Shown: piece after piece, positions 1-64,000 of the stretch | Position numbering within the stretch: the first letter of the stretch is position 1 | Layout of the letters: every line of letters starts with the position of its first letter | Source: Candidatus Acididesulfobacter guangdongensis | Lineage (GTDB): Bacteria > SZUA-79 > Acidulodesulfobacterales > Acidulodesulfobacteraceae | Reading direction: 5' to 3' | Assembly (NCBI GenBank): GCA_004195045.1 | Contig: SGBC01000001.1 | Span: forward strand, 372,001 to 436,000 | DNA: 64,000 bases | Program-made: the position numbers and the translations under genes | The notes under the pieces: model-generated | What the model saw: the letters and a program-made list of their open reading frames with translations, nothing else | Database searches by the model: none | Told to the model about the DNA's origin: nothing

Positions 1-366
1 CCTGAATATATCAGTTGCCCGCGGATAAAAATAATCCGCCATAGTAGTAAAAGTATTCGTTTTTGATGCGGAACCAGAAGCCTGTTGTTCCGGTTCCGGC
101 GAAAGAGCCGCAAATTTGTTGGGAATTACTCTTATCCACCAGCCTTTAGAATTTGGACCGGTTCCCGGAGTCCTGTATGATTGTATTTCATGAGGCGCAA
201 AACTTTCATTGCCGGAGCAGAATGGGCAATCTTCCATATATTCAGGCAGATTGCTGCGCTCCTCTTTTTCTTTAGACGATTTTTCAAACTCATGCGGTCT
301 TCTTCGCCTTTCTGTAGAAATAATAACCCACTCACGGGTTGTAGGATTTTGTCTAAGTTCCGACAT
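1..366 (-). CDS. galT: Galactose-1-phosphate uridylyltransferase, N-terminal part (runs off window)
   Basis: Codes for the first 122 residues; the gene continues beyond base 1. GalT exchanges galactose-1-phosphate with UDP-glucose in the Leloir pathway. The start MSELRQNPTTREWVIIST is the characteristic GalT N-terminus. CPFC at residues 47-50 matches the zinc-binding Cys pair, and the later WIRVIPNKF stretch matches the family's VRVxPNK motif. A short Glu/Lys/Ser-rich insert lies between the start and the CPFC pair. The ATG is the only sensible start, although no strong Shine-Dalgarno precedes it. It lies about 90 bases downstream of the phosphodiesterase-like gene on the same strand. The active-site HPH motif lies outside the window, so catalytic integrity cannot be judged. 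Confidence 0.9.
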   Translation of the reverse strand, partial: MSELRQNPTTREWVIISTERRRRPHEFEKSSKEKEERSNLPEYMEDCPFCSGNESFAPHEIQSYRTPGTGPNSKGWWIRVIPNKFAALSPEPEQQASGSASKTNTFTTMADYFYPRATDIFR

Positions 367-456
367 AACTCAGTTTTTTTAGTTATAATTGTTATAGTTG
401 ATATAATTGATATAATTTTACAGAAATATTAGAAACGATAACCGGCTTTCTAATTA

Positions 457-2202
457 TTATACAACATAATTGTTATAAAGAAAATCATATATCTGGCAGG
501 AATTATTTACGCTTGAAAAATCGAAATTTAATGATTCCGGATATACGGCAAAAGGAATATTCTGCTCCCCGCCGGCGCCGCCGTGCGCCCCAAGCTGATT
601 TTCAAAATTAACGACATATTCTTTGTTGTATGCTCCAAAAATTATTAAGTCTCCTGAATTTTTAAATCTGCAAAAATCTTTAATAGAGTCTATTATTAAT
701 TTTTCTTTATTAAACGCTTCAAGATATTCTATAATATTTCGCAATGTGTCGTTAGAAAGATTTTTAAGATAAATGTTTAATAATTTTTCATCTGCCGCCA
801 TATCGTGTTTAAAAAAAGGCTTAAAACCTTCCGAGCCTTTATATGATATAACTACGTCGTTTTTTTTATTTATGCCCATAATAAATCCGATATGTTGAAT
901 ATCGCATAGCCGTTCGATTAGACCCGGATAAAAGAATTCAATTTCTTCCGTATTCATTTTAATTTTTTTATCAGAAAAATAAATATTTGACATAGGTCCT
1001 GAGTTCATTATATATATTACATTTTTATTTTTCCAATCTACAACATTTTTGCTATTGATATTTTTTTTCGTTTCATAATTATATTTAATTTTATTAAATA
1101 ATTTATCATAGACTGTTTTACAATTATTTTTCTTCAGTAAATCGTCTATATATAAAAATAATCGTTTAAAAATTACATTATAACCCGTATCAAATTCATA
1201 TACCGTATAATTTTTTTTTATATCGGTATCAGCACCCTTATTTTCGGTTAAAAATTTATTAATAACCGTTTCAAGTTTTTCATCGTTATTTAAATGAACA
1301 AACGGCACCGACGGTGTGTGTCCATGGTCAGATATTATAAAAAAATCATACTTTCTTTCCGATTTTTCTAATTCCTTAAAAATATATTTTATTTTGCGAT
1401 CTATCGCTTTAAGAGTTCTCATTGCACTTATAGAGTAAGGTCCTCTGTGATGGGAAAGCTCGTCATATCCTGTGAAATCCATATATATAGAAGGTACGCC
1501 TCTTGAAATATCCATAATTGCGCCAAATGTTTCAATCTCTTTAAATATAACGTTGGATATCGCTCTCGCAAAAGGAAAGATGCCTTCCGGTCTGACAACT
1601 CTTTTTTTTATAACATCTAATATTTTTTCATATAATTCAAAAAAAAATTCAAATATTACATAAAAAATTGTTTTTAATAAAGTAAAAATATGAAATATAA
1701 ATATAATAAAAATATCAAAATGTCTTACTTTTTTTTTAAAAAGATATCTAACCGAAAATGTAGACAATGTAAATGTTGAACGGGAGGCACCTCCCGAAAA
1801 TAAATTAACATAACTGGAGCCGCCTTTGAGAAGTCCTTTATGGTTTTTAGAAAGCATTGCCTCAATGTGCCCTGCGCTATCCGGTTTTTTAAAGATAATT
1901 TCATTTCCGGTATCTTTCTCAATCCATCTGAATCCGGGGATATTTTCGTTATCTCCGTACAGCAATCCTGCTTGAAAAAAAGGAGTATCGCTTGGAACGC
2001 CGGTGAAATAATCGGTTAACAGATAATCTTTTTTAAGGACCATTTTTTTTAAAAAGGGCATTAAATTATACTCAAATGCTTTATCTAAAGCTTTTTTAGA
2101 AAGTCCGTCTATCTGAAAAATAACAAACCCTTTCTCGTTTATAGGTTTTGTTATTTTTATCTTTCTTATCGATTTACTAAATATCTTTAAATTAATTTTC
2201 AT
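457..2202 (-). CDS. Alkaline-phosphatase-superfamily (type I phosphodiesterase/nucleotide pyrophosphatase-like) protein with central membrane hairpin
   Basis: A 581-residue protein with the metal sites of the alkaline phosphatase superfamily in order: FQIDGLS near the N-terminus, a candidate Thr nucleophile in PSDTPFFQ, YDELSHHRGP and SDHGHTP in the middle, and AHGG near the C-terminus. A strongly hydrophobic Ile/Phe-rich stretch around residues 165-200 could form one or two membrane segments between the nucleophile and the later metal ligands, which is unusual. It should therefore be a membrane-bound phosphodiesterase or phosphatase of unknown substrate. I chose the ATG one base after the permease stop, with an AGAAG-like ribosome site; a TTG 21 bases upstream would overlap the permease. 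Tight coupling to the permease suggests a joint envelope role (inference). Confidence 0.72.
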   Translation of the reverse strand: MKINLKIFSKSIRKIKITKPINEKGFVIFQIDGLSKKALDKAFEYNLMPFLKKMVLKKDYLLTDYFTGVPSDTPFFQAGLLYGDNENIPGFRWIEKDTGNEIIFKKPDSAGHIEAMLSKNHKGLLKGGSSYVNLFSGGASRSTFTLSTFSVRYLFKKKVRHFDIFIIFIFHIFTLLKTIFYVIFEFFFELYEKILDVIKKRVVRPEGIFPFARAISNVIFKEIETFGAIMDISRGVPSIYMDFTGYDELSHHRGPYSISAMRTLKAIDRKIKYIFKELEKSERKYDFFIISDHGHTPSVPFVHLNNDEKLETVINKFLTENKGADTDIKKNYTVYEFDTGYNVIFKRLFLYIDDLLKKNNCKTVYDKLFNKIKYNYETKKNINSKNVVDWKNKNVIYIMNSGPMSNIYFSDKKIKMNTEEIEFFYPGLIERLCDIQHIGFIMGINKKNDVVISYKGSEGFKPFFKHDMAADEKLLNIYLKNLSNDTLRNIIEYLEAFNKEKLIIDSIKDFCRFKNSGDLIIFGAYNKEYVVNFENQLGAHGGAGGEQNIPFAVYPESLNFDFSSVNNSCQIYDFLYNNYVV

Positions 2203-2203
2203 A

Positions 2204-2980
2204 TTAATTTTCTTCTTTTTCAAAAAAATAATTTGCCGATAGAACCATGATTACCAAAAACAAAGCTAAAAATATTAAACTTATAGATATTGAAATTTCA
2301 GGTACGAATATACTTTTTGCCTTATTGTAAAAAAATATATATTTCAACAAATCAACGGAATATGTTATAGGGTTTATGTAGGCTAAAATTTTCAGGAATA
2401 AGGGAAACTTTTTTATTGGATATAATGCACCGCTTACGAAAAACATAGGCTGCACTATCAGGTTGATAATTGAATTAAATCCTTCAAACGACGTCATTCT
2501 TGATGCTATTAAAATCCCAAAAGCAGTAATGGATGATGAAATTAAAAAAAGAGCAACAAGAGTTAACAAAAACGCACTAATAGATAAATTGATGCCGAAA
2601 AATGGAGCAAACACTAAAATAATCAAACCTTGAGACGTGCTTATTATGCTGCCTGAAGTAATTTTTGCATAGACAAATGTTTTTCTTGAAACCGGAGAAA
2701 CAAGAATTTCCTTTAAAACTCCAAATTGACGGTCCCATATAATTGAAATTGCGGAAAAAATAGACCTGAAAAGAACGGTCATCACAAGAATTCCCGGAAA
2801 TATAAAATCAATATAGGAACCGTGTTTTAGTTTAACTAAGGTTGAAATGCCGTAGCCGACAAATAGCAGCCATATTACCGGTCTAGAAAGATCCGTTATA
2901 AGCCTTGATTTCTGTCTTGTAAACTTTAGCAGTTCGCGCTTATTTATGGCATAAAACGCTTTTAATTCGCTTTTTAGCAT
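2204..2980 (-). CDS. ABC-2 type transporter permease, no adjacent ATPase
   Basis: A 258-residue integral membrane protein of the ABC-2 (DrrB/NodJ-like) family. The N-terminus has the usual amphipathic cytoplasmic segment (KRELLKFTRQKSRL) before the first membrane helix. About six hydrophobic segments follow, ending in a charged tail (FFEKEEN). Proteins of this family export lipids, polysaccharides or drugs as dimers powered by a separate ATPase. The ATPase gene normally sits immediately upstream; here that place holds 239 bases of AT-rich non-coding DNA and then a methyltransferase. The gene is followed one base later by the phosphatase-superfamily gene. The substrate cannot be told from sequence. 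Confidence 0.82.
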   Translation of the reverse strand: MLKSELKAFYAINKRELLKFTRQKSRLITDLSRPVIWLLFVGYGISTLVKLKHGSYIDFIFPGILVMTVLFRSIFSAISIIWDRQFGVLKEILVSPVSRKTFVYAKITSGSIISTSQGLIILVFAPFFGINLSISAFLLTLVALFLISSSITAFGILIASRMTSFEGFNSIINLIVQPMFFVSGALYPIKKFPLFLKILAYINPITYSVDLLKYIFFYNKAKSIFVPEISISISLIFLALFLVIMVLSANYFFEKEEN

Positions 2981-2981
2981 A

Positions 2982-3071
2982 CTTAGATTTTATTTTTAAA
3001 GTCATTATACTTAGCAACACTAAAACTGGAAATAACGCCTTTCTTTTCTTCTTAGATTTTATTTTTAAAGT
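2982..3071. repeat. Perfect 21-bp direct repeat upstream of the ABC permease
   Basis: A 21-base sequence (CTTAGATTTT followed by ATTTTTAAAGT) occurs at 2982-3002 and again at 3051-3071, 69 bases apart. Partial similarity continues for about 14 more bases (CATTATACTTAGCA against TAATTATAATTAGCA). The first copy abuts the permease start codon. On the gene strand each copy follows a TATAAT-like or TATAATT-like hexamer. It could be a duplicated promoter or leader, a binding site, or a scar of recombination. Nothing else is recognisable in the rest of this spacer. Confidence 0.6.
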
Positions 3072-3219
3072 TAATTATAATTAGCAGTTTATTTATTTTA
3101 TCTATATAATATTATAATATAAAATCCCTATGCATAATATATCAATAATCTAATTTCAATTTGCTAAAAAATGAACATTGTATGTTTAAGTATAGTTATT
3201 TATATTTGACATATTTGAA

Positions 3220-4077
3220 TTACTTCGTTGCTGTTATTAAAAATTCAGTTCTGGATATAAAAATACTCTCTGAAGAATTTAAATAAGCCAAACAATTATT
3301 AAGTCCTCTATGAAAATCTGAAGGGCTTATAAATTTATGTTCAAATAATTTATCTTTTACAAGTTCAAGCTCTGCGCTTAATGCTAAAAAAGCATCCTTT
3401 GTCTGTTTAAAATAATCGCGGCAATCTTTTTTTAAAACAAAAAATGTTGAAGTAAAGGGTTTTATTTCAACATTTTTAAATCCTGTTTGAAATAAAAAGT
3501 AAGGTAATTTTTTTGACACATTCCTGTCGCCGCCGCATTGTTTTTGAAATTTTTCATAACTTTCAAAAACATTTTTAGTTTCCGGCGGCAATTCCGGATA
3601 AAAAACATTCATGTCGTCTTCAACGTCTATAATAACTATTTTAGAATCAGTTTTCATTATTTTTTTTAATTCTGACAAAAACAGTTCTACGCGGCTTACA
3701 TGCTGCAATACATATCTGGCAAATAAAATATCTGAAATAGAATTTTTTAAGGGCAGGGCGAATACATCGGCGCATATCGGATTAAAATTATTTTCTTCGA
3801 ATAATCTTTTAGCTATCGTTAAGCCCTTATTGTCCACATCTATACCGATATATTTACGGTATTTCCTTTGTAAGTTTAAAATTAGCGGTATTATTCCGAG
3901 ACCTGTCCCCACATCTACCGCAGTGCCGTCATTACAATTTTCCGGATATGGGATGCTATTAAGTTCATGCAGCAAAAAATTAGCTGTATAGCAGGATTGA
4001 AGCGCTAAAAAACGTAAATTTTCAGGAATGTCTTTTTTATTGTATATTGCTCTGAACTTTTCTATTATTGATAACAA
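3220..4077 (-). CDS. Class I SAM-dependent methyltransferase, substrate unknown
   Basis: A 285-residue protein. The Rossmann methyltransferase motif I is clear (VDVGTGLGIIPL, about residue 54). An acidic motif II follows (YIGIDVDNKGL), then a UbiE-like segment (DILFARYVLQHVSRVE) and a post-motif III strand (IVIIDVED). It resembles the Methyltransf_11/25 small-molecule groups more than rRNA enzymes. The C-terminal 100 residues are not recognised. The start shown is TTG without a good ribosome site, and no ATG lies nearby, so the N-terminus is uncertain. It lies between purA and the ABC permease on the same strand; the neighbours do not reveal the substrate. Confidence 0.75.
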   Translation of the reverse strand: MLSIIEKFRAIYNKKDIPENLRFLALQSCYTANFLLHELNSIPYPENCNDGTAVDVGTGLGIIPLILNLQRKYRKYIGIDVDNKGLTIAKRLFEENNFNPICADVFALPLKNSISDILFARYVLQHVSRVELFLSELKKIMKTDSKIVIIDVEDDMNVFYPELPPETKNVFESYEKFQKQCGGDRNVSKKLPYFLFQTGFKNVEIKPFTSTFFVLKKDCRDYFKQTKDAFLALSAELELVKDKLFEHKFISPSDFHRGLNNCLAYLNSSESIFISRTEFLITATK

Positions 4078-4194
4078 TTTATTTTTTTAACAATATATTT
4101 ATACAAACATAATAAAAGTAAAATGTTTAACTTTTGGCAATGAGAAACGGAAGACTAATAATAGATAAAAAATAAGAAAATGAATAGAATCTGA

Positions 4195-5487
4195 TTAAAA
4201 TATTTCTTTAAGTGTGACAGTCTGCATTCTGTCTTTTCCTATTGAAAAAATGTTTATAGGTATCTCAGTTATCTGTTCAAGTCTTACGAGGTACTTTTGC
4301 GCATTCACCGGCAAATCCTTAAATTGTTTTATAGTGCCGATTTCTTCGTTCCAACCTTCAGCTTCTTCGTAAACAGGAGTTATATCTTTAAAATCATCTG
4401 ATAAATAAGGGAGATGATTTATAATTGAACCCTTAAAAAGATAGCCTGTGCAGATATTGATTTTTTTTAAACCGGACAGCACGTCAAGCTTAGTGACAAC
4501 CATACCTGTAATGCCGTTGAGATATTTTGCGGTTTTTATCATATTAGCGTCGAACCATCCGCATCTTCTTGGTCTTCCCGTAACAGAACCGTATTCTTCA
4601 CCTTTATCTCTTATGGCGTCTCCAAGTCCTTCTTTAAGTTCTGTCGGAAAATATCCTTCGCCGACTCTTGTAGTATAAGCTTTGGTTATACCGATAACTT
4701 CATCTATTTTTGTAGGACCTATTCCTACACCCGCTAATGAACCGCCTGCAACAGTATTTGAAGAAGTAACGTAAGGATATGTACCGTGGTCTACATCTAA
4801 AAAAGTTCCCTGCGCCCCTTCAAGCATTATGTTTTTCCCTGCATCTATGCTTTTATTAATAAATTCTGAAGAATCTATCAGATAATCCTTAAGTTTATTT
4901 CCATACTCAAAGTATTCATTTATAAGCTCATCCGGATTAAATATATTTTCGCATAATACATTTTCAAACAGATAATTTTTTTCCTTAAGACTGAGGATGA
5001 TTTTTTCATATAACACATCTTTTTTAGTAAGGTCTATAGCCCTGATTCCGATTCTTGCCACTTTATCTTCATAAGCAGGACCTATTCCTCTTCCGGTAGT
5101 GCCTATCATTCCCGCACCCCTTAATCTTTCACGGGCTATATCTAACCTTTTATGGTACGGCATAATAATATGACATTTATGCGAAATATAAAATCTTCCT
5201 TTAATCTTTATATTAATTTTTTGCAGCGCTTCCAATTCTTCAAATAGAACGATAGGGTCTATTACTACGCCGTTACCAAGAATGCAAATCTTATCTTCGT
5301 TAAGTATACCGGAAGGGACAAGCCTGAAAACTAAGCTGATATCGCCCGTAACTACGGTGTGTCCGGCATTATTGCCGCCTTGATACCTTGCAATTATATC
5401 CGCATTTTTAGACAAAAGGTCTACGATTTTGCCTTTACCTTCGTCGCCCCATTGAAGACCTACAACTATAATATTTTTTTTTCTCAT
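4195..5487 (-). CDS. purA: Adenylosuccinate synthetase
   Basis: Full-length at 430 residues. It makes adenylosuccinate from IMP, aspartate and GTP, the first committed step to AMP, in the cytoplasm. The GTP-binding and catalytic segment LQWGDEGKGKIVDLL sits at the N-terminus, followed by GNNAGHTVV. GTTGRGIGPAYEDK, EGAQGTFLDVDHGTYPYVTSSN and VTGRPRRCGWFD-type family blocks are all intact. The gene starts about 100 bases after hisZ, a gene order (hisZ-purA) known from other proteobacteria. An AT-rich leader precedes it and its ribosome site is weak. Nothing suggests a defect. Confidence 0.97.
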   Translation of the reverse strand: MRKKNIIVVGLQWGDEGKGKIVDLLSKNADIIARYQGGNNAGHTVVTGDISLVFRLVPSGILNEDKICILGNGVVIDPIVLFEELEALQKINIKIKGRFYISHKCHIIMPYHKRLDIARERLRGAGMIGTTGRGIGPAYEDKVARIGIRAIDLTKKDVLYEKIILSLKEKNYLFENVLCENIFNPDELINEYFEYGNKLKDYLIDSSEFINKSIDAGKNIMLEGAQGTFLDVDHGTYPYVTSSNTVAGGSLAGVGIGPTKIDEVIGITKAYTTRVGEGYFPTELKEGLGDAIRDKGEEYGSVTGRPRRCGWFDANMIKTAKYLNGITGMVVTKLDVLSGLKKINICTGYLFKGSIINHLPYLSDDFKDITPVYEEAEGWNEEIGTIKQFKDLPVNAQKYLVRLEQITEIPINIFSIGKDRMQTVTLKEIF

Positions 5488-5587
5488 AATTTTATTATTT
5501 AAGATTATATAATAATTTAATTTTAAATCTTTAATTTACCTATTTATTACCTATTTGCCCAGCTTATACTGTGCTGCCGCGCTTATG

Positions 5588-6904
5588 CTACAACGTTTCC
5601 GAAGCATGTTCGTTATGTATGTTTATTATATACTTTTTAAATTCTTCAAGAGAATAAAAATTGATTTTACTTAAATCTTTTATGTTTTGATAGGAAATAA
5701 TATTTTTTTCTTTTTCGGCATTATTTTTATCATTATATATATAGACTAAGTTATCAATGTTATTCTTCTTCATGTATTCAATGTGTTCAATGTAGCCGTA
5801 CTCCATATAATTAATTTCCGATTTATATCCCGCTTCTTTCAAGAAATTGTTCAACTCGACGGAAATTACATAATCAGCTGTTTTGTTTGCTACCACAAAC
5901 TCATTATGCTTTACGTTTGTTCTGTTTATACCAAGCAATTCTGAAATTATATCTAAATTTATGGCAAATCCTGCACCGGCATAACTTTGACCAAAAGATT
6001 TCGAAAGATTATTATACCTTCCTCCGCCTAACAGTTCATAGCCGATACCTGACGCATAACATTCGAAAATTGTTCCGGTATAATAATGCAACCGGCGAAC
6101 CTCGCCGAGATCAACCGTAATATAATCGTTTAATCTGTATGTTTTAATGTACGATATTATTCTTTCTATATTTTCAATCGCTTTTTTTGACCTGTCATTA
6201 TCCGCCATCTTCCAAGCCTTTTTTATAATATCTTCCTCGCCGAACATGAAAGGCAGCTCTTTAATAATATCCTTTTTTTTATCGCTTAAATTTACATTTT
6301 CAAGTATACCTGTCAAGGATGAAACGTCTTTTCTTACAACGCAATATTCTATTTTTTTACTTATGTCTTCATCTAAATCAGAAATTATGCCCTTAAAAAA
6401 TTCAACATTGCCTATGTCAACATTAAAATCTTTAATCTTTAATTTTTTTAACGATTCTATTGCCATAACTATAAGTTCCGCATCGCTTTCCGGCGAATCA
6501 GGTCCTATCAGTTCAACGCCTGCCTGCCATATTTCTCTGTGTTTGCCGCTTACTATGTCTATATTTCTCAACACAGGTCCGCAATAAGAAAATTTAAAAG
6601 GCAAAACATTAGAATTGATAACGGCGGAACTTAATCTCCCGATTTGTAACGTAAAATCGCTTCTGAAAGATAAAAGTTCTCCAGATCCTACATCAACAAC
6701 TTTAAATAAATTATTGACATCGGAACTTATCCTCAAAGTGTCAACAAGTTCAACACTCGGGGTTATAACCCTTTTATATCCCCATTTAGAAAATTCGTTA
6801 AGCAGTACCCTGGACGATTCTGTGATTACCGCCGCTTCATACGGCAAAAAATCCTTAGTGCCGGCAGGCGGCTGCGTTCCTAATTTTATATTATTTTTAT
6901 TCAC
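5588..6904 (-). CDS. hisZ: ATP phosphoribosyltransferase regulatory subunit (HisZ; HisRS paralogue)
   Basis: A 438-residue class II aminoacyl-tRNA-synthetase-like protein. GTKDFLPYEA at the N-terminus, the motif-2-like GKHREIWQAGVELIG and a degraded HisRS signature (RLHYYTGTIFE in place of RGLDYYTG) favour HisZ over an active HisRS. HisZ activates short-form HisG, the first enzyme of histidine synthesis, so the genome should carry a short hisG elsewhere. The C-terminal 100 residues are longer than in many HisZ proteins and poorly conserved. The start is GTG, 14 bases after the serA stop, indicating cotranscription with serA. A true but divergent hisS remains possible; the altered signature argues against it. 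Confidence 0.8.
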   Translation of the reverse strand: MNKNNIKLGTQPPAGTKDFLPYEAAVITESSRVLLNEFSKWGYKRVITPSVELVDTLRISSDVNNLFKVVDVGSGELLSFRSDFTLQIGRLSSAVINSNVLPFKFSYCGPVLRNIDIVSGKHREIWQAGVELIGPDSPESDAELIVMAIESLKKLKIKDFNVDIGNVEFFKGIISDLDEDISKKIEYCVVRKDVSSLTGILENVNLSDKKKDIIKELPFMFGEEDIIKKAWKMADNDRSKKAIENIERIISYIKTYRLNDYITVDLGEVRRLHYYTGTIFECYASGIGYELLGGGRYNNLSKSFGQSYAGAGFAINLDIISELLGINRTNVKHNEFVVANKTADYVISVELNNFLKEAGYKSEINYMEYGYIEHIEYMKKNNIDNLVYIYNDKNNAEKEKNIISYQNIKDLSKINFYSLEEFKKYIINIHNEHASETL

Positions 6905-6918
6905 TCTGATTATATTAA

Positions 6919-8496
6919 TTATAATTCAAGGTATTGCGCACGTAAAATGTTAGGTTCTGCTAATAATTCATTTATAACGGTGCTATCGGCTTTTGAATCA
7001 AGCTGCAATATAGAAATAGCCTGCTCTTTATCTCTGCCTAAGTGCATCCTTGCTATATTTATATTATTTTTCCCTAAAACTTTGCCTATGGAAGCGATAA
7101 CCCCTGATTTATCAAGATTAAATATTGCCAAAATATGACCTTCGGGAATAGCTTCTATTGCATAATTATTAATTTTAACAATCCACGGATTCTTTTTGCC
7201 GAATATTGCGCCTGTTATAACAAAAGTTTCTGCGTCTGTTGATACCGAAACGGTAATTGTGCTGGTATAGTCAAGATTAGAATCTGATTTTGCCTCCACT
7301 ACCGTTATTCCGCGTTTTTTTGCCGTTTCATTTGCATTTATATAATTAACGTCTTCTCCTAAAAGCGGATATAGCAGACCCTTTATAATATTTGGAGTAA
7401 TGGCAGAAACGTTATGGTTGGCAACGATACCGTTGTAATCTATCTTAACTGATTTAATAGCGCCGGTAACTAAATTTCCTGTAAGTTTGCCTAATTTTTC
7501 TCCCAATGTTAAATAAGGTCCTACTATTTCCAATTCCTCTTTTGTAACCGAAGGAACATTTACGGCATTTTTTATAGTACCGTTAAGCAAGTAATCGACT
7601 ATCTGATTGCAAACAGCCACTGCGACGTTTACCTGTGCTTCGACCGTGGATGCGCCAAGATGCGGAGTTACAATTAAATTGTCCAATGTAAGCAGAGGGT
7701 TGTCAACCGGAGGTTCAACCTCAAAAACATCTAATGCGCAGGACGCTACTTTTTTAGATTTTAATGCTTCATAAAGGTCAACTTCATTTATTATACCGCC
7801 TCTTGCAATATTGAGAAGCCTCACGCCGTCTTTCATTTTTGCAATAGTTTCTTTGTTTATCATACCTTTTGTTTCTTTGGAAAGCGGGGTATGCACGCTT
7901 ATATAATCCGATTTTTCATAAATTTCATCTAAACCGACATAGTTAATTTCAAGTTCCTGAGCTTTTTCTTTGGAAAGAAACGGGTCATATCCTATAACAT
8001 TCATACCAAAGCATTTTGCTCTTTTATTTAATGTCTGTCCTATATTTCCTAAACCTATTATACCTAATGTCTTGCCATATACCTCAACGCCCTGAAATTT
8101 GCTTTTCTCCCATTTGCCTTCTTTAATAGATAAAAAAGACTGAGGAATATATCTTGACATTGCAAGAAGCATACCGAAAGTAAGCTCAGCCGTAGTAACA
8201 GTATTACCGCCCGGCGTATTCATTACAACAATTCCTGCGGCGGTTGCTGCAGCTTTATCGACATTGTCTAATCCGCTGCCTGCTCTGCCGATAACTTTAA
8301 GATTTTTAGCGGCTTCAATTATATCTTTGGTAAGTTTTGTTGCGCTCCTGATAACTATGCCGTGATATTCATGTATTATTGATTTAAGCTCTTCGGGCTT
8401 TAATCCTACTTTGACATCAACCTGAATTTTACCGGTTTTGGATAATATATCGATACCTTCTTTAGAAAGTTTATCACTCACAAGAACTTTTAGCAT
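6919..8496 (-). CDS. serA: D-3-phosphoglycerate dehydrogenase
   Basis: A 525-residue long-form SerA that oxidises 3-phosphoglycerate to 3-phosphohydroxypyruvate with NAD, the first step of serine synthesis. Domains in order: substrate-binding domain interrupted by the NAD-binding Rossmann fold (GIIGLGNIGQ, about residue 145), the catalytic Arg-Glu-His set (NIARGGIINE, DVFEVEPP, TPHLGASTVEAQ), an intervening ASB-type domain, and a C-terminal ACT domain (IFNLDKSGVIASIGKVL). The ACT domain suggests allosteric control by serine. A strong GGAGGAG ribosome site precedes the ATG. It heads a serA-hisZ-purA minus-strand run and lies downstream of the aminotransferase gene, past a terminator hairpin. 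Confidence 0.97.
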   Translation of the reverse strand: MLKVLVSDKLSKEGIDILSKTGKIQVDVKVGLKPEELKSIIHEYHGIVIRSATKLTKDIIEAAKNLKVIGRAGSGLDNVDKAAATAAGIVVMNTPGGNTVTTAELTFGMLLAMSRYIPQSFLSIKEGKWEKSKFQGVEVYGKTLGIIGLGNIGQTLNKRAKCFGMNVIGYDPFLSKEKAQELEINYVGLDEIYEKSDYISVHTPLSKETKGMINKETIAKMKDGVRLLNIARGGIINEVDLYEALKSKKVASCALDVFEVEPPVDNPLLTLDNLIVTPHLGASTVEAQVNVAVAVCNQIVDYLLNGTIKNAVNVPSVTKEELEIVGPYLTLGEKLGKLTGNLVTGAIKSVKIDYNGIVANHNVSAITPNIIKGLLYPLLGEDVNYINANETAKKRGITVVEAKSDSNLDYTSTITVSVSTDAETFVITGAIFGKKNPWIVKINNYAIEAIPEGHILAIFNLDKSGVIASIGKVLGKNNINIARMHLGRDKEQAISILQLDSKADSTVINELLAEPNILRAQYLEL

Positions 8497-8629
8497 ATTA
8501 ATGTCTCCTCCGAATTTATTTATTACGATGACAATAAAACTGCACTAAATGAGAAATGAATATGAAAATCTATTTATTTTATTATTTTTAGCGCTTTCAT
8601 CAAACGCCCGCAGATAAAAAACAACATAA

Positions 8630-8652
8630 CGCAGGAACACTGTATTCCTGCG
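8630..8652 (-). terminator. Rho-independent terminator after the class V aminotransferase
   Basis: A perfect 8-bp stem, CGCAGGAA paired with TTCCTGCG around a 7-base loop. On the minus strand it is followed by a T-rich stretch (TTATGTTGTTTTTTAT). It lies about 60 bases downstream of the aminotransferase stop, so that gene probably forms its own transcript and serA has a separate start. Confidence 0.7.
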
Positions 8653-8713
8653 CTTATATCGGTTTTATACTGCATTTATTTAATAAAATAAATTAAACAA
8701 ATATTATTGATAA

Positions 8714-9856
8714 TTATGCGCCGAAGAGAGCCTCTTGAGCTGCTTTCAGTCCGGCACCAGATTCAAATTTATAGCCGAGTTCTTTCAATACTGCTTCTAA
8801 TGCTGAAATAACCGTTATAACATCAAAACAGCCTGCATATCCTAAATGGGCAATTCTGAATATTTTGCCTTTAACTGCATCCTGTCCGCCTGCTATAGTT
8901 ATGCCGTATTTTTCTCTAATTAATTTAGTAATCTTTCCGGCATCTATACCTTCAGGCGCCCAAACAGCCGTGAGCGCATTAGAGGGTTCATCGACGGGAT
9001 ATAATTTTAAACCTAAAGCCTGAACCGCTTTTTTTGTGGCATTCGCTAAACTCGCATGCCTCTTAAACACATGTTCTAATCCTTCCTCTTTAATTTCTTT
9101 TAAAACTTCCCTCAGTCCAACAATAAGCTGGACATTAGGCGTATATGCATTTTGATTCTTTTCTAAAGATTTCTTTTCTTTTTTAAAATTAAAATAATAT
9201 TTGGGTAAATCTGATTGTTCAACAAAAGACCATGCTTTTTCGCTTAGTGAAGCAAAAGCAAGTCCGGGAGGAAGCATAAGAGCCTTTTGGGAGCCGGTAA
9301 CCACGACATCTATACCCCATTCGTCCTGAGGAATATTAACCACGCCGAGGGCTGTTATGGCATCAACTACCAGTATTGTGTTAGCTCTTTTTTTTACTAT
9401 TTCGGCTATTTCTTTTACAGGATGGTATACTCCCGTGGATGTTTCAGAAGCCTGAATATACACAGCTTTAATTTCAGGGTCGTTATTCAGCGCATCTTCT
9501 ATAGCCTTTGGAGAAACTGCATGCCCCCATTCTACATCAAGTGCCTGAACGTTAACAGAATATGCTTTGCAGATATCAAACCATCTTTCTCCAAATTTCC
9601 CGCCTCTTACTGCTATAGCATGGTCGCCTTTAGAAAGCAAATTTGATACGCACCCTTCCATTGCACCGGTACCGCTTGACGTAAAGATTAAAACTTCATT
9701 TTTCGTCTGAAATAGATACTTTAAATTGTCTCTTACTTCTTGCAATACAACAGAATATTCAGGTGCTCTGTGATGAATAATTGGAAGCGACATCTCCGCC
9801 AGTACGCGCTCTGGAACTGGCGTAGGTCCCGGTGCTAACAGATATTTTTTCTGCAT
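8714..9856 (-). CDS. Class V aminotransferase (serine-pyruvate/alanine-glyoxylate type), probable serine-pathway enzyme
   Basis: A 380-residue PLP enzyme. Family marks are LLAPGPTPVPERVL at the N-terminus, the cofactor-contacting TSSGTGAMEG, the Asp strand ILVVDAITALG and the Schiff-base Lys in GSQKALMLPPG. The C-terminus has the usual GITIAGGQ...FRIAHLGYAG block. Family members act on serine, alanine, glyoxylate or phosphoserine. Position next to serA suggests it supplies the transamination step of serine synthesis; this is inference, and the sequence alone does not fix the substrate. GAGGGG lies ten bases before the ATG. A promoter-like pair lies upstream and a hairpin terminator downstream. 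Confidence 0.87.
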   Translation of the reverse strand: MQKKYLLAPGPTPVPERVLAEMSLPIIHHRAPEYSVVLQEVRDNLKYLFQTKNEVLIFTSSGTGAMEGCVSNLLSKGDHAIAVRGGKFGERWFDICKAYSVNVQALDVEWGHAVSPKAIEDALNNDPEIKAVYIQASETSTGVYHPVKEIAEIVKKRANTILVVDAITALGVVNIPQDEWGIDVVVTGSQKALMLPPGLAFASLSEKAWSFVEQSDLPKYYFNFKKEKKSLEKNQNAYTPNVQLIVGLREVLKEIKEEGLEHVFKRHASLANATKKAVQALGLKLYPVDEPSNALTAVWAPEGIDAGKITKLIREKYGITIAGGQDAVKGKIFRIAHLGYAGCFDVITVISALEAVLKELGYKFESGAGLKAAQEALFGA

Positions 9857-9996
9857 CTTTAAAACCCCTCATTTTTAATGATTATTTTTTTGTTTATTAA
9901 CTATATTTTATATTTTTATATATTTTAATTTGATTTAAAAAATTATAATATATTATAATATTAAGAATAAACATATTACACTGCTATCACAATAAT

Positions 9997-10025
9997 ACTA
10001 AATCAAATTTCTCTTGAATTGTCAA
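9997..10025 (-). promoter_or_regulatory. Possible sigma-70 promoter for the class V aminotransferase
   Basis: On the minus strand TTGACA is followed after 17 bases by TTTAGT, about 140 bases before the start codon. The -35 is perfect and the -10 matches at four of six positions. A small inverted repeat overlaps the -35. AT-rich surroundings make chance matches easy. Confidence 0.4.
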
Positions 10026-10077
10026 GAATTAAGCAACGCATATTTGAAAATATTGTATATTTTTATATAATTTAACT

Positions 10078-10105
10078 TTGACTTTCTACATTATTATTAT
10101 ATAAT
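10078..10105 (+). promoter_or_regulatory. Probable sigma-70 promoter for the lytic transglycosylase gene
   Basis: TTGACT, a 16-base spacer and a perfect TATAAT on the plus strand, about 175 bases upstream of the ATG. No other good pair was seen between here and the gene. Confidence 0.5.
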
Positions 10106-10282
10106 TTATAATCTATAATCTATGCGGGTATGAAATTTATATAACAATAAAAAAATAAAGAATATCATAGAATTATAAAAAATATAAATATTAAATATTA
10201 AAGTCATCTGCCGTATCACAGCCGCAGAGTAAAAGTATATTTTTTTATTTTTAATAAATTGATATTATCAGGAGATTTTCTT

Positions 10283-12448
10283 ATGAACTTAAAATTAAAC
10301 TATATATTAATATTAAGGAACGTTCTATTTAACTTCGCATTATTTATATCCGCTTTCTTGGCCATTGCTTTTTATCTTTTTTTTATTACCGGTAATTCTT
10401 ACGGCGCTGCGGTAAAAATCCAACCTGCTGCGTCAAATATAATTCAGGTTAATTTTGACAACGTTTCTAAAATTAACGCTCCTAAAAATAATAAACTTAA
10501 ACATAAAAAGCAATCTGTTCTGCTAACCGTTACCCCAGGCAAACTAAAAGTCGCATATAATAATATTAAAAAGAAAGTTAGTGGCAGACACAAAAAGCAC
10601 AAAAAAGTTTATCAACGAGAAATTAACGATAGGAAAATTAAAAATACTGTATTAAACAACTCTGGACTTTTAAATACAGGCGGTAAAGCTTTCTCTAATG
10701 CCTCTCATATTTTTCCTATGATTATCAATAAAGAAATTATCCATTATATTCACTTTTATCAAAATACAGGCAGGGGTGTTTTTAAAGAAATGCTGGAAAG
10801 ATCCGAAAGATATATCCCTATGATAAAATCTGTTTTTAAAAAACTCGGCTTGCCTAATGATTTAGCATATCTGGCAATGGTGGAAAGCGGATTTTCTCCA
10901 ACGGCTTATTCATATGCAGGCGCAAGCGGCATGTGGCAGTTTATTCCTTCAACTGCCAGAATATTCGGTTTAACGATTAACTGGTGGGTGGATGAAAGAA
11001 GAAATCCTATAGAGTCAACTTATGCGGCAGGGGAATATTTAAAAAATCTATTTAATACATTCGGCTCATGGTATTTAGCAGCTGCCGCATATAATTCAGG
11101 TCAAATGACAATAGAAAGAGCGCTGTCTCTTTATCCCGGAGGTAATTTTTGGACAATATCCCAAAACAAACCTTATCTGCTGCCGGGGCAAACACGAAGA
11201 TATGTTCCGAAAATAGTAGCTGCGGCAATAATCGCAAAAGACCCGCAAAATTTTGGATTTAAAAATTTAAAATATGAGAAACCTATAAAATTTGCGCAGG
11301 TTAAAGTGCCGTTTTCGGTCAGCTTATTTGCGCTTGCTAAATGCGCAGAAATATCTGAAAATAGTTTATGGAAGCTAAATCCAGATATATTACGAGGAGT
11401 TACGCCTCCTGATGATCCTCATTTTTTATTAAATATACCTGCAGATAAATTAAAAATTTTTAAACATAATTTTAAAGATATAAGACAATATATTCCTCAG
11501 ACTCCTAAGGTCGTCAATGTATCTTATAAGAAACCGCTAAATAGCTGGTACTATACAGTGCAGCCCGGCGATACTCTGGATTCAATCGCTTTAAAATATG
11601 GTGTTTCGCTTAATACGTTAGAAGAAGACAATCATTTAAGTTCATATTCTTTAATTAATGTGGGCGAAAAATTGCTTATTCCTGGTAATGGCGGCAATAA
11701 TAGCTACAGTTCAAATCAAAGCCATTCAAGCTTTTACTATACAGTGCAGCCCGGCGATACTCTGGATTCAATCGCTTTAAAATATGGTGTTTCGCTTAAT
11801 ACGTTAGAAGAAGACAATCATTTAAGTTCATATTCTTTAATTAATGTGGGCGAAAAATTGCTTATTCCTGGTAATGGCGGCAATAATAGCTACAGTTCAA
11901 ATCAAAGCCATTCAAGCTTTTACTATACAGTGCAGCCCGGCGATACTCTGGATTCAATCGCTTTAAAATATGGTGTTTCGCTTAATACGTTAGAAGAAGA
12001 CAATCATTTAAGTTCATATTCTTTAATTAATGTGGGCGAAAAATTGCTTATTCCTGGTAATGGCGGCAATAGTTTAGTAAGACCTGTAAACTTGCAAAAA
12101 AAATATATAACGGTAAAACCGGGCATGACATTATGGAGTATCGCGAAAACTTATAATATATCATTGCAAACAATTAAAAATATAAACAATATTAATAATT
12201 CAAACATACACGTCGGCGAAAAAATATATCTTACAAGCAATTATAGCAACAACCTTAATGCCGATACTAAATTTGACGCTAAAAACACTAATATTAATAA
12301 AAAGCTTATCGAATATAAGGTAAAATTCGGCGATTCTCTGTACGCGATAGCGGCTAAATATCATTCGTCGGTGAAATCTATAATGGCTTATAATAATCTA
12401 AAAAACCAAAATTCAATTTATCCGGGACAAGTTTTAAAAATAAACTAA
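10283..12448 (+). CDS. mltD: MltD-like membrane-bound lytic transglycosylase with five LysM domains
   Basis: A 721-residue envelope protein that should cleave peptidoglycan to 1,6-anhydromuropeptides. The ATG is preceded by AGGAG at 8 bases; an upstream TTG eight codons earlier lacks such a site. Residues 1-43 are a hydrophobic signal or anchor, then a Lys-rich basic linker. The SLT domain lies around residues 165-290 with the catalytic Glu at 201 (MVESGFSPTAYS) and the family blocks GASGMWQFIPSTA and AAAAYNSG. From residue 423 come three identical LysM repeats (62-residue period), then two diverged LysM copies (KPGMTLWSIAKTY and KFGDSLYAIAAKY). MltD usually has one to three LysM domains, so five is high and reflects a recent duplication. 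Confidence 0.92.
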   Translation: MNLKLNYILILRNVLFNFALFISAFLAIAFYLFFITGNSYGAAVKIQPAASNIIQVNFDNVSKINAPKNNKLKHKKQSVLLTVTPGKLKVAYNNIKKKVSGRHKKHKKVYQREINDRKIKNTVLNNSGLLNTGGKAFSNASHIFPMIINKEIIHYIHFYQNTGRGVFKEMLERSERYIPMIKSVFKKLGLPNDLAYLAMVESGFSPTAYSYAGASGMWQFIPSTARIFGLTINWWVDERRNPIESTYAAGEYLKNLFNTFGSWYLAAAAYNSGQMTIERALSLYPGGNFWTISQNKPYLLPGQTRRYVPKIVAAAIIAKDPQNFGFKNLKYEKPIKFAQVKVPFSVSLFALAKCAEISENSLWKLNPDILRGVTPPDDPHFLLNIPADKLKIFKHNFKDIRQYIPQTPKVVNVSYKKPLNSWYYTVQPGDTLDSIALKYGVSLNTLEEDNHLSSYSLINVGEKLLIPGNGGNNSYSSNQSHSSFYYTVQPGDTLDSIALKYGVSLNTLEEDNHLSSYSLINVGEKLLIPGNGGNNSYSSNQSHSSFYYTVQPGDTLDSIALKYGVSLNTLEEDNHLSSYSLINVGEKLLIPGNGGNSLVRPVNLQKKYITVKPGMTLWSIAKTYNISLQTIKNINNINNSNIHVGEKIYLTSNYSNNLNADTKFDAKNTNINKKLIEYKVKFGDSLYAIAAKYHSSVKSIMAYNNLKNQNSIYPGQVLKIN
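11549..12071 (+). repeat. Perfect 186-bp tandem repeat encoding identical LysM modules
   Basis: Two full 186-base units (11549-11734 and 11735-11920) plus a third of 151 bases (11921-12071) read as identical at nucleotide level. Each unit is in frame and encodes one LysM domain plus a Ser/Asn-rich linker. The lack of even synonymous changes means the expansion is recent or is being homogenised. It could also be a place where short-read assembly miscounts units. Confidence 0.95.
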
Positions 12449-12473
12449 AATATACACTATAATAAATAAATTT

Positions 12474-13691
12474 ATGATTAATTTTGACGATGCCTTAAAT
12501 ATTATACTATCAACTAAAATTAAAGTTAATACTGCTTTAATTCCGTCTTCTGAAAGCACTGGGCGCATATGTTCGTCGGATATTAAATCAAAAATAGATT
12601 TTCCTTCTGAAAACAATTCCGCTATGGATGGATATGCGCTAAAATCTAATTTTACCGAAGAAGCACATCCAGAATCTGTAATAAAATTAAAAATAAATCA
12701 AAATACAATATACGCCGGAAGTTTAAACAAACATACAATTGAGACGGACGGAGCAGTTAAAATTATGACCGGCGGATATATGCCGGCTAATTTTGATGCC
12801 GTGATTCCGATTGAAAAAACAAAAACGGAAAATAATTTTTTACTTTTAGACTCGCCTGTAAAACAAGGTTCGAACGTAAGATTAAAAGGCGAGGATATTA
12901 AAAAAAACGACATCATCATCCCAAAAAATACAAAATTGTCATACACGCAGGCAGCGCTGCTTGCCGCCTGTAACGTTAAACAAATCAGAGCATACGATAA
13001 TATTCCCATATCTATAATTTCTACCGGCAATGAAATTATATCCATAAACGAAACTTATAAATACGGTAAAGTAATTAATTCCAACGGGATAATGGCGGAA
13101 TCTTTTATGTCAAATAACGGCTGCCGCATATTAAAAAATGTAATATGCAAAGATAAATTATCCGCAATAAAAAAAGAATTGGAAGCCGCTCTTATTACAA
13201 GCAAAATTATAATTACATCTGCAGGCGCTTCCTTCGGAGAAAAAGATTTTACCGAAAAGGCTTTAATGGAACTGGGTCTAAAAATTAAATTCAGACAGGT
13301 CGCAATGAAACCGGCTAAACCCTTTTCTTTTGGTCTGATAGACAAAACTCCTATTTTTATAGTCCCCGGAAACCCAGTCGCATTTTTTGTTTGTTTGATT
13401 GTTTTTATAAAACCTTTCATAGAAAAACAGCTTAATTTAAATAATTCTTATAATTTATTTAACTCCTCGGCAATTTCGAAAATAACTTCCGCTTTCCATA
13501 AAAAACACAATAGGAGAGAATTTCTGCCTGCAAGAACGTTTATCGAAAAGGGATGCTTATATTCTGAGGTATATAAAAAAATAGGTCCTGCAATGATCAG
13601 TTCTTTCGCCCATATTAATTCTATTATTTCCATACCTGAAGAAACTACTGAAATTAAGGCATTTGAAGATGTTAATATATATTTTATTTAA
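12474..13691 (+). CDS. moeA: Molybdopterin molybdenumtransferase
   Basis: A 405-residue MoeA-family protein that inserts molybdate (or tungstate) into adenylated molybdopterin, releasing AMP. Recognisable blocks in order: NSAMDGYALKS (residues about 44-54), the catalytic region IMTGGYMPANFDAVIPIE, the MoCF-biosynthesis domain with SIISTGNEI, ITSAGASFGEKDF and KPAKPFSFG, and the VPGNPVAF loop. The C-terminal domain IV is short but present. It starts 25 bases after the transglycosylase stop on the same strand, with a poor ribosome site. No other Mo-cofactor gene lies in the window. Its presence implies molybdo- or tungstoenzymes in the organism. Confidence 0.93.
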   Translation: MINFDDALNIILSTKIKVNTALIPSSESTGRICSSDIKSKIDFPSENNSAMDGYALKSNFTEEAHPESVIKLKINQNTIYAGSLNKHTIETDGAVKIMTGGYMPANFDAVIPIEKTKTENNFLLLDSPVKQGSNVRLKGEDIKKNDIIIPKNTKLSYTQAALLAACNVKQIRAYDNIPISIISTGNEIISINETYKYGKVINSNGIMAESFMSNNGCRILKNVICKDKLSAIKKELEAALITSKIIITSAGASFGEKDFTEKALMELGLKIKFRQVAMKPAKPFSFGLIDKTPIFIVPGNPVAFFVCLIVFIKPFIEKQLNLNNSYNLFNSSAISKITSAFHKKHNRREFLPARTFIEKGCLYSEVYKKIGPAMISSFAHINSIISIPEETTEIKAFEDVNIYFI

Positions 13692-13762
13692 TTAATTTAA
13701 TAACTGTTTATTTTATTAATATTAATAATTATCCGGCCTACGGTTAATTTATTTATATTTAT

Positions 13763-15223
13763 ATGACTAAAAGAGAAAAAAGAATTTTAATTGTAGATGA
13801 TGAAGAAAGTATAGTTTTCGTATTAAAGAAATTATTAGAGGACGAATTTATCATTGATACGGCATCAGAAGGGCAAGCGGCGCTTCAGCTTATAAACGAA
13901 TATAATTATTTTGCCGTTTTTCTTGATATAAGAATACCTAAGATCAACGGTATGGAAATATTATCTTATTCAAGAGAACTTGCGAATCCCCCTAACGTTA
14001 TAATAATGACTGCTCAGAATACTATGATCAATGCCATAGATGCTATGAAAAAAGGGGCATACGATTATATAACTAAACCGTTTGACGTGGAAGAAATAGT
14101 AGGAATAATCAAAAAAATAAGAAAAGACGAACTAGATGCATTGCCGCAAAACAATACTAATGTAAAAAATATTGATATTCTTGATTCTCTATTAGTAGGA
14201 AAATCTAAGGTAATGCAAGAAATATTCAAAACTATAGGAAAATTATCACATAACAGTTTGACTGTTTTGATTCTCGGAGAATCAGGCACGGGGAAAGAAT
14301 TAGTCGCACGGGCAATACATCTTAATAGTTTACGCAATAAAAAACCGTTTATAGTGGTCAATACTCCTTCAGTTCCTTTTGATTTGTTAGAATCCGAACT
14401 TTTTGGCCATGAAAAAGGGTCATTTACAGGCGCAAATGAAAAAAGGGAAGGAAAATTCCTTCAGGCAAACGGCGGTACAATTTTTCTTGATGAGATAGGC
14501 GATATGCCTCTTGACCTTCAGGCAAAATTATTAAGGGTAATCCAGGAAAAAGAAGTGGAACCGGTAGGCTCAAATAAATCGATTAAAATAGACGTGAGAA
14601 TTATCGCTGCAACCAACAGAAACCTGAAATCAATGATAAAAGAATCTAAATTTAGGGAAGATTTGTATTACAGGCTTAATGTCATAGAAATTACCCTTCC
14701 TCCTCTTAGAGACAGAAAATCAGATATTCCGGTTCTTGCAAATTTTTTTATAGAAAAATTTGCAAAAGAATTAGGCATCTCAGGCAAACAGTTAAATGAA
14801 GAATCTCTTTCTTTTTTACAATCTCATAATTTTCCGGGCAATATCAGAGAGCTGGAAAACGCGATAAGAAGGACGATGATTATGTCCCACCATTCAACGC
14901 TTACACCTGAAGATTTCTATGATATCATTAACCCTGAAACCAACATTAACAGTTTAAAACCTTCAGACAAAAGAAATAATGATTCTACCCCCTTCGAAGA
15001 TATAATAAGACAAAGGATAAAAAATTATCTTGAAAAAATTAAAGACACAAATTTAACTGATGTTTATAAAACAATAATAGGAACGACTGAAAAAATAGTT
15101 ATAGAAGAAATTCTTATTTTATCAAAAAATAACCAGATAAAAGCTTCTAACCTCTTAGGTATAAATAGAAATACGTTAAGAAAAAAAATAAAAGAATTTA
15201 ACATTTCAAAAAAAATTATTTGA
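13763..15223 (+). CDS. Sigma-54-dependent response regulator (NtrC family)
   Basis: A 486-residue regulator: receiver domain (residues 8-120, acidic pocket D12-D13, phospho-acceptor D55, conserved Lys in TKPFDVEE), AAA+ domain (Walker A GESGTGKE, Walker B GGTIFLDEIGDM), and a Fis-like helix-turn-helix at the C-terminus (ASNLLGINRNTLRKKI). The sigma-54-contacting loop reads GSFTGA, a tolerated variant of GAFTGA. It should activate RpoN promoters when phosphorylated. No histidine kinase is adjacent, so the signal and partner are unknown. moeA lies 71 bases upstream on the same strand; joint expression is possible. Confidence 0.93.
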   Translation: MTKREKRILIVDDEESIVFVLKKLLEDEFIIDTASEGQAALQLINEYNYFAVFLDIRIPKINGMEILSYSRELANPPNVIIMTAQNTMINAIDAMKKGAYDYITKPFDVEEIVGIIKKIRKDELDALPQNNTNVKNIDILDSLLVGKSKVMQEIFKTIGKLSHNSLTVLILGESGTGKELVARAIHLNSLRNKKPFIVVNTPSVPFDLLESELFGHEKGSFTGANEKREGKFLQANGGTIFLDEIGDMPLDLQAKLLRVIQEKEVEPVGSNKSIKIDVRIIAATNRNLKSMIKESKFREDLYYRLNVIEITLPPLRDRKSDIPVLANFFIEKFAKELGISGKQLNEESLSFLQSHNFPGNIRELENAIRRTMIMSHHSTLTPEDFYDIINPETNINSLKPSDKRNNDSTPFEDIIRQRIKNYLEKIKDTNLTDVYKTIIGTTEKIVIEEILILSKNNQIKASNLLGINRNTLRKKIKEFNISKKII

Positions 15224-15279
15224 ACTAAACAATTATACGCAATATTATACCGTCTTACTTATTTAAGAGTTATGCTTAA

Positions 15280-15831
15280 TTAATCTGTGCCGCTTGTTTT
15301 GAGATAAATTCCGGATGAGCAATTTTTAGCTTCCATTAAAGTATCAAATAAAAGTTCTATATCAAATAAAAATTTTAATTTCCCTCTTTCAATATTTAAA
15401 TATTCTTCTGCTTCATTAAGTTTTTTAATATTTTCATCTATATAATCAAGCTGCTCCTTTAGCTCCTGCTCATCAAATTCATCCGCAGCCTCTTTCAATC
15501 TTTTTTTTCCTATGAGCATAATATTCTTAATCGATGAATGATCGAAAATATTATTTTCTATTTGACTTCTTTTTTCAATCATGGTTTTATAGTCTTCGAG
15601 ATCTTTACCAAGTTTTTTTGCAATATTTTTAACTTCATTAATTAACAATTTAATCTGTTTAGTGTCCATATAATTGCCGGCTTTAAACTCATTAAAAAAA
15701 ACAGGGTAATCGTTCTCATTAATTATTTTTCTGAGATGTTCTTTGTAGGATAAAAAATATTCTTCTCTGCTAAAATTAACAATCTTGAACATTTCTCCCT
15801 TTTTGTTTTTTATTTGAAGATAAATATCCAT
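15280..15831 (-). CDS. Hypothetical coiled-coil protein
   Basis: A 183-residue, charged, soluble protein with no family I recognise. The N-terminus (MDIYLQIKNKKGEMFKI) looks like a short beta segment. The centre and C-terminal half are predicted long helices rich in Glu, Lys and Leu (for example the EFDEQELKEQLDYIDENIKKL region, here named by position about 120-140), suggesting a coiled coil. The only cysteine is near the C-terminus (NCSSG). A strong AAGGAGGGG ribosome site supports the ATG and a real gene. A nested inverted-repeat element begins about 80 bases upstream of the start. It faces the NtrC-type gene convergently. Confidence 0.6.
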   Translation of the reverse strand: MDIYLQIKNKKGEMFKIVNFSREEYFLSYKEHLRKIINENDYPVFFNEFKAGNYMDTKQIKLLINEVKNIAKKLGKDLEDYKTMIEKRSQIENNIFDHSSIKNIMLIGKKRLKEAADEFDEQELKEQLDYIDENIKKLNEAEEYLNIERGKLKFLFDIELLFDTLMEAKNCSSGIYLKTSGTD

Positions 15832-15909
15832 TTTTATACCCCTCCTTAATTGTTTTATATGTATTATATTGTATATTCTATCTGAATTCTACAAAATTAT
15901 CATTATTAA

Positions 15910-16090
15910 CCTTAATCCTGCAATAGAAAATTATCTGCTCGGAAAAGGTGTCAGATTAATTTTTTTGCAAATATTTTCTTTGTTAATTGAACTACTCCAT
16001 ATGCAAAAAAATAAGATCCGACACCTTTTCCTTATATGTTGCTTAACCGAGCAAAGAAATGTATAAACATTTTCTATTGCAGAATTAGGG
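15910..16090. mobile_element. Family A inverted-repeat element (MITE-like), split by a second element
   Basis: The ends CCTTAATCCTGCAATAGAAA and TTTCTATTGCAGAATTAGGG are inverted repeats with two mismatches. Both flanks carry ATTAA (15905-15909 and 16091-16095), a 5-bp target duplication. Removing the 91-base inner insert and one copy of a degraded 10-base duplication (TTATCTGCTC before, TTATATGTTG after the insert) leaves an 80-base element collinear with the copy at 37453. It codes for nothing and presumably depended on a transposase encoded elsewhere. Confidence 0.8.
15941..16031. mobile_element. Family B palindromic element nested inside family A copy
   Basis: A 91-base non-coding element running from GGAAAAGGTGTCAGATTAAT to the near-inverted end GATCCGACACCTTTTCC. 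Its inner arms (T-run then GCA; TGC then A-run) prolong the hairpin, leaving a loop of about 35 bases. It matches, in reverse orientation, the element at 41991-42084 over its full length, with only run-length changes and a few substitutions. It resembles REP-type or MITE-type hairpins mobilised by Y1 transposases; that link is inference. Confidence 0.8.
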
Positions 16091-16104
16091 ATTAAATTAA
16101 AATT

Positions 16105-16170
16105 ATATACAATATTGTTTGTATATTGTTTTAATATATATACAATATTGTTTGTATATTGTTTTAATAT
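16105..16170. repeat. Perfect 33-bp tandem duplication
   Basis: Two identical abutting 33-base units (16105-16137 and 16138-16170), each containing the palindrome ACAATATTGT and a TATACAA...TTGTATA pair. It lies between the cation-efflux stop and the family A element. It could be a double operator or a slippage product; no gene start lies immediately downstream on either strand. Confidence 0.75.
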
Positions 16171-16226
16171 TAAAACAACTTTGATGAATAAAATATGATT
16201 TTTATCATCAAAGCTAAATTTATAAA

Positions 16227-17144
16227 TTATATTTTTAAAAATTTACGGCTATATTTATTTTTGTCGTAGGGATTAATGTGAACCATGACATCATTTATAT
16301 AAGGATTTGACATAATAAGTTCATCCTTTGCCGTTTCTGCAATATCATGCGCCATTTTTACGGTTAACGAAGAATCGACTTCTATATTAACGTCAACGTA
16401 TATATACGGACCGGATTTTCTTACCCTGAGATCTGTTATGTCTTCTATTCCTTTAATATTTTTTATAACTTTCCGGATTCTTGCGACAACCGAAGCGGGG
16501 GGGCTTTCATCCATAAGATTGCCGACAGATTCTTTAATTAATTTTATAGCCAGTCTGAAAATAAATATACTCACTATTAAACCTGCAAGAGGGTCCATAA
16601 AAGTATAGCCCAGTCTTGCCGCCACTATGCCTATTACAACTGCGGCAGATGCCATTACATCGCTTTTGTGGTCATAGGCAGTTGCGATAAGTCCTGTTGA
16701 TTTAAGCAAATGACCCCATTTTAGCGTCCATAAATAAAGTATCTCTTTTATAATAATAGTTGCCAGCGCGACAAATAACGTATCAATAGCGGGTTTTTCC
16801 GAAATACCGTAATATAGCTTTAATGCAGATATAGCAACGACAAAAAAACCAAAACCGAATAAGATTAACGCTACTATAAAAGTGGCAATCATTTCAGCTT
16901 TTGCATGACCGTACGGATGTTCCTTGTCCTGCGGTTTTTTTGAAATTTTGAAAGATATATATACAACAAAACCGGCAAAAATATCCGCAAGGGAATTAAA
17001 ACCGTCTGCGACAAGAGCTTCCGATTGTCCCGTTATTCCAACAATAAATTTTAATACTGTCAGGACAACGTTTACGGCAATACCTATGTAAGATATTAAA
17101 CGTAATTTAATAAATACCTGTTCTCTGTTTAAAAAAGCTTTCAA
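16227..17144 (-). CDS. Cation diffusion facilitator family divalent metal transporter
   Basis: A 305-residue CDF protein that exports divalent metals (Zn, Fe, Mn or Co) in exchange for protons. About six membrane segments are visible. The metal-site motif in helix 2 reads LVADGFNSLAD and the helix 5 partner reads YDHKSDVMASAAV. The C-terminal cytoplasmic domain has the usual ferredoxin-like pattern (DLRVRKSGPYIYVDVNIEVD) and ends with conserved VMVHINP. The Asp-rather-than-His pattern in the first site leans toward the Fe/Mn-type FieF group, but specificity is not certain. The start shown is TTG with no clear ribosome site. Confidence 0.9.
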   Translation of the reverse strand: MKAFLNREQVFIKLRLISYIGIAVNVVLTVLKFIVGITGQSEALVADGFNSLADIFAGFVVYISFKISKKPQDKEHPYGHAKAEMIATFIVALILFGFGFFVVAISALKLYYGISEKPAIDTLFVALATIIIKEILYLWTLKWGHLLKSTGLIATAYDHKSDVMASAAVVIGIVAARLGYTFMDPLAGLIVSIFIFRLAIKLIKESVGNLMDESPPASVVARIRKVIKNIKGIEDITDLRVRKSGPYIYVDVNIEVDSSLTVKMAHDIAETAKDELIMSNPYINDVMVHINPYDKNKYSRKFLKI

Positions 17145-17297
17145 AATATTATTTAACCCGAATATAAAATCTTAATATAAAATTAACAAATAGCTTATAT
17201 TATAACAAAAGATTTATAATATTGGCAACAAATCAAAATCGCTGACTTTAGTATTCATTTAGCCAAAATATAAAATAGCGCAAAAACCGATAAAAAT

Positions 17298-17326
17298 TTG
17301 ACAATAATAAAATTTTGTTTTAGAAT
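17298..17326 (+). promoter_or_regulatory. Sigma-70-type promoter for the PhoB-like regulator
   Basis: A perfect TTGACA, a 17-base spacer and TAGAAT on the plus strand, about 64 bases before the regulator ATG. This is the best promoter match in the window and its position and direction fit the gene. Confidence 0.75.
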
Positions 17327-17389
17327 TAATACATTCTTTAAAAAGAATTAAATATAATTATTATAAATAATTTTATAAATAATTAAATT

Positions 17390-18136
17390 ATGACAAACGA
17401 TAATTCTATAAAAGGCAATATATTAGTAATAGACGATGAAATAGATCTTATAGAATTATTAAAATATAATCTCGCAAAAGACGGCTACAATATTCAATTT
17501 GCTTTAAACGGCTACGATGGCATACACTTCGCCGAATTAACAAAACCTGATTTAATTATCCTTGATTTAATGCTTCCTGATTTAACGGGATATGAGGTTT
17601 GCAAACGAATTAAAGCTAATAGCGTAATCAGCGCAATACCTATTATATTTTTATCCGCCAAGCAGGAAGAAGTGGACAAAATCCTTGGATTCGAAGCCGG
17701 CGGAGAAGACTATATGACAAAACCTTTTTCAGTAAATGAACTTATTGCAAGAATAAGAGCTATCTTTAAGAGAACATATATAAATACGTCAAATCGCCTG
17801 ATAGACATAGACAGCGGAAAGATATCAAAACAAAGTGAATTTAATTTTAAAAATATAACCGTCAATGTACCAAAGCATAGCGTAACAGTTAAAAATCATG
17901 AAATAAAACTGAGTCCTACCGAATTCAAACTGCTTGTATTTTTGATGACTTACGCAGGGGAAGTTTTTTCAAGAGAAAAATTATTGGACAATATATGGGG
18001 AAATGATTCATTCGTGGAACCAAGAACAGTAGATGTACATATACGCAGACTCCGCTCAAATATTGAGATAGACAAAACCGTTAAATTTATAGACACTGTA
18101 AGAGGCGCAGGTTATAGGTTTATCAACGAAGATTAA
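17390..18136 (+). CDS. OmpR/PhoB-family response regulator
   Basis: A 248-residue two-domain regulator. The receiver domain has acidic residues D15-D16, the phospho-acceptor D59 (LIILDLMLPD), the conserved Thr/Ser strand (IIFLSAK) and Lys in TKPFSVNE. The DNA-binding winged helix follows from about residue 150 (LSPTEFKLLVFL, then recognition region RTVDVHIRRLRSNI and VRGAGYRF). A linker of about 25 residues is longer than usual. No sensor kinase is adjacent; phoR-like partners are absent from the window. A strong promoter precedes it. PhoB, MtrA-like or other roles cannot be separated from sequence alone. Confidence 0.93.
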   Translation: MTNDNSIKGNILVIDDEIDLIELLKYNLAKDGYNIQFALNGYDGIHFAELTKPDLIILDLMLPDLTGYEVCKRIKANSVISAIPIIFLSAKQEEVDKILGFEAGGEDYMTKPFSVNELIARIRAIFKRTYINTSNRLIDIDSGKISKQSEFNFKNITVNVPKHSVTVKNHEIKLSPTEFKLLVFLMTYAGEVFSREKLLDNIWGNDSFVEPRTVDVHIRRLRSNIEIDKTVKFIDTVRGAGYRFINED

Positions 18137-18203
18137 TAATTTTTTTAGTTATGCGGAGTAAGTTAAAAATAAATATATCGAGATGTTAGCTATTATAATA
18201 TTG

Positions 18204-18848
18204 CTATTTAAATATTTTTACTTTTTTATCCGCAATTTTTATCTTTTCGCATGAAACCAATTCAATGGCTTTAATGTACATTTTATGCTCTAATTTGTGA
18301 ATTTTTTCTTCTAAAAGTTCAACGGTATCATTCTCCTCAATAATAACTGGTTCCTGAAGTATTATCGGACCTGAATCTATTGCCGGTATTACAAAATGTA
18401 TGGTAACGCCGGTTATTTTTACTCCGTAATCGAAAGCATCTTTAATAGCATTTTTTCCTTTAAAAGCAGGCAATAATGAAGGATGAATATTTATTATTTT
18501 ATTTAAATTTTTTAATACAAAATCATCGGATAATATCTTCATAAAACCTGCAAGTATAATATAATCAATTCTATATTCATCAACTATACCCGCCAATTCT
18601 TCTTCAAATGAAGCTCTTTCGGCTGCTTTGTTGAAAGGAATGCAGCATATCTTTATATCCTCGTTCATATTTTTTACTTTATTGAGTACCGGAGCGTCTC
18701 GGTTATTGCATACTAATGCCTTAATGCTGATATTGGATGATTTAGAATCGGATAAAGTATTTTTATTTGAAAAATGATTAATTATATTAACAGCATTTGT
18801 TCCGTTGCCTGAAGCGAGTATTATTATATTTTTATGAAAATTTTTCAT
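18204..18848 (-). CDS. purN: Phosphoribosylglycinamide formyltransferase (GAR transformylase)
   Basis: A 214-residue PurN that transfers formyl from 10-formyltetrahydrofolate to GAR, the third step of purine synthesis. IILASGNGTNAVNII binds the phosphate. The catalytic Asn-His-Asp set is visible as INIHPSLLPAFKG and the TGVTIHFV...DSGPII block. I chose the ATG (MKNFHKN) because the upstream extension of 17 codons begins with TTG and is Asn/Lys-rich, unlike the family; neither start has a clear ribosome site. It follows purM on the same strand, the usual purMN pairing. Confidence 0.92.
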   Translation of the reverse strand: MKNFHKNIIILASGNGTNAVNIINHFSNKNTLSDSKSSNISIKALVCNNRDAPVLNKVKNMNEDIKICCIPFNKAAERASFEEELAGIVDEYRIDYIILAGFMKILSDDFVLKNLNKIINIHPSLLPAFKGKNAIKDAFDYGVKITGVTIHFVIPAIDSGPIILQEPVIIEENDTVELLEEKIHKLEHKMYIKAIELVSCEKIKIADKKVKIFK

Positions 18849-18911
18849 ATTTTTACTTTTATTTTTATTTTTAATAAAATTTAATTTCTTCCATTGCAAT
18901 ATTTTTTTATT

Positions 18912-20003
18912 TTAAATAAATTTTACTTTAATATCTGTTCCTATGCGGTCAGACTTAACTATGTTCCCTATTTTAAATGATTTGTATAGTTTTTTATTTC
19001 TGTTATCTGTAAAATTCAACTTATTAAAATTATTGATAAAGTTAATAACTTCATCTTCAAAATCTTTATTAACGACTATTATCATACCTATTCCGCAATT
19101 AAAAACTTTATAGAATTCATCTTCCTCTATTTTTCCGTTTTCTTTAAGTATATTAAAAATCTCAGGCAGCTGCCAGGAATTTTTATCAATTTCGGCTATT
19201 ACCCCCTCCGGTACAATCCTTGCCAGATTTTCAGGAATACCTCCTCCGGTAATATGCGCTACGCCCTTAATATTCAGTCTTCCTTCAAATTTTTCTACCA
19301 ATTTGCCGACAAGACCCGAGTATATAATAGTCGGTTCCAATAAAGCATCCGCCAGCGTTGTGCCGTCGCTTAAAAATTTATCGTCAATACTTAAAGACAT
19401 CAAATCAAATACTATCTTACGCGCTAAGGAATAGCCGTTTGAATGCAAACCGCTCGAAGCAATGCCTATAATAGAATCACCTTCTTTAATGTTAAGACCG
19501 TTTATAACTGAATTTTTGTCAACTATACCCACGGCAAATCCCGCAAGATCATACTCGTTATTTTTATAAAAAGAAGGCATTTCTGCCATTTCTCCGCCTA
19601 TTAAAGAACAACCCGCAATTTTGCATCCTTCCGCAATACCTGTAATAATTTCTTTTATAGCCGCAGGATTTAATTTAGAGGTAGAAATATAATCTAAGAA
19701 AAAAAGCGGTTCTGCTCCAAGACAAGCTATATCATTAACACTCATAGCTACAAGGTCAAGCCCTATTGTATCATGCTTGTTTGCGTCAAAAGCTATTTTC
19801 AGTTTTGTCCCCACACCGTCGGTTCCTGATACTAAAATGGGCTCTTTATATTTTAAAATTAAGTTGGCGAGGGAAAATAGAGAGCCGAATGACCCAAAAT
19901 TATCCACAACTTCATCCCTGAAAGTACTTTTTACTATATTTGATATTGAATTAACCGCAATTTTTCCGGCTTCTATGTCCACGCCTGCATTTTTATAATC
20001 CAT
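18912..20003 (-). CDS. purM: Phosphoribosylformylglycinamidine cyclo-ligase (AIR synthetase)
   Basis: Full length at 363 residues. It closes the imidazole ring to form AIR using ATP, step five of purine synthesis. Marks are YKNAGVDIEAG at the N-terminus, VSGTDGVGTKLKIAF, CLGAEPLFFLDYIS, LIGGEMAEMPSFY and ASSGLHSNGYSLAR, plus the late HITGGGIPENLAR. All are intact. The ATG follows an AAGGAT ribosome site. It lies upstream of purN and about 160 AT-rich bases after ftsY on the same strand. Confidence 0.97.
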   Translation of the reverse strand: MDYKNAGVDIEAGKIAVNSISNIVKSTFRDEVVDNFGSFGSLFSLANLILKYKEPILVSGTDGVGTKLKIAFDANKHDTIGLDLVAMSVNDIACLGAEPLFFLDYISTSKLNPAAIKEIITGIAEGCKIAGCSLIGGEMAEMPSFYKNNEYDLAGFAVGIVDKNSVINGLNIKEGDSIIGIASSGLHSNGYSLARKIVFDLMSLSIDDKFLSDGTTLADALLEPTIIYSGLVGKLVEKFEGRLNIKGVAHITGGGIPENLARIVPEGVIAEIDKNSWQLPEIFNILKENGKIEEDEFYKVFNCGIGMIIVVNKDFEDEVINFINNFNKLNFTDNRNKKLYKSFKIGNIVKSDRIGTDIKVKFI

Positions 20004-20161
20004 TATTATTAATATCCTTAAGAATTAAAATTAATTTTGATAAAATTTTATCTTTGTAATAGTGCAATTTTTAAAAATAAACCGCTATTTATTTTTTTAA
20101 ATATAATATAAAAATTAAACTATAAAAGCAAATCTAAATATATAAAAAATTATAAAAAAAT

Positions 20162-21073
20162 CTAAAAAATATTATCAACAAACATTTCAGATGAAAACTC
20201 GGATATATCGTCTATTGTTTCACCGGTTCCTATAAACCTTACAGGAAGGTCTAATTTTGAAATTGCATCTATGATTATACCGCCCTTTGCAGAACCGTCA
20301 AGCTTGGTTATTATTATACCTGAAACATCAATTAATTTTTTAAACTGTTCTATCTGCGCAATAGAATTTTGTCCTAAACTTGCATCTATAACTATAATAG
20401 TCTCTTGCGGCGGAATTCCGGCAGCTTTAGAAATAGTTCTTTTAATTTTAGCAAGCTCATCCATCAAATGTTTTTTATTATGAAGCCTTCCGGCCGTATC
20501 AACTAATAAGACATCAAAATCCTTTTCTTTAAGCATTATAGATGCGTCATGCGCCACCGAAGCAGGGTCCTGATTTTCTTTCCCGACTACTACCGGAATA
20601 CCTGTTTTTTTTCCCCATATTTCCATCTGTTCTGTACCTGCCGCTCTAAATGTATCGCAAGCCGCAATTAAAACATTTCTTCCTTCATTCTTATAAAAAT
20701 TCGCCAACTTTCCGACAGTCGTTGTTTTGCCTGCGCCGTTTACTCCGACAATTAAGAATATTGTTTTTTTATTATTAAAATCAATAGGGGAAAAATCTTT
20801 AGATATTTTATCCTTAACGACTTTCTTCAAGGCACTCTGAATCTTATCTGGATTCAATTCTTTTTCTTTTGCAACCGTTTTTCTTAAATCTTCTATTATT
20901 TCGCTTGATGCTTCAAAAGAAATATCTGATGTTATTAAAACTTCTTCTATTTTTTCTATATAATTATCATCAAGTTTTGAGGAACTGAATATAGCATTTA
21001 TCTTTTCAGAAATATTATTTTTAGTTTTTTTTAACGCCTGACTAAAATTTTTAAATTTATCAAAAATTTTCAT
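20162..21073 (-). CDS. ftsY: Signal recognition particle receptor FtsY
   Basis: A 303-residue SRP-type GTPase that docks ribosome-SRP complexes at the membrane. It consists of the N helical bundle and G domain only: P-loop VGVNGAGKTTTVGKLA, insertion-box DTFRAAGTEQ, DTAGRLHNK, TKLDGSAKGG and the closing FIGTGE. The acidic A domain found in E. coli is essentially missing, as in many other bacteria. The N-terminal phenylalanine-rich helix (KIFDKFKNF) may serve as the membrane contact. A good GGAG site precedes the ATG. It lies 87 bases after smc. Confidence 0.96.
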   Translation of the reverse strand: MKIFDKFKNFSQALKKTKNNISEKINAIFSSSKLDDNYIEKIEEVLITSDISFEASSEIIEDLRKTVAKEKELNPDKIQSALKKVVKDKISKDFSPIDFNNKKTIFLIVGVNGAGKTTTVGKLANFYKNEGRNVLIAACDTFRAAGTEQMEIWGKKTGIPVVVGKENQDPASVAHDASIMLKEKDFDVLLVDTAGRLHNKKHLMDELAKIKRTISKAAGIPPQETIIVIDASLGQNSIAQIEQFKKLIDVSGIIITKLDGSAKGGIIIDAISKLDLPVRFIGTGETIDDISEFSSEMFVDNIF

Positions 21074-21160
21074 TTTTGAAAACTCCTTTTTAATATAAGT
21101 TTAACTATACCTGCTATGCTTACTTATTATATAATGAACGGTTCAATTTTCTTTAATTAT

Positions 21161-24100
21161 TTAATTAATAGTTACGGAAACAACCTTGGAAATACCGGGT
21201 TCTTTAGCCGTAATTCCAAAAATATAATTGCCTATTTCCATAGTTTTTTTATTGTGCGTAACAATAATAATCTGCGATGAATTAGAAACTTCTTTTATTA
21301 ATTTATTAAATCTGGCATTATTTGCATCGTCTAACGGTGCGTCAACTTCATCTATAACACAGAACGGACTTTTTTTTACCAGAAAAATAGCAAAAATAAG
21401 GCTGACCGTAACTAGTACTTTTTCACCCTGTGACAGAAGGTTAAGCCCCGATAATTTCTTCCCCGGTATCTGCACATTTATTTCTATACCTGCAGCATCT
21501 TCCGCACTGCCGCTGTTTATATCGGAATATGACGTGATATTGTCCGATAAAAAATGTTCGCTGTTCATATTGCCTGCTGCGGCGGCGGCAGGCGAACTTT
21601 TATGCCTTACGCTTACGATATCGGTATGCCCTCCGCCAAATAGGTAATTAAAAAGTTCATTAAATTTTTCTTTAAATTTAGTCATATCGGAATTAAATTT
21701 TTCTCTTGAAACAGTATCTAATTTTTTTATTATATCTTCTAATGATTTTATTGATTCATTTAAATCATTATTTTGCGACGATAGAAAGCTAAGTCTGTTT
21801 AATACCTCTGCATACTCTTCGGATGCGTTCATATTAATATTACCTGCGCCGTCTATTTCATTTTTAAGTTTAATAATAGTTTTTTTAAGCTCAGAATCAT
21901 TGATATCGTAAAATTTATCGCCTGTTTCTTTAAATATACCGATATATTTTTCGGTTTCCCCGTCTGTAAAACCGTAAACATTTAGTTCATTAAGTTTTTC
22001 TTCAAACATTTGAATATATGTCAACGCATTCTCTCTTTTCTTTTCATTATCATTTTTTTCGCGTCTTAATTTTTCTGAAATTAAATTTTTTTCTTCAATA
22101 GTAATTTTTATTTTTTCTAAATCAGAATCAAGCTGTTTGATATCATCGCTGATTTTAATTAATTTTATATTAAGCTCATCAATCTTGTTTTTTTTAGCAA
22201 AAATGTTTTCTTTAATTGCTTCGGCGGTTTTATTTAAATCATCTATTTCGTTTTTTATCTTATTATACCTGAAAATTCCGCTTTTAATACTTGATTCAAT
22301 ATTTTTTATTTCTTTATCAAGGTATAGCAGATTATTTTGGGACGACGACAATTCAATCCTTAATTTTACCTCTTGTTCTTTTATTTCCTCATATTCGTCT
22401 TCATAAACTATTAATTTTTTGTCAAGTCCTTTTTTTTGGATATTCTGCTCAGATAAAATTACTTCTAAATTTTCCAACTCATGACGGGATTGCTCAGTTT
22501 CATCTTCAAGCTTATTTTTATCTGCCTTGATATTTTCCAGTTCTTTTTTAAGAATATTTAATCTTTCTTTAGATTTAATGATACGTCCGTTTATATGTTT
22601 TATATCGTTTTCTTCAGTTATCTTCAGGATTTTATTAGACTGAACGGCGACTTTAATGTTTTCCGTCTCTTTATTTATTTCTTTTATGATATTTTCTTTA
22701 ATTAAAATTTCGGCTGTTTTTTGATTAAGAACATATTCCGCCGCGGAAATATCTGCTTTTAATTTCGCTAATTTATTTTTATTTAACAAAATATTTTCGT
22801 CTTCAGTTTTTTTATCCTTTCCCGCCTTAATAAAACCGGATGATAAAAAGATAGTTCCGTCGTGCGAAACAATATTAATTTCCGGAAAACAACCTTTATT
22901 TTTTATATAATCAAAAACTAAATCGGTATTCTCTGCGTAATAAAAATCGACGGCCAACTTTTCAATTATTGCATTGTCAAATATTGAATCAAATCCGGCA
23001 TCGTCTTCATTTTTTTTATTTTTGCTATCATTGTTATTTCTATTGTCTTTATTTTCCGCAGCTGACGTATTGCTTCCGCTGCTATTATTATTGTCATCGC
23101 TTATATTGTCATTACGTTTCTCAAGAAAATTTATTTTAATTTTATCTTTTAGCGGAAGCAGTTTTAAGCTGTCTATTAAATTTTTAATTTTACATCCTTC
23201 ACCGTCCGCATAGCAACGAACGTCATCACTATTGTTAATGCCGGCGAATTTATTATTGTTGACGGCATTCTTTAATACATATAATTTAGCTGATCCGGAG
23301 TCGTTTAAATTTAAATATGTCGCCGCATTTTTTGCATCTTCAATATCTGCAATTAATATTGTTTCTAATTTATCCCCTGCCGCTTCCCATATTATTTTTT
23401 CATATCCGTCTGAAACTTCCAAAATATCGCCTAAACTTCCCAATATATTAAATTCGTCTGATTTATCTAAAAGTTTTTTTGAACCCTCGGAAAAACCTTC
23501 ATGCTGTTCTAAAAACTCTAATAATCTTGATTTATGCGATTTTAATTCTATCAATTCTTTTTCATATTTACCGTACACGCTTCTTAATTCTTCTATCTGT
23601 TTGACGGCTGCGCCCAATTCTTCATTCTTTAATCTTAATTTGTTTTCTAATTCATTTAATGTACATGTTATGCTATCTACTAAATTATTTTTTGAGCCCA
23701 GCAAATCCTCGTCGCCGGCTATTTCTTGTTTAACCTTATCTATTAACTGTTCGGAATTTGAAATCCTCGAATAATAAGCAGTAATATTCTTTTGATTAAA
23801 CGCTTTTTTATTGTTTAACATCTGAGAGCGCTCGACGGTCTTTAAAATATCATCGTTCAGGATTTCAATCTCATTTTTTATTTCTTCCGTATATTTTTTC
23901 TTTTGCTTTATTTCATTGTTTATAGATGAAGCCGCTTCTTGATTTTTTTTAAATGCCGATTCGGATTCCTCTTTTTTATATTTTAAATCTTCCAATTTTA
24001 AAATATTTCTGCTTTTAAAGGTTTCGCTTTCCTTTAATTCATTTTCTTTCTTTATTTTTTCTGTGTTTAACATTACTAATTTTTCTTCGGCATACTTTAT

Positions 24101-25021
24101 GTCGGAATTTATTCCGGATATTTCTATAATAAGCTTATTTTTACTATCGGTCTGCAATTTAAATTTTTCATTAAGTTCATTGAAATAGGTTTTTTCATTT
24201 ATTATTAAATTTTCGTTTAAAATTAATTGACTATCAAGATTTTGAATATCTGCATTAAATTTTTCGACAGCTTTTTTATTTTCATCTATAGATGAAATTG
24301 CTTTACTTCTTGCCCTGTCGTATAAAATAAATTCGCAATATCTTTTTTCTTCGCTTATTTTCTTAAACCTTTCCAGTTCTTCCGATTGGGTCTTTAAGAC
24401 CTTTTCTTGTTTTTCAACCTCACCGTAAATATCTTGAATCCGGGCTAAATTTGCATTTGTATTCTCTAATTTTCTTAATGCAATTTTTTTCTGGTTCTTA
24501 AATTTTATAACTCCCGATGCTTCCTCAAAAAGCAGTCTCATCTCTTCAGGTTTATAATTTAGTATAGAACTTATCTTGAGAGGGTCTAGAATAGAATAAA
24601 ATTTGAATGATATTCCGCTTTCAATAAAAAAATTGACATACTCCCTATATGGCACAATAATGCCGTTCAGCCTATATTCGCTTTCTCCGTCTTTATAATG
24701 CCTTCTTTCCGCTGCAATTTCCGGAAAATCTTTATACCTGAAATCAATTTCGCCATCGTTCAAAAATACACCTTTTGCAACTGCTACAGTAGATGCTTTT
24801 TTTGATTTTGAAGCCGAACCGTTAAATACAAGTTCGTTCATATTCTTAAGCCGCAATTCTTTTAAATTTTGCTCTCCTGCGATAAACCTGACAGCATCAA
24901 CGATATTGCTCTTGCCGCAGCCGTTAGGCCCCACAATGACGCTAATCTTTTCATCAAACTGTATTTTAACTTTATCCGGAAAAGTTTTAAATCCTTGCAG
25001 TTCAATATATTTAAGTTTCAT
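21161..25021 (-). CDS. smc: Chromosome segregation ATPase SMC
   Basis: A 1286-residue SMC: N-terminal head with Walker A at 31-38 (GPNGCGKS), coiled coil to about 510, hinge, return coiled coil, and C-terminal head with signature near residue 1196 and Walker B (FCVIDEVDAPLDD). It forms a dimer that organises DNA with ScpA/ScpB. Three oddities: the signature reads LSQGEK instead of LSGGEK; a low-complexity Asn/Asp/Lys/Ser insertion of about 50 residues sits in the hinge (about 627-678); and an Ala/Ser-rich insert (about 1138-1180) precedes the signature. The total is about 100 residues over the usual length. It lies between rsmE and ftsY, probably cotranscribed. Confidence 0.95.
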   Translation of the reverse strand: MKLKYIELQGFKTFPDKVKIQFDEKISVIVGPNGCGKSNIVDAVRFIAGEQNLKELRLKNMNELVFNGSASKSKKASTVAVAKGVFLNDGEIDFRYKDFPEIAAERRHYKDGESEYRLNGIIVPYREYVNFFIESGISFKFYSILDPLKISSILNYKPEEMRLLFEEASGVIKFKNQKKIALRKLENTNANLARIQDIYGEVEKQEKVLKTQSEELERFKKISEEKRYCEFILYDRARSKAISSIDENKKAVEKFNADIQNLDSQLILNENLIINEKTYFNELNEKFKLQTDSKNKLIIEISGINSDIKYAEEKLVMLNTEKIKKENELKESETFKSRNILKLEDLKYKKEESESAFKKNQEAASSINNEIKQKKKYTEEIKNEIEILNDDILKTVERSQMLNNKKAFNQKNITAYYSRISNSEQLIDKVKQEIAGDEDLLGSKNNLVDSITCTLNELENKLRLKNEELGAAVKQIEELRSVYGKYEKELIELKSHKSRLLEFLEQHEGFSEGSKKLLDKSDEFNILGSLGDILEVSDGYEKIIWEAAGDKLETILIADIEDAKNAATYLNLNDSGSAKLYVLKNAVNNNKFAGINNSDDVRCYADGEGCKIKNLIDSLKLLPLKDKIKINFLEKRNDNISDDNNNSSGSNTSAAENKDNRNNNDSKNKKNEDDAGFDSIFDNAIIEKLAVDFYYAENTDLVFDYIKNKGCFPEINIVSHDGTIFLSSGFIKAGKDKKTEDENILLNKNKLAKLKADISAAEYVLNQKTAEILIKENIIKEINKETENIKVAVQSNKILKITEENDIKHINGRIIKSKERLNILKKELENIKADKNKLEDETEQSRHELENLEVILSEQNIQKKGLDKKLIVYEDEYEEIKEQEVKLRIELSSSQNNLLYLDKEIKNIESSIKSGIFRYNKIKNEIDDLNKTAEAIKENIFAKKNKIDELNIKLIKISDDIKQLDSDLEKIKITIEEKNLISEKLRREKNDNEKKRENALTYIQMFEEKLNELNVYGFTDGETEKYIGIFKETGDKFYDINDSELKKTIIKLKNEIDGAGNINMNASEEYAEVLNRLSFLSSQNNDLNESIKSLEDIIKKLDTVSREKFNSDMTKFKEKFNELFNYLFGGGHTDIVSVRHKSSPAAAAAGNMNSEHFLSDNITSYSDINSGSAEDAAGIEINVQIPGKKLSGLNLLSQGEKVLVTVSLIFAIFLVKKSPFCVIDEVDAPLDDANNARFNKLIKEVSNSSQIIIVTHNKKTMEIGNYIFGITAKEPGISKVVSVTIN

Positions 25022-25048
25022 TATAAATTTATTAATAATTAAACTATG

Positions 25049-25816
25049 CTACGCAAAAAAACAAACAAGCGCCGAAGCGGAAAATATAGCGGCGCTGAAA
25101 GAACTCATTACATAGTCTGTTAATTTTACGAGGGTAAATGAATTTTCTTCAGCCAATTTTAATTCTTCATCGGAAAAATCCCCTTCTGGACCTATAAACA
25201 TGGCAATTTCTAAAGCGTTATTGCGTTCTTTATTAATACCGCTGCTATCTGATGATAAATACTGCAGCAAATAATTTTTTAAAAATTTATTTGAAGATAC
25301 AGCGCCTATAAGTTTGATATCAAACGTTGCGCATAGAGAAAGCGCCTCTTTAAAACTAACGGGAGACTCTACTTCCGTCATTTTGTTTCTTCCTGACAAT
25401 ATCATTGATGATGCGGAAATTTTTTTCCATCTGTCTAACTTGCTTGAAAGATTTGCGCTGTCAAGATGCCTCTCACATCTTTCTGTAATAATCGGATATA
25501 TTGAATAAATATCTAATTCGGCAATCTTTGCAATCATAATGTCCATTAAATTTGAAGCAATGAGCGGTAAAAAAAGATGAATTTTGACAGATTTTTCCTT
25601 AAAATATTTTATGGATAAAATTTTGACCCTAAGGTTTTTTTTTGAGATATAACTTATAATTCCGTTATATGACGCTCCTGATCCGTCATATAGTTCAATC
25701 TCGGAAGCGCTCTCCAACCTTAACGCCCTAACATGATTTAATATTACAGGCAAATCTACTTCATTGCCTATTAAACCCTCCGATAAAATATCTGAAACAT
25801 AAAATCTATTGTGCAT
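25049..25816 (-). CDS. rsmE: RsmE-like 16S rRNA (uracil-N3) methyltransferase, divergent C-terminus
   Basis: A 255-residue SPOUT-fold protein. The N-terminus starts MHNRFYVSDI as in RsmE. The PUA-like part (ALRLESASEIELYDGSG) and the SAM-knot segment IGPEGDFSDEELKLA are recognisable. RsmE methylates U1498 of 16S rRNA. The usual final motif (LGxRILRxETA) is replaced by LTDYVMSSFSAA, losing the conserved Arg and Glu residues. The protein may therefore have altered activity or may be decaying. No frameshift is needed to explain it. It lies 27 bases upstream of smc on the same strand, so read-through transcription is likely. Confidence 0.75.
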   Translation of the reverse strand: MHNRFYVSDILSEGLIGNEVDLPVILNHVRALRLESASEIELYDGSGASYNGIISYISKKNLRVKILSIKYFKEKSVKIHLFLPLIASNLMDIMIAKIAELDIYSIYPIITERCERHLDSANLSSKLDRWKKISASSMILSGRNKMTEVESPVSFKEALSLCATFDIKLIGAVSSNKFLKNYLLQYLSSDSSGINKERNNALEIAMFIGPEGDFSDEELKLAEENSFTLVKLTDYVMSSFSAAIFSASALVCFFA

Positions 25817-25836
25817 TATATTTTGAATAAGATTAT

Positions 25837-26400
25837 TTAAATTTTTATAAATTTGATATAACGCCCCAACAAATCGCTATCCTTTTCATTTTCGGCGATA
25901 ATAAAAGAATTGCCGGTAATAATATTTTTGTAGTCTACAATATCCTTTTCATTAATTTCAAATTTAGGTTCTTTAATCGATAAAACACCGCTATTTTTAA
26001 GAACTCTGTAAAATTCTTTGACAGCTTTCTCTTTTTCTTTAATTTCATGAAACGAGTAGTAAAGAAATACTAAATCAATCTCATTATTTTTAATTGATTT
26101 TAAATCAGCTGCGTCTTCGGTTCTAAAACTTACATTGCTTAAAAAAGAATATTTTATTAACGCCTTATCTATCATTTTTTCCTGAATATCTATAGACACT
26201 ACGAAACCTTTAGCGCCGACGGATTTTGAAAGATAATGCGTTATAAAACCATTAGCCGCACCGACTTCAAGGACCTTCATTCCCGGTTTTACACCCATTA
26301 ATCTTATTTTTTTTTCAGGATTTTCAATAAATTTTCTGGCTGGATTGTCTAAAATAAACGAAAATAATGGATTGAACAGCGGATATGTTTTTAATTTCAT
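25837..26400 (-). CDS. Class I SAM-dependent methyltransferase
   Basis: A 187-residue single-domain enzyme. Motif I reads VLEVGAANGFITHYL, with the Asp of motif II in VVSIDIQEKMI and a UbiE-like motif III (LVFLYYSFHEIKEKE) followed by KNSGVLSIKEPKF. The unusual GAANG in place of GxGxG still fits a SAM loop. The N-terminal stretch (YPLFNPLFSFILDNPARKFI) resembles methyltransferases that act on membrane lipids or quinones. The substrate is unknown. It starts 57 bases after the DUF502 gene and ends 21 bases before rsmE, so all belong to one minus-strand run. Confidence 0.78.
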   Translation of the reverse strand: MKLKTYPLFNPLFSFILDNPARKFIENPEKKIRLMGVKPGMKVLEVGAANGFITHYLSKSVGAKGFVVSIDIQEKMIDKALIKYSFLSNVSFRTEDAADLKSIKNNEIDLVFLYYSFHEIKEKEKAVKEFYRVLKNSGVLSIKEPKFEINEKDIVDYKNIITGNSFIIAENEKDSDLLGRYIKFIKI

Positions 26401-26456
26401 AAATTTTGATTTTTTTTATTTTTTATATATTAATTTATATAGTTATCAGCTGCGTT

Positions 26457-27062
26457 TTATATTTCAATGAAATTAGGAAAAGAAATGCCGGCGGACAATA
26501 TAATCTGTATGCCGTTTTCTATGGTAATATTGGTCTCTATAATATCTTCTTTCTTTGCAATCATATTAAAACCTATATAAAGATGATTAGTCGGTATATA
26601 AACTACATAATATAAATCACTGTTTTCTTTTGTTCCAATACTTGTTTCAGAGGTTAAAAATCCATATACAAACTTGTTATTTTGATATCTTACCAGAATA
26701 AATTTTTTAAACGATGCCTTATCGGAAGAAAATATATCAACCCATTGTTTAGTAGATTTATATAAAAGATTTACAAGCGGAATTTTTAAAATTCCTTTCT
26801 CAAAAAAATCTATGACATTTTTCCCTATTACATTCGTAACAAGAAAACCAAAAATAAATATAATTATAATAAACGGAATTAAACCTATATCCGGTATATA
26901 TACATGAAAATAATGGTCAACAACTAATGAAAACGGATTAAACAATTTATTGATTTCCTCGAGAAGCCACTTGATGACAAATATTATTACCAAAAGAGGA
27001 ATAATAATGGTCAGCCCTGCCAGAAATCGTCTTTTTAGATTAACGCTAAATTTTGAACTCAT
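26457..27062 (-). CDS. DUF502 family membrane protein
   Basis: A 201-residue protein with two N-terminal membrane helices (LAGLTIIIPLLVIIFVIKWL and LIPFIIIIFIFGFLVTNVIG) and a C-terminal soluble domain. The conserved DUF502 pattern is clear: a basic RRFLAGL start, IPDIGL before helix 2, and IPLVNLLYKSTKQ after it. The family is widespread in bacteria and of unknown function. The start ATG has no strong ribosome site. A long bidirectional terminator lies upstream and separates it from the cytochrome gene, so this gene probably has its own promoter. Confidence 0.85.
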   Translation of the reverse strand: MSSKFSVNLKRRFLAGLTIIIPLLVIIFVIKWLLEEINKLFNPFSLVVDHYFHVYIPDIGLIPFIIIIFIFGFLVTNVIGKNVIDFFEKGILKIPLVNLLYKSTKQWVDIFSSDKASFKKFILVRYQNNKFVYGFLTSETSIGTKENSDLYYVVYIPTNHLYIGFNMIAKKEDIIETNITIENGIQIILSAGISFPNFIEI

Positions 27063-27188
27063 AAATTAATGCCCATCGTATTTCTGTATTTATTTTTGTT
27101 TTAGTTTAGTAAAGCAATACAAATGTTATTTGTTTTTGTTTGATGTTATGCTTCAATTATTTAAATTTATTACATAAATATAAATATA

Positions 27189-27231
27189 GATAGGCGTTTT
27201 TTATTAAAAAATATAATAAAAAACGCCTATC
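27189..27231. terminator. Bidirectional intrinsic terminator with 17-bp stem
   Basis: Perfect inverted repeat GATAGGCGTTTTTTATT (27189-27205) and its complement (27215-27231) around a 9-base loop. The GC-rich base of the stem and internal T/A runs give a U-rich flank in either direction. It lies 43 bases downstream of the cytochrome stop and should end that transcript. Confidence 0.85.
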
Positions 27232-27273
27232 CCGATTAAAAGTTAATCTTTAAAATTACAAATAAGAATTTAA

Positions 27274-27735
27274 TTATAATGACTTAATATAAGCTACTAA
27301 AGCCTTAAGTTTTCTGCCGCTTAAGCCGGGACCTTTCAATGCCATTTTGTCGCACATATTAAGTTTTCCGGCAAGGGTCATGTGCATATGGTGCATCTTA
27401 TTAAACGCCGCTATTTTCTGCACCGCATTCTTAACGGTCATAATAATCATGCCTCTGCCGTGCATGCTGATATATGTATCGGCGCTGTACACGTGGCAGG
27501 TGGCGCATGAAAAACCGTTAGTACCTATTGATGAAGAATAAAACAATTTTTTTCCAAAAGCTATAAGTTTTGCCTGTTTGGCGGTCATTTTAGGCTGCCG
27601 CATTGTTTTGTGCATAACCGTCATACCTGTTTTTGCAGAAACTTTTTTAGCGCCCATCATCGCATTTGCGGAATTTAAAGGTAAGTAAATTAATAAGGCA
27701 GCCAAAAAAAGAACCGGTACTAAAAATTTTTTCAT
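27274..27735 (-). CDS. Periplasmic c-type monohaem cytochrome, Met/His-rich
   Basis: A 153-residue protein with a clear signal peptide (KKFLVPVLFLAALLIYLPLNSANA) and one haem-binding motif, CATCH, at about residues 76-80. The rest fits a small class I cytochrome c domain: a helix before the haem (KLIAFGKKLFYSSSIG) and a C-terminal helix (GRKLKALVAYIKSL). It is unusually rich in Met and His, including MHKTM, NKMHHMHM and NMCDKM clusters that could bind copper or supply the axial ligand. GGAGG lies near the ATG. It has its own promoter-like site and terminator, so it is probably monocistronic. The redox partner is unknown. Confidence 0.8.
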   Translation of the reverse strand: MKKFLVPVLFLAALLIYLPLNSANAMMGAKKVSAKTGMTVMHKTMRQPKMTAKQAKLIAFGKKLFYSSSIGTNGFSCATCHVYSADTYISMHGRGMIIMTVKNAVQKIAAFNKMHHMHMTLAGKLNMCDKMALKGPGLSGRKLKALVAYIKSL

Positions 27736-27825
27736 AGTAAACCTCCATAGATTATTTTAATTTTAAATTATATTAGTTTATATATTTTATTACCAATTAT
27801 ATTTATTATACACTGTTATAATTAT

Positions 27826-27853
27826 ATTATATACATAAACTAAAATTTTTCAA
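27826..27853 (-). promoter_or_regulatory. Probable promoter of the cytochrome gene
   Basis: On the minus strand TTGAAA, a 16-base spacer and a perfect TATAAT, about 95 bases before the cytochrome ATG and just past the rfbD stop. This supports separate transcription from the rfb genes. Confidence 0.55.
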
Positions 27854-27883
27854 CACAAACAAACTGCATATATATAAATAGCC

Positions 27884-28753
27884 TCAAATAATAAAATATC
27901 CTATATCGTAACAATATTTTTTCAAAGCGTCTTTCCAGTTTCTCAATTCAATTTTATAATCCAATTTAATTTTGCTGCAATCTAGTCTGCTGTCGGCAGG
28001 TCTTTTAGCCGGTCTTGTAAATTTATCGGATGAAACCGGAACAACAGTGCAATTAGTTCTTTTGAATACTTTTATGATTTCTGCCGCAAATTCGTACCAT
28101 GACGTATAGCCTGCATCAGTCAGATGATATACGCCGTCATTTCCTTTATCGTTAGCAATTAAATCTCTGATTGCAAATGCAACATCTTTGGTGTATGTCG
28201 GCGAACCGAATTGGTCATCTACAACCTCTATTAATTTTTTAGTATCCGTCAATTTTAATATTGTATTAACAAAATTTTTGCCGTTTTTACCATAGAGCCA
28301 CTGAGTTCTTAATATAATATAGCTTGCTTTTGAATCTTTAATCGCATTTTCGCCTTTTAATTTTGAAAGGCCGTATTCGTTTACAGGAACGGTATCATCG
28401 TTTTCATTATAAGGCTCATGCTTTAAACCGTCAAAAACATAATCGGTACTCATGTGAATCAGCCTTGCGTTGATTTCCTTTGATGCAATTGCAAGATTTA
28501 ATGCGCCTAAATGATTAACCTTATCAGCTTTCTCTTTTTCTATCTCTGCCAAATCAACATTTGTATACGCGGCGCAATTAACTATGTAGTCAGGTCTAAC
28601 TTTAGTCAGTATATCTACAACATTATTTAATTCCGTAATATCGAGGTTTACTGAATTAAAATTATGAATTATAGCATTGCTGCCTCTTAAGGCAGCGTTG
28701 ACATCTATTCCCAGCATTCCGGTAGAACCTATAACAGCAATAATTTTTTGCAT
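27884..28753 (-). CDS. rfbD: dTDP-4-dehydrorhamnose reductase
   Basis: A 289-residue extended SDR enzyme that makes dTDP-L-rhamnose with NAD(P)H, the last step of the pathway. The N-terminal nucleotide loop reads GSTGMLGIDV. Family marks are NCAAYTNVD, MSTDYVFDG, the catalytic YGLSKLKGE, ILRTQWLYG and FGSPTYTKD. The ATG follows rfbB by 5 bases, so the two genes are translationally close. rfbA and rfbC, which complete the pathway, are not in the window. The product would feed LPS or other envelope glycans, consistent with lptD upstream. Confidence 0.95.
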   Translation of the reverse strand: MQKIIAVIGSTGMLGIDVNAALRGSNAIIHNFNSVNLDITELNNVVDILTKVRPDYIVNCAAYTNVDLAEIEKEKADKVNHLGALNLAIASKEINARLIHMSTDYVFDGLKHEPYNENDDTVPVNEYGLSKLKGENAIKDSKASYIILRTQWLYGKNGKNFVNTILKLTDTKKLIEVVDDQFGSPTYTKDVAFAIRDLIANDKGNDGVYHLTDAGYTSWYEFAAEIIKVFKRTNCTVVPVSSDKFTRPAKRPADSRLDCSKIKLDYKIELRNWKDALKKYCYDIGYFII

Positions 28754-28758
28754 TTTCG

Positions 28759-29769
28759 TTACCTCATTTCATACATAGTCTTATAATAATGCCTGTAGTC
28801 TCCTGAAATTATTTTTTTCCACCAGTCTTCGTTTTTCAAATACCAGCTAATAGTCATGTCTAATCCGTCATTCAAATTTAATTGAGGATTAAATCCTAAT
28901 TCTTCAGAAATTTTAGAAAAATCCATCGCATATCTTCTGTCGTGTCCGGCTCTGTCCTTAACGTATTTAATTAACGATAAAGGCTTATTTAATTTTTTAA
29001 GAATTAAAGTAATAATGTCTATATTTTGCATTTCGCCGCACCCGCCTATATTGTAAATTTCTCCCAATCTTCCATTCTCCAGAACATCAAGTACGCCTCT
29101 TACATGGTCATCGACATATATCCAGTCTCTGATATTTTTACCGTCGCCGTACAGAGGAATATCTTTTCCCGTAAGCGCATTGATAATAGTTAAAGGTATT
29201 AACTTTTCAGGAAACTGGTATTGTCCGTAATTATTTGAACATCTTGTTATTAAAACCGGCATACCGTAAGTATGGAAAAATGACATAACGAGCATATCGG
29301 CTGATGCCTTTGAAGCAGAATAAGGGCTTCTTGGGGATAACGGCGTCATTTCCGTAAATAAGCCGTCTTTTCCTAAAGAACCATAGACTTCATCGGTAGA
29401 AATCTGAAGGAATTTTTCTATGTTATGCTCAAGAGATAGTTTAAGCAAGTTTAAAGTTCCTTCAATATTAGTTTTTACGAATATAGCAGGGTTCACAATT
29501 GACCTGTCCACATGAGATTCTGCCGCAAAATTAACAACATAGTCTATTTTATTTTTTTTAAAAACTTCTGCCAGCCCATCATTATTTGCTATATCTACTT
29601 TATAAAATTTATAATGAGCGGTCGTCTTTTCGTCTATATTGCACGGATTGGCAGCATAAGTTACGCTGTCAACATTTATAATTGCAATATCTTTCCTGTG
29701 AACTGCTAAATATTTTATAAAATTTGTTCCGATAAAACCCAATCCGCCGGTTACAAGACATGTTTTCAT
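28759..29769 (-). CDS. rfbB: dTDP-glucose 4,6-dehydratase
   Basis: A 336-residue SDR dehydratase converting dTDP-glucose to the 4-keto-6-deoxy sugar. GGLGFIGTNF binds NAD. NFAAESHVDRS, the catalytic STDEVYG and YSASKASAD motifs and RCSNNYGQYQFPEKLIP are intact. I chose the ATG (MKTCLVTGG) because GGAGGG lies about nine bases upstream; a GTG 13 codons earlier would place this ribosome site inside the coding region. It is followed by rfbD after 5 bases. lptD lies upstream on the same strand. Confidence 0.96.
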   Translation of the reverse strand: MKTCLVTGGLGFIGTNFIKYLAVHRKDIAIINVDSVTYAANPCNIDEKTTAHYKFYKVDIANNDGLAEVFKKNKIDYVVNFAAESHVDRSIVNPAIFVKTNIEGTLNLLKLSLEHNIEKFLQISTDEVYGSLGKDGLFTEMTPLSPRSPYSASKASADMLVMSFFHTYGMPVLITRCSNNYGQYQFPEKLIPLTIINALTGKDIPLYGDGKNIRDWIYVDDHVRGVLDVLENGRLGEIYNIGGCGEMQNIDIITLILKKLNKPLSLIKYVKDRAGHDRRYAMDFSKISEELGFNPQLNLNDGLDMTISWYLKNEDWWKKIISGDYRHYYKTMYEMR

Positions 29770-29951
29770 GGTTTTGAACCCTCCGTTTCTTTTTCGAAAA
29801 TCACACACATATAAATAATTTTTTATGCTGAATAAAATCCTATCTTTTTTTCATATCCGCTGCAATATTATAAAATATAAATATTATAAAGATGATTGAT
29901 ATAGACAAGCTATATTAAAACATAGCGCGTTTGCCGACTCTGGTTCCGTCA

Positions 29952-32240
29952 TTAAGGATTAAATGCGTAATTAGGCGACATTACGCTCATACCGCTCGAG
30001 TTCGACCCGGGACTGACCATATTTCCGAAACCGTAAGTCCCTATTCCTCTTAGCACTAAACCAAATGAAAAAGCCCACTGATGAAAATAGGGCATATTTG
30101 TATAACTTGCCACAAAACCTAAACAGCCGAGATTATACATTATTCCCACGGAATTAGAAATATCTTTGTGAATAGTGACATCGTAATTTTCAGCCAGATT
30201 CAGACTGAATCCGTCAATAATATTTAAATTAGTGCTCAGGCTTGCATAAGACAATGTACTGGTAGGAGTAATAAGCGAAAGACTCTGCGGAAATATCGAC
30301 GCATTGCTTGGATTAAACATATTTAATGCGCCAAGATAACCCTGAATGTCATTGACTTCCGTATATCCTAATCCTAAAGAATCGTTTCTGTAGTCCGTAA
30401 GCTGCGTTCCCAAGTTGTAATTATCAAAAATATAATCGTAATCATCATAACTCCAAGAACCGAGGAAATATATGCTGCCAAATGGGTGATATCTTAATCT
30501 GCCTATTATATCCGAATTTGAATTATTATAGTTAAAATAATTTACAGGGTTAATGAAATTGCCGGAGAAAGAATGATACTGATATATATCAAATCTGAAT
30601 AAATTTGATATAGCATTTTTAGAATAATTTTCAATATCCCAGTTAAATCCGTATTTAACAGCACTTTCAGGCGGTATATAATCCGTCTGGTCAAACAGAG
30701 GCAATCCGGATTGATTTACCGGTCTGACCAAATTGTAGTTAATGTAAGGTTTAACAAAAGAGATTGAACCGCTTCCCTTCTTATTATTTTCATAATTTTT
30801 AAATAAAGTTGCGCTGCCTGCAACACCGGCGTAATAAATTTCCCTGCTTTGATTTGAATAATTTTCGTTTGTTTCAGCGTTTTTAATATCATCATAGCCT
30901 GTGTATCTGAATCCTGCCGAAGGGGTTATATTTATGCCGCTTAGTAATTTTAGAGGCATATATAAATCTGGAAATATATCTAATCTGTTTGCGCTGTAAT
31001 AATCGGCACTCCTGAGAACGTTCAGCGATGAATTAAATTTTAAATATAAAGGGGCGAAATAAAATTTTTTAAGCTCTTCTTCGCCGTTTAATGACAATCT
31101 TGGATATTCGTCAACTGTTGCATAATTTGCGAAAAACAGGTTATCCAATCTTAAAAAATTCATCCTTGCTGAGAAACCGCCAAAATCCTTCGTTGCGGAA
31201 AAGTTGGAAGACAGTCTATTTTTAGTCATCTGATAAACATTTGTAGAAAAATCTGTGTAGAAAGCCGGATCGCTCGGGATATTTAAATTAGTCTTAAACG
31301 ACATTCCGTCAATAAAATCTATATTATGAGAAAATAATAAATATCTTGTAAGGTTGGACGACAGAGCAGCGCTCTTGGCGTTATTATCTTCATGCATATA
31401 AAAACCGTATATAGAACCGTGCGAAAATTGATTGAGACTATATCGGTATTTCAATGAGTTTCCTACACCTAAAAAACTGTAATAATTTAAATTATACGTA
31501 AGGTCTTGACTTTGACCAAGGTCGAAATAATATCCGTCGCCGGCCTGATAACCTGTAAGACTGCTATATCCGGCAGTAGGTATCAGCAATCCGGAAGATT
31601 TTTTTGTTTTAATCGGCATCACCATAAACGGAAAATACAGAACCGGCACATTATGTATATAAAATAGAGAATTATATGAAAATGCGTAATTTCCAACATA
31701 TATATCTGAAAACGAAGAGTAGAGTTTCCATGAAGGCGGTTTTCTCCTGCATGAGGTTATATAGCCGTTTTGAACCTGATAAAATCCTTTGGCTTTATGT
31801 GTAATCTTTTGACCGTATATAAAAATATTTTTTTTTATATAATGTATATGCGAATCATAAATATCTCCGTATCTATTTTTTAAATATACTTTTAACTCTT
31901 TGGCTTTAGTGACGCTGCCTTTAGAATACGCTACAACGTGACCTGTCGCAATTGCAAAACCTGTTTTGTAGAAATATACTACCTTGTCGGCATATAGACG
32001 AAAATGTCGCCTCGTTATTAAAACATTTCCGGTAATAATATATTTGCTATACTTTTTATAATATATTATTTTATCTGCAACAATATTAATCCTTGTTGTT
32101 TTTTCTGTTGTTTTTTCTTTTTTGCTGCCGCCGGCTGCGATGTTTAAAGCATGAACGTTATTTGCATTAAAAATAGTAAAGCAGGCAACGATTATAATGC
32201 CTGTTAATTTTATAATTTTATTGTTTAAAAAATTTTGCAT
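29952..32240 (-). CDS. lptD: LPS-assembly outer membrane protein LptD
   Basis: A 762-residue outer-membrane protein that inserts LPS into the outer leaflet. Residues 1-31 form a signal peptide (ITGIIIVACFTIFNA-like core, VHA cleavage). Residues about 45-170 form the periplasmic OstA jellyroll (INIVADKIIYYKK, VLITRRHFRLYADKV). The middle block PVLYFPFMVMPIKTKKSSGLLIP is the LptD signature, given here by its core LYFPFMVMPI. The remainder is a Tyr/Asn/Ser-rich beta-barrel. Cysteines are few (one near residue 160, one near 715), so the E. coli two-disulfide pattern is not reproduced. It shows the cell has LPS. It sits between folC and rfbB. Confidence 0.92.
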   Translation of the reverse strand: MQNFLNNKIIKLTGIIIVACFTIFNANNVHALNIAAGGSKKEKTTEKTTRINIVADKIIYYKKYSKYIITGNVLITRRHFRLYADKVVYFYKTGFAIATGHVVAYSKGSVTKAKELKVYLKNRYGDIYDSHIHYIKKNIFIYGQKITHKAKGFYQVQNGYITSCRRKPPSWKLYSSFSDIYVGNYAFSYNSLFYIHNVPVLYFPFMVMPIKTKKSSGLLIPTAGYSSLTGYQAGDGYYFDLGQSQDLTYNLNYYSFLGVGNSLKYRYSLNQFSHGSIYGFYMHEDNNAKSAALSSNLTRYLLFSHNIDFIDGMSFKTNLNIPSDPAFYTDFSTNVYQMTKNRLSSNFSATKDFGGFSARMNFLRLDNLFFANYATVDEYPRLSLNGEEELKKFYFAPLYLKFNSSLNVLRSADYYSANRLDIFPDLYMPLKLLSGINITPSAGFRYTGYDDIKNAETNENYSNQSREIYYAGVAGSATLFKNYENNKKGSGSISFVKPYINYNLVRPVNQSGLPLFDQTDYIPPESAVKYGFNWDIENYSKNAISNLFRFDIYQYHSFSGNFINPVNYFNYNNSNSDIIGRLRYHPFGSIYFLGSWSYDDYDYIFDNYNLGTQLTDYRNDSLGLGYTEVNDIQGYLGALNMFNPSNASIFPQSLSLITPTSTLSYASLSTNLNIIDGFSLNLAENYDVTIHKDISNSVGIMYNLGCLGFVASYTNMPYFHQWAFSFGLVLRGIGTYGFGNMVSPGSNSSGMSVMSPNYAFNP

Positions 32241-32359
32241 TATTTAACTTAAAATAGATTAAAAATAAATAAAAACAACAATAAATAAGAATAATACCGT
32301 AATGGATATTAAACAACAAGAGATATGCCATAAATACCGCAATAGAGATAGAGATACCG

Positions 32360-33685
32360 CTAAATGCCTAGTTGATTTTTTTTAAAGTCTCCAAGCAGAT
32401 AGAGTGACCCGCACACCGCTATTATCCTGCGGCGGCTGTCGCCGTCTGCCGCATTATATAGCTGAAAGGCTCTATTCATAGCTTCTTTAATATCCGCTGC
32501 GGCATATGAACTATTAAAATATTTTAAATTGTCCGAATATTCTTTTAATAATTTTGCATCCATTGACCTTTCATTGTCAACATTTGAAAATATTATATCT
32601 GCCGTACAATCTTCGCTAACCGAATTTGACAATCGCCTGAGCATAGTTTTATAATCTTTGTCTTTCATTACTCCGAATACAAATATATAATTACTCTTTT
32701 TATAAATATTTTTTAAAGAACTGATTAAATTCTTTATTCCGTCAGGGTTATGCGCTCCGTCAAGAATTACCGCCGCATTATGTATATTCAGGATTTCAAA
32801 TCTTCCGTCGTTTTTAAAATTAGATATGCCTTTCTTTACGCACTCTTCAGATAGATTCTTATTATAAATTTTATTTTTATAATATTTGAATAAAACTTCA
32901 ATTGACAGCAGAACTACCGATAAATTATATTTATGATATGATGCATAAGAAGGCAATAATATATTTTCAAATGAGCTATCAATACCGTAATAATTATATA
33001 GATTTTTTTGATGCGTTATTTTAATTAAGTTTGTAGAAAAATACATAGCTTTTTTATGAATTGCTTCATTTATTAAAATTTCCCTTACGGCAGCTTTTCT
33101 TTCGCCGGTTATAAAAATAGAATTTCTTTTAATAATACCGGCTTTATCAAGGGCTATTTTTTTATATGAATTGCCTAAAATTTCAGAATGGTCTATTGAG
33201 ATATTGGTAATTATAGACAGCAAAGGTTTATTTATAATATTGGTGGCATCCAGCATACCGCCGAGACCGGCTTCAATAACAGCGATATCAACATTCTTTT
33301 CCTTAAAATATTTAAAACAGATAGCGGTAGTTAATTCAAAAAAACTATTGTTAAATCCTCCGGCTAAGAAATAATTTTTCAGTCTCTCTAAATCGGCGTC
33401 GCTTATCTGTTCACCGTCAACGATTATCCTTTCATTAAATTTTAAAAGGTGCGGCGATGTATATAGTCCGACGTTTAAATCATGCGCTCTTAAAATTTCG
33501 TAGATAAACCTGCTTACCGAACCCTTTCCGTTAGTGCCGGTAATATGAATAAAATTAATACATTCCTGCGGATTATCTGCATATTTTAATAGTTCTCCGA
33601 TACCGCTTAAACCGAAATTCATTTTAAAGCCTTGTTTTTTGTATAATTTTTCAACTGAATCAAGATTGTTGATTTCGGACTGCAT
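32360..33685 (-). CDS. folC: Bifunctional folylpolyglutamate synthase / dihydrofolate synthase
   Basis: A 441-residue Mur-ligase-like enzyme adding glutamate to folates. The ATP loop reads HITGTNGKGSVSRFI. Further marks are YTSPHLLKFNERI, EAGLGGMLDATN, the SIDHSEILG block and the C-terminal DGAHNPDGIKN. Length fits the family. It starts two bases after the accD stop, the classical accD-folC pair, and so is probably the last gene of the trp-accD-folC transcript. Spacing to lptD downstream is about 120 bases. Confidence 0.95.
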   Translation of the reverse strand: MQSEINNLDSVEKLYKKQGFKMNFGLSGIGELLKYADNPQECINFIHITGTNGKGSVSRFIYEILRAHDLNVGLYTSPHLLKFNERIIVDGEQISDADLERLKNYFLAGGFNNSFFELTTAICFKYFKEKNVDIAVIEAGLGGMLDATNIINKPLLSIITNISIDHSEILGNSYKKIALDKAGIIKRNSIFITGERKAAVREILINEAIHKKAMYFSTNLIKITHQKNLYNYYGIDSSFENILLPSYASYHKYNLSVVLLSIEVLFKYYKNKIYNKNLSEECVKKGISNFKNDGRFEILNIHNAAVILDGAHNPDGIKNLISSLKNIYKKSNYIFVFGVMKDKDYKTMLRRLSNSVSEDCTADIIFSNVDNERSMDAKLLKEYSDNLKYFNSSYAAADIKEAMNRAFQLYNAADGDSRRRIIAVCGSLYLLGDFKKNQLGI

Positions 33686-33687
33686 TA

Positions 33688-34539
33688 TTAATTATTGATT
33701 AATAAAGTCAAGAGATTTTTAAGAGTGTTCTTTATATCTTTTCTTTCCACTATCATATCTATCATACCGTGTTCTAGAAGATATTCAGCCCGTTGAAAAC
33801 CTTCGGGAAGGTTTTGATGAATAGTTTTTTCAATTACCCTCGGACCAGCAAATCCTATAAGAGCTTTAGGTTCGGCTATCATAACATCTCCTATGCTTGC
33901 AAAAGATGCCGAAACGCCTCCTGTAGTCGGGTCGGTCAAAACAGATATATAAGGAAGCCGCGTTTTTTCGTACTCTGAAATTACTGCAATGGTTTTAGCC
34001 ATCTGCATTAAAGAAAAAATACCTTCCTGCATTCTTGCCCCTCCTGAAGAAGTAAATATTATGACAGGCAATTTTTTTTCAATAGCATATTCAAATGTTC
34101 TGGTTATTTTTTCTCCCACGACTCTACCCATAGAACCGCCCATAAAATTAAAATCAAAAATAATGGATGCCGCTTCTATTTTTTCTATTAAACCATATCC
34201 CGCGACAGCCGCATCGGATAATCCGGTTTTTTTATAATCTTCCTTCAATCTGTCTTTATATTTTTTTGTATCTTTAAAATCTAAAATATCATCAGGTTTT
34301 AAATCATCAAACAAACGCACGAAACTGCCTTCATCAAAAATTATCTTGATTCTGCTTGCAGAATTTATCCTGAAATGGTAATTGCATTTTGGGCATACTT
34401 CAAGGTTTCTTTCAAGTTCTTTCTTGTAAATAATCTCGCTGCATCCCTGGCATTTTACCCATAAACCTTCAGGAATACCTCCTTGTTTATTACTATCTTT
34501 TTTATCTTTATCATTTTTTTTTAATTTAAATAAATGCAT
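33688..34539 (-). CDS. accD: Acetyl-CoA carboxylase carboxyltransferase subunit beta
   Basis: A 283-residue AccD, part of the enzyme that makes malonyl-CoA for fatty acid synthesis. The N-terminal zinc ribbon is complete (CQGC at about 31-34 and CPKC about 50-53). The crotonase-like domain has [12 protein letters not shown], the [14 protein letters not shown] loop, and [10 protein letters not shown]. Partner subunits accA/B/C lie outside the window. It follows trpA by about 117 bases on the same strand, a common trpA-accD-folC order. Confidence 0.97.
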
Positions 34540-34656
34540 ATACGCTACAAAATATATATTATATTATATTATTCACATTACATTACATATTCTAACATAA
34601 TGATTGATTTGCTATTAATTAAATTTATCACTTTAATCTTATTCTTTTAAGATTTT

Positions 34657-35466
34657 TTACATAAGACTTGATTTGATGCCGCAAGAGAATTCCGAAATAC
34701 TTTTAATAATATTCCTTTTATCGTTTAAATTATTTTCAATAAATTGAATGATTTTTGAACCTATAATAATTGCATCTGCGTAATTTTTTATTTCTTCAGC
34801 CTGTTCAGGACTGGATATTCCAAACCCTATTCCGACAGGAATATCTTTAATATTCTTTATTTCTTCCACTTTTGAGCGCATTTCCGCAGGAAGACTTCTT
34901 CTCGCGCCTGTCACTCCCGTAACGCTGACATAATACACAAAACCTTTTGCATATGAAGTGATCAGTTTAATTCTAGACATATCGGAAGTCGGCGCCAATA
35001 AAAAAATCTGGTCTATATTTTTTTTGTCGATAAATTGCTTTAATTCAACAGATTCTTCAGGAGGCAAATCAACGACAAGAACCCCGTCTATTCCGGCTGC
35101 CGAAGCGCTATCTGCAAATTCTGAAGTACGGTAGGCAAAAATAGGATTGTAGTAAGTAAAAAATATTACAGGGATTTCTGAGATTTCCCTCAACCTTGCG
35201 ACAAAGTTGAAAGCATCAGCCATAGTTACACGATTTTTCAATGCTCTTTCATACGATTTTTGTATAACTTTACCGTCTGCCATAGGATCTGAAAAAGGAT
35301 ATCCCAATTCAATCATATCCGCCCCGTTGGATATTAATGCCTTCGCTATGTCAAACGAAGTTTCTATATCGGGGTCTCCAATTGAAATAAAGGGAATAAA
35401 TGCAGTTTTTCCTGCTTTTTTATAATTTGCAAAAAGCTCATCTATTTTATTTATACCGTTCGCCAT
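34657..35466 (-). CDS. trpA: Tryptophan synthase alpha chain
   Basis: A 269-residue TIM-barrel that cleaves indole-3-glycerol phosphate to indole, passed to TrpB. FIPFISIGDPD is near the N-terminus. The catalytic Glu (residue 53) and Asp lie in MIELGYPFSDPMADG. VLVVDLPPEE, VYYVSVTGVTGAR and the phosphate loop PVGIGFGISSPEQ are intact. It follows trpB by 54 bases. Confidence 0.98.
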   Translation of the reverse strand: MANGINKIDELFANYKKAGKTAFIPFISIGDPDIETSFDIAKALISNGADMIELGYPFSDPMADGKVIQKSYERALKNRVTMADAFNFVARLREISEIPVIFFTYYNPIFAYRTSEFADSASAAGIDGVLVVDLPPEESVELKQFIDKKNIDQIFLLAPTSDMSRIKLITSYAKGFVYYVSVTGVTGARRSLPAEMRSKVEEIKNIKDIPVGIGFGISSPEQAEEIKNYADAIIIGSKIIQFIENNLNDKRNIIKSISEFSCGIKSSLM

Positions 35467-35520
35467 ATTATTTCGATCCCTGTTCTTATTAATTAAATTT
35501 AACTATCATTTTTATTGCAA

Positions 35521-36732
35521 TTATTTATTATTGCAATTCTGCTCTTCCGTAATTTTATTTTCTGATATATAACCTGCAATTGTTTCCATATCTTTATCTC
35601 CTCTGCCTGAAAGATTTACGATAACTGTTTTACCCTTGATTTCATTTTTAATTTTATCAAGGTATGCAACGGCATGTGAGCTTTCTATAGCCGGAATAAT
35701 CCCTTCTAATCTGCATAGCAGCTTAAATGCTTCTATTGCTTCTTTATCGGTTATAGTATCATAAATTATTCTTTTTTTATCCGCATAAAAACTATGTTCA
35801 GGTCCTACTCCGGGATAATCTAACCCTGCGGCTATTGAATGAGCTTCCTTGATTCTTCCGTCTTCATCCTGTAATAAGTAGGTTTTATTACCGTGCAGGA
35901 CCCCCGGCTTTCCTCCTGATATGGATGCGGCATGCTTTCCTGTTTCTAAACCGAATCCGCCGGCTTCGACCCCGTACATTTTTACTTCTTTATATTTTAA
36001 AAAAGGATGAAATAAACCGATAGCATTACTTCCTCCACCTATACAGGCAATCAAAATATCCGGAAATTTGTCTATCTGTTTTAACTCTTTTAAAACTTCT
36101 TTTCCTATAACAGACTGAAAATCTCTGACCATCTCAGGATAAGGATGCATTCCCGCAGCAGTGCCTATCATATAATAAGTCGTTCTCACGTTAGTAATCC
36201 AATCTCTTATAGCTTCATTCATAGCATCTTTCAATGTTGACGACCCGGCATTAACCGGAGTTACTTTTGCTCCGAGCACTTCCATTCTTAACACATTTTG
36301 TTTTTGCCGTTCAATATCTTTGATACCCATAAACACTTCGCACTCAATGTCAAATAAAGCACATACCGTCGCCGTAGCAACCCCGTGCTGCCCTGCCCCT
36401 GTTTCCGCTATTATCCTTTTTTTACCCATTTTAACGGCAAGTAAAGCCTGGCCAAGCGTATTATTTAATTTATGCGAACCTGTATGATTTAAATCCTCTC
36501 TTTTGAGATATATATTGGAAGAATAAAGCTTTGATAATCTGGAAGCATAATAAAGCGGCGTCGGTCTTCCGGCATAATTTTTTAAATAACTTCTCAGTTC
36601 GTCTTTAAACTCTTTATTGTTTTTAATTTTTTTATAAAATTCTTCCAATTCTAATATTGCCGGCATTAAAGTTTCAGAAATGTACCTTCCTCCGTATTCT
36701 CCAAAATGCCCTTTGCTGTCTGGATATTTCAT
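35521..36732 (-). CDS. trpB: Tryptophan synthase beta chain
   Basis: A 403-residue PLP enzyme joining indole and serine. FGEYGGRYI is at the N-terminus. The Schiff-base Lys lies in [10 protein letters not shown], followed by [13 protein letters not shown]. The phosphate-binding GGGSNAIG and the C-terminal LSGRGDKD motif are present. It is a TrpB1-type enzyme of normal length. It sits 36 bases after trpF and 54 before trpA. Confidence 0.98.
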
Positions 36733-36768
36733 TTTATCTCCAACTATTTTATCAGAATATAGTTCATG

Positions 36769-37440
36769 TTATTTACTATTGGCAAATAATAACTTCATTT
36801 TATTATAATCTTTTTTTCCGGGAAATTTTTCAATTTTACTTGAAAGGTCAACGCCATACGGTTTCAAATTATTATTTATATAATTTATATTAGCCGGAGA
36901 AACGCCGCCTGCGATAATTTTATCAGATAAATCTAAACTTTTAATTATATTCCAGTCGAAAACAGTTCCTGTTCCGCCGTATATGCCCCGTCCGGCGTAG
37001 GTATCAAGCAATATATTAACCCCTGAAGATTCATATAGATGAACCGTGGCTATGTCAGTCTCGTTATTTATGTGAACGGCTTTAACAATATTACGCTCAT
37101 AGCCGTATTTTTTTAAATTTTCGATATAATCAAGTGTTTCGCTGCCTGAAAGCTGGATAATATCTATACCAGTTTCGCTGATTATTTTATCCAAATCGGT
37201 TAAATCTGCATCGACAAATATCCCCGCCGTTAAAACACCTTTTTTTGTCTCAAAAAAATTTTTTTCTGAATTTAAATTAATATTGTTAATTTCAGCAATG
37301 ATTTTCTTTGCATTTTCAATGCCAATATTTCTCTTTGAGTTTTTATAAAAAACAAAACCTAAGCAATCAGCGCCTAATTCAACTGCATTAATAGCATCTT
37401 CTAAATTTGTTATGCCGCATATTTTAATCTTTATAGCCAT
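36769..37440 (-). CDS. trpF: Phosphoribosylanthranilate isomerase
   Basis: A 223-residue TIM-barrel isomerase of tryptophan synthesis. KICGITNLEDA carries the catalytic Cys near the N-terminus. LGFVFYKNSKRNI, the GIFVDADL strand, IQLSGSE (family IQLHG, with His replaced by Ser) and the LDTYAGRGIYGGTG catalytic Asp block follow. The C-terminal phosphate site reads AGGVSPANI and GVDLSSKIEK. The usual ExxPGxKD ending is KFPGKKD. It is separate from trpC, not fused. A family A inverted-repeat element lies just upstream. Confidence 0.95.
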   Translation of the reverse strand: MAIKIKICGITNLEDAINAVELGADCLGFVFYKNSKRNIGIENAKKIIAEINNINLNSEKNFFETKKGVLTAGIFVDADLTDLDKIISETGIDIIQLSGSETLDYIENLKKYGYERNIVKAVHINNETDIATVHLYESSGVNILLDTYAGRGIYGGTGTVFDWNIIKSLDLSDKIIAGGVSPANINYINNNLKPYGVDLSSKIEKFPGKKDYNKMKLLFANSK

Positions 37441-37452
37441 ACTATATAAATA

Positions 37453-37532
37453 CCTTAATCCTTCAATAGAAAGTTATCTTTTGCTTAACCGAGCAAAGAA
37501 ATGCATAAATATTTTCTATTGCAGGATTAAGG
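37453..37532. mobile_element. Family A inverted-repeat element (MITE-like), intact copy inside the trp operon
   Basis: Exactly 80 bases, with ends CCTTAATCCTTCAATAGAAA and TTTCTATTGCAGGATTAAGG (19 of 20 pair). It is flanked by AAATA on both sides (37448-37452 and 37533-37537), a 5-bp target duplication. The interior has a smaller hairpin (TTTGCTTAACCGAGCAAA). It lies in the 149-base spacer between trpC and trpF, so the trp mRNA must contain it as a long hairpin. Confidence 0.82.
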
Positions 37533-37589
37533 AAATACTGCTTAATAAAATATTATAATAATTGAATGCTATATTACTTATTAAATAAA

Positions 37590-38420
37590 TTAAATATCTG
37601 AATAATTATCAACAGGATAAGGTTCTAAAAAATATTTAATCTGTGATTCTACATCTTCAGACGTAACTAAAGCTTCACCTATTAAAAAAGAATTTATACC
37701 GCGATGAATAAGCACCTCTATATCCTGCCGTTTATGTATTCCGCTTTCAGCGACTACTATAATGCCCGGGGCTATTTTTTTTGCCAGATTCATTGTTTTA
37801 GAAATATCCGTTTTAAAAGTGGTTAAATCTCTGTTGTTTATTCCTATTATCTCAGCTCCTGATTCTAGTGCAATATCCAATTCGTATTCATCTGAAATTT
37901 CCGTAAGCACATCCATAGACAATTCCCTTGCAAGGGAGAGAAAATTTAGATAATCTTCTTTTGAAATCGCCTTTAAAATCAGAAGAACCGCATCAGCGCC
38001 TATTATTTTCGATTCAAAGACCTGTATTTCATCTATTATAAAATCTTTTCTTAAAATTGGCAATTTTACTGCATTTTTAACTTTTATAATATCCCCTGTA
38101 TCACCCATAAAAAATTTTTTATCGGTAAGAACTGAAATGGCGCTCGCACCTGAATTTTCATACTTTTTTGCAAGCATTTCAGGTTTATAATCATGAATAA
38201 ACAATCCTTTTGAAGGAGATGCTTTTTTAAGTTCGGCTATTATACTGCATATTTTAAAGGCAACCGCCTCTCCATTAGAACGAGGCTTTAGAGCTTTTTT
38301 AAAATTTCTGCTTTCATAGAAAGTTTCTCGTGCGTCTTTTATATAATTCCGTATATTTATTTTTTCTTTGAACTTTTCAACTTCAACTCTTTTATTATTT
38401 AAAATTTCGTCTAATATCAC
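37590..38420 (-). CDS. trpC: Indole-3-glycerol phosphate synthase
   Basis: A 276-residue TIM-barrel closing the indole ring. CSIIAELKKASPSKG holds the catalytic Glu/Lys pair. LTDKKFFMGDTGD, the LRKDFIIDEIQ block with Lys, GAEIIGINNRDLTTF and VAESGIHKRQDIE follow. I chose the GTG because the protein then starts ILDEIL as in the family and GGAG lies seven bases upstream; an ATG six codons earlier would include that ribosome site in the coding region. The ATG start is not excluded. About 85 bases separate it from trpD. Confidence 0.93.
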   Translation of the reverse strand: MILDEILNNKRVEVEKFKEKINIRNYIKDARETFYESRNFKKALKPRSNGEAVAFKICSIIAELKKASPSKGLFIHDYKPEMLAKKYENSGASAISVLTDKKFFMGDTGDIIKVKNAVKLPILRKDFIIDEIQVFESKIIGADAVLLILKAISKEDYLNFLSLARELSMDVLTEISDEYELDIALESGAEIIGINNRDLTTFKTDISKTMNLAKKIAPGIIVVAESGIHKRQDIEVLIHRGINSFLIGEALVTSEDVESQIKYFLEPYPVDNYSDI

Positions 38421-38504
38421 GCGTAAACTCCATATCATCTGTTATGCAATTATTTAATTTAATATTATTTAATTTAATTTATATTTGCATTCATATATCA
38501 CTTA

Positions 38505-39533
38505 TTACGTTTTGCTGTTAGATATTTTTATAAATTCTTTCAGAGTTTTTTCTGCATTGCCGGATTCGATGCTCTGTCTTGCCAAACAAATAGATTCGCT
38601 CAAATCATCCGTTTTACCGGAAGCTTTAATAGCAAACCCTGCATTTAAAATTGCCATATCGCTTTTAGGCGATTTTTTGCCTGAAACTATATCTTTAATT
38701 ATAGCAGCGTTTTCAGCTGCGGAAAATGCTTGCAGTTCTTTAATGTCGCATAGATTAAAACCTAAATCTTCTGGATTTATTTCATAGGAAATTTCTATCC
38801 CGTCATTAATTTCATACACAGTCGTCTTATCTGATAAACTAACTTCGTCTATGCCGTCTTTGCCATATACCGCATAAACTCTTTGAAGCCCCAACAATTT
38901 TATTGCGCCGGCAATTTTTTTTCCTATTTCTCCTGAGTAAACCCCTATTACCTGATTTTTGGCATTAAAAGGATTAGTCAAAGGACCTAGAATATTAAAT
39001 ATTGTTTTAATTCCCAATTCTCTTCTGACAGGAGCAGCGAATTTCATAGCTCCATGAAACTTTGGCGCAAATAAAAAACCTATATTAGCCTCTTCAATAG
39101 ATTTTACGACTGTATTTATATCAGCTTGGATATTAACGCCTAATTCTTGGAAAACATCGGCGCTCCCCGATTTAGAAGAAACTGCGTAATTCCCATGTTT
39201 TGCAATTTTGACCCCTGCTCCTGCCGCTATAATTGCAGCGCATGTAGAAACATTAAAAGTATTTTTATAATCCCCGCCCGTTCCGCACGTATCAACCAGT
39301 TCAAATTGGATACTATCCGGTATCGCTGCTTCAACCGCATTGCTCCTCATAGCTTTAGCAGCTCCTACTATCTCCTCTACCGTCTCTCCTTTAGCTTTTA
39401 ACCCTGTTAAAATTGATGCTATTTGTGCGTTGGTAAGCTCTCCGAGGAATATTCTATTGAAGATTTTAAACGTCTCATCTTCGGTTAAATCAATGCTATT
39501 TGTCAATGTTTCAATAATTTCTTTTATTTCCAT
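38505..39533 (-). CDS. trpD: Anthranilate phosphoribosyltransferase
   Basis: A 342-residue enzyme adding phosphoribose to anthranilate. The PRPP-binding VDTCGTGGDYKNTFNVST is intact, as are AKHGNYAVSSKSGSADV, the FAPKFHGAMK and RRELGIKTIFNILGPLTNP blocks, and the VYGKDGIDEVSL motif. The ATG three codons after a GTG is the likely start; either way the gene overlaps the end of trpG by more than 20 bases, so the two are translationally coupled. Confidence 0.96.
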   Translation of the reverse strand: MEIKEIIETLTNSIDLTEDETFKIFNRIFLGELTNAQIASILTGLKAKGETVEEIVGAAKAMRSNAVEAAIPDSIQFELVDTCGTGGDYKNTFNVSTCAAIIAAGAGVKIAKHGNYAVSSKSGSADVFQELGVNIQADINTVVKSIEEANIGFLFAPKFHGAMKFAAPVRRELGIKTIFNILGPLTNPFNAKNQVIGVYSGEIGKKIAGAIKLLGLQRVYAVYGKDGIDEVSLSDKTTVYEINDGIEISYEINPEDLGFNLCDIKELQAFSAAENAAIIKDIVSGKKSPKSDMAILNAGFAIKASGKTDDLSESICLARQSIESGNAEKTLKEFIKISNSKT

Positions 39534-40107
39534 ATGCTTCACATTGTAAAAAATTATTAATTATATTTTTCCCTTGAAAAGTTAGTACGGATTCAGGATG
39601 AAACTGCACGCCGTATACGTTATACCCTTTAAGCTCTATTGCCATAATTTCATTGTCATATTTAGAATAAGCCGTAATAGTTATAATATCAGGAATATTT
39701 TTTTTGCTTATTACAAGAGAATGGTATCTGGTCGCTTCAAAAGATTCAGGAATACCCTTAAATAAAAGGGACGTCGAATCGTGTTTTATAGATGAAACCT
39801 TTCCGTGCATAATATTTGCCGCTCGGATTATTTCCGCTCCAAATGCGTATCCTATTGCTTGATGCCCCAAACATACACCTAGTATCGGTATCTTATTATA
39901 AAACTTTTTAATTATATCAACTGAAATTCCTGCTTCAGACGGCGATTTAGGACCTGGCGATATGATAATTTTATCAGGATTTATTTTTTTAATATTATCA
40001 ATGCTGATTTCATCATTTCTATATACAATTACCTTATGTCCTAATTCACCGACATACTGCACTATATTGTAAGTAAATGAATCGTAGTTATCTATAACTA
40101 ATATCAT
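39511..40107 (-). CDS. trpG: Anthranilate synthase glutamine amidotransferase component
   Basis: A 198-residue class I amidotransferase supplying ammonia to TrpE. LVIDNYDSFTYNIVQY at the start, the nucleophile Cys in GVCLGHQAIGYAFG, and the His/Glu pair in VQFHPESVLT complete the triad. It may also serve p-aminobenzoate synthesis, since PabA is nearly identical in sequence. It overlaps trpD and lies 120 bases after trpE. Confidence 0.95.
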   Translation of the reverse strand: MILVIDNYDSFTYNIVQYVGELGHKVIVYRNDEISIDNIKKINPDKIIISPGPKSPSEAGISVDIIKKFYNKIPILGVCLGHQAIGYAFGAEIIRAANIMHGKVSSIKHDSTSLLFKGIPESFEATRYHSLVISKKNIPDIITITAYSKYDNEIMAIELKGYNVYGVQFHPESVLTFQGKNIINNFLQCEAYGNKRNY

Positions 40108-40227
40108 AATTATTAGTCCTTATACGCCTTTTATGTATCCTGCCTGTCTTTTAGACATCAAAATAAATATTAAAATAAATAATAAATAAGCATCGCGTCG
40201 TATCTATTTATATAATTAAACCTTCAT

Positions 40228-41799
40228 TTAACCGGCTGCTCTGCTATCAGCGCATAGTTTGCCGGCTATATCGAACGCTGTTATGAGATGCTTTAATTTA
40301 TTTTCAGTTTCCGCAAATTCATTTTCAGGCGTAGAATCAAAAACTATCCCGCCTGCAGCCTGGATATAACATGCAGATTTATTAAATAACGCAGTTCTGA
40401 TAGTAATGCAAAATTCCATTTTTTCGCACTTACCGTTATTTAAAAATCCAAAATATCCAACGCCTCCACCGTATACCCCCCTTTTGGAATCTTCCATTTC
40501 GTTAATTAATTCCATTGCTCTCACTTTTGGCGCGCCGGTTAAGGTTCCTGCAGGGAATGTTGCTCTGATAAGGTCAAACGCATCAAACTTTTCATCTATC
40601 TCCGCAACTATGTTTGTAACTATATGCTGAACATGCGAATATTTTTCTATATACATTAGCTTATCAACTTTGACAGTTCCTATTTTAGATACCCTTCCTA
40701 TATCATTTCTTCCCAAATCCACGAGCATAACATGCTCAGCCCTTTCCTTCGGATCATCAAGGAGTTTCAATGCCAGCATTTCATCTTCTTCCGGATTGGA
40801 ACCTCTTATGATAGTTCCGGCTATCGGTCTTGTTTCAATTATATTATCAGATAATTTAATTAAATTTTCAGGCGAAGATCCTGCTATAATAAAATCATTT
40901 ATTTTAAGATAGAACATATATGGAGAAGGATTAACTAATCTTAAGGCGCGATAAAAACAAAAAGGATTGGGGTAATTTAAAATTTTTTTTCTTCTAGAAA
41001 TTTGAATCTGAAATATATCTCCTTTAAGAATATAATCTTTGGCTTTTAATACTTTTTCTTTATACAGATTAAAATCAACCTCGTCAATTATTTCTATATT
41101 TCCCGATTTTAAGTTTTCGTCCAATACCTTTTCAACAGCGTTGTTGCAGTTTCTATTCCTTATTTTACCGACAATGCTTTTAATATTATTAATTGCATCA
41201 TCAAATTTTTCTTCAATATTTTCTGAAAAATCGTCATTTATTAGGAGAACTACAATTAATATTTTTTGTAATAAAGAATCATATATTATAATATTTTTAG
41301 GCAGCATTAAAAAAAGGTCCGGCACATCGGTTACATCTTTTTTAGTCGGAGGAAGTTTTTCAATTAAACTGCAGATTTCATAACCTAAATATCCGAATAA
41401 ACCGGCTGTAAAATTTTCAGGAAGATCTTCATTATATATTTTATATTGTGAGATTATTTCTTTAAGAAAAGAAAATATATCTTTATTGTCAATTTCATCT
41501 AAACTGTAATTATAAGTAGAAATGTCAGATGAAATATTATTCTTTTCTGCAAATTTGTTAAATACTATATTTTTACCTAAAAGACTGACTGTAAAATGAG
41601 GATTCAAACAAATAAAAGAATATCGCCCCCATTTACCAACACCTTCAGCGCTTTCAAAAAAAAATGAAAAAGGTTCATCAGAAAATACGGAAAATATAGA
41701 TACAGGGGTTTCCATATCTCCGGTAATTTCTTTTATTATAGGAATTACATTATATGATAATGCAATATCTTTTATATTGCTTTTGTTTATTATTGACAT
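40228..41799 (-). CDS. trpE: Anthranilate synthase component I
   Basis: A 523-residue chorismate-utilising enzyme. The N-terminal half carries the feedback region (ETPVSIFSVF, close to the LLES tryptophan site of the family but with the element changed). The catalytic half has IFQIQISRR, ETRPIAGT, the KERAEHVMLVDLGRNDIG-like block (here DPKERAEHVMLVDLGRND), FPAGTLTGAPKVRAMELI, GVYGGGVGYFG and IQAAGGIVFDS. It heads the trp operon. No Trp-codon leader peptide was seen upstream. A TATAAT lies eight bases before the ATG, too close for a normal promoter with leader. Confidence 0.95.
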   Translation of the reverse strand: MSIINKSNIKDIALSYNVIPIIKEITGDMETPVSIFSVFSDEPFSFFFESAEGVGKWGRYSFICLNPHFTVSLLGKNIVFNKFAEKNNISSDISTYNYSLDEIDNKDIFSFLKEIISQYKIYNEDLPENFTAGLFGYLGYEICSLIEKLPPTKKDVTDVPDLFLMLPKNIIIYDSLLQKILIVVLLINDDFSENIEEKFDDAINNIKSIVGKIRNRNCNNAVEKVLDENLKSGNIEIIDEVDFNLYKEKVLKAKDYILKGDIFQIQISRRKKILNYPNPFCFYRALRLVNPSPYMFYLKINDFIIAGSSPENLIKLSDNIIETRPIAGTIIRGSNPEEDEMLALKLLDDPKERAEHVMLVDLGRNDIGRVSKIGTVKVDKLMYIEKYSHVQHIVTNIVAEIDEKFDAFDLIRATFPAGTLTGAPKVRAMELINEMEDSKRGVYGGGVGYFGFLNNGKCEKMEFCITIRTALFNKSACYIQAAGGIVFDSTPENEFAETENKLKHLITAFDIAGKLCADSRAAG

Positions 41800-42137
41800 A
41801 ATTAGGCAATTATATCACAATTTTATTAAATTAAACATAATTATATATTGTTTAATCTAATACACAATAAGTGCGTTATATTTAATATTTGACTATATAA
41901 AATATAATTATGGAGGCTGTGCCGCAGCAATAGATTTTGTAATTCTTAATGATTTTTTTACAAATCTTATTGTAAATTTAATAAAAAAAAGGAAAAGGTG
42001 TCAGATTTTATTTTTTTTGCATATAGAGTAGTTCAATTAACAAAGAAAATATTTGCAAAAAAAAATTAATCTGACACCTTTTCCAATAAGTGCGTCCATA
42101 AAATAAATCAGATGCTTTTTATGAAGACGCTTTCTAA
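41800..42137. other. Intergenic region between trpE and rplQ
   Basis: About 338 bases. It holds a family B palindrome next to rplQ, an imperfect hairpin (around 41928-41972, arms AATAGATTTTGTAA and TTACAAATCTTATT), and a 12-base direct repeat CAATAAGTGCGT at 41865 and 42084. No tryptophan attenuator (no paired Trp codons in a short frame) and no RNA gene was recognised. Confidence 0.65.
41991..42084 (-). terminator. Family B palindromic element, probable terminator of the ribosomal operon
   Basis: A 94-base near-palindrome, ends GGAAAAGGTGTCAGATT and AATCTGACACCTTTTCC perfect over 17 bases, extended by pairing T-run and A-run arms. It is the inverted twin of the element at 15941-16031. It starts 54 bases past the rplQ stop, and on the transcribed strand the hairpin is followed at once by eight T residues. 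That gives it the form of an intrinsic terminator. No clear target duplication is seen here. Confidence 0.7.
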
Positions 42138-42515
42138 TTATTTATTTTTTTCTTGCTTGTCTTCAGAGACAAATTCAATAAATCCTAAAGGACTGACATC
42201 TCCTGCCCTGAATCCGGTTTTTATAATTCTTGTATAACCGCCTGGTCTTTCTTTGAATCTTGGACTAATTTCTCCAAATAATTTTTTTGTTGCGGACTTA
42301 TTCCTTAATCTTGAAAACGCTAGTCTTCTATTTGACGTAGTATCGTTTTTTCCAAGCGTTATAAGTTTTTCTATATAGCTTCTAATAACCCTTGCTTTTG
42401 GAAGAGTGGTTTCAATTCTTTCGTGCTCTATCATAGATGCCGCCATATTTCTTAAAAGCGCAGACCTATGAGACGACGTTCTATTTAGTCTAGACTTAAT
42501 TTTTCTGTGACGCAT
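42138..42515 (-). CDS. rplQ: 50S ribosomal protein L17
   Basis: A 125-residue L17, the last gene of the alpha operon. [16 protein letters not shown], the [22 protein letters not shown] block and the C-terminal [15 protein letters not shown] are diagnostic; only short pieces are quoted. It follows rpoA by 28 bases, the standard order rpsM-rpsK-rpsD-rpoA-rplQ. A palindromic terminator follows. Confidence 0.98.
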
Positions 42516-42543
42516 TTTTTACCTCTGTCTATTTAGTTAATTC

Positions 42544-43560
42544 CTAATTATTTTCTTTTGTTTCTTCAATATTTTTAACATTATCTAATTTCATACCAAG
42601 ACTAAGTCCCATAGTTGCAAGGACTTCTTTAATTTCATTCAGCGATTTTCTTCCAAAATTTTTAGTTCTTAGCATTTCATTTTCAGATTTTTGAACTAAT
42701 TCAAATAATGTTCTGATATCCGCATTTTTTAAACAATTGGCTGACCTTACTGATAATTCTAATTCGTCAACACTCTTATGAAGATTGTCGTTGTTTTTTT
42801 CTTCTACGACTATTTCTTCATTCGCATTAATGCTTTTTGGAAGCATTTGCTCCATTTCTTCAAAAGATACAAAAACCGACAATTGATCCTGCATAATTCC
42901 AGAAGCCTCTTTTAATGCATCTTCCGGCGTAATATACCCGTTTGTAAATATTTCCATCACTAATCTATCGTAATCTATTATTTTACCTACCCTTGCATAC
43001 GAAACATCTACAGTAACTTTTTTAATTGGAGAATATGCCACATCGAGAGTAATAGTACCCAATGAAGCATCTTCGCGCTTTATAACCTCGCTTGAAACAT
43101 ATCCTCTGCCGCTCGTAACTAACATTTCAGCTTTAAAATGACCGCCTTTTGATATCGTAAACAATTTCTTTTCTTTATTTATAACTTCTATATTCTGAGA
43201 CGTTTTTATATCCGAAGCAAAAACATCGCCTTCGGTATCTGTATCAAGATAAACAATCTCTTGTCCGCCGTCTGAAAACAGGTTAAAATCAACCTCTTTT
43301 AAGTTCAGGATTATTTCCGTAACATCTTCTGTTACACCTGGAATTGTGGAGAACTCATGATATACATTGTCAAATTTAACTTCTGAAATTTTATGACCCA
43401 TAATAGACGATAGCAATATTCTTCTTAATGAATTGCCGATAGTAATACCGAATCCTCTTTCTAAAGGTTCAACAATCAATTTTCCATAATAATCCGTATA
43501 TGTTTCCTTTTCAAATTCTATTCTTTTTGGCTTAATGAGTGAAAGCCAACTTTTTTTCAT
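42544..43560 (-). CDS. rpoA: DNA-directed RNA polymerase subunit alpha
   Basis: A 338-residue alpha subunit. The N-terminal dimerisation domain starts with PKRIEFE and has [20 protein letters not shown] and [14 protein letters not shown]. The C-terminal domain (from about 255) has the helix-hairpin-helix block [19 protein letters not shown] and the [13 protein letters not shown] segment that binds UP elements and activators. The linker is acidic and Asn-rich. Position between rpsD and rplQ is canonical. Confidence 0.98.
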
Positions 43561-43590
43561 ATTGCCTCCAAAAAAAATTATATTAGGCTC

Positions 43591-44217
43591 CTATTTAGAA
43601 TACAGCTCAACAATAAGTTTTTCGTTTATTGAAGTAGCAATATCATCTCGTTCAGGATAATTCTTGTAAACACCTTTGTATGCATCCTTATCGACTTCCA
43701 ACCAATTATAAGTATTTTTTCTAATGGACAATTCTATAGATTTATTAACGAGATCATTTTTTTTACTTTTTTCGGACATTGTTATTTCGTCTCCAATGTT
43801 CACGGTATATGACGGAATATCTAATTTTTTACCGTTTACTTTCACATGTCCATGCCTGATTAGTTGTCTTGAGAACGAACGTGAACTAGCAAAACCCATT
43901 TCATAAATAACATTGTCTAATCTTCTTTCAAGCAATATTAATAGGTTTTCTCCGGTTATACCTTCCATTTTTTCAGCTAAACGATAAACTTTTTTAAATT
44001 GTTTTTCCATAAGACTATATGTTTTTCTTAATTTTTGTTTTTCTCTTAATTGCTCTCCAAATTCAGAAAACTTTCCCCTTCCTCCTTTATGCTGACCCGG
44101 ACCGTAAGCTTTTCTTTCAATAGCGCACTTATCCGTAAGGCATCTTTCACCTTTTAAAAAAAGCTTTAATCCTTCTCTTCTGCATATTCTGCATCTGGCT
44201 TCAGTATATTTAGCCAT
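43591..44217 (-). CDS. rpsD: 30S ribosomal protein S4
   Basis: A 208-residue S4. The N-terminal zinc knuckle is retained with CRICRREGLKLFLKGERC (Cys-rich type). The S4 RNA-binding domain reads RLDNVIYEMGFASSRSFSRQ then RHGHVKVNGKKLDIPSY. S4 nucleates 30S assembly and in E. coli represses the alpha operon; whether it does so here is unknown. It follows rpsK by 84 AT-rich bases. Confidence 0.98.
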   Translation of the reverse strand: MAKYTEARCRICRREGLKLFLKGERCLTDKCAIERKAYGPGQHKGGRGKFSEFGEQLREKQKLRKTYSLMEKQFKKVYRLAEKMEGITGENLLILLERRLDNVIYEMGFASSRSFSRQLIRHGHVKVNGKKLDIPSYTVNIGDEITMSEKSKKNDLVNKSIELSIRKNTYNWLEVDKDAYKGVYKNYPERDDIATSINEKLIVELYSK

Positions 44218-44301
44218 TTATCAACCTCTTTATTAAAATTAATGTTATTAATAAACTATTTGCAAATATAAATAAAATAAGCTGTCTCTATATAATAGAG
44301 C

Positions 44302-44697
44302 TCAAACACGTCTTCTTTTAGAAGGTCTGCAGCCATTGTGAGGTATCGGCGTAACATCTTTAATAACCGTAATGTTCAAACCTGAACTTTGAAGAGCCCT
44401 CAGAGCACTTTCTCTTCCGCTGCCAGGACCTTTAATGTATACTTCTATGTTTGATACTCCATATTCAGAAACTTTTTTAGCGGCGTTTTCTGCAGCTATC
44501 TGACCGGCATAAGGAGTGCTTTTTCTTGAACCTTTAAAACCTGAACTGCCTGAGCTTGCCCATGCAATAACATTACCATTTAAATCTGAGATGCTTACTA
44601 TCGTGTTGTTAAATGTTGATTTTACGTGAGCTATAGCATTCTGTATTGTTTTTTTTTCTTTTTTTTTCTTAATTGTCTTTTTCTTCTGTTCAGCCAT
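44302..44697 (-). CDS. rpsK: 30S ribosomal protein S11
   Basis: A 131-residue S11 of the 30S platform. The Lys-rich N-terminus ([12 protein letters not shown]) is followed by [18 protein letters not shown], the [16 protein letters not shown] block and the C-terminal [18 protein letters not shown]. The Asn-Gly pair at NGC is the site of isoaspartate formation in E. coli. It lies between rpsM and rpsD as usual. Confidence 0.98.
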
Positions 44698-44764
44698 TTA
44701 AACCTCTTAAGTAATTCAAATTATTATAATTTCAATTAATAAAGTTTATTAATCCAATCCGCAT

Positions 44765-45136
44765 TTAAGCTTTTTTTAATGACCCTATGGATTTTCTCGG
44801 TCCTTTCCTCGTTCTGGAATTTGTTTTTGTTCTTTGACCTCTTACCGGCAAACCTTTTTTATGTCTGAGACCTCTATATGAAGCTATATCAATAAGTCTC
44901 TTGATATTAGTTTGAATTTCTCTTTTAAGATCTCCTTCAACCTTAAATTTTTGGTCAATAGCCTGACGTATCAAATTAACCTGGTCTTCTGTAAGGTCGT
45001 TAACTTTGATATTCAAGTCAATGCCAGCGTTAGACAATATTTTTTTTGAGGTAGATCTTCCGATACCAAAAATATATGTCAAACCGATTTCAATCCTTTT
45101 ATTTTTTGGTAAATCAATACCCGATATTCTAGCCAT
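44765..45136 (-). CDS. rpsM: 30S ribosomal protein S13
   Basis: A 123-residue S13 of the 30S head. [20 protein letters not shown], the [14 protein letters not shown] helix-hairpin-helix and the C-terminal [19 protein letters not shown], which reaches toward tRNA, are intact. TCCTCC lies just upstream on the complementary strand, i.e. a strong ribosome site. It starts the S13-S11-S4-alpha-L17 group after rpmJ. Confidence 0.98.
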
Positions 45137-45149
45137 TTATTCCTCCTAT

Positions 45150-45263
45150 TTATCCCTGACGCTGTTTATGTTTTGGATTTTCACAAATAACTCGGACAAC
45201 GCCTTTTCTTTTTACTACTTTACATTTATCGCAAATTTTTTTTACCGATGATCTAACTTTCAA
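45150..45263 (-). CDS. rpmJ: 50S ribosomal protein L36 (TTG start)
   Basis: A 37-residue protein reading [17 protein letters not shown] then a C-terminal [15 protein letters not shown]. The four zinc ligands Cys11, Cys14, Cys27 and His32 are all present, so it is the zinc-binding (C+) form. The start codon is TTG, supported by AGGAG eight bases upstream and by family alignment of the first residues; no ATG is available. It sits between infA and rpsM, its usual place. Confidence 0.95.
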
Positions 45264-45304
45264 TTTTTATACTCCTATCTTATTTATTTTTCTTATTAAT
45301 TTTA

Positions 45305-45526
45305 TTATTTTGTTCTAAATATTATCCTGCCTCGTGTAAGGTCATATGGCGAAAGTTCAACAGTCACTTTATCGCCGGGTAAAATTCTTATATAGTGCAT
45401 ACGCATCTTACCTGATATATGAGCAAGTACTTTGTGCCCATTCTCCAATTCTACTCTAAACATAGCATTAGGCAACGGTTCTAAAACAACGCCTTCAACC
45501 TCAATTAAATCTTCTTTTTTTGCCAT
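45305..45526 (-). CDS. infA: Translation initiation factor IF-1
   Basis: A 73-residue single OB-fold protein that occupies the ribosomal A site during initiation. [16 protein letters not shown], the [20 protein letters not shown] block and [11 protein letters not shown] cover nearly the whole family consensus. It lies between map and rpmJ, the standard secY-adk-map-infA-rpmJ order. Confidence 0.98.
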
Positions 45527-45599
45527 ATTTTAATTTGATTTCTCATTTATATAAATTTAATTTATTACAATCAGCATTAAGTTAAATAAACTATCAACA

Positions 45600-46343
45600 T
45601 TAAGTTAAAATTTCTGGACCATTTTGTGTTATTGCAACCGTATGTTCAAAGTGAGCTGACAAACCGCCGTCAATAGTAACAACTGTCCAATGATTTTTTT
45701 TTGTTTTTACTTTATAATTCTTTTCATTCACCATTGGTTCAATTGCAATCACTAAACCTTCTTCAAGGATTACATTATAATTCTTAATAATATAGTTAGG
45801 AACCTGCGGATCTTCGTGTAATTTAAACCCTACACCGTGTCCGACAAAATCACGAACAACAGAAAAATTTTTACTTAAAACATAATTTTCAATTGAGCCG
45901 CTTATTTTGCTCAAATCATTGCCTATCTTAGCTTGATTTATGCCTTCGTACAAAGAATTTCTAGTTGTTTCAATCAAATCTTCAGCTTCTGATGATATTG
46001 AGCCTACAGGAACCGTTATTGCAGAATCTGCATAATAACCGTTATATACAACTCCGAAATCTAAACTTACTATATCTCCTTCGTGCAGTTTCCTATCTGA
46101 TGGAAACCCATGAACAACCTCTTCATTTATAGATACGCATACAGAATGCGGAAAACCGCTATAACCTTTAAATGCACATTTAGCATTATAATAATTATGA
46201 ACTAAATCTTCTGCTTTGATGTCATAATTTTTTGTTGCCAAACCGGGTTTAGTTATCTCAGCTAAGCTATTTAGCACTTGATTTACTATTGCACCTGATT
46301 TTCTAATACCTTCTATGTCAGCTTTGCTTTTTAAACTAATCAT
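45600..46343 (-). CDS. map: Methionine aminopeptidase type I
   Basis: A 247-residue enzyme that removes the initiator Met. Metal ligands are visible as Asp in SLDFGVVYNGYYADSA, His in GHGVGFKLHEDP, and Glu in AIEPMVN and FEHTVA. The family start SLKSKADIEGIRKSG is typical. It is a short class Ia enzyme without a zinc-finger extension. It follows adk by 86 bases. Confidence 0.97.
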   Translation of the reverse strand: MISLKSKADIEGIRKSGAIVNQVLNSLAEITKPGLATKNYDIKAEDLVHNYYNAKCAFKGYSGFPHSVCVSINEEVVHGFPSDRKLHEGDIVSLDFGVVYNGYYADSAITVPVGSISSEAEDLIETTRNSLYEGINQAKIGNDLSKISGSIENYVLSKNFSVVRDFVGHGVGFKLHEDPQVPNYIIKNYNVILEEGLVIAIEPMVNEKNYKVKTKKNHWTVVTIDGGLSAHFEHTVAITQNGPEILT

Positions 46344-46429
46344 CTATCTGATAAATTATCACAATTAATTAGCATCTTCATACATTTTTCTTAATAAAAT
46401 ATATCAAATATAAAATATCAATAATAATA

Positions 46430-47107
46430 TCATTTAGCGCAATTAATTCCTGAAATAATATCTTTTAATACGTCGTCGGCATTTTTATTTCCATTAATCT
46501 CTACAACTTTATTTTTCTTCCGATAGTATTCTATTAATGGGTACGTTAACTGCTTGTAAACTTCCAATCTATTTTTTATAACATCTATTTTATCGTCTTC
46601 TCTTGTTATCAGTTTAACCTTGCAATCATCACACAAATTGTCAAATTTAGGCGGATTAAATTTTAAGTGATATACTCTATTGCATTTAGGACATATGCGC
46701 CTATTTGTCAACCTTTCATACACAATATCGTCATCTATATTTATATATATGACACCCTTAATAGACAAATTTAGCTCATCTAATATTTGTTCGAATAGCC
46801 TATTTTGTTCTAAATCTCTTGGAAATCCGTCAAATAAAAAACTTTTATCGGATGCGGTTTTATCTTCTACAGACGATTTAATAACATTTTTAATCATTGA
46901 AACAACAATTTGGGCTGGAGCCAAATTTCCGTTGTCAATATATTTTTTGGCTTCAAGACCCAATACCGTTCGATTCTCAACATTCTCTCTGAGTATATCC
47001 CCTGTAGATATAAGTTTGCAATTATAATAGTTTGCAACATTTTTAGCCTGCGTTCCTTTGCCGGCTCCGGGCGCGCCGATTAGAACGCAAATTAAATTAT
47101 TTTTCAT
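46430..47107 (-). CDS. adk: Adenylate kinase, zinc-LID form
   Basis: A 225-residue enzyme interconverting AMP, ADP and ATP. The P-loop GAPGAGKGTQAKNVA, the AMP-site STGDILREN and DGFPRDLEQN, and the LID start ERLTNRRI are clear. The long LID carries four Cys (CPKC and CDDC), a structural zinc site. Its start overlaps the secY stop by four bases (ATGA), so the two are coupled. Confidence 0.97.
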   Translation of the reverse strand: MKNNLICVLIGAPGAGKGTQAKNVANYYNCKLISTGDILRENVENRTVLGLEAKKYIDNGNLAPAQIVVSMIKNVIKSSVEDKTASDKSFLFDGFPRDLEQNRLFEQILDELNLSIKGVIYINIDDDIVYERLTNRRICPKCNRVYHLKFNPPKFDNLCDDCKVKLITREDDKIDVIKNRLEVYKQLTYPLIEYYRKKNKVVEINGNKNADDVLKDIISGINCAK

Positions 47108-48405
47108 CTTTTTTTAGATGCTTTTTTTAATAAACTATCATAATTTCTATACAATAAATGCGATTGTATTTGAACGATAGTATCCATTGCAACGACAACT
47201 ACAATTAATAATCCGGTTCCTCCAAAGTAAAAAGGAACATGAAATTTATCAATTAAGATAGTAGGCAATAAACAGATAGCAGAGACATAAACAGCACCTA
47301 TAAATGTAACCCTGTTAAGAATTTTATCTATAAAATTCGCAGTAGACTTTCCAGGTTTAATACCCGGCACATTTCCGCCGTATTTTCTTAAATCATCCGC
47401 TACTTCGTCAACTTTAAATGTTATTGCAGTATAAAAATAGCAAAAGAAAAATATCAAAACTACAAATATCAAATTATATAAAAAACCATCCGGATTTAAA
47501 TATTGCGATACGGATTCAAAAAATGGATCCTTTATAAAATTAGAAATAGTAGCAGGGAAAAGTAATATCGACATAGCAAATATCGGAGGAATTACCCCCG
47601 GAGTATTAACCTTAATCGGTAAATAACTTACCTGTCCGGAATACAGTTTTCTGCCCACCATTTTTTTAGGATATTGTATAGGAATTCTTCGCTGCGCAGA
47701 TTCGACAAAAACAATAAATCCAATTACTAGCGCCATCATTATAATAATTAAAATAATCAGCATAGGGCTCAACTCTCCTGCGCCGACAAGTTTAAAAGTA
47801 TTTACGGCAGCTGCTGGCAGCGCAGAAACAATACCTGCAAAAATAATTAGCGATATTCCGTTTCCTATACCATGTTCAGATATTTCTTCGCCTATCCACA
47901 TAACAAAAACAGTACCGGCAGTTAAAGCAATTACTGAAACAATCATAAACGGTAAACCCGGGTCTGAGACAATAGGAATTCCATTTGGGCTTTTCATTGC
48001 CTGAATTCCATAACTGATGCCGATAGATTGAAGCAATGCCAAACCAACAGTGCCGTATCTTATATACTGCATCAAACGTTTTCTTCCTGCCTCTCCTTCC
48101 TTTTGCAGTCTATCCATTGCCGGAAAAACCATCGGAAGCATTTGAAAAATAATAGACGAACTGATATATGGCATTATACCAAGAGAAAAAATAGAAAATC
48201 TTGATAGAGCACCGCCGGTAAACATATTAAACATTCCAAATAAATTACTGTTTGCTTTATTAAAAAATGCAGTCAAAGCAACAGCATTAACGCCAGGAGT
48301 AGTAATATGCACACCGAGCCTGAACACAATAAACATTAATAAAGTGTAAAAAATTCTATTGCGCAGCTCAGGAATTTTACTTACATTTTCAAAACTTTGC
48401 GCCAT
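47104..48405 (-). CDS. secY: Preprotein translocase subunit SecY
   Basis: A 433-residue channel protein with ten hydrophobic segments, exporting proteins with SecE/SecG. The N-terminus has PELRNRIFYTLLMFIVFRLG. Plug-region and signature segments (FNMFTGGALSRFSIFSLGIMPYI) and the cytoplasmic loops QRRIPIQYPKK and ADDLRKYGGNVPGIKPG are intact; quoted in part. It follows rplO by 15 bases and overlaps adk. Confidence 0.98.
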   Translation of the reverse strand: MAQSFENVSKIPELRNRIFYTLLMFIVFRLGVHITTPGVNAVALTAFFNKANSNLFGMFNMFTGGALSRFSIFSLGIMPYISSSIIFQMLPMVFPAMDRLQKEGEAGRKRLMQYIRYGTVGLALLQSIGISYGIQAMKSPNGIPIVSDPGLPFMIVSVIALTAGTVFVMWIGEEISEHGIGNGISLIIFAGIVSALPAAAVNTFKLVGAGELSPMLIILIIIMMALVIGFIVFVESAQRRIPIQYPKKMVGRKLYSGQVSYLPIKVNTPGVIPPIFAMSILLFPATISNFIKDPFFESVSQYLNPDGFLYNLIFVVLIFFFCYFYTAITFKVDEVADDLRKYGGNVPGIKPGKSTANFIDKILNRVTFIGAVYVSAICLLPTILIDKFHVPFYFGGTGLLIVVVVAMDTIVQIQSHLLYRNYDSLLKKASKKR

Positions 48406-48420
48406 TATATTATCTCGCCA

Positions 48421-48858
48421 TTATATAATTTCAATTGTTCCGCCAGCTTTTTCTATTTTATCTTTAGCGCTTTTAGAAATTTTATTACAAGTTATTTTGA
48501 TTTTACGATCTATTTCGCCTACGCCTAATATTTTAAATTTTTTACCTTTTATATTTTTTACTAAACCAGCATCTTTTAACATATAAATATCAATATTTTC
48601 TTCTTTTAAACCTGCAATATCTTTCAAATTAACAATGATATAATCCTCTCTTAGTGGATTATTAAAACCTCTTTTAGGTACTCTCCTAATATACGGCATT
48701 TGTCCGCCTTCAAATCCTACTCTGACTCCGCCGCCTGCACGAGCATTTTGACCTTTATTACCTTTGCCGGAAGTTTGACCATGACCGGAACCCTGACCTC
48801 TGCCGAGCCTTTTTTTCTTTTTATTTCCTAACTTGCTAAATTTATTTAAACTTATCAT
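48421..48858 (-). CDS. rplO: 50S ribosomal protein L15
   Basis: A 145-residue L15. The Gly-rich N-terminal extension (KKRLGRGQGSGHGQTSGKG, then KGQNARAGGGVRVGFEGGQ) threads into 23S rRNA. MPYIRRVPKRGF follows and the C-terminal part ends IEKAGGTIEII. It abuts rpsE directly, leaving no room for rpmD (L30), which normally lies between them. Confidence 0.97.
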   Translation of the reverse strand: MISLNKFSKLGNKKKKRLGRGQGSGHGQTSGKGNKGQNARAGGGVRVGFEGGQMPYIRRVPKRGFNNPLREDYIIVNLKDIAGLKEENIDIYMLKDAGLVKNIKGKKFKILGVGEIDRKIKITCNKISKSAKDKIEKAGGTIEII

Positions 48859-49353
48859 TTATTTTTCCTTATTTTCAAATCTTCTATTTATTAATTCTTT
48901 TTTATAATATAGTGAAGATAAACATTTTATGGTAGCTCTTGCAACATTGTGCGGATTTGACGAACCTATGCTTTTTGCATATACATTTTTAATACCGCTC
49001 AATTCAAAAATTGCTCGCATAGCTCCTCCGGCGATAATTCCAGTTCCTTCAGGAGCCGGTTTCATAAATACATAGCCTGCACCTGCTTTTGCATCCTGTT
49101 CATGAGGAATGGTATTCTTAAAAATTTTAACTTTCATTAAATTTTTCTTTGCCTGCTCTGTAGCTTTCCTTATTGCTTCCGGTACTTCTTTTGCTTTGCC
49201 AAGACCAATTCCGACATACCCGGCACCTTCGTCACCAACTGCAACTAAAGCAGAAAAACCAAATCGTCTGCCTCCTTTAACAACTTTGGCTACCCTAGAT
49301 ATATGTATAACCTTATCTTTAAAATTTAAATCTTGTTTATTAGATATTTCCAA
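48859..49353 (-). CDS. rpsE: 30S ribosomal protein S5
   Basis: A 164-residue S5 involved in decoding accuracy. [20 protein letters not shown] contains the loop where ram/spectinomycin changes occur. [18 protein letters not shown], the [12 protein letters not shown] block and [14 protein letters not shown] are typical. Strong TCCTCC complement gives a good ribosome site. Its stop is immediately followed by the rplO start. Confidence 0.98.
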
Positions 49354-49368
49354 AGTATCCTCCTGAAA

Positions 49369-49725
49369 CTAAAAAATTAAACCGTTTTCTCTTGCAGCAT
49401 CGGCTAATGCCTTAACTCTGCCATGATATATATATCCATTCCTATCAAAAGCTACTTCATTAATAGAATTTTTTTTACAAAGTTCAGCAATTTTAGCGCC
49501 AATTATTTTTGCAGACTCAACATTTCCCGTATGTCCGCTAATTTCGTTTTTTATCTCATTCGATAACGTCGATACCTGAACTAAGACTTTGTTATCCAAA
49601 GAGAAAACTTGCGCATAAATATTATTTAGACTTTTATAAACACAAAGCCTGGGTCTTTTACTATTTCGCATAGCTTTCCTGATTTGAACTTTTCTTCTTA
49701 ATCTTTTTTCTAATTTAGTTTTCAT
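49369..49725 (-). CDS. rplR: 50S ribosomal protein L18
   Basis: A 118-residue 5S-rRNA-binding protein. The basic N-terminus KLEKRLRRKVQIRKAM, then RPRLCVYKSLNNIYAQVF, the AKIIGAKIAELCKKN helix and the ending FDRNGYIYHGRVKALADAAR match the family. It lies between rplF and rpsE in the standard spc order. Confidence 0.97.
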   Translation of the reverse strand: MKTKLEKRLRRKVQIRKAMRNSKRPRLCVYKSLNNIYAQVFSLDNKVLVQVSTLSNEIKNEISGHTGNVESAKIIGAKIAELCKKNSINEVAFDRNGYIYHGRVKALADAARENGLIF

Positions 49726-49746
49726 ATTTAGGCTTTTCCTTTTAAA

Positions 49747-50286
49747 TTATTTTCCTGAAGCTTTACCGACTTTTCTTTTTATAATTTCATCGCTGTACTT
49801 TATGCCTTTGCCTTTATACGGTTCAGGTTTTCTATAGCTTCTGATCTTCGCCGCAACTTGTCCTACAAGATCTTTATCGTTTCCGGTAATTTTTAATAAA
49901 GTATTTTTTTCAACATTTATAGCTATTGTATCAGGAATGTTAAAAATAACAGGATGAGAATAGCCTAAGCTCAAGTTTAGCAAATTATTTTTCACCTCTG
50001 CTTTATATCCAACACCAATAATCTCTAAATTTAAAAAAAAACCAGTGGATACGCCTTCTATGCAATTGGCAATAATTGTACGCGTCAACCCTGTAAATTT
50101 TTCGTTATTTTTATCGTCATCTGCCAGGCTGACTGTAATTATGGAATCATTTATATTCACAGAAGATTTTTCAGGTAATTGTTTTGAAACTGAACCTTTT
50201 GGACCAGTACATGTTAAGATTTTATCTTCTAATTTGACCTTTACACCTGCCGGTATATTAACCGGTTTTTTTCCTATCCTTGACAT
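49747..50286 (-). CDS. rplF: 50S ribosomal protein L6
   Basis: A 179-residue L6 near the factor-binding region. MSRIGKKPVNIPAGVKV, GLTRTIIANCIEGVSTGF, VGYKAEVKNNLLNLSLGYSH and the C-terminal RSYRKPEPYKGKGIKY are diagnostic. It follows rpsH by 32 bases. Confidence 0.98.
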   Translation of the reverse strand: MSRIGKKPVNIPAGVKVKLEDKILTCTGPKGSVSKQLPEKSSVNINDSIITVSLADDDKNNEKFTGLTRTIIANCIEGVSTGFFLNLEIIGVGYKAEVKNNLLNLSLGYSHPVIFNIPDTIAINVEKNTLLKITGNDKDLVGQVAAKIRSYRKPEPYKGKGIKYSDEIIKRKVGKASGK

Positions 50287-50318
50287 TATATTTACATCCT
50301 ATTTTTAATGATATATAT

Positions 50319-50717
50319 TTACATAATTTTTAATATTGACAGACCGCCTACATTTTTTTCTAAACACTCATAATCTGAAATTATACCTTTAGAAGTAGTG
50401 AAAAGTTCAATACCAAGACCGTTTTTATACGGTCTAATATCTTTCACGCTCTTATAGCGCCTTAGACCTGGTGTGCTGGTCACTTTCATTTCTATAACTA
50501 ACGGTTTCTTTTTATTAGTATATTTCAAAACTACTTCGAGCGATTTTTTGGCAATATTTTCAAAATCAATTATCGCAACGGATTCAATAAATCCATTTTT
50601 CAGCAAATTCTTACATATTTCCTCTTTGATTTTTGAATACGGAATCACAACAGATTTTTTACCTGCCGAAGAAGCGTTTTTAATTCTAATTATTAAATCT
50701 GAAATAGGGTCATGCAT
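50319..50717 (-). CDS. rpsH: 30S ribosomal protein S8
   Basis: A 132-residue S8 binding the central domain of 16S rRNA. MHDPISDLIIRIKNASSAGK starts it, SRKGI-type ending reads FTTSKGIISDYECLEKNVGG, with Ser-Lys-Gly-Ile replacing the usual SxxRG(I)MTD. In E. coli S8 also represses the spc operon. It is separated from rpsN by an unusually long 176-base spacer. Confidence 0.97.
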   Translation of the reverse strand: MHDPISDLIIRIKNASSAGKKSVVIPYSKIKEEICKNLLKNGFIESVAIIDFENIAKKSLEVVLKYTNKKKPLVIEMKVTSTPGLRRYKSVKDIRPYKNGLGIELFTTSKGIISDYECLEKNVGGLSILKIM

Positions 50718-50756
50718 TTATATTATCTCCCAATATGCAATTTGTGAAAAATTAAT

Positions 50757-50786
50757 CTATATAAAATAATACTATATAAAATAATA
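50757..50786. repeat. 15-bp perfect tandem repeat in the rpsN-rpsH spacer
   Basis: CTATATAAAATAATA occurs twice head to tail. Nearby arms ATAATACAAT (50781-50790) and ATTGTATTAT (50814-50823) could form a hairpin of ten pairs. The 176-base spacer is otherwise A/T-rich without a gene; in other bacteria rpsN and rpsH are close together. Confidence 0.6.
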
Positions 50787-50893
50787 CAATTAAAAAATTA
50801 ATTTCGAAGTGATATTGTATTATAATTTATTAAAATAAACAACCTTTATTGCCATATTTACATAATTTCTAAAAATATGCAAAATAAGCAATA

Positions 50894-51079
50894 TTACCAG
50901 CTGGATTTGGTAATCCCAGGAATTTCACCTTTACTTGATAATGTTCTAAAACATATTCTGCACATATCAAATTTTCTGTAATAGCCTCTTGGTCTACCGC
51001 AAATCGGGCATCTGTTATGCTGCCTTACTTTAAACTTTGGTTTCCTAAAAGCTTTTATGAATAACGATTTTTTTGCCAT
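50894..51079 (-). CDS. rpsN: 30S ribosomal protein S14, zinc-binding (type Z)
   Basis: A 61-residue short S14. [19 protein letters not shown] precedes the zinc ribbon CPIC...CRIC, which makes it the short zinc-dependent form rather than the 100-residue zinc-free form. The ending [11 protein letters not shown] is canonical. It follows rplE by 11 bases. Confidence 0.98.
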
Positions 51080-51090
51080 ACACCGATCCT

Positions 51091-51633
51091 CTAATTTTTA
51101 AAAGGAAATTTAAATGTTTTTAATAAATTGTAAGCTTCTTCATCCGTGTTTGCGGTTGTTACGATTGTGATATTGAACCCCTTTATTTTTTCGACAAGCT
51201 CATAACTTACTTCAGGAAAAATAATTTGCTCCTTAATTCCGAAAGTGTAATTGCCTCTGCCATCGAAAGATTTCTTTGAAACGCCTTTAAAATCTCTGAC
51301 TCTTGGCAGAGCAATATTAATCAGTCTATCAAGAAAATCATACATTTTTTTGCTGCGTAATGTAACGAAACATCCAATTTCTTGTTTTTCTTTAAGTTTA
51401 AATGCAGCAATAGACTTTCTAGCTTTTGAAACAACCGGATGCTGTCCCGTTATTTTAGCCAGCTCTTCGGATGACTTTTCTATAATTTTTGGATTTGAAG
51501 TAGCTTCTCCTAAACCCATATTGATAACTATTTTTTCTAACCTCGGAATTTGATGTATATTTTTATAGTTATGTTCATTCATAATTTGAGGTATTATTTC
51601 TTTATTATACAATTCCAAATATCTTGATATCAC
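51091..51633 (-). CDS. rplE: 50S ribosomal protein L5
   Basis: A 180-residue 5S-rRNA-binding protein contacting P-site t[22 protein letters not shown], the LITGQ-like block [28 protein letters not shown] and [14 protein letters not shown] are intact. The start is GTG, with GGGGGA eight bases upstream. It lies between rplX and rpsN. Confidence 0.98.
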
Positions 51634-51649
51634 TTTTTATTTCCCCCAA

Positions 51650-51964
51650 TTAGAGCTCAGTTCCGCATTTTTTACATATGCGTACTTTTTTATTATCATC
51701 TTTTATCTTAGTAGAGTATCTAACGGCTTTCTTACACTTTGGACAATAAATTCCAACATTAGAAATGTTTATAGAGCCTTCTTTGTCTATTATACCGCCG
51801 GGCTCTTGCGCACTTTTAGGCTTAACATGCCTCTTTATCATATTAACTTTTTCAATTATTACTCTATTGCTTTTTTTATCTATACGAAGTATTTTGCCTG
51901 TTTTATCTTTTTCTTTGCCGGCTATTACCTGCACTAAATCATTTTTTTTTAATTTAATAGTCAT
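51650..51964 (-). CDS. rplX: 50S ribosomal protein L24
   Basis: A 104-residue assembly-initiator protein with a KOW motif at the start ([20 protein letters not shown]). [19 protein letters not shown] follows. The C-terminal part is a zinc ribbon (CPKC and CKKC), a variant found in many bacteria. Two bases separate it from rplN. Confidence 0.97.
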
Positions 51965-51966
51965 AG

Positions 51967-52335
51967 TTATAAAACCTCTGGAGCTAAAGAAATAATTCTT
52001 GTGAATTTTCTTGCTCTTAATTCTCTGGCAACCGGACCAAAAATACGGGTACCTATAGGCTCCTTTTGAGCGTTAATTAGGACAGCAGAATTATTATCAA
52101 ATTTAATATATGTACCGTCAGAGCGTCTTGTCTCTTTAGCAGTTCTGACAATTACAGCTTTAGCAACATCGCCCTTTTTTACTTTGGAATTAGGAACGGC
52201 TTCCTTGATTGATACAACAATGGTATCACCGATTGAAGCATATTTTCTTTTTGAACCGCCCAACACTTTAATACACATCAGCTTTTTAGCTCCGGAATTA
52301 TCAGCGGATGTTAAAATTGTTTGCATCTGAATCAT
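51967..52335 (-). CDS. rplN: 50S ribosomal protein L14
   Basis: A 122-residue L14. The family start [35 protein letters not shown], the [20 protein letters not shown] block and the ending [10 protein letters not shown]-type ([10 protein letters not shown]) are nearly consensus. It lies between rpsQ and rplX. Confidence 0.98.
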
Positions 52336-52367
52336 TTTATGTTCCCCTAAATTTATTTTCTATTAAA

Positions 52368-52604
52368 TCATTTTTCTAATACTTTCTTGAGATTCCACTT
52401 TTTATCTTTCGAAATAGGTCTTGATTCGCAAAACAATACTTTATCACCTATTTTTGCAATATTATTTTCATCATGCACTTTATATTTTTTAGCTGTCTTT
52501 ATAAATTTTTTAAAAAGAGGATGCATTACTAAATTAGATACTGAAACAACTATAGTTTTATCCATTTTATCAGAAGCTACATTGCCGATAAATGTTTTTT
52601 TCAT
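52368..52604 (-). CDS. rpsQ: 30S ribosomal protein S17
   Basis: A 78-residue OB-fold protein. TFIGNVASDKMDKTIVVSV, HPLFKKFIKTAKKYKVHDE and the ending ESRPISKDKKWNL give the family signature. It overlaps rpmC by four bases. Confidence 0.97.
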   Translation of the reverse strand: MKKTFIGNVASDKMDKTIVVSVSNLVMHPLFKKFIKTAKKYKVHDENNIAKIGDKVLFCESRPISKDKKWNLKKVLEK

Positions 52605-52804
52605 TTTATACCCCTATTTCTTTCGTTTAATGAAGTCTTTATCCAAGCAATCTGTTTTTTTAATAATTTTAATCTCTTAGGGTTTTCTAAAGAACCGATA
52701 GATTTTTGTATTCTCAAATTAAATATTTCTTTTTTAATATCATCTTCTTTTACCTGAAGCTCTGGCAAACCCATAGTTTTTATTTCTTGATATTTATATT
52801 TCAT
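52601..52804 (-). CDS. rpmC: 50S ribosomal protein L29
   Basis: A 67-residue helical hairpin at the exit tunnel rim. EIKTMGLPELQVKEDDIKKE and the conserved LRIQKSIGSLENPKRLK segment identify it. It lies two bases after rplP and overlaps rpsQ, so translation is coupled. Confidence 0.96.
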   Translation of the reverse strand: MKYKYQEIKTMGLPELQVKEDDIKKEIFNLRIQKSIGSLENPKRLKLLKKQIAWIKTSLNERNRGIK

Positions 52805-52806
52805 TA

Positions 52807-53220
52807 TTAAAATTCACCTCTCTCAATAAAAATTGTCTTAATGGGCAATTTATGGGATGCGAGTCTTAATGCTTCCTTTGCTACTTCTTTAGAAATCCCG
52901 CCCATTTCGTACAAAACTAATCCTGGACGTGAAACTACAACCCATTCTTCTACACTGCCTTTACCTTTACCCATTCTTGTTTCAGCTGGCTTTTTCGTTA
53001 TTGGTTTATCAGGAAATACCTTTATCCAAATCTTTCCGCCTCTTTTAACAAATCTGGTCATTGCAATTCTGGCAGCTTCAATTTGACGAGATGTTATATA
53101 TCCGCATTCTAAGGCTTTCAATCCGTAATCGCCAAAGGCAATAGAATTACCGCGCGTCGCAACACCTTTCATTCTTCCTTTCATTTGTTTTCTAAATTTT
53201 GTTTTAGACGGCATTAACAT
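52807..53220 (-). CDS. rplP: 50S ribosomal protein L16
   Basis: A 137-residue L16 near the peptidyl transferase centre. [19 protein letters not shown], the [20 protein letters not shown] block and [19 protein letters not shown], which contains the Arg hydroxylated in E. coli, are intact. It follows rpsC by 93 bases. Confidence 0.98.
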
Positions 53221-53313
53221 TGTAATTCACCTATTTATTTATTAATCTTATATCGTTAATGTTTCAATAATTTTTTACTTATGCAAAAAAAAAGCTACTA
53301 ACAAATATTATTA

Positions 53314-53946
53314 TTAAAGAATGTCACCTTTATATATCCATACTTTGATGCCTATCTTTCCGTAGGTTGTATTGGCTTCAGCAACACCATAATCTATATC
53401 TGCCCGAAGAGTATGCAACGGCACTCGTCCTTCTTTATACCACTCTGTTCTCGCTATTTCCGCGCCGCCTAACCTTCCGCCGCACGAAATTTTAATGCCT
53501 TTTGCTCCACTCTTCAATGCCAAATTAACACTGCGTTTCATAGCTCTCTTAAAAGCGATTCTTTTCTCAAGCTGAGATGCAATTCCTTCGGCTACCAATA
53601 CAGAATTAATTTCTGGTTTTTTAATCTCCAGTATATTAATACTTAAATCTTTATCATTGACTTTCGCAAAACCGGAAATTGAAGTTTTTAAGGTATCGAC
53701 TTCCGAACCTTTTTTTCCTATCACCATGCCTGGTCTTGCAGTATATATATTTAAAATTAGCTTATCAGACTTGCGCTCAATATCAATTTTACCGACGCCT
53801 GACGAATACAACTTGCTTTTTAAGAATTTACGGATTTTAATGTCTTCATGCAGATAAATATGATAATCTTTTTTGTGATACCATTTTGAATCCCATGTCT
53901 TATTAATTCCCAATCGTAAACCTATTGGATTAACTTTTTGGCCCAA
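53314..53946 (-). CDS. rpsC: 30S ribosomal protein S3 (TTG start)
   Basis: A 210-residue S3 of the mRNA entry channel. [20 protein letters not shown] starts it. The KH domain has [18 protein letters not shown]. The C-terminal domain has [20 protein letters not shown] and [15 protein letters not shown]. The start codon is TTG, supported by GGAGG five bases upstream and by perfect alignment of the N-terminus. It follows rplV by 14 bases. Confidence 0.98.
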
Positions 53947-53960
53947 ATTAACCTCCGATA

Positions 53961-54293
53961 TTATTTTTCATCAAGTATTATTTTTATTGTGCTCATTCTT
54001 TTTTTAATAGTTGCTGCTCTTCCCATTGCTTTCGGCATAACTCTTTTCAACGAAAATGACATGTTTACAAATGCCGTAGATATAAATAAATTGTCAATAT
54101 CAACTTTACCGGTATTTAATGCATTGGCAATAGCTGATTTTAATAACTTATATACAATACTTGACGATTTTTTGTTTGTAAATTTCAAAATATTAAGGGC
54201 ATCATAAACTTTCTTCCCTCGTACCATATCTATAACTAATCGCGCTTTTTGCGGTGAAACTCTTATATATTTAGCCTCTGCGTGAAACTGCAT
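53961..54293 (-). CDS. rplV: 50S ribosomal protein L22
   Basis: A 110-residue L22 whose hairpin lines the exit tunnel. [20 protein letters not shown] opens it. The hairpin region ([20 protein letters not shown]) is intact at the sites where macrolide-resistance changes occur elsewhere. It lies between rpsS and rpsC. Confidence 0.97.
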
Positions 54294-54310
54294 ATAAACC
54301 TCTCTTAATT

Positions 54311-54616
54311 TTATTTGGAGCCTGTTTTTCCAGCCCCTTGTTTAACTTTCGCTTTTCTATCGCCGGAATGCATAGTGAAAGTCCTTGTAGCAGAAAATTC
54401 GCCTAATTTATGACCGACCATATTTTCAGATACAAAAACAGGTATAAATTTTCTCCCGTTGTGTACTGCGAATGTGTGACCAACCATATCAGGAATAATA
54501 TCTGACCTTCTAGACCACGTTTTTATAATTTTTTTATCATTATTAGAATTTGCTTTATCTATTTTTTCAATTAATGATTTATCAATAAATGGACCCTTCT
54601 TAATAGACCTTCCCAC
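54311..54616 (-). CDS. rpsS: 30S ribosomal protein S19
   Basis: A 101-residue S19. [38 protein letters not shown] and [18 protein letters not shown] match the family throughout. The start is GTG after a GGAGG site. It follows rplB by 15 bases. Confidence 0.98.
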
Positions 54617-54631
54617 TATAATCCTCCAAAA

Positions 54632-55456
54632 TTACGGCTTTCTTCTTTTTATTATGTATTTAGATGTAGCTTTATTGTTTCTAGTTTTGTAACCTTTCGT
54701 AGGTACTCCCCAAGGAGTTACAGGATGTCTGCCTCCCGACGTCTTACCTTCTCCGCCGCCATGAGGATGGTCTACAGGATTCATAGCTACACCTCTAACA
54801 GAAGGTCTTTTACCAAGCCATCTCGATCTGCCGGCTTTGCCAATACTTATATTTTCATGGTCAATATTACCTACCTGTCCAATAGTAGCATAACACCCTT
54901 CCGGAACAATCCTATATTCGCCGGAAGGCATTTTCAATTGACCATAACCGTTGTCTTTTCCGATTAGTTGAGCATAAGCCCCAGCGCTTCGAGCTAATTG
55001 ACCGCCGGAATTGGGCTTTAATTCAATATTATGAATCATAGTGCCGACAGGAATTTTAGAAAGCGGCAAACTATTGCCAACCTGAATATCAGCTTCTTCT
55101 GATGCGATAACCTGCTGTCCTTTTTTAAGCCCATTGGGGCATAAAATATATCTTTTTTCTCCATCAATGTAATTTAATAGAGCTATTCTTGAAGTTCTAT
55201 TTGGATCATATTCTATTTCAGCTACGGTAGCAGGAATATTTCTTTTATTTCTTTTAAAATCTATAATCCTATATTTTGTTTTATGTCCTCCGCCCTGATG
55301 CCTGACAGTGATACGTCCATAGTTATTGCGTCCAGCCTGCTTTTTGTGTGCAGCCGTTAAATTTTTTTCAGGAGTTTCCCTAGTTATTTCAGAAAAATCG
55401 GAAACACTTTGAAATCTTCGTCCGCTGGATGTAGGTTTATATTTTTTTATTTGCAT
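54632..55456 (-). CDS. rplB: 50S ribosomal protein L2
   Basis: A 274-residue L2 needed for subunit joining and peptidyl transfer. [34 protein letters not shown], the [15 protein letters not shown]-like [12 protein letters not shown] and the catalytic-region [20 protein letters not shown] are intact. The His at PHGGGEG is the critical residue. Confidence 0.98.
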
Positions 55457-55472
55457 GAACTTAATTCTCCTA

Positions 55473-55760
55473 TTATACTTCTAATGCACTAATATGTTGG
55501 CCTTCTTTTAATTTAACATACGTCTTTTTAGTATTGGACAATTTGCCCGTATATTTACCGATTCTTTTAAATTTCCCTCTATTTATCAATGTTTTAATGC
55601 TGTCAACTTTAACATTAAAAAACTTTTCAATAGCTATTTTTATTTCATTTTTATTAACGTTTTTATTAACATTAAAAACATATACATTCTGAGTTTCTCT
55701 TAGACCCAAACTCTTTTCGGAAAGTATTACCTTTTCAATTATTTTATGCAATTCTTTCAT
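55473..55760 (-). CDS. rplW: 50S ribosomal protein L23
   Basis: A 95-residue tunnel-exit protein, the docking point for SRP and trigger factor. [19 protein letters not shown], then [20 protein letters not shown] and [18 protein letters not shown] are the family pattern. It overlaps rplD by four bases. Confidence 0.97.
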
Positions 55761-56386
55761 TGTAATAATTTCACCTCTAATTTGTTAAGCGCTGATTTGC
55801 TGATAATAATATTCTCATATTTTAATAAATCAACTATATTAAAGTTATCAACCGTAGATATTTTATATTTATATAGATTTCTAGCCGATTTTATAATATT
55901 ATCGTCATTTTCCGGCAATATTAGCATACCTTTATTAATATTTAAGGTCTTAAAAATATTAACCATAGACTTAGTCTTAATATCTGACATTTCAAAGTCT
56001 TCTATAAATGTTATTTTCTTACCTTTATATAATTCTGCAAAGAGCGACTTTAATGCACCTTTTCGTGCCTTTTTAGGCATATCCATATTATAGTTTCTTT
56101 CAGAAGTAGGACCAAATATAACTCCGCCGCCTTTCCATAACGGAGAACGGCTTGAACCAGCTCTTGCTCTTCCGGTGCCTTTTTGCTTCCATGGTTTTTT
56201 TCCGCCGCCGGATACTATCTTTCTATTTTTTGTAGAAGCAAGCCCCAATCTTTTATTGGCCTGCGTCAACAAAACATATTGCTTAATCAGAACCTCATTT
56301 AGAGGGAAAGAAAAAATTGCTTCATTTAATACAATATCATCTACTTTTTCATTATTAATATTAATTAGCTCAGCTGTCTGGGACAT
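55757..56386 (-). CDS. rplD: 50S ribosomal protein L4
   Basis: A 209-residue L4. The tunnel loop is intact: TKNRKIVSGGGKKPWKQKG, GRARAGSSRSPLWKGGGVIF and GPTSERNYNMDMPKKARKGA. In E. coli L4 also represses the S10 operon. A 103-base A/T-rich spacer separates it from rplC; nothing recognisable is in it. Confidence 0.97.
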   Translation of the reverse strand: MSQTAELININNEKVDDIVLNEAIFSFPLNEVLIKQYVLLTQANKRLGLASTKNRKIVSGGGKKPWKQKGTGRARAGSSRSPLWKGGGVIFGPTSERNYNMDMPKKARKGALKSLFAELYKGKKITFIEDFEMSDIKTKSMVNIFKTLNINKGMLILPENDDNIIKSARNLYKYKISTVDNFNIVDLLKYENIIISKSALNKLEVKLLQ

Positions 56387-56489
56387 TTCACACCCTTTAT
56401 TTTATATATATAAAAATATAAATTATAAAAACAATTTTATTTTTTATTCATTTAGCAAATATTATATATAATAATTTTTTTATATTAAT

Positions 56490-57140
56490 TTATTTAACTA
56501 TCTTTCTTCCTGATTCATTAGCTACATATATGTAAACAATATTACCGTTAGCGCCCGGAACAGCTCCCTTAACATACAACAAATTATTATCCTTATCAAT
56601 TTTAATGACTTTCAGATTTAACACGCTTATTTTATCATTACCCATGTGTCCCGGCATATGCAGTCCTTTAAAAACCTTAGACGGATATGAAGATTGACCT
56701 ATCGAACCAGGCGCGCGGTGGAAATTTGAACCGTGTGTATCCTTGCCGCCCTTAAATCCCCATCTTTTAACAACACCCTGAAAGCCCTTCCCTTTTGAAG
56801 TGCCGGAAACACTTACGTTTTTAATTCCGTCGAAGACTGAGACGTTATAAACCTCTCCGATGTTAACGGAACTAATATCATCTAATATTCTAAATTCTTT
56901 TAATATTTTTACAGGGTTTATGTTGTTTTTTTTAAAATGACCTAACTCCGGTTTATTAACTTTATAAGATTTAATTTCTCCATAACCAATCTGAACTGCA
57001 TCATAACCATCTTTTTCAACAGTTTTTTTTGTGACTACTGTACATGGACCAGCCATCAGAATGGAAACCGGTACTATACCTCCATCTTCATTGAAAACTT
57101 GAGTCATTCCAACTTTCTTACCTATTAGTGCTTTTAACAT
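56490..57140 (-). CDS. rplC: 50S ribosomal protein L3
   Basis: A 216-residue L3. KALIGKKVGMTQVFNEDGG starts it. The long loop reaching the peptidyl transferase centre reads GVVKRWGFKGGKDTHGSNFH, then RAPGSIGQSSYPSKVFKG and MPGHMGNDKIS. It follows rpsJ by 20 bases. Confidence 0.98.
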   Translation of the reverse strand: MLKALIGKKVGMTQVFNEDGGIVPVSILMAGPCTVVTKKTVEKDGYDAVQIGYGEIKSYKVNKPELGHFKKNNINPVKILKEFRILDDISSVNIGEVYNVSVFDGIKNVSVSGTSKGKGFQGVVKRWGFKGGKDTHGSNFHRAPGSIGQSSYPSKVFKGLHMPGHMGNDKISVLNLKVIKIDKDNNLLYVKGAVPGANGNIVYIYVANESGRKIVK

Positions 57141-57160
57141 ATTTAGCGCTCCAAGTTCAA

Positions 57161-57472
57161 TTATATCTGTTTTATATCGACATCAACGCCTGAAGATAAA
57201 TCTAATTTCATTAAGGCATCAATTGTAGCCTGAGTTGGCTCAACTAAGTCAATTATTCGCTTATGTGTTCTCATTTCAAACTCTTCTCTAGATTTTTTAT
57301 CTACATGAGGAGACCTTAATACGCAATATTTATTTATTTTAGTAGGCAAAGGGATGGGACCGCTAACCTTAGATCCAGTCCTTCTTGCAGTATCAACTAT
57401 TTCCTCAACCGAATGGTCCAATAATTTATGGTCAAACGCCTTTAATCTTATACGAATTTTTTGAATTTCCAT
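57161..57472 (-). CDS. rpsJ: 30S ribosomal protein S10
   Basis: A 103-residue S10 (NusE), which also joins transcription antitermination complexes. [20 protein letters not shown], then [20 protein letters not shown] and [17 protein letters not shown] match almost the full family pattern. It follows tuf by 86 bases and opens the S10 operon. Confidence 0.98.
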
Positions 57473-57558
57473 TTTTTATATAGCACCTAAAATAATAGGA
57501 AGCCACAACTCCTTTAATATAAATAATAAAGATTAATTATTAAAATGCATCAGTATTT

Positions 57559-58755
57559 TTATTCTACAACCTCTGTTACAACACCGGCGCCAACCGTATG
57601 TCCGCCTTCTCTTATGGCAAATCTCAGCTCCTTTTCGGCCGCTATAGGCGTTATAAGTTCAACCGCCATAGAAACGTTATCTCCGGGCATTACCATTTCA
57701 ACACCTTCAGGCAATGTGCAGACTCCTGTAACATCTGTAGTCCTAAAGTAAAACTGCGGACGATAACCGTTAAAAAACGGAGTATGACGACCGCCTTCTT
57801 CTTTAGTTAATATATAGGCTTCAACTTTAAATTTTTTATGCGGGGTAATAGAACCGGGTTTAGCCAGAACCATACCTCTTTCTATATCTTCACGTTTCTT
57901 GCCTCTTAAAAGGACTCCGACATTATCGCCGGCTCTGCCTTCATCGAGTAATTTTCTGAACATTTCAATTCCGGTAACTACTGTTTTAGTCGTTGCCTGA
58001 ATACCTACAAGCTCGACTTCGTCTCCTACCTTAACTATTCCTCTTTCTACTCTGCCCGTTGCTACCGTTCCTCTGCCTGATATTGAAAATACATCTTCAA
58101 CCGGCATCAGGAAAGGTTTATCTATGTCTCTTTTAGGAAGCGGTATATACTCGTCTACCGCATCCATGAGCTCTATTATCTTAGCAGTCCATTCGTTATC
58201 AGTATCCGCTTCTAATGCTTTAAGAGCAGAGCCTTTTATTACAGGAACGGTATCTCCCGGAAAATTATAAGACGTCAAAAGCTCTCTTACTTCTAATTCG
58301 ACGAGTTCTAACAGCTCAGGATCATCAACCATATCTACTTTATTTAAAAATACGACAATATAGGGAACTCCTACCTGACGCGCTAAAAGAATATGCTCTC
58401 TTGTTTGAGGCATAGGTCCGTCTGCAGCCGAAACTACAAGAATTGCGCCGTCCATCTGAGCTGCGCCGGTAATCATATTTTTAACATAATCGGCATGACC
58501 CGGACAGTCGACATGAGCATAATGGCGCTTATCAGTCGAATACTCTACATGAGAAGTGGCTATCGTGATTCCTCTTTCTCTTTCTTCCGGAGCATTGTCA
58601 ATCTGATCGTATGATTTAAAATTTGCAAAGTCCTTGCCTTTTCTTGAAAGAACCTTGGTAATAGCTGCGGTTAAAGTTGTTTTGCCGTGATCTACGTGAC
58701 CTATTGTGCCTATATTGACATGCGGCTTTGATCTGTCAAATTTTTCTTTGGACAT
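57559..58755 (-). CDS. tuf: Elongation factor Tu
   Basis: A 398-residue GTPase delivering aminoacyl-t[23 protein letters not shown], the switch [20 protein letters not shown], the [10 protein letters not shown] block and the C-terminal GRTVGAGVV-like [13 protein letters not shown] are intact. It is the only tuf seen here; a second copy elsewhere is possible. It lies between fusA and rpsJ. Confidence 0.98.
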
Positions 58756-58778
58756 CTAATCCTCCTGGAAAATAATGT

Positions 58779-60860
58779 TTATTTACCTTGCGACTTTGCA
58801 ACAATTTCTTCTGAAATATTCTTAGGAACCTGTTCATATTTTAAAAATTCCATAGAATAGTTGGCCCGACCTTGAGTTTTCGATCTTAAATCTGTTGAAT
58901 ATCCAAACATCTCAGCCAGCGGAACTTCTGCATTAATTACCTGAATCCCTGCTCTGGCTTCTAAATTTAAAATCTTGCCTCTTCTGGAATTTAAATCGCC
59001 TATGACATCCCCCATAAAATCTTCTGGTACTAATACTTCAACCTTCATAATCGGTTCAAGCAGTGCGGGAGACGCTTTTCTACAACCTTCTTTAAAAGCC
59101 ATAGATCCTGCTATTTTAAAAGCCATTTCAGAAGAATCTACTTCATGAAATGAACCATCGTAAACTGCAACTTTTATATCTACAACCGGGTAGCCTGCCA
59201 TTACTCCGTTTGTCATAGCTTCCACTATTCCTTTACTTATAGCAGGTATATATTCTGTTGGTATAACTCCGCCTTTAATTTTATTTTCAAATTCGAAACC
59301 CGAGCCCTTTCCGAGCGGCTCAATCTCAAGCCATACATGTCCGTATTGTCCACGACCGCCGGACTGTCTAATAAATTTACCTTCGGATTGAACTTTTTTA
59401 TTTATTGTTTCTTTGTACGCAACCTGCGGTTTTCCGACATTCGCATCTACTTTAAATTCTCGCAGAAGGCGATCAACAATAATTTCTAAATGCAGTTCGC
59501 CCATACCCGATATAATAGTCTGACCGGTTTCTTCATCTGTTTTAACCCTGAATGAAGGATCTTCTACAGTTAATTTTTGAAGCGATAAACCTAACTTTTC
59601 CTGATCAGCTTTTGTCTTAGGTTCAATAGCAATTGATATAACAGGGTCCGGAAAATCCATAGCTTCTAAAACAATGGGGTTTGAATCATCGCATAGCGTA
59701 TCCCCTGTTGTAGTGCTCCTTAGTCCGACAGCAGCTGCTATGTCGCCTGCAAATACTTCTTTGATTTCTTCTTTTTTATTTGCATGCATTCTAAGAAGCC
59801 TGCCTATCCTTTCTTTTGTGTCTTTTACAGAATTATATACATATGAACCTGACTGTAAAACACCGGAGTACACACGTATGTACGTTAATTGACCTGTATA
59901 TGGATCTGAAGCGATTTTAAAAGCTAATGCAGAAAATGACTCATCATTAGATGCTTTTCTAAGTTCTTCTTTGTCTGTCCTGGGATTAATTCCTTTAATT
60001 GACGGTACATCTAATGGAGATGGCAAATATTCCACTACCGCATCCAATAGCGGCTGCACGCCTTTATTTTTAAAAGCTGATCCGCAAAATACAGGAACAA
60101 CTTTAAATTCTAAGGTTCCCTGTCTGATAGCTTTTTTAGCCGATGCGACATCAACTTCTTCGCCGGCTAAATATTTTTCCATAAGCTCATCATTAAAATC
60201 GCATGATTTTTCTAAAAATTCAGCATGATACTTTTGAGCTTCCGCTTTATAATCTTCCGGAATATCTATTGTTTCATATTTTGCGCCCATAGTTTCGTCG
60301 TTATACACTAATGCTTTCATTGCTGCAATATCTATAACACCTTTAAATGAATCTTCTAATCCAAAAGGTATTTGCATAACAACAGGCACTGCATTAAGTC
60401 TTGTTTTTATCATATCTACGCATCTGAAAAAATTTGCTCCCGTCCTATCCATTTTATTGACAAAACAAATTCTGGGCACGGAATATTTGTCTGCCTGTCT
60501 CCAAACAGTTTCTGATTGCGGTTCAACGCCGGCTACACCGTCAAAAACAGCAACTGCTCCGTCCAAAACCCTTAGAGATCTTTCGACTTCTATAGTGAAG
60601 TCAACGTGACCAGGCGTATCTATTATATTAATCCTATGATCTTTCCAGTAGCATGTCGTAGCTGCAGAAGTTATCGTAATTCCTCTCTCCTGCTCTTGCT
60701 CCATCCAATCCATAGTTGCGGTTCCTTCATGAACCTCACCAATTTTATAGTTGACACCGGTATAGTATAATATTCTTTCAGTTGTTGTAGTTTTACCGGC
60801 ATCAATATGAGCCATTATTCCGATATTTCGTATTTTATCAAGCGATATTCTGTCAGCCAT
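58779..60860 (-). CDS. fusA: Elongation factor G
   Basis: A 693-residue translocase GTPase. [20 protein letters not shown], then [20 protein letters not shown] and [14 protein letters not shown] give the G domain; domains II to V follow with the [15 protein letters not shown] segment of domain IV. Length and motifs are those of the canonical EF-G1. It lies between rpsG and tuf. Confidence 0.98.
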
Positions 60861-60872
60861 TATTTTCCCCGT

Positions 60873-61343
60873 CTACCATCTAAAGTGAGCAAATGCTTTA
60901 TTTGCTTCTGCCATTTTAAAAGTATCTTCCTTCTTTTTAATTGAACCACCTTTATTGTTTGAAGCATCTAAAATTTCTAAAGCTAAATTTTCTTCCATTG
61001 ATTTTTCATTTCTCATTCTTGCATACGTAACAATCCATCTTATGGCAAGATAGAGCTTTCTATCGCTTCTGACTTCTATCGGCACCTGATAATTGGAACC
61101 GCCTACCCTGCGGGCTTTCACTTCCAAAACCGGTTTTACATTATCTATTGCCTGTTTAAATATCTTAAACCCATCCTCTTTAGTTTTTTCTTGAATAATT
61201 TCTAAAGAACTATAAAATAAACCCTCGGCAATACTTTTCTTGCCGTCGTACATTATCTTATTTATAAACTTTTGGACTACTTTATCGTTAAATTTTGGGT
61301 CACCGTCAATCACCCTTTTGACCGATCTTTTTCTTCTTGACAA
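60873..61343 (-). CDS. rpsG: 30S ribosomal protein S7 (TTG start)
   Basis: A 156-residue S7 that organises the 30S head. [20 protein letters not shown], then [20 protein letters not shown] and the C-terminal NKAFAHFRW are diagnostic. The start codon is TTG with GGGAGC a few bases upstream; the first residues ([10 protein letters not shown]) fit the family. It lies between rpsL and fusA. Confidence 0.98.
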
Positions 61344-61367
61344 TTTGAGCTCCCTTGACTTTAAAAA

Positions 61368-61739
61368 TTATTTAGGTCTTTTTGCACCATATTTTGATCT
61401 TGATTGTTTTCTTCCGTTAACACCGACACAATCTAACGCACCTCTTATTATATGATATCTGACACCAGGTAAATCTTTAACTCTTCCGCCTCTTATTAAA
61501 ACTACCGAATGTTCCTGCAAATTATGACCTTCTCCCGGAATATAGGAAGTTACCTCCATTCCGTTTGTAAGTTTCACTCTTGCTACTTTTCTAAGGGCAG
61601 AATTAGGTTTCTTTGGAGTCGTCGTGTACACTCTAACGCACACACCCCTTTTTTGAGGACAGCTTCTCAATGCCGGCGAAGAAGTCTTCTTCGTTATTTT
61701 TTTTCTGCCGTTTCTTATTAATTGATTTATTGTAGGCAC
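61368..61739 (-). CDS. rpsL: 30S ribosomal protein S12
   Basis: A 123-residue S12 at the decoding centre. [51 protein letters not shown] and [20 protein letters not shown] are canonical. The Lys positions that give streptomycin resistance when changed (KPNSALRK and the GRVKDLPG loop) look wild type. The start is GTG after GGGAG. Confidence 0.98.
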
Positions 61740-61835
61740 TATTAATTATCTCCCTTAACTTTTAACAATAATAATCATCATTATTATTAACAATATTTTA
61801 TTAATTATTAATTGCCACATTGTTGAATTGATAAT

Positions 61836-61862
61836 TTTATAATTCAATTTCAATTTTGTCAA
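61836..61862 (-). promoter_or_regulatory. Possible promoter ahead of rpsL (str operon)
   Basis: On the minus strand a perfect TTGACA, a 15-base spacer and TATAAA lie about 100 bases before rpsL in the 176-base gap after rpoC. The spacer is short by two bases, so this is tentative. Confidence 0.4.
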
Positions 61863-61915
61863 CACTTTTTTTAATATTACTCAAAATATCTTTATTTTTA
61901 TACAATAATTTTATT

Positions 61916-64000
61916 CTACGAGACTTTAATATCTATGTCTACGTACCTTTTAGATCCGGTGCCTGCAGGAATTAGCCTTCCCATTATGACATTTTCCTTT
62001 AAACCGCGTAAAAAGTCAACCTTGCCCTGTAAGGCAGCCTCAGTTAAGACTTTAGTAGTCTCCTGAAATGATGCTGCAGATATAAAGCTTTCTGTGCTTA
62101 ACGATGCTTTGGTTATACCCATCAGCTCAGGTTCTGCAGATGCAGGAGTACCGCCCTCCTGCATTATTTTTTTATTTTCTGTTTCAAAAACGCTCTTATC
62201 AACTATTTCGTCCTCAAGAAATCTGGAACTGCCGGAATCTTTAATTCTGACATTTTTAAGCATCTGCCTTACTATAACCTCAATATGCTTATCATTAATC
62301 TTTACGCCCTGAAGTCTATACACTTCTTGAATTTCATCAACAAGAAACTTTGCAAGTTCTTTTTCTCCAAGAACTTTAAGAATATCATGCGGATTGGGAG
62401 AACCATCCATTAATGCTTCGCCGGCTTTCACATAATCGCCATCATGAACACTGGCAATCTTGCCTTTAGGAATTAGATATTCCCTTGGCTCACCGTGCGG
62501 CGGTTCTATAATTACTTTTCTTTTACCTTTAAAATCTTTTCCAAAAGTAACTTTTCCGTCTATTTCGGTAATTACCGCTAATTCTTTAGGTTTTCTTGCT
62601 TCAAACAATTCTGCGACTTTTGGTAAACCGCCTGTTATATCCTTGGTCTTTGTCGTCTCTCTTGGTATTTTTGCAATTACATCTCCCGCAAATACTTCAT
62701 CGCCTTCCTGAACTGAAAGATGCGCTCCGATAGGCAGTAAATAACTTTTTTCTTCCAGTTGAGATTTAACTAATATTTTTGGTTTTAAACTCTGGTCTCT
62801 TGAGTCCATAATTACTTTTCTGGATAATCCAGACGTTTCATCGACCTGTTCCTGCATTGTTTCAGATTCTCTAATATCTTCAAACCTTATTTTTCCGGAA
62901 ATATCAGTTACTATCGGGTTTATATACGAATCCCAATCTGCTATAAGCGTGTTTTCTTTAATCATAGAATCCGGTTCTACTTTGATCTTTGAACCATAAG
63001 CTAATTTAAATTTCTCAAGTTCTCTTCCTGATTCATCTTCGATTATTATTTCACCGTTTCTATTTATAACTACATACTCATTGTATCTATTTTTTATAGC
63101 ATTCATGTTATTAAATTTGACGATACCTGCATATTTGTTTTCAATGCTAGCCTGCTCTGTTCTTCTTGATGCAGTACCGCCGACATGGAACGTCCTCATA
63201 GTCAATTGAGTTCCGGGCTCGCCTATCGATTGCGCCGACATAACGCCTATAGCCTCACCTATATTCACCAAATGTCCGGTAGAAAGATCTCTGCCGTAGC
63301 ATTTAACGCAAACACCGTTTTCTGAAGCACACGTCAGTACAGACCTTATTTTTACATTTTCAATATGCGCATTTTCAATCTTTGCCAGATGATTTTCGGT
63401 TATTTCTTCATTAGCTTTAACAATGAGCTCACCCGTAAACGGATCTACTATATCTTCCAAACCGACCCTTCCTAAAATTCTTTCTTCTATCGGTTCAATG
63501 GTCTCTCCGCTTTCAACTAATGTTGAAACTACTATGCCGTCTATAGTATGACAATCATGTTCTGATATTATAGCATCCTGCGCAACATCTACAAGCCTTC
63601 GCGTTAGATACCCAGAGTTAGCAGTTTTCAAGGCTGTATCTGCAAGACCTTTTCTTGCTCCGTGAGTCGATATAAAATATTGAAGAACGGTTAATCCTTC
63701 TCTAAAATTAGCGGTAATGGGAGTTTCAATTATTTCACCGGAAGGTTTTGCCATGAGTCCCCTCATACCCGCAAGCTGCCTGATTTGAGCTTCAGAACCT
63801 CTTGAACCGGAATCTGCCATCATATAAATAGAATTAAAACTTTTTCCTTCCGTCGCTTTTCCTGTTGATTCATCTTTAAAAGATTCGGAACCAAGTTTGT
63901 CCATCATAACTTTGGCTATTTCTTCAGTTGTAATTGCCCATGTATCAACCACTTTGTTATATCTTTCTCCATCGGTTATCAGTCCTTCTTTGTAATTATT
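61916..64000 (-). CDS. rpoC: DNA-directed RNA polymerase subunit beta prime, C-terminal part (runs off window)
   Basis: The reading frame is open to the window edge, so only the C-terminal 694 residues are seen. [20 protein letters not shown] leads in; the second zinc site ([19 protein letters not shown]) and [20 protein letters not shown] are intact; bridge-helix-following and trigger-loop segments ([26 protein letters not shown]) are also canonical. The C-terminus has [19 protein letters not shown] and [18 protein letters not shown]. It precedes rpsL, the usual rpoBC-str order. Confidence 0.97.

Follow-up and report, generated by a model that had tools for sequence, protein, structure and literature searches.

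The closest described systems are small non-autonomous repeats of two kinds. Insertion sequences of the IS1380 family typically duplicate 4–5 bp of their target. REPINs (PMC3116915) are inverted doublets of REP sequences that are associated with REP-associated tyrosine transposases (RAYT, TnpA-REP); TnpA-REP cleaves at CT, and most RAYT-linked REPs carry a GTAG head (PMC8266576). REP dimers within palindromes are known as well, namely GTAG-15 in Anabaena variabilis and CGTC-1 in Halothiobacillus neapolitanus (PMC3733652). In the passages of PMC3733652 that describe these cases, the larger palindrome around the dimer is itself repeated and no transposon family is assigned to it, and for the CGTC-1 class no flanking transposase genes were found.

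Here we analyse a nested pair of repeats in the acid-mine bacterium Candidatus Acididesulfobacter guangdongensis. The analysed stretch of DNA, which we call the window, is 64,000 nucleotides long, and one of the relatives used for comparison is Candidatus Acididesulfobacter diazotrophicus (order Acidulodesulfobacterales). We conclude, with a probability of roughly 85%, that the 181-bp unit at 15910–16090 of the window is a composite non-autonomous transposon, in which a REPIN-like hairpin, element B, was captured by an IS1380-type MITE, element A, and spread with it as a unit.

Element A resembles IS1380 elements and their MITEs in its CC/GG-type ends, in inverted repeats that match those of IS1380 elements in relatives at 15–17 of 20 positions, in its 5-bp duplication and in coding for nothing. 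It differs in its length of 80–90 bp, in an internal part that was not recognised in the insertion sequences and in carrying REP hairpins; furthermore, our search of the A. guangdongensis genome found no IS1380 gene. Element B is similar to REPINs in that it consists of an inverted REP doublet with a spacer, is present in tens of copies, shares its core with REPs beside RAYT genes of relatives, shows no target duplication and has a C^T junction that corresponds to the CT cleavage of TnpA-REP (PMC8266576). In contrast to REPINs, it is mostly trapped in a MITE here and its transposase gene is truncated in A. guangdongensis. As a GTAG head was found neither in the ends of B nor in the repeats beside RAYT genes, we call B REPIN-like and do not file it under the GTAG REPs. 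The whole arrangement is like the Anabaena and Halothiobacillus cases in that a REP dimer lies in a larger, repeated palindrome (described in the respective passages of PMC3733652), whereas A is tied to IS1380, has target duplications and empty sites and also occurs free of REPs. REP dimers in palindromes are thus already described there; new are the identity of the outer palindrome, its spread as a unit and the finding that a single MITE scaffold houses two classes of REP.

Results

Structure of the locus

The unit consists of the 91-bp palindrome B nested in the inverted-repeat element A (80 or 90 bp), and it is flanked on both sides by the 5-bp target duplication ATTAA (15905–15909 and 16091–16095, neither with a strand). 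The left arm of A (15910–15940, forward strand) carries the terminal repeat CCTTAATCCTGCAATAGAAA, which matches the ends of IS1380 elements in relatives, and is composed of 21 bases followed by the 10-mer TTATCTGCTC (15931–15940). Element B (15941–16031, forward strand), of which there are further copies in the genome, is an inverted pair of REP-like sequences, GGAAAAGGTGTCAGATT...GACACCTTTTCC. The right arm of A (16032–16090, forward strand) starts with a second 10-mer, TTATATGTTG (16032–16041), and its last 49 bases end in the inverted terminal repeat at 16090. Elsewhere in the window, an 80-bp A without B lies between AAATA duplications (37453–37532, forward strand), and a solo B is found at 41991–42084 on the reverse strand, where no target duplication is visible. 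A preliminary description of the locus had read the elements, the 10-mers, the lengths, the ATTAA flanks and the copy at 37453 in the same way, and we confirm this reading throughout. Adjoining the composite, about 31 bp are duplicated in tandem (TATATACAATATTGTTTGTATATTGTTTTAA, 16105–16170); in the alignment, this doubled form is absent from the sister genomes.

The unit arrived in one piece

At the orthologous site, four genomes of the same genus (G001, G003, G005 and G004) have an uninterrupted sequence with a single ATTAA; the neighbouring gene is 91–97% identical in these genomes. Since the empty sites contain only one ATTAA, the 181-bp unit was inserted in a single step, later than the divergence from the sisters. 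G001 also lacks the 80-bp A found at 37453 and has one AAGTA at this site compared to two AAATA in A. guangdongensis. The surroundings of the solo B at 41991 are different in the sisters as well, but the alignment gives no clean empty site. The comparison of filled and empty sites, which the preliminary description had proposed, hence yields empty sites for the composite and for the A copy at 37453.

Element A is a MITE of the IS1380 type

An exact 5-bp duplication flanks 25 of the 44 listed A copies, with or without B, compared to about 1.4 in shuffled pairings, and in composites the duplications sit outside, around the whole A[B]A. Together with the empty sites, this supports the 5-bp target duplication that had been suggested for A. 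Because A combines CC...GG ends with a 5-bp duplication, we searched for IS1380 transposases (DDE, PF13701) and found several in relatives. Two of these belong to full copies of the insertion sequence: L445 is 1616 bp long, has a TTTTA duplication and matches the ends of A at 15/20 and 17/20 positions, and L450 is 1566 bp long, has a GTTAA duplication and matches A at 17/20 positions at both ends, whereas sites with at least 17/20 matches occur by chance only 0.05 times per shuffled 64 kb. The L445 protein scores 203.5 bits against NF033539 (IS1380), above the cut-off of 180; the L450 protein, for which the start codon comes late in the reading frame, scores 161.7 bits and thus below this cut-off. 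Both proteins score above the cut-off of PF13701. From the shared ends, the duplications and the family assignment of L445 and L450 we conclude that A is an IS1380 MITE; we further infer that it is mobilised in trans by an IS1380 transposase. Pairs of far-apart A ends in 8-kb loci were also considered as autonomous elements and rejected, as they enclose ordinary genes.

The composite is itself a repeated unit

Whole-genome searches retrieved more than 80 matches to A, in a count that takes each arm by itself, as well as more than 40 copies of B; the near full-length copies of B number about 50. These and the following copy numbers refer to copies retrieved from search matches and are lower bounds. 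The end of B, GGAAAAGGTGTCAGATT, occurs 64+71 times in the genome with at most two mismatches, compared to 0 for the reversed pattern, and the end of A, TTAATCCTGCAATAGAAA, occurs 80+81 times with at most three mismatches, compared to 2+1 for the reversed control. Both ends far outnumber their controls, well beyond what chance would give. The other copies in the genome and its relatives that the preliminary description had asked to be searched for are therefore numerous.

At least 18 A[B]A composites were retrieved in the 2.2-Mb genome of A. guangdongensis, most of them with identical junctions, in addition to half copies, solo B and 80-bp A. Among the retrieved near full-length copies of B, 18 lie between both A arms, about 12 have the left arm only, about 12 the right arm only and about 10 neither; a few copies enter this tally two times, once for each strand on which they were read. 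In 11 of 12 aligned composites, ...CTC is joined to GGAAAAGG and CCTTTTCC to TTAT..., or close variants thereof. Without B, the composite measures 90 bp, compared to the 80 bp of A at 37453. The composite was found in a second genus too; plasmid and phage records gave no match, nor did an exact 38-mer of B in the genome contigs searched. Among the composites, the distances between A arms and between B elements are uncorrelated (Mantel r 0.002), with a star-like spread and little signal, and this result neither supports nor excludes a linkage of A and B.

Half composites, consisting of one A arm and B, recur in two genera, mostly without 5-bp duplications, which may reflect deletions or one-ended events (L037, L050–L052, L054, L059, L079, L099 and L148; L027, L036, L044 and L060; L338, L340, L350 and L360 in G023).

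Element B and its transposase

In the consensus, columns 32–60 pair with columns 93–123, so that the two inverted REPs and their spacer form a hairpin. The relatives that are rich in copies of B encode a RAYT-like Y1 protein. Its best match is NF047646 (REP-associated tyrosine transposase), with 72–75 bits, slightly short of the 80 that NCBIfam sets as cut-off, and it reaches 48 bits against Y1_Tnp (PF01797), above the cut-off of 23. REPs with the B core GGTGTCAGATT flank the RAYT genes of relatives, with outer bases that differ from those of B: the gene at L414 is accompanied by seven copies or close variants of AATAAAGGTGTCAGATTTATTTAT, four upstream and three downstream and inverted, and REPs with the same core also lie beside RAYT at L411, L413, L415 and L416. 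A. guangdongensis itself keeps only a C-terminal remnant of the gene (L127:1743–2084; 80% identity over 83 amino acids), which sits directly between the B-type ends GGAAAAGGTGTCTGACACCTTTTCC and AATCTGACACATTTTCT. A transposase gene bounded by the ends of the elements, as looked for in the preliminary description, thus exists in truncated form. Several degraded REP-like palindromes surround the truncated gene (L127:400–2400; G000:C1:210961–212961).

At the host side of the B junctions, C is found on the left in 13 of 23 cases and T on the right in 19 of 24 (p about 4e-7 and 3e-5), a bias that is expected from the cleavage of TnpA-REP at CT (PMC8266576). A RAYT-type Y1 transposase is therefore the likely mobiliser of B. 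The IS605-type tnpA of A. guangdongensis was rejected for this role because no B-type repeats lie beside it. An IS605-type tnpA/tnpB pair at L091:253–3112 follows two small genes that, by eye, resemble a VapBC-type toxin-antitoxin.

Alternatively, B could be passive cargo that no RAYT has ever mobilised in this lineage, with half and solo copies as deletion products of the composite. The truncation of the RAYT gene in A. guangdongensis would fit this explanation, as would our failure to find RAYT in G001 or G003 and the many half copies in which B is followed by TT or TTA as in the composite. However, G011 and G013 have intact RAYT genes, and for each of them more than 20 matches to B are listed but few ends of A; we therefore conclude that B has been mobile on its own in the family. 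A purely passive B is thus unlikely in our estimation.

Probable capture of B without a 10-bp duplication

The similarity of the two 10-mers and the exact agreement in length (21+10+91+10+49 in the composite compared to 21+10+49 at 37453) could suggest that A was resident at 15910 first and that B inserted into it at this very locus, with a 10-bp target duplication. Several observations speak against this history and make it highly improbable. The sisters lack both elements at a clean empty site, and the junction is identical in most of the 18 composites. The consensus 10-mers of the composites, TTATCTGCTC and TTATATTTTG, differ at 4/10 positions even though the composites otherwise resemble one another closely, and for 49 copies of B in relatives target duplications were not above chance. 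Lastly, the 10-mer of the 80-bp A at 37453, TTATCTTTTG, is an exact chimera, composed of TTATCT, the first six bases of one 10-mer, and TTTG, the last four of the other; this is the product expected of a 10-bp deletion between TTATCT and TTATAT.

Copies of A that lack the hairpin in G023, which belongs to another genus, also argue against the duplication. One of 90 bp has CTGCTC joined to AAATATTTTA and keeps both 10-mer flanks, and a second of 87 bp has CTACTC joined to CATATTTTCC; both may once have contained the hairpin and lost it precisely, instead of never having been filled. The simplest history is that B inserted at CTC^TTA without duplication and that the 80-bp A is a later deletion derivative which itself multiplied. 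Hence the duplication of about 10 bp that was previously attributed to B is not upheld. The proposed order, A first and B later inside it, holds insofar as A predates the capture of B, whereas the empty sites and the recurrent junctions show that B did not insert at the window locus: the nested insertion is real but old, and the capture did not take place at this spot.

It is scarcely credible that the 181-bp unit is instead a single structured RNA or a regulatory element under functional conservation, with B as part of the fold: 11 aligned composites do fold as a long hairpin that contains further hairpins, but their covariation term is only -0.27, two-sided changes affect 2/54 pairs while most pairs are invariant or broken on one side, Rfam gives no match, and the copies lie at unrelated sites with 5-bp duplications, with A and B each also occurring alone.

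Discussion

For the composite transposon that we propose, the history may have been as follows. A RAYT-type Y1 transposase acting on single-stranded DNA would have placed B in an ancestral A, between the C and the T of CTC^TTA, without duplication, as suggested by the association of REPs with RAYT genes, the junctions and the lack of duplications at other B copies. This capture probably happened once, before or across the separation of the two genera, and A[B]A would then have spread as a unit, with an IS1380 (DDE) transposase acting in trans to cut at the CC...GG ends and insert the whole unit with a 5-bp duplication. From some copies, B, an arm or 10 bp may later have been removed through deletions between short repeats. 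The earlier suggestion of two distinct mobilisation systems is in line with these assignments, IS1380 for A and REP-RAYT for B. It had also been suggested that the transposases of the non-coding elements are elsewhere or lost; we find IS1380 genes only in relatives and a RAYT remnant at home, and both systems look orphaned in A. guangdongensis.

With its duplications and empty sites, the arrangement of a REP within a palindrome is now assigned to a known family of transposons. Thus, a non-autonomous element can take up a hairpin that belongs to an unrelated mobilisation system and amplify it.

Element A also carries REPs of another class. In relatives, among others G002, G006, G016, G021, G022 and G023, A contains a dimer or partial dimer of TGTCATTCCCGCGAAAGCGGGAATCCAG at nearly the same place as B, at loci that were chosen by their A ends, and dimers of the form TGTCATTCCCGC GAAA GCGGGAATCCA occupy this region of A. 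The sequence TGTCATTCCCGCGAAAGCGGGAATCCAG matches the CGTC-1 class (dRS3-like) as characterised in the relevant passages of PMC3733652; it is unrelated to B and absent from the copy in the window. Such dimers, together with the known REP dimers in palindromes, make A plausible as a carrier of REPs. We tentatively suggest that the IS1380-type MITEs of the order carry, depending on the genome, either a GGTGTC-type REPIN or a CGTC-1 dimer in the same region, and that these REPs might ride on a DDE MITE instead of using a transposase of their own. If this were the case, it would provide a route of spread for the CGTC REPs, the class without an associated transposase gene in those passages of PMC3733652, and the spread of REP classes without a transposase becomes testable.

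Further variants of A were observed. In one copy (L125:499–730; G000:C1:187667–187898), a third palindromic element is present (AACCCAACTTCACC...GGTGAAGTTGGGTT), and its end is also found in L092 near 2980 and to the right of A in L041. In L022, L023, L025, L103, L113, L114, L140 and L146, the REP within A is cut to one short hairpin, which is followed by a variable number of repeats of the TTTTTACTT type, as might result from slippage or template switching at the base of the hairpin.
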